Source of the DNA: Peptostreptococcaceae bacterium
GTDB lineage: Bacteria > Bacillota_A > Clostridia > Peptostreptococcales > Acidaminobacteraceae
Length of the DNA stretch: 11,194 nucleotides
Assembly (NCBI GenBank): GCA_013619035.1
Contig: JABXKX010000626.1
Location: 1 to 11,194 of the forward strand
Reading direction: 5' to 3'
The notes below the pieces were generated by a model that was given only the letters and a program-made list of their open reading frames with translations, was not told the DNA's origin and did not search any database. This document shows, piece after piece, positions 1-11,194 of this stretch. The position numbers were made by a program, and so were the translations under genes. How positions within the stretch are numbered: the first letter of the stretch is position 1; every line of letters starts with the position of its first letter.

Positions 1-9
1 ATTATTTAG

Positions 10-48
10 TTGACAGACTTAAGAAATTAATTTAAGATATATTATAAT
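10..48 (+). promoter_or_regulatory. Probable sigma-A promoter of the tyrS transcription unit
   Basis: A perfect TTGACA lies at 10-15. After a 17-base spacer comes TAAGAT (33-38), a fair -10 match. A perfect TATAAT at 43-48 is too far from this -35 to use it but could be an alternative -10 element. Either choice starts transcription just before the T-box leader. Which -10 is used cannot be decided from the sequence. Confidence 0.6.
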
Positions 49-60
49 TAAATATAAACG

Positions 61-275
61 TTGAAGAACAGAAGTAATATGATGGTAACGGATGTAGAGA
101 GTCACTGGTTGTTGAAAAGTGAACAGGTCATCATATGAACATACGGGTTTGGAGTTTTAATAGGAAACTATTACGTATGATACGCGTTAAGTATTTAAGA
201 GGAAACTATATGTTTCGAATTAAGGTGGTACCACGAGTTTTTCGTCCTTTGGGATGAGGAACTCTTTTTGTTTTT
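61..275 (+). promoter_or_regulatory. T-box riboswitch, tyrosine-specific, with terminator
   Basis: The leader binds uncharged tRNA-Tyr and then allows transcription of tyrS. Stem I contains an 8-bp helix (77-84 with 129-136) and a distal hairpin (102-106 with 118-122). Just 3' of the first helix lies the bulge GAACATACG, whose TAC at 142-144 fits a tyrosine specifier codon. A hairpin with a GAAA loop follows at 159-172. The T-box core AAGGTGGTACCACG is at 222-235. Its TGGT (226-229) would pair with an ACCA tRNA end, which fits the A discriminator of tRNA-Tyr. In the antiterminator, AAGG (222-225) pairs with CCTT (246-249) and ACGA (233-236) with TCGT (242-245), leaving the TGGTACC bulge. The competing terminator is a 13-bp hairpin (235-247 with 252-264) followed by T5-G-T5. 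The exact 5' limit of stem I is uncertain. Confidence 0.95.
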
Positions 276-300
276 GTATAAACTATAAAGGAGTGATCAA

Positions 301-1524
301 ATGAGCGTATTTGAAGTTTTAAAAGAAAGAGGCTTTATCGAGCAAATTACACATGAAGACGAAGTAATTTCGTTACTTGAAAAAGAAAAGGTAAAGTTTT
401 ATATTGGTTTTGATCCTACTGCTGACTCTCTACATGTTGGTCACTTCATTCAAGTGATTGTTATGATGCATATGCAACAAGCGGGTCACGTACCAATTGC
501 ATTAATTGGTGGTGGAACAGCTAAGATAGGAGATCCATCAGGTAAAACTGATATGAGAAAAATGTTAACAAATGAAATCATTGAGTCAAATGGTGAAAAG
601 ATGTTAAACCAAATGAGAAAATACATCACATTAGATGGTGAAGCTGGTATCCCTGCAAATAACGCAGACTGGTTAGACAACCTTAACTATGTATCATTCT
701 TAAGAGAGATTGGTAGTAAGTTTAATGTTAATAAAATGTTAGCAGCTGAATGTTTCAAACAAAGACTTGAAACAGGTTTATCATTCTTAGAATTTAACTA
801 CATGATCATGCAGGGTTATGATTTCTTAGAATTAAATAGAAGATACGATTGTAAGATGCAATTAGGTGGTAATGATCAATGGTCAAATATTATTGCAGGT
901 GTTAATCTTTGTAGAAAATCAGATCAAAAAGATGTATACGGTTTAACATTTAAATTGCTGACGACTTCTGCTGGTATTAAAATGGGTAAAACTGAAAAAG
1001 GTGCTGTATGGATTAATCCAGAGAAAACATCACCATATGAGATGTTCCAATACTTTAGAAATGTAGATGATGCAGATGTTGAAAACTGTTTATCACTTCT
1101 TACATTCTTACCAATGGATGAAGTAAGAAGATTAGGCGCATTAGAAGGTGCTGAAATAAATAAGGCAAAAGAAATATTAGCATTTGAATTTACAAAGTTA
1201 GTTCATGGTGAAGAAGAAGCTAAGAAAGCATTAGAAGCAACTAAAGCATTATTTGCTGGTGGTGGTGTAAGTGCTAATGTCCCTTCAACTGAAATGGATA
1301 AATCTTTATTTGAAGATGGCAAAGAGTTGTTAGAAGTTATGGTAGAGTTAGGCCTTCTTAAATCTAAAGGTGAAGGTAAAAGACTGGCTCAACAAAATGG
1401 TATTTCTTTAAATGATAAGAAAGTAACAGAGCCGTTCTACAAGTTGACGTTAGAAGATTTTGAAGATGGCAAAGCTATGATTAAAAAAGGTAAAAAAGTA
1501 TACCATCAAATCGAGTTAGTATAA
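301..1524 (+). CDS. tyrS: Tyrosyl-tRNA synthetase
   Basis: This cytoplasmic class I aminoacyl-tRNA synthetase charges tRNA-Tyr with tyrosine using ATP. The 407 residues are normal for bacterial TyrRS. The Rossmann-fold catalytic domain carries the HIGH-type motif HVGH (residues 45-48) after YIGFDPT, the tyrosine-site segments YMIMQGYD (about 167-174) and GGNDQW (189-194), and the KMSKS-type loop KMGKT (227-231). The C-terminal part (about 340-400) is an S4-like RNA-binding domain. The start at 301 has an AAAGGAG ribosome site about 8 bases upstream. The gene follows a T-box with a tyrosine specifier, so expression should rise when tRNA-Tyr is uncharged. Its TAA stop shares a base with the ATG of the next gene. 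All expected motifs are intact, and the identification is secure. Confidence 0.97.
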
Positions 1525-1934
1525 TGATTGCAAAGGTACTCGGTATAAAGGTTTCAATAGAAAAAGGCAAAGATCGTATCGAGGTAAAAGAAGGGGTTCT
1601 TCTCGAAAACTATGGTCTAAAGGGCGATGCATACTCTAAACCTGGTGATAGAGAGGTTTGTTTGATGTCTGTTAAGACAAAAGAACAGCTGATAGATTAT
1701 CAAGAAGGTTTATGTATTCAAAGATTTATTGAAACGATTTTGATTGATTTAGATCCTCGTGGTATATCTGTTGGTGATGTACTTGAACTTGGAGAAGCTG
1801 AAGTTTTGATAACCAAAAAAGGGAAACGTTGTTTTCCTGAATGTGCATTGATACAAAGTAAAAGAACTTGTCCTTTGGTGGCGGAACCGTTATTTGGTAA
1901 AGTACTAAAAGGTGGGAAAATAGAGATTAATTAA
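1524..1934 (+). CDS. Small MOSC-domain protein
   Basis: The 136-residue protein is essentially one MOSC domain, the fold shared with the C-terminal domain of molybdenum-cofactor sulfurase. Family-like segments are GLKGDAYSKPGDREVCLMS (about 31-49), RFIETILIDLDP (67-78), the cysteine-bearing stretch GKRCFPECALI (C103, C107) continuing to C116, and the ending FGKVLKGGKI (124-133). In the short MOSC proteins I know, the corresponding stretch is usually GK-CH--C with a later G-C-MP; here the histidine is Phe and MP is replaced by PL. MOSC proteins are thought to handle reactive sulfur or molybdenum cofactor, but the substrate of these stand-alone forms is not established. The ATG overlaps the tyrS stop (TAATG), indicating translational coupling and shared T-box control. 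No molybdenum-cofactor gene is nearby. Confidence 0.85.
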   Translation: MIAKVLGIKVSIEKGKDRIEVKEGVLLENYGLKGDAYSKPGDREVCLMSVKTKEQLIDYQEGLCIQRFIETILIDLDPRGISVGDVLELGEAEVLITKKGKRCFPECALIQSKRTCPLVAEPLFGKVLKGGKIEIN

Positions 1935-1967
1935 TATCATATTAAGAGTATTAACATAGCATTATTT

Positions 1968-2004
1968 AAACCTGTAAACATAGATGTTTACAGGTTTTCT
2001 TTAT
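1968..2004 (+). terminator. Intrinsic terminator of tyrS-MOSC operon
   Basis: There is a perfect 13-bp stem, 1968-1980 with 1985-1997, closed by the four-base loop TAGA and followed by a T-rich run (TTTTCTTTATAT). It lies 34 bases after the MOSC stop codon. The stem is nearly symmetric, with A-rich sequence on its 5' side, so some activity on the opposite strand is possible, but no gene reads in that direction here. Confidence 0.9.
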
Positions 2005-2044
2005 ATATTAGTAAGTGAAGAATCAAGCCTCCAAAAAATAACAA

Positions 2045-2104
2045 TGCAATATATAGTTGACATGATGCAATGTATATATTACACTTGCAATATAAAAGTT
2101 GCAA
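2045..2104 (+). promoter_or_regulatory. Promoter with phased TGCAAT direct repeats (putative operator)
   Basis: TTGACA (2057-2062), a 17-base spacer and TACACT (2080-2085) form a plausible sigma-A promoter, giving a leader of roughly 25 bases before the regulator gene. Three direct repeats of the form TGCAATRTATA start at 2045, 2066 and 2086, spaced 21 and 20 bases apart (two helical turns). They lie before the -35, inside the spacer and directly after the -10. A further TTGCAA is at 2099-2104. The placement suggests an operator, most simply for autoregulation by the XRE protein encoded next. The binding protein is inferred. Confidence 0.6.
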
Positions 2105-2115
2105 GGGAGGCGTTT

Positions 2116-2322
2116 ATGCCAATTAATAAAATTAAGTTAAGAAGGATGGAATTGGATATGACTCAAGGTGATTTAGCGAAAGCTGTAGGTGTCACAAGAC
2201 AAACTATCGGATTGATTGAATCAGGCAAATACAATCCAACTCTAAGTCTTTGTATTAATATTGCAAAGAAGTTAGGAAAAACTTTAGACGAATTATTTTG
2301 GGAGGCAGGTCATGAAGAATAA
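2116..2322 (+). CDS. Small XRE-family transcriptional regulator
   Basis: The 68-residue cytoplasmic DNA-binding protein consists of a single Cro/CI-type helix-turn-helix. The segment [20 protein letters not shown] (about 15-34) is the HTH, followed by the family-typical [28 protein letters not shown]. It resembles the short YozG-like regulators that are often paired with a small membrane protein. The ATG at 2116 is chosen because AAGGGAGG sits 5 bases upstream and the XRE domain starts directly after it. The frame is open upstream to an ATG at 1984, but that would extend through the terminator stem and the promoter. The gene overlaps the next by 11 bases. Phased repeats in its promoter suggest autoregulation, which is inferred. 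Confidence 0.9.
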
Positions 2323-2740
2323 AAAGTTCAAAATGCTCAATTATTATAAAGTCGTAGGTGCTTTACTTTACGTCATTGGATTAACTATAATCACTATGAA
2401 TAAACTCGCACCTGATGTGCTGGGACATGACTTTTTCAGCGGTTTTGGAACAGGTTTACTTATTGTAGCAATCGGTTTATCAGTTATATACTTAATCAAA
2501 CGAAAAGATAAAGAGTTTGTAGAGGATCTAGAAGCCTCAGTTCATGATGAAAGAGTCATCAAAGAAAAAGTTGAGACAAAAGCAATTTTGCTCCATATCC
2601 TAATTGCTGAATTAGTCATTATGGTGACAATATCTGTGTTCTATGAATTTGAGTTCTCCATAGGTGGTACGATCATGTTATATACATATATATTGTCTTT
2701 TGCAATTGTAAAAGTATATAGAAAGCTAAGAAAAAAATAA
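2312..2740 (+). CDS. Four-helix integral membrane protein paired with XRE regulator
   Basis: The 142-residue protein has a basic N-terminus (KNKKFK) and four predicted membrane helices at about 12-30, 44-62, 90-111 and 117-135, ending in a basic tail (KVYRKLRKK). The loop between helices 2 and 3 is highly charged and contains [16 protein letters not shown], reminiscent of the DERV..I..KA loop of DUF2178 membrane proteins, but I cannot confirm that family. The gene overlaps the regulator gene by 11 bases and has GGGAGG (2300-2305) inside it as ribosome site, so the two are translated as a pair. XRE plus small membrane protein pairs are common in Bacillota. They may sense membrane state or control regulator activity, but the function is unknown. 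The NatAB-like exporter lies just downstream. Confidence 0.8.
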
Positions 2741-2747
2741 TAAAACG

Positions 2748-2777
2748 TGGACAATTAACTCAGTCGGTTATTATAAA
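2748..2777 (+). promoter_or_regulatory. Possible promoter for the natAB-like operon
   Basis: TGGACA (2748-2753), an 18-base spacer and TATAAA (2772-2777) give a reasonable sigma-A promoter starting 8 bases after the preceding stop codon. The leader to the next start would be about 55 bases. No terminator separates the upstream membrane protein gene, so readthrough from the XRE promoter is also possible. Confidence 0.4.
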
Positions 2778-2838
2778 AAATACCATGAGAATATTGTATA
2801 TTTGAAATACAGTTTATATGAAGCAATAGGAGGTAAAA

Positions 2839-3609
2839 ATGGTTGAAGTAAAGAATTTAAAAAAGATATTTAAACTGAATAAAAAACAAATGAAAAAAGA
2901 TCAATCCTCTTCATCGGTAAAGGTAGCAGTTGATGATATTACTTTTACAGCTAAGCCAGGTGAAATATTTGGATTGTTAGGTCCTAATGGGGCCGGTAAA
3001 ACAACAACTCTGAGATGTATATCAACATTGATTAAACCGACTGAAGGTAAAGTTTATGTTTTGGGTTTAGAGAATCAGAAAAAATCGACGGATGTTAGAA
3101 GTAAAATTGCTTTTTTAACAAATGAACTGAAATTAGACACTCATTTTACGGCAAGTGATACCATTAAATATTTTGGTGAACTTCATAGTATGCCATTAAA
3201 AGAAATTGAATCTAGAAGAGATGAATTATTTGATTACTTTGGTATCAGTGAGTTTGCTACTAGAAAGATTTCAGAGTTTTCAACGGGTATGAAACAAAAA
3301 TTATCTATAGCAGTAAGTTTGATTCATAATCCTGATGTCATTATATTTGATGAACCTACAAATGGATTAGATATTATTACAGCGAGAGCGGTAACCGATT
3401 ATTTGTTAAAATTAAGAAATGAAGGTAAGGTTGTTATTGTATCTACTCATATTATGACAGTAGCAGAAAAATTATGTGATCAAATCGGAATTATTATAGA
3501 TGGGAAATTAGTTGCAAATGGTGATTTAGAGACTATTTTAAAAGAGTCTAATACAACTGATTTAGAGGATGCTTTCTTTAAACATTACTCTGATGTGAAA
3601 GGAGTATAA
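2839..3609 (+). CDS. natA: ABC transporter ATP-binding protein, NatA-like
   Basis: The 256-residue ATPase powers an export complex with the permease encoded next. The Walker A motif GPNGAGKTT is at 48-56, the signature region FSTGMKQK at 147-154, Walker B VIIFDE at 167-172 followed by PTNGLD, and the switch histidine in STHIM at H204. All catalytic residues are present. STGM instead of LSGGQ is usual for NatA-like proteins. A short charged segment (about 14-27, KKQMKKDQSSSS) separates the first strand from the rest of the domain. NatA/NatB of Bacillus subtilis exports sodium, but many relatives carry other or unknown substrates, so the name shows family rather than proven substrate. GGAGG lies just before the ATG. 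The permease gene starts 2 bases after the stop codon. Confidence 0.88.
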   Translation: MVEVKNLKKIFKLNKKQMKKDQSSSSVKVAVDDITFTAKPGEIFGLLGPNGAGKTTTLRCISTLIKPTEGKVYVLGLENQKKSTDVRSKIAFLTNELKLDTHFTASDTIKYFGELHSMPLKEIESRRDELFDYFGISEFATRKISEFSTGMKQKLSIAVSLIHNPDVIIFDEPTNGLDIITARAVTDYLLKLRNEGKVVIVSTHIMTVAEKLCDQIGIIIDGKLVANGDLETILKESNTTDLEDAFFKHYSDVKGV

Positions 3610-3611
3610 AG

Positions 3612-4811
3612 ATGGATAAAAGATTATTAACCGTTGTAAAAAAAGAACTTAAAAGGATTTTTACTGATAGAAGATTAATATTTACAGTGATTATCTTGCC
3701 TGCATTAAGTATTTTTATCATGTACAGTTTAATGGGCAATGTCATGACAACAATGATAGATGATGTGGAACTTAATGTACCATCAATTGTTGCAGCTAAT
3801 GCGCCTGAAAGCTTTAAAGAGTTTGTATCTAAAGATAAAAGATATGACTTTACATATGTAGATGAGGCATCTGATACCTATAAAAATCAAATATTGGAAG
3901 CTGAAATTGAAATCTATATGATTTTTGATGAGCAGTTTGATGAGAAAGCAATGGCTTATGAAAAGCCTAATGTAAAGAGATATTATAATGGCATTGAGGA
4001 TTACTCGCAAGAAGCACGTTATAATATTGATAAAACACTAACCGATTTTGAGATGTTTATGTTGGGTCAAAGAATTGGCAATCCAGAGCATGTGGAAGTA
4101 TTTGATTTAAACAGAGGTGTGACAGACGATAAAATACAGGATGACAAAAAAGCAACTGGAAAAGGATTGGCAATATTATTTCCAATGTTGATAGCAATAT
4201 TCTTATTTAGTGGTGCTATGAGTGTTGGTCCTGATATGATTGCGGGTGAAAAAGAAAGAGGCACTATGGCCACGCTTCTATTAACACCAGTAAAACGTGA
4301 AACACTTGCAATGGGGAAAGTAATAGCACTCGGTATTGTGGCAATTGTAACTTCAGCGTCATCCTTCCTTGGCATTATTGCTTCCATGCCAAGTGCTGGA
4401 GAAATGTTTGCTAGTGATGGTATTGATATGGCTTCACTTCAATTTGTTTTAACGGATTATCTGTCACTGTTTGCGATTATGATTACTTTGGTGAGTGTTT
4501 ATGTTGCAGTGATTTGTATGGTTTCTATTATTTCTAAAACCATTAAAGAAGCCAATACATATATGGCTCCAATCTACATGGTGGTTATGATTTCTGGTTT
4601 CTCTACAATGTATACAACCGGTGAGATGGCAATGTGGAAATTTGGTATTCCAGTTTATGGATCAATCATTGCACTTAAGAAATTGTTTGCTTTTGAACTG
4701 ACACCAAACATGGTATTATTAACATGTGGCTCATCTATAATACTAGCAGGTATTTTAATTTACGCCATTAAAGTATTGTTTAACAGTGAGAAAGTTATGT
4801 TTAACGCATAA
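3612..4811 (+). CDS. natB: ABC-2 type permease, NatB-like
   Basis: This 399-residue integral membrane protein is the translocation subunit partnering the ATPase encoded immediately upstream. A first helix at about 21-42 is followed by a large extracytoplasmic domain (about 43-184). Further membrane helices lie at about 185-207, 236-260, 284-308, 316-335, 345-360 and 367-390. The cytoplasmic segment GEKERGTMATLLLTPVKRE (212-230) after the second helix is a hallmark of the NatB/ABC-2 family and contacts the ATPase. The length is close to that of B. subtilis NatB. The ribosome site GGAG overlaps the end of the ATPase gene, so the two are coupled. The substrate may be sodium, a drug or a peptide and cannot be read from the sequence. 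Confidence 0.87.
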   Translation: MDKRLLTVVKKELKRIFTDRRLIFTVIILPALSIFIMYSLMGNVMTTMIDDVELNVPSIVAANAPESFKEFVSKDKRYDFTYVDEASDTYKNQILEAEIEIYMIFDEQFDEKAMAYEKPNVKRYYNGIEDYSQEARYNIDKTLTDFEMFMLGQRIGNPEHVEVFDLNRGVTDDKIQDDKKATGKGLAILFPMLIAIFLFSGAMSVGPDMIAGEKERGTMATLLLTPVKRETLAMGKVIALGIVAIVTSASSFLGIIASMPSAGEMFASDGIDMASLQFVLTDYLSLFAIMITLVSVYVAVICMVSIISKTIKEANTYMAPIYMVVMISGFSTMYTTGEMAMWKFGIPVYGSIIALKKLFAFELTPNMVLLTCGSSIILAGILIYAIKVLFNSEKVMFNA

Positions 4812-4822
4812 ATGGAGGCAAA

Positions 4823-5446
4823 ATGAATTTTTTCAGTATATCAGCATTGGTCGTTGATAGAAAAGACTTAACCATATATGAAAAGATGTGTTGTGTTGTT
4901 TTAGCGAGATTTTTTCAGGATGAAACTCTTGAAGATATCACGATGGAGCAATTGGCAAAACATATGAGTGTAGAGGAGATTGTTGCAAAAGGTGCATTTT
5001 ATTCGCTTAGAGCGAAAGGTATTTTAGAATCTCTAGAGGCTGAGGTTAAGCCGGGTACAATTATAAAAGCTGAAGAAGTTCAAGCGGTACCAGAAGCTTC
5101 TGAAAATGAAGTTGTTTTGACATATGACCAAAAAGTTCTTAAGGTCTTTGAGATCATTGATGAAAAAATTAATGAAAGAGAAGCAAGAATTATCTTAAGC
5201 TTTGCAGGTAATGATCTTGAGAAAATTCGAGATAAATACAAAATAGCAAAAGCATCTCAATTCCAAGATAAGATTGAAGTTTTAATTCATGAACTTCAAA
5301 AGAAAGAACATGGTCGTATTATTAAAAAAGAAGAAATCATAGAAGAAGAAAAACCATTTAAGGAATTTGCATTTGAGGAAGAGGTTCAAAATACTCAGAT
5401 CAATACATATAAAATCAATTTAATGAAGAAATATGCAAAAAAATAA
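4823..5446 (+). CDS. Uncharacterised protein with winged-helix and DnaD-like architecture
   Basis: I do not firmly recognise this 207-residue soluble protein. Residues about 16-72 look like a winged helix: LTIYEKMCCVVLARF, then ITMEQLAKHMSVEEIVAKGAFYSLRAKGIL, the pattern seen in the N-terminal domain of DnaD-like and phage replication or plasmid proteins. A linker rich in Glu, Val and Pro (75-99) leads to a helical segment (about 102-162) that could match a DnaD/DnaB_2-type C-terminal domain. The tail is strongly acidic (EEIIEEEKPFKEFAFEEE) and ends in basic YKINLMKKYAKK. GGAGG (4814-4818) gives a good ribosome site 11 bases after the permease stop, so the gene is co-transcribed with the exporter, whose function gives no hint. 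A role as DNA-binding regulator or replication accessory is speculation. Confidence 0.75.
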   Translation: MNFFSISALVVDRKDLTIYEKMCCVVLARFFQDETLEDITMEQLAKHMSVEEIVAKGAFYSLRAKGILESLEAEVKPGTIIKAEEVQAVPEASENEVVLTYDQKVLKVFEIIDEKINEREARIILSFAGNDLEKIRDKYKIAKASQFQDKIEVLIHELQKKEHGRIIKKEEIIEEEKPFKEFAFEEEVQNTQINTYKINLMKKYAKK

Positions 5447-5456
5447 AAAATGCTTA

Positions 5457-5485
5457 TTGACATAGGGTAAAAATCACCCTATACT
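5457..5485 (+). promoter_or_regulatory. Strong sigma-A promoter of the methionine operon with inverted repeat in the spacer
   Basis: A perfect TTGACA (5457-5462), an exact 17-base spacer and TATACT (5480-5485) form the best promoter in the window. Transcription would begin about 14 bases before the SAM aptamer. The perfect 7-bp inverted repeat ATAGGGT (5462-5468) and ACCCTAT (5476-5482), separated by AAAAATC, fills the spacer and touches both promoter boxes. This is a typical repressor-site position. No T-run follows, so it does not read as a terminator of the upstream gene. Confidence 0.8.
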
Positions 5486-5504
5486 TAATTCAACAATTAC
5501 ATAG

Positions 5505-5601
5505 ACTTATCAAGAGTGATGGAGGGACTGGCCCTATGATATCCGGCAACCGCAGAAATGCATGGTGCTAAATCCAGCGGTGTAAACCGGAAGATGAGTG
5601 A
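5505..5601 (+). promoter_or_regulatory. SAM-I (S-box) riboswitch aptamer
   Basis: The conserved S-box segments are present in order: CTTATCAAGAG (5506-5516), GGAGGGACTGGCCC (5521-5534) with the kink-turn region after it, and CCGGCAACC (5543-5551). P1 pairs 5505-5511 with 5593-5599, with one G-U pair. P3 is a hairpin around the GAAA loop at 5555-5558 (ACC and GCA pairing with TGC and GGT). P4 is CGGT (5578-5581) with ACCG (5586-5589) around a GTAA loop. Binding S-adenosylmethionine stabilises P1 and turns off the downstream genes, which fits the methionine-synthesis genes that follow. Confidence 0.96.
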
Positions 5602-5648
5602 GAAAAGATAGCATATTTATACTCTCCTTTCCGGAGAGTATTTTTTTA
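5589..5648 (+). terminator. SAM riboswitch expression platform: terminator with competing antiterminator
   Basis: The terminator stem is ACTCTCC (5621-5627) with GGAGAGT (5633-5639), loop TTTCC, followed by A and seven or more T. A competing antiterminator can form from GGAAG (5589-5593) with TTTCC (5628-5632) and GAGT (5596-5599) with ACTC (5621-5624), separated by a small internal loop. It uses the 3' strand of P1, so aptamer and antiterminator exclude each other. High SAM should therefore terminate transcription. The antiterminator pairing was worked out by eye. Confidence 0.9.
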
Positions 5649-5668
5649 TATTAAAATAGGAGGCAACT

Positions 5669-6817
5669 ATGAGAACTTATGAAGAGATTAATGAGAAGAT
5701 TAAAGCAGGCACAGCAGTTGTTGTTACTGCTGAAGAAGTTGTAGATATTGTAAAGGAAATAGGCATTACAAATGCGACGAAGAAAATAGATGTGGTGACA
5801 ACTGCAACATTTGGACCGATGTGTTCGTCGGGAGCGTTTTTAAACTTTGGGCACACCAGTCCAGCGATTAGAATGGAAAAAGTGACATTAAATGATGTAC
5901 CGGCATCGGGGGGACTTGCAGCAGTAGATACATATATTGGTGCGACAGAAGAATCCAATGATAAAGGTTATGAATATGGTGGGGCGCATGTTATTTGTGA
6001 TTTAATAGCAGGCAAGTCTGTGGAACTGAAAGCAACTGGTAAAGGCACGGACTGTTATCCTAGAAAATCAGTAGAAAGATCGATTACTCTTGAGGATCTT
6101 AATGAAGCGTATATCTACAATCCTAGAAATTGTTATCAAAATTACGCAGCGGCAGCCAATACATCAGGTAGACCATTATATACTTATATGGGTACACTCC
6201 TTCCAAATGTCGGTGTGGTAACCTATTCTACAGCGGGTACACTCAGTCCACTTTTAAACGATCCATATTATAGAACCATTGGTATTGGCACAAGAATATT
6301 TATTGCTGGTGCTCAGGGCTATGTGGCTTGGCGAGGCACTCAGTTTAATTCCGCAGCAGAAAGAGATGAAAATGGTATTCCTAAAGGTACAGGTGGAACG
6401 CTCGCTCTAGTTGGTGATATGAAAGAAATGAGCAAAGAATTTATCGCACCTGCTGTTTATGAAAAATATGGGACCTCTTTATTTGTAGGTGTTGGCATTC
6501 CGATTCCAATTCTAGACGAAGACATGATGAAACAAGTATCCATTGGTAATGATAAATTAGAAACCAATGTTTTAGATTATTCGGTTTCCGATAAAGCAAA
6601 ACCCGTTTTAAAAAGAGTGACTTATGAAGCCTTACAATCCGGAAAAATTGAGATTGATGGTAAAGAAGTAAAAACAGCACCACTTGCGAGTTTATACAAA
6701 GCAAGACAAATAGCGGGTCTTTTAAAAGAACAGATAGAAAAAGGTGAATTTTATTTATCCAAACCAGTAGAACTCTTTGATACAAATAGTCAAACAAAGC
6801 CAATGGGAGGAAAATAA
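5669..6817 (+). CDS. Homocysteine biosynthesis protein, DUF39 family
   Basis: The 382-residue cytoplasmic protein belongs to DUF39, the family of Methanosarcina acetivorans MA1821, which with a NIL-ferredoxin partner makes homocysteine from aspartate semialdehyde and sulfide. Recognisable parts are the N-terminal RTYEEINEKI, TTATFGPMCSSG with C52, the NFGHTSPAI segment, GKGTDCYPRK with C129, NPRNCYQNYAAA with C155, and the glycine-rich GVGIPIPILDE stretch. C52 and C129 lie 77 residues apart, matching the spacing of the two essential cysteines I recall for MA1821 (54 and 131). They probably carry the sulfur as persulfide or thiol. AGGAGG lies 6 bases before the ATG. It is the first gene after the SAM riboswitch and ends one base before the NIL-ferredoxin gene. 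Family assignment is confident; the exact chemistry is still uncertain. Confidence 0.93.
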   Translation: MRTYEEINEKIKAGTAVVVTAEEVVDIVKEIGITNATKKIDVVTTATFGPMCSSGAFLNFGHTSPAIRMEKVTLNDVPASGGLAAVDTYIGATEESNDKGYEYGGAHVICDLIAGKSVELKATGKGTDCYPRKSVERSITLEDLNEAYIYNPRNCYQNYAAAANTSGRPLYTYMGTLLPNVGVVTYSTAGTLSPLLNDPYYRTIGIGTRIFIAGAQGYVAWRGTQFNSAAERDENGIPKGTGGTLALVGDMKEMSKEFIAPAVYEKYGTSLFVGVGIPIPILDEDMMKQVSIGNDKLETNVLDYSVSDKAKPVLKRVTYEALQSGKIEIDGKEVKTAPLASLYKARQIAGLLKEQIEKGEFYLSKPVELFDTNSQTKPMGGK

Positions 6818-6818
6818 G

Positions 6819-7226
6819 ATGAGAATAAAGATGATTTTAAAGTTTCCAAAGGCTGTGACAAATACACCGATTACTTATGATTTGATTAAAAAGTACGATT
6901 TAAGAATAAACATCCTAAAAGCGGATATCAACTATAAATTAGAAGGGTATTTGGTTTTTGACATCGATGGTAATTCGAAAAAGATTGCTGAGGCGCTCGC
7001 TTATTTAGAAAGTGAAGGTGTCCATGCAGATCTGATTACCAATACCATTACAATTGATAAAGAAACATGTGTCAATTGTGGCATATGTACAGGATCGTGT
7101 GCGGTAAGAGCTCTAAATATGGATAGAGAGAATTGGACACTAAATTATATAGAAGAAAGATGTGTAGGATGTAATCGATGTGTGGATGCCTGTCCAACAA
7201 GATCCATTCAAAACACAGCATGGTGA
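6819..7226 (+). CDS. NIL-domain ferredoxin partner of the DUF39 protein
   Basis: The 135-residue protein combines a NIL domain (about 1-75) with two 4Fe-4S motifs, C84-x2-C87-x2-C90-x3-C94 and C115-x2-C118-x2-C121-x3-C125-P. The architecture matches MA1822, the electron-transfer partner of DUF39 proteins, and it likely supplies reducing power for sulfur transfer to homocysteine. NIL domains also form the C-terminus of the MetN methionine transporter ATPase, where they bind methionine, so a ligand-sensing role is possible but inferred. The start at 6819 is preferred because GGGAGG (6805-6810) precedes it and the NIL domain begins there. The upstream ATG at 6777 lies inside the preceding gene. 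The first cluster lacks the usual proline after its fourth cysteine (Ala instead). The next gene starts 4 bases after the stop. Confidence 0.93.
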   Translation: MRIKMILKFPKAVTNTPITYDLIKKYDLRINILKADINYKLEGYLVFDIDGNSKKIAEALAYLESEGVHADLITNTITIDKETCVNCGICTGSCAVRALNMDRENWTLNYIEERCVGCNRCVDACPTRSIQNTAW

Positions 7227-7230
7227 TGAA

Positions 7231-7944
7231 ATGTATCAAGAAAGAGTTTATAGAGAACAGATTAAAAGTGAAAATTTATATAGAAAAGTACTAGTTGAAA
7301 AAGAAACAGATTTATTGATTGTCACGTCAAAACCCTTTGATAATGATCAAAGAGTATACGGCTATCGACACGCCATAGAATCATATATAAAAAGAAGACC
7401 AGAGTTTTTAGGTTTGGTACCCATTTCAAATGATGAATTTGCACCAGAAATCGTAAAACATATGATTGAAGCCTCAAGATCTGCAGGCGTTGGTCCTATG
7501 GCGACAGTAGCAGGCGCCATCTCTCATTATGTTGGAGAATACTTAACTTCTTCAGAGATTATGATAGAAAACGGTGGCGATATTTATCTGAAATCAGAGG
7601 AAGATAAAGTGATTTCTATTTATGCAGGAGAATCACCATTTTCAAATCAAGTGGGTATTAAAATCAAATCTGAAGACACACCTATTGGAATTTGTACTTC
7701 TGCTGGAAAAGTAGGTCACTCGCTGAGTTATGGTAATGCAGATGCGGTGGTAGTTATTTCTGAAGATACACTACTTGCTGATGCAACAGCAACAGCCATT
7801 GGGAATATTGTTAAAACTACAGAAGATATTCGTGAAGGATTAGAATTTGGAAAAAGTATTTTAGGTATCTTAGGTATTGTAATCATAATAGATGATGAGT
7901 TGGGTGCTTGGGGTGATATTGAACTGGTAAGCGTTGATGAATAA
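7231..7944 (+). CDS. COG2122/UPF0280 ApbE-like protein
   Basis: The 237-residue protein belongs to the UPF0280 (COG2122) branch of the ApbE-like fold. Family segments are GVGPMATVAGAI (87-98), ENGGDIY (113-119), CTSAGKVGHS (155-164) and ADATATAIGN (183-192). ApbE itself transfers FMN from FAD to proteins or matures Fe-S systems. COG2122 proteins were implicated genetically in homocysteine formation in Desulfovibrio together with DUF39 and NIL-ferredoxin proteins, but their biochemical activity is unknown. Its place directly after those two genes supports the same pathway. The ATG at 7231 is favoured because it starts 4 bases after the previous stop and keeps the family N-terminus (YQERVYR). 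An upstream ATG at 7180 would overlap the ferredoxin cysteine motif. The ribosome site is weak (GGTGAT), suggesting coupling. The end overlaps the next gene by 8 bases. Confidence 0.88.
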   Translation: MYQERVYREQIKSENLYRKVLVEKETDLLIVTSKPFDNDQRVYGYRHAIESYIKRRPEFLGLVPISNDEFAPEIVKHMIEASRSAGVGPMATVAGAISHYVGEYLTSSEIMIENGGDIYLKSEEDKVISIYAGESPFSNQVGIKIKSEDTPIGICTSAGKVGHSLSYGNADAVVVISEDTLLADATATAIGNIVKTTEDIREGLEFGKSILGILGIVIIIDDELGAWGDIELVSVDE

Positions 7945-8578
7945 AAATGATGTACTCAGACATTTAGGACATAACAATCAAGAAATAGATCAATCTTTAG
8001 ATGAAATGATTGATGATTATATGAAGAGTGTAGAGGGTCTAAACGGTAAATATGTCTATCAAATATTCGACTTTGAACAAGGCGATGATATAAAGGTTTT
8101 AAATACAATACTCAATTTAAAAGGAGATTCGATAAAACATATATTAAGTCAGGCCAGTCAACTGATTCTATTTGCAGGCACACTTGGTCATGAAATGGAT
8201 CAAAAGATATTAAAAAGTTCTTATGACTCTTCTTTAAATATGATGATTTTAGATGCCTGTGCTAGTGTTAAGATAGAAGATGTCTTAGATCAAATGGAAG
8301 AAGAAATCAAAACAACACATCCTGTACATTTAACGCCGAGGTTTAGTCCTGGTTACGGTGATTTATCACTTGATATACAAAGGGATTTAATAGAGGTTGT
8401 AGGTGCAAAAAAGATTGGTATCCATGTGACTGATTCATCAATTTTATTACCGAAAAAGTCCGTGACCGGTATCATTGGTATTTCAGATAAAAAAATGACG
8501 GTAACCTATAGATTTTGTGATGATTGCTTACTTAGAACATCATGTGATTTTAAACGATGTAAAAGAGAGGGACAATGA
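7937..8578 (+). CDS. Stand-alone methionine synthase activation-domain protein
   Basis: The 213-residue protein matches the C-terminal activation domain of cobalamin-dependent methionine synthase, made here as a separate protein. That domain binds S-adenosylmethionine and remethylates cob(II)alamin after oxidation. The SAM-binding signature RFSPGYGD (135-142, the RxxxGY motif) and the segment TDSSILLPKKSVTGIIGIS (165-183) are clear, and the N-terminal half is helical. After the domain comes a cysteine tail, C194-x2-C197-x5-C203-x4-C208, which could bind a metal or an Fe-S cluster. E. coli MetH has no such tail. Thermotoga maritima also has a split MetH with a separate activation protein. The start could be TTG 7934 or ATG 7937, and the ATG is chosen. 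It overlaps the previous gene by 8 bases and metH by 4 (ATGA), so expression is closely coupled. Confidence 0.87.
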   Translation: MNKNDVLRHLGHNNQEIDQSLDEMIDDYMKSVEGLNGKYVYQIFDFEQGDDIKVLNTILNLKGDSIKHILSQASQLILFAGTLGHEMDQKILKSSYDSSLNMMILDACASVKIEDVLDQMEEEIKTTHPVHLTPRFSPGYGDLSLDIQRDLIEVVGAKKIGIHVTDSSILLPKKSVTGIIGISDKKMTVTYRFCDDCLLRTSCDFKRCKREGQ

Positions 8579-10929
8579 ATTTTAAAGAATTTCTAAATAA
8601 AAATCAAGTATTATTTGATGGTGCTTTAGGCACACAAATTCAAAAATTAGGTTTACCTTTAGGTACTATCCCAGAAACGATTAATAAAGAAAGACCAGAA
8701 GACTTGCTTAAGATTCATAAAGCCTATGTAAAAACAGGCTCACAGGTGATTACAACCAACACTTTTGGAGCTAGTGGTTATAAACTTAAAGAGACACCGT
8801 ATTCAGTAGAAGAGGTAGTGACTTCTGGTATAGCACTAGCAAAACAAGCCAATCCGAATTATGTAGCGCTGGATATTGGTCCAATTGGTAGAATGATGAA
8901 ACCCATTGGGGATTTAACCTTTGATGAGGCTTATGATGCATTTAAAGAACAACTTGAATTTAGTAAAGGGGCAGATCTCGTTTTAATAGAAACGATGTCT
9001 GATTTAAATGAGGCAAGAGCTGCAGTTTTAGCGGTTAAAGAAAATACAGAATTGCCAGTAATTGTTTCAATGACCTTCCAAGAAGATGGGAGAACCTTAA
9101 CGGGATTAACACCAGAATGTTTTGTTTATTCAATGGAAGCCCTTGGCGTAGATGGCTTAGGTGTAAACTGTTCGTTAGGACCTGGTCAATTAACTCCAAT
9201 TGTTAAAAGGATTTTAGATACAGCCACAGTACCAGTGATTGTACAAGCAAATGCTGGATTACCAGAAGTGCGTGATGGTATTACTTATTTTAATGTAGAA
9301 CCGCCTGAGTATGAAATTTTCGGGAAAGAGTATTTAGAACTGGGTGTTCGTATGATTGGTGGGTGTTGTGGTACCAGTCCTGATCATATCAAAGAATTAA
9401 AACAATATATCGGTGAAAAAGAAATCATAAACAAACCTAAAAAGCATGTGATTTGTTCTTCTTCTAAAGTTGTTGAATTTAATGGATTTACCAGAATTGG
9501 TGAACGCATCAATCCTACAGGACATAAGAAACTAAAAGAAACACTGAGAAACAATGACATTAATTTAGCGATACGAGAAGGTTTGTCACAAGCAGATGCT
9601 GGTGCTGAAGTACTAGATGTTAATGTGGGTTTGCCTGATATTGATGAACTTGATATCATGAAACGTGTGGTAGATGAATTATCAACCATTACACCATTAC
9701 CGCTTCAAATAGATTCTTCTAAATCTAAAGTGATTGAAGCGGGTTTAAGACGTTTATCGGGTGTCGGCATAATCAACTCCATTAATGGGAAACAAAAATC
9801 GATGGATAGATTGTTTCCAATAGCTAAAAAATACGGCGCTATGATGGTCTGTTTGACCTTAGATGAAGAAGGCATTCCTGAAACAGCAGAAGCACGTGTT
9901 CAGATTGCTGAAAAAATGATAAATGAAGCTAAAAAGTATGGTATAGCAGAAGAACGTTTGATTATTGATTGTTTGGTATTAACCGTTTCAGCCCAACAGT
10001 CTCAAGTGATGGAAACCATCAAAGCAATTAAAATGATAAAGAGTAAATACAAGGTTCAGTTCACATTAGGTATCAGCAATGTCTCTTATGGTATGCCTAA
10101 TAGACCACTTTTAACGAGAACCTTCTTATCGTTAGCGATGGAAGCGGGTCTGAATTCTGCGATTATGGATCCTTTAGATCATCATTTACAAAATACAATC
10201 TTATCGATGAATGTACTTTTAAATCATGATGTGGGTGGTGAAGAGTATATAGAAAACCTTGTGGATGTAAAAGATGTAAAAAATCATGGTGTCAAAAAAA
10301 GTAAAACCGAAAAATCTTATTTACTCGAAATGATACTGAAAGGTTATAAAGAAGAAGTTTTAGAATATACAAAAGCAGAGCTGTTAGAGAATCAACCGCT
10401 AGAAGTTGTTAATAATCAATTGGTGCCTACTTTAGATCAAGTGGGTGTGTTATTTGATAAGAAAGAGATCTTCTTACCTCAACTCATTAGGGCTGCAGAA
10501 ACCATTGGAGTTGCATTTGATGTAATCAAGTCATCTTTAGAATCAGGCTCGAAAGCTATCTCAAAAGGTAAGATTGTTATGGCAACGGTTCTAGGGGATG
10601 TACATGATATTGGTAAAAACCTAGTTAAAATTCTTTTAGAAAACTATGGTTATGATGTTATTGATTTAGGTAAAGACGTTTCTCCAGAATTGGTAGTAGA
10701 AACGGTTTTAAAAGAGGATATTAAATTAGTTGGACTAAGTGCGTTAATGACAACAACAGTTATAAGCATGGAGGAAACAATTAAACAACTGAATGAAAAG
10801 TCACCTGAGACCAAAGTATTTGTTGGAGGAGCAGTATTAACTGCTGATTATGCTAAAACGATACATGCAGATTTTTATTGTAAAGATGCGAAGGCTTCGG
10901 TTACTGTTGCACAAGAAGTATTTAAATGA
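8575..10929 (+). CDS. metH: Cobalamin-dependent methionine synthase, lacking activation domain
   Basis: The 784-residue enzyme transfers the methyl group of 5-methyltetrahydrofolate to homocysteine through cobalamin. The homocysteine domain (about 1-290) has FDGALGTQ (14-21) and the zinc cysteines C199 (GVNCSLGP) and C264-C265 (GGCCGTS). The pterin domain (about 300-560) has IGERINPTGHKKL (308-320), LDVNVGLPDID (347-357) and PLQIDSS (376-382). The cap and B12-binding domains (about 580-784) contain the DxHxxG motif DVHDIG (675-680), with His677 expected as the cobalt ligand. The protein ends after the B12 domain, as in the split MetH of Thermotoga maritima, and the missing activation domain is encoded by the gene just upstream. 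The ATG overlaps that gene's stop (ATGA), with GAGAGGGA as ribosome site. It is the last gene of the SAM-controlled unit. Confidence 0.96.
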   Translation: MNFKEFLNKNQVLFDGALGTQIQKLGLPLGTIPETINKERPEDLLKIHKAYVKTGSQVITTNTFGASGYKLKETPYSVEEVVTSGIALAKQANPNYVALDIGPIGRMMKPIGDLTFDEAYDAFKEQLEFSKGADLVLIETMSDLNEARAAVLAVKENTELPVIVSMTFQEDGRTLTGLTPECFVYSMEALGVDGLGVNCSLGPGQLTPIVKRILDTATVPVIVQANAGLPEVRDGITYFNVEPPEYEIFGKEYLELGVRMIGGCCGTSPDHIKELKQYIGEKEIINKPKKHVICSSSKVVEFNGFTRIGERINPTGHKKLKETLRNNDINLAIREGLSQADAGAEVLDVNVGLPDIDELDIMKRVVDELSTITPLPLQIDSSKSKVIEAGLRRLSGVGIINSINGKQKSMDRLFPIAKKYGAMMVCLTLDEEGIPETAEARVQIAEKMINEAKKYGIAEERLIIDCLVLTVSAQQSQVMETIKAIKMIKSKYKVQFTLGISNVSYGMPNRPLLTRTFLSLAMEAGLNSAIMDPLDHHLQNTILSMNVLLNHDVGGEEYIENLVDVKDVKNHGVKKSKTEKSYLLEMILKGYKEEVLEYTKAELLENQPLEVVNNQLVPTLDQVGVLFDKKEIFLPQLIRAAETIGVAFDVIKSSLESGSKAISKGKIVMATVLGDVHDIGKNLVKILLENYGYDVIDLGKDVSPELVVETVLKEDIKLVGLSALMTTTVISMEETIKQLNEKSPETKVFVGGAVLTADYAKTIHADFYCKDAKASVTVAQEVFK

Positions 10930-10950
10930 TGGGAAACCATCATTTTTTTT
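10924..10950 (+). terminator. Intrinsic terminator of the methionine operon, overlapping the metH stop
   Basis: The 9-bp stem AAATGATGG (10924-10932) pairs perfectly with CCATCATTT (10937-10945) around a GAAA tetraloop, followed by a T-run to 10950. The metH stop codon TGA (10927-10929) and its last codon lie within the 5' strand of the stem, so terminating ribosomes would compete with hairpin folding. Confidence 0.92.
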
Positions 10951-11007
10951 GCAACTAATTTACAACTTTTGTTAGGTTTTTGGTTTAAACTGTAAGTGGG
11001 GGTACTT

Positions 11008-11194
11008 ATGAAAAAAATACTAGTTGTAGAAGACGATAGAAGCATCTCAGAATTAATAGGCATCCACTTAACTCTGAATGATTTTGAAGTGGACTTTGCA
11101 TACAATGGGTTAGAAGGACGAACTTCACTTAATGAGAATGAATATAATTTGGTTATTTTAGATCTGATGATGCCTATATTAAATGGTTATGAAC
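11008..11194 (+). CDS. Response regulator receiver domain, partial (window end)
   Basis: The first 62 residues of a two-component response regulator are visible before the window ends. MKKILVVEDDRSISELIGIHL has the acidic pair D9-D10 after the first strand. VILDLMMPILNGYE carries the phosphoacceptor aspartate D52 and the usual MMP turn. The protein is therefore a phosphorylated signal receiver. The sequence resembles the OmpR/PhoB subfamily, but the output domain is not visible, so that is inferred. GGGGGT, a few bases before the ATG, serves as ribosome site. The gene follows the metH terminator after a 57-base gap and is probably a separate unit, perhaps followed by its histidine kinase gene. 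Confidence 0.93.
   Translation, partial: MKKILVVEDDRSISELIGIHLTLNDFEVDFAYNGLEGRTSLNENEYNLVILDLMMPILNGYE

Follow-up and report, generated by a model that had tools for sequence, protein, structure and literature searches.

A SAM-I leader and five closely packed genes

The window, an 11,194-nucleotide stretch of a Peptostreptococcaceae contig, carries the following features on its forward strand:

5457..5485, +, sigma-70 type promoter, TTGACA-17-TATACT (11/12 consensus matches)
5504..5600, +, SAM-I (S-box) riboswitch aptamer by sequence (RF00162, 81.9 bits, complete model 1-108)
5589..5632, +, proposed anti-terminator pairing between the 3′ side of P1 and the terminator's 5′ arm (duplex about -10 kcal/mol)
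5619..5641, +, intrinsic terminator within the leader (9-pair stem, loop of 5, U tract; -12.6 kcal/mol)
5669..6817, +, DUF39 / HcyBio protein of the L-aspartate semialdehyde sulfurtransferase family, 382 aa, with Cys52 and Cys129 (PF01837, 497.6 bits)
6819..7226, +, NIL domain and two-cluster ferredoxin, 135 aa (PF09383 (NIL) 53.3 bits, Fer4; two CxxCxxCxxxC (4Fe-4S) motifs)
7231..7944, +, COG2122 protein, 237 aa (PRK04334, presumably the same family as COG2122; NF003323 E 8e-79; PDB 2o34 E 1e-38)
7937..8578, +, stand-alone MetH reactivation-domain protein, 213 aa (PDB 1j6r E 1.2e-11; RFSPGY motif)
8575..10929, +, MetH, B12-dependent methionine synthase lacking the activation domain, 784 aa (PF02574, PF00809, PF02607, PF02310)
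10924..10945, +, operon-end terminator (terminator scan)

A sequence-only reading of this DNA had placed one promoter and a SAM-I element ahead of tightly spaced genes for DUF39, NIL-ferredoxin, COG2122, an activation-domain protein and MetH, and our searches confirmed this arrangement. The whole aptamer scores above the curated RF00162 gathering score of 44.4 (E 1.6e-18), and the gaps across the five genes are 1, 4, -8 and -4 nt. The promoter lies 18 nt from the aptamer and is the top of 21 promoter-like sites in positions 5400-11000, a number of sites not above the shuffle mean of 22.6. Beyond the leader and operon-end terminators, two more terminator-like sites fall inside genes, while shuffles yield 2.3 in all. 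The aptamer core keeps the SAM consensus letters in J1/2 and P3, with one conserved base on the kink-turn side of P2 deviating from the Rfam consensus, and SAM binding is predicted from this sequence match. P1 is retained in the lowest-energy leader fold; when P1 is blocked, the terminator still forms and the anti-terminator does not. The anti-terminator duplex (-10.0 kcal/mol) is matched by equally low energies in 172 of 500 shuffles and is thus not above chance.

The DUF39 product far exceeds the PF01837 cut-off of 26.2 bits, and its Cys52 is invariant in 37 of 37 sequences. Judged by spacing, Cys52 and Cys129 would correspond to Cys54 and Cys131 of MA1821 (PMC12068725), where Cys54 is the essential cysteine. 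The adjoining gene has the features of an MA1822-type partner, namely a NIL domain, two 4Fe-4S motifs and a DUF39 neighbor. The COG2122 product scores 264.5 bits against NF003323, below the curated cut-off of 271; because 8 of 23 relatives from the class draw likewise fall short, this cut-off appears to be drawn tightly around one of four NCBIfam part-models. The 7937-8578 product, a homologue of the 1j6r type, reaches 24.3 bits with PF02965, just short of the 25-bit cut-off, and adjoins a MetH that has the Hcy methyltransferase, pterin-binding and two B12 domains and lacks the activation domain. Identical five-gene content and order were found at three loci (L001, L002 and L003).

SAM-I and T-box elements recur before DUF39

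SAM-I elements lie upstream of DUF39 at 31 of 80 related loci, which span Bacillota, Nitrospirota and Bacteroidota by record title, and RF00162 applied to 15 of the 31 confirmed all 15. In the class draw an S-box precedes DUF39 in 7 of 23 DUF39 genomes, against roughly 0.003 expected from position alone; no S-box was found directly before DUF39 in the other 16, two of which have <300 nt upstream. At 12 of 19 strong S-box loci, three from Nitrospirae (L019, L021, L025) among them, no same-strand MetH follows within the locus; 5 of these 12 contigs end ≤4 kb from DUF39, and 3 carry MetH on the opposite strand. MetF follows COG2122 at all four loci checked (L004, L007, L012, L017). One clade, represented by four loci (L006, L008, L010, L016), has a T-box with a MetRS T-box specifier core before DUF39 instead of SAM-I.

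COG2122 is present in all 23 DUF39 genomes, as against one weak match among the 125 others (148 genomes; Fisher p 2e-27 for strong matches, uncorrected for kinship). This tie is not universal, since in the control Synechococcus elongatus a PF01837 protein was found but no COG2122. Together with the S-box loci that have no MetH in the unit, the co-occurrence supports the methionine role that the sequence-only reading suggested for all three families from the S-box setting. PMC5764234 links all three proteins to homocysteine through Desulfovibrio genetics and relates that in M. acetivorans COG2122 is required at low sulfide only.

Our literature search found no paper naming the DUF39 route as an S-box target; the pathway and the SAM-I class are each already known, and the link between them was not met in the papers searched. 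In Oleidesulfovibrio alaskensis G20, PMC11124144 places the sole SAM-I upstream of an unnamed hypothetical gene, RS11395.

The DUF39 unit beside or instead of metY-metA

The DUF39 unit was counted as the sole homocysteine route where the same genome had no MetA, MetX, MetY or MetB, and this was applied to the genomes of relatives; the longest contig carrying the window's exact DUF39 protein has 12,648 bases. In the closest genome, G001, whose DNA is 89.7% identical over 9.2 kb, metY and metA are both intact and follow a second SAM-I switch of their own; the MetA is of the acetyl type (484.6 bits) and the MetY scores 602.6 bits. The description of the unit as a single route was accordingly not upheld. 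In G003, metY and metA are reduced to a fused, decayed remnant behind their old switch, and in three isolates with an S-box DUF39 unit (G002, G004, G005) no MetA, MetX or MetY exceeded its cut-off. An O-acetylhomoserine sulfhydrylase route elsewhere in the genome, which the sequence-only reading had named as counting against it, is therefore present in the nearest relative and was not detected in these three related isolates. In G002, G003, G004 and G005, the DUF39 unit is the only homocysteine route found. Acidaminobacter JC074, Maledivibacter and Lutispora are laboratory isolates that combine the S-box unit with no detected classical route.

Across the class draw, 13 of the 23 DUF39 genomes encode an acyltransferase together with MetY (12 MetA and 1 MetX below its cut-off), and MetA is not significantly rarer with DUF39 (13/23 vs 90/125, p 0.15). 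In the window's lineage the DUF39 route most likely either exists alongside the O-acetylhomoserine route or takes its place. If metY-metA is ancestral in this clade, the DUF39 tree would imply two separate losses of the pair.

Alternative readings and what they explain

The sequence-only proposal of a SAM-controlled unit joining the published DUF39/NIL-ferredoxin/COG2122 route to methionine synthase is supported by these results. We put at about 0.85 the probability that the five genes make up a single SAM-repressed transcription unit producing methionine via the DUF39 route, a unit that the window's clade has beside or instead of an S-box metY-metA. The DUF39 unit may nevertheless be a second, conditional route, with MetA and MetY mainly making homocysteine, the DUF39 genes serving strict anaerobiosis or particular sulfide levels, and both repressed by SAM. 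The two SAM-I units of G001 and the many class-draw genomes with both enzyme sets fit this division of labor, while the isolates lacking detectable MetA, MetX and MetY and the decayed pair of G003 speak against it; we see slightly less than an even chance of it. The chances seem evenly balanced for a broader proposal, in which product-controlled RNA is widespread and was repeatedly gained on the DUF39 route (as SAM-I in Bacillota, Nitrospirota and Bacteroidota, and in an actinobacterial clade as a Met T-box) and, in addition, the S-box DUF39 unit of the window's clade is displacing S-box metY-metA, with both intact in G001, a remnant in G003 and the pair gone in G002.

Two further readings concern what the switch serves and senses. 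MetH belongs plainly to methionine synthesis and shares the unit at L001-L003, so the S-box could serve MetH and its reactivator, leaving the DUF39 genes as passengers at the front with another sulfur role. Strong S-box loci without a same-strand MetH, the Met T-box occupying the S-box's place in another clade and the Desulfovibrio genetics cited above from PMC5764234 make this very improbable. We consider it still less credible that this SAM-I aptamer is a variant that binds a different ligand: spermidine-sensing variants alter J1/2 and the P3 internal loop, according to PMC10853860, and the window's aptamer does have its one departure in P2, but its J1/2 and P3 core and bit score fit SAM, and the neighboring genes are for methionine, not polyamines.

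Proposed mechanism and comparison with known systems

SAM-I switches generally close P1 and form the terminator when SAM is bound, and allow read-through when SAM is scarce. By analogy, SAM binding here would close P1, form the leader terminator and turn off all five genes, whereas at low SAM the freed 3′ strand of P1 would base-pair with the terminator's 5′ arm, letting polymerase continue. Drawing also on published work, we propose that a Cys52 persulfide of DUF39 transfers sulfur to aspartate semialdehyde, that electrons from the NIL protein's two-cluster ferredoxin help to yield homocysteine, and that COG2122 would be required for this step, perhaps as a sulfur loader. MetH would then methylate homocysteine to methionine.

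To our knowledge, no way to homocysteine is less well understood than the DUF39 route, and we know of no step assigned to COG2122. The route was reportedly described in Desulfovibrio and methanogens by Rauch in 2014 and Allen in 2015. The window has all three of its families and probably keeps the conserved cysteine, and while the three D. vulgaris genes have distant locus numbers in PMC5764234 (DvMF_1464, 0262, 0044), in the window the three stand together with MetH in one unit that follows a SAM-I element. With the S-box methionine operons of Firmicutes (RF00162) the window has the aptamer, terminator and downstream methionine genes in common, and differs in that the target is the DUF39 route. 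SAM- and Met-tRNA-sensing RNAs linked to the DUF39 set in several phyla provide independent evidence for a role in methionine supply beyond Desulfovibrio and methanogens, and such RNAs could be used to find further partners of the route. A clade in which both routes, a decayed classical route and a lost one are represented makes pathway replacement directly testable.

In T. maritima, the MetH TM0268 is said, in work from 2007 by Huang that PMC7857596 cites, to have a separate reactivation protein, TM0269, which we take to be PDB 1j6r. By likeness to this pair, the window's separate activation-domain protein may use SAM to rescue oxidised cobalamin. In both systems a MetH without its own activation domain has a separate activation-domain protein as neighbor; unlike in T. 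maritima, the window's activation gene precedes metH, and both come after the homocysteine genes.

Layout of the probable SAM-controlled unit

The sequence-only reading had proposed a promoter and SAM-I riboswitch ahead of five closely spaced genes, and this observation was confirmed: a bounded transcription unit occupies positions 5457-10950 of the window, with a promoter, a complete aptamer, two terminators and intergenic gaps of 1, 4, -8 and -4 nt.

Features of the unit
5457-5485, near-consensus promoter, 18 nt 5′ of the aptamer
5504-5600, complete SAM-I aptamer (81.9 bits)
5619-5641, leader terminator, 3′ of the aptamer
5669-6817, gene 1, DUF39/HcyBio (PF01837, 497.6 bits)
Gene 2, NIL domain and two-cluster ferredoxin
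Gene 3, COG2122 (PRK04334, which we take to be the same family)
Gene 4, 213 aa, resembling PDB 1j6r (E 1.2e-11)
Gene 5, MetH, 784 aa, with Hcy, pterin and B12 domains
10924-10945, closing terminator at the end of the unit

Domain profiles found no activation domain in this MetH. The gene 4 product scores 24.3 bits against PF02965, slightly below the cut-off of 25, and its relative 1j6r bears the name methionine synthase in the PDB. The pathway, the riboswitch class and split MetH are already known. The functional reading, a SAM-controlled methionine unit working by the DUF39 route, is well supported. In PMC5764234, Desulfovibrio vulgaris genetics show that homocysteine formation needs DUF39, NIL/ferredoxin and COG2122, with homoserine not an intermediate, and a Methanosarcina acetivorans COG2122 mutant is described as rescued by more sulfide.

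An alignment of 37 DUF39 proteins shows Cys52 invariant in 37/37 and Cys129 almost invariant. The two lie 77 positions apart, as do Cys54 (essential) and Cys131 (not essential) in the M. acetivorans L-ASST described by PMC12068725; this match to MA1821 is one of spacing. Unlike the archaeal enzyme, for which that paper proposes a CBS domain as SAM sensor, the window DUF39 has no CBS domain detectable by domain profiles. Its predicted structure is of high confidence (pLDDT 94.4), and a Foldseek search of the model against the PDB gave no match at E ≤ 0.001.

The riboswitch leader

The J1/2 and P3 core letters of the window aptamer agree with the SAM consensus, whereas spermidine variants of SAM-I are altered at these places (PMC10853860). 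The window aptamer departs from consensus at a single conserved base, which lies toward the kink-turn of P2. The P1 3′ strand (about 5593-5600) overlaps a segment complementary to the terminator's 5′ arm. Such an overlap of P1 and anti-terminator is the usual logic of a SAM-I off switch. Candidate anti-terminator pairs in the window join GGAAG and GAGUG with CUUUC and UACUC, and the pairing can be drawn at the same place in 8/8 leaders (the window and DUF39 loci L001, L002, L003, L004, L007, L009 and L012). Because random strands pair equally well in 172/500 shuffles for the window (10 to 175 of 500 for the seven other leaders), and lowest-energy folds retain P1 together with the terminator (with P1 blocked, just the terminator), the window's anti-terminator is plausible only; its aptamer and terminator are solid. 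In L004 (Maledivibacter), tandem SAM-I aptamers (9346-9450 and 9536-9639) precede DUF39.

SAM-I riboswitches precede DUF39 in many genomes

The unit belongs to a broader regulatory pattern that merits comparative study. A search with the window's DUF39, one genome per species, confirmed 256 relatives; only the best 80 were retained, which biases the sample toward near relatives. A custom covariance model of 18 SAM-I sequences, to which seven of the 80 loci contributed, placed SAM-I before DUF39 in 31 of the best 80. Of these, 19 score at least 62 bits (16 Bacillota and three with Nitrospirae in their titles), and the other 12, all Bacteroidota, score 40-49 bits. RF00162 itself, run on 30 of the 80, confirmed all 15 of the model-positive loci tried, each scoring at least 60 bits, and detected no SAM-I in the 15 model-negative loci tried.

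In a draw of 148 genomes from the class of Acidaminobacter JC074 (G002), 23 carry DUF39, and SAM-I lies directly upstream on the same strand in seven, against roughly 0.003 expected by position alone; two of the other 16 have under 300 nt upstream. Rfam scans of 16 loci found no other element before DUF39, the sole match (L098) lying 3′ of COG2122. In genome G095, SAM-I (C1:3267897-3267992) likewise lies 3′ of COG2122 and not before DUF39, and the COG2122 frame (C1:3268080-3268817) contains one TAG.

A DUF39 tree was labelled for 100 rows: 38 with S-box, four with T-box and 58 without S-box, only a minority of the last covered by the T-box scan. L051, L094 and L106 (upstream sequence missing) and L113 (a copy of L002) were left out of the labels. 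On this quick tree, with its long branches, the S-box label requires nine changes, compared with at least 24 in 300 shuffles; therefore the switch is inherited within clades, yet has been gained or lost several times.

Among the papers listed, our literature search found none tying the DUF39/COG2122 route to a riboswitch, S-box or T-box; prior mention is possible because a 2004 Gram-positive survey lay outside the search. Three apparent links were rejected: PMC8269248 lacks DUF39 as a whole word, and the matches in PMC4342826 and PMC6141813 are DUF3906 and DUF3932. The available parts of regulon surveys PMC3766115 and PMC4239095 do not name DUF39. In Oleidesulfovibrio alaskensis G20 the one SAM-I precedes an unnamed hypothetical gene (PMC11124144); this could be another instance of the link that went unnoticed.

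A predicted methionine T-box in one clade

T-boxes precede DUF39 in four of 30 loci scanned (L006, L008, L010 and L016; 100.8-120.9 bits), which form one supported clade of four whose titles include two Actinomycetota and one Candidatus Aquicultor. In three of them 91-103 nt separate the T-box from the DUF39 match; in L006 the distance is 473 nt and the link there is less certain. All four have GAACATGG in the specifier loop. The same core occurs in a T-box of Maledivibacter halophilus M1 (G004) before methionine-tRNA ligase (665.7 bits vs a curated cut-off of 598), and G002 and G004 leaders before TrpRS-, TyrRS-, PheRS- and AlaRS-like genes give other specifier readings; the calibration set covered 24 of 55 T-boxes, with the Met frame assigned by profile and the others by eye. 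Because its specifier matches the MetRS leader, this predicted Met T-box would play, in one clade, the part of the SAM switch elsewhere. The window has an ordinary T-box leader of its own (52-252, 108.9 bits) before a TyrRS-like gene assigned by eye (301-1524); the next gene (1524-1934) is similar to the MOSC region of a MoaC/MOSC fusion, with 79.8 bits, well short of the model cut-off.

DUF39 need not be the only homocysteine route

A reading of the DUF39 unit as the single homocysteine route was not supported. The longest contig carrying the exact window DUF39 protein has 12,648 bases. The nearest genome, G001 (89.7% identical in DNA across 9.2 kb, and 78% across the 2 kb at the window start), has a second SAM-I before MetY (602.6 bits) and acetyl-type MetA (484.6 bits vs 460.5). 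In G003 an intact SAM-I leader precedes a decayed metY/metA remnant (L086 1239-2470, G003 C93), in which the first half of MetY, with an internal stop, runs into the last part of MetA; as G003 is a MAG, an assembly fault is possible.

No MetA, MetX or MetY exceeded its cut-off in G002, G004 and Lutispora m25 (G005), which their titles mark as isolates. Each has one full-length PF01053 protein, racemase-like and below cut-off in G002 and methionine gamma-lyase in the other two. In the class draw, an acyltransferase and MetY occur together in 13 of the 23 genomes with DUF39 (12 MetA, one in pieces; one MetX, 456.9 bits vs a cut-off of 500), one has MetA alone and nine have none, absences that are soft because genome completeness is not given. 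G041 and G139 carry the switch both on the DUF39 unit and on a metY or metA unit. An aspartate semialdehyde dehydrogenase domain occurs in 11/11 S-box DUF39 genomes and does not discriminate, since 14/14 controls have it too.

COG2122 and other partners of DUF39

Each of the 23 class-draw genomes with DUF39 has a COG2122 profile match no more than about 1.5 kb away from it. Of these matches 15 exceed the curated cut-off, and the G016 gene is divided between contigs. Elsewhere in the 148 only G085 has a match, weak at 24 bits. The association gives Fisher p 2e-27 on strong hits, with kinship not corrected. Synechococcus elongatus, among the 14 controls, has PF01837 and lacks COG2122.

COG2122 was not found within three Nitrospirae S-box loci (L019, L021 and L025). 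In L019 a protein of about 333 aa (11650-12651) with Fer4_5 and Fer4 domains by Pfam lies 3′ of the NIL-ferredoxin, and similar frames occur in the other two (Pfam was run on L019 only); it is possibly another electron donor. One S-box clade has, between DUF39 and COG2122, a ferredoxin of about 63-69 aa without NIL, its absence judged by Pfam on L012 and L015.

Ferredoxins without NIL
L007, 1715-1921
L009, about 11162-11360
L012, 11159-11368
L015, 11169-11360
L017, 4748-4954

MetF (PF02219) lies 3′ of COG2122 as part of the S-box DUF39 unit in L004, L007, L012 and L017.
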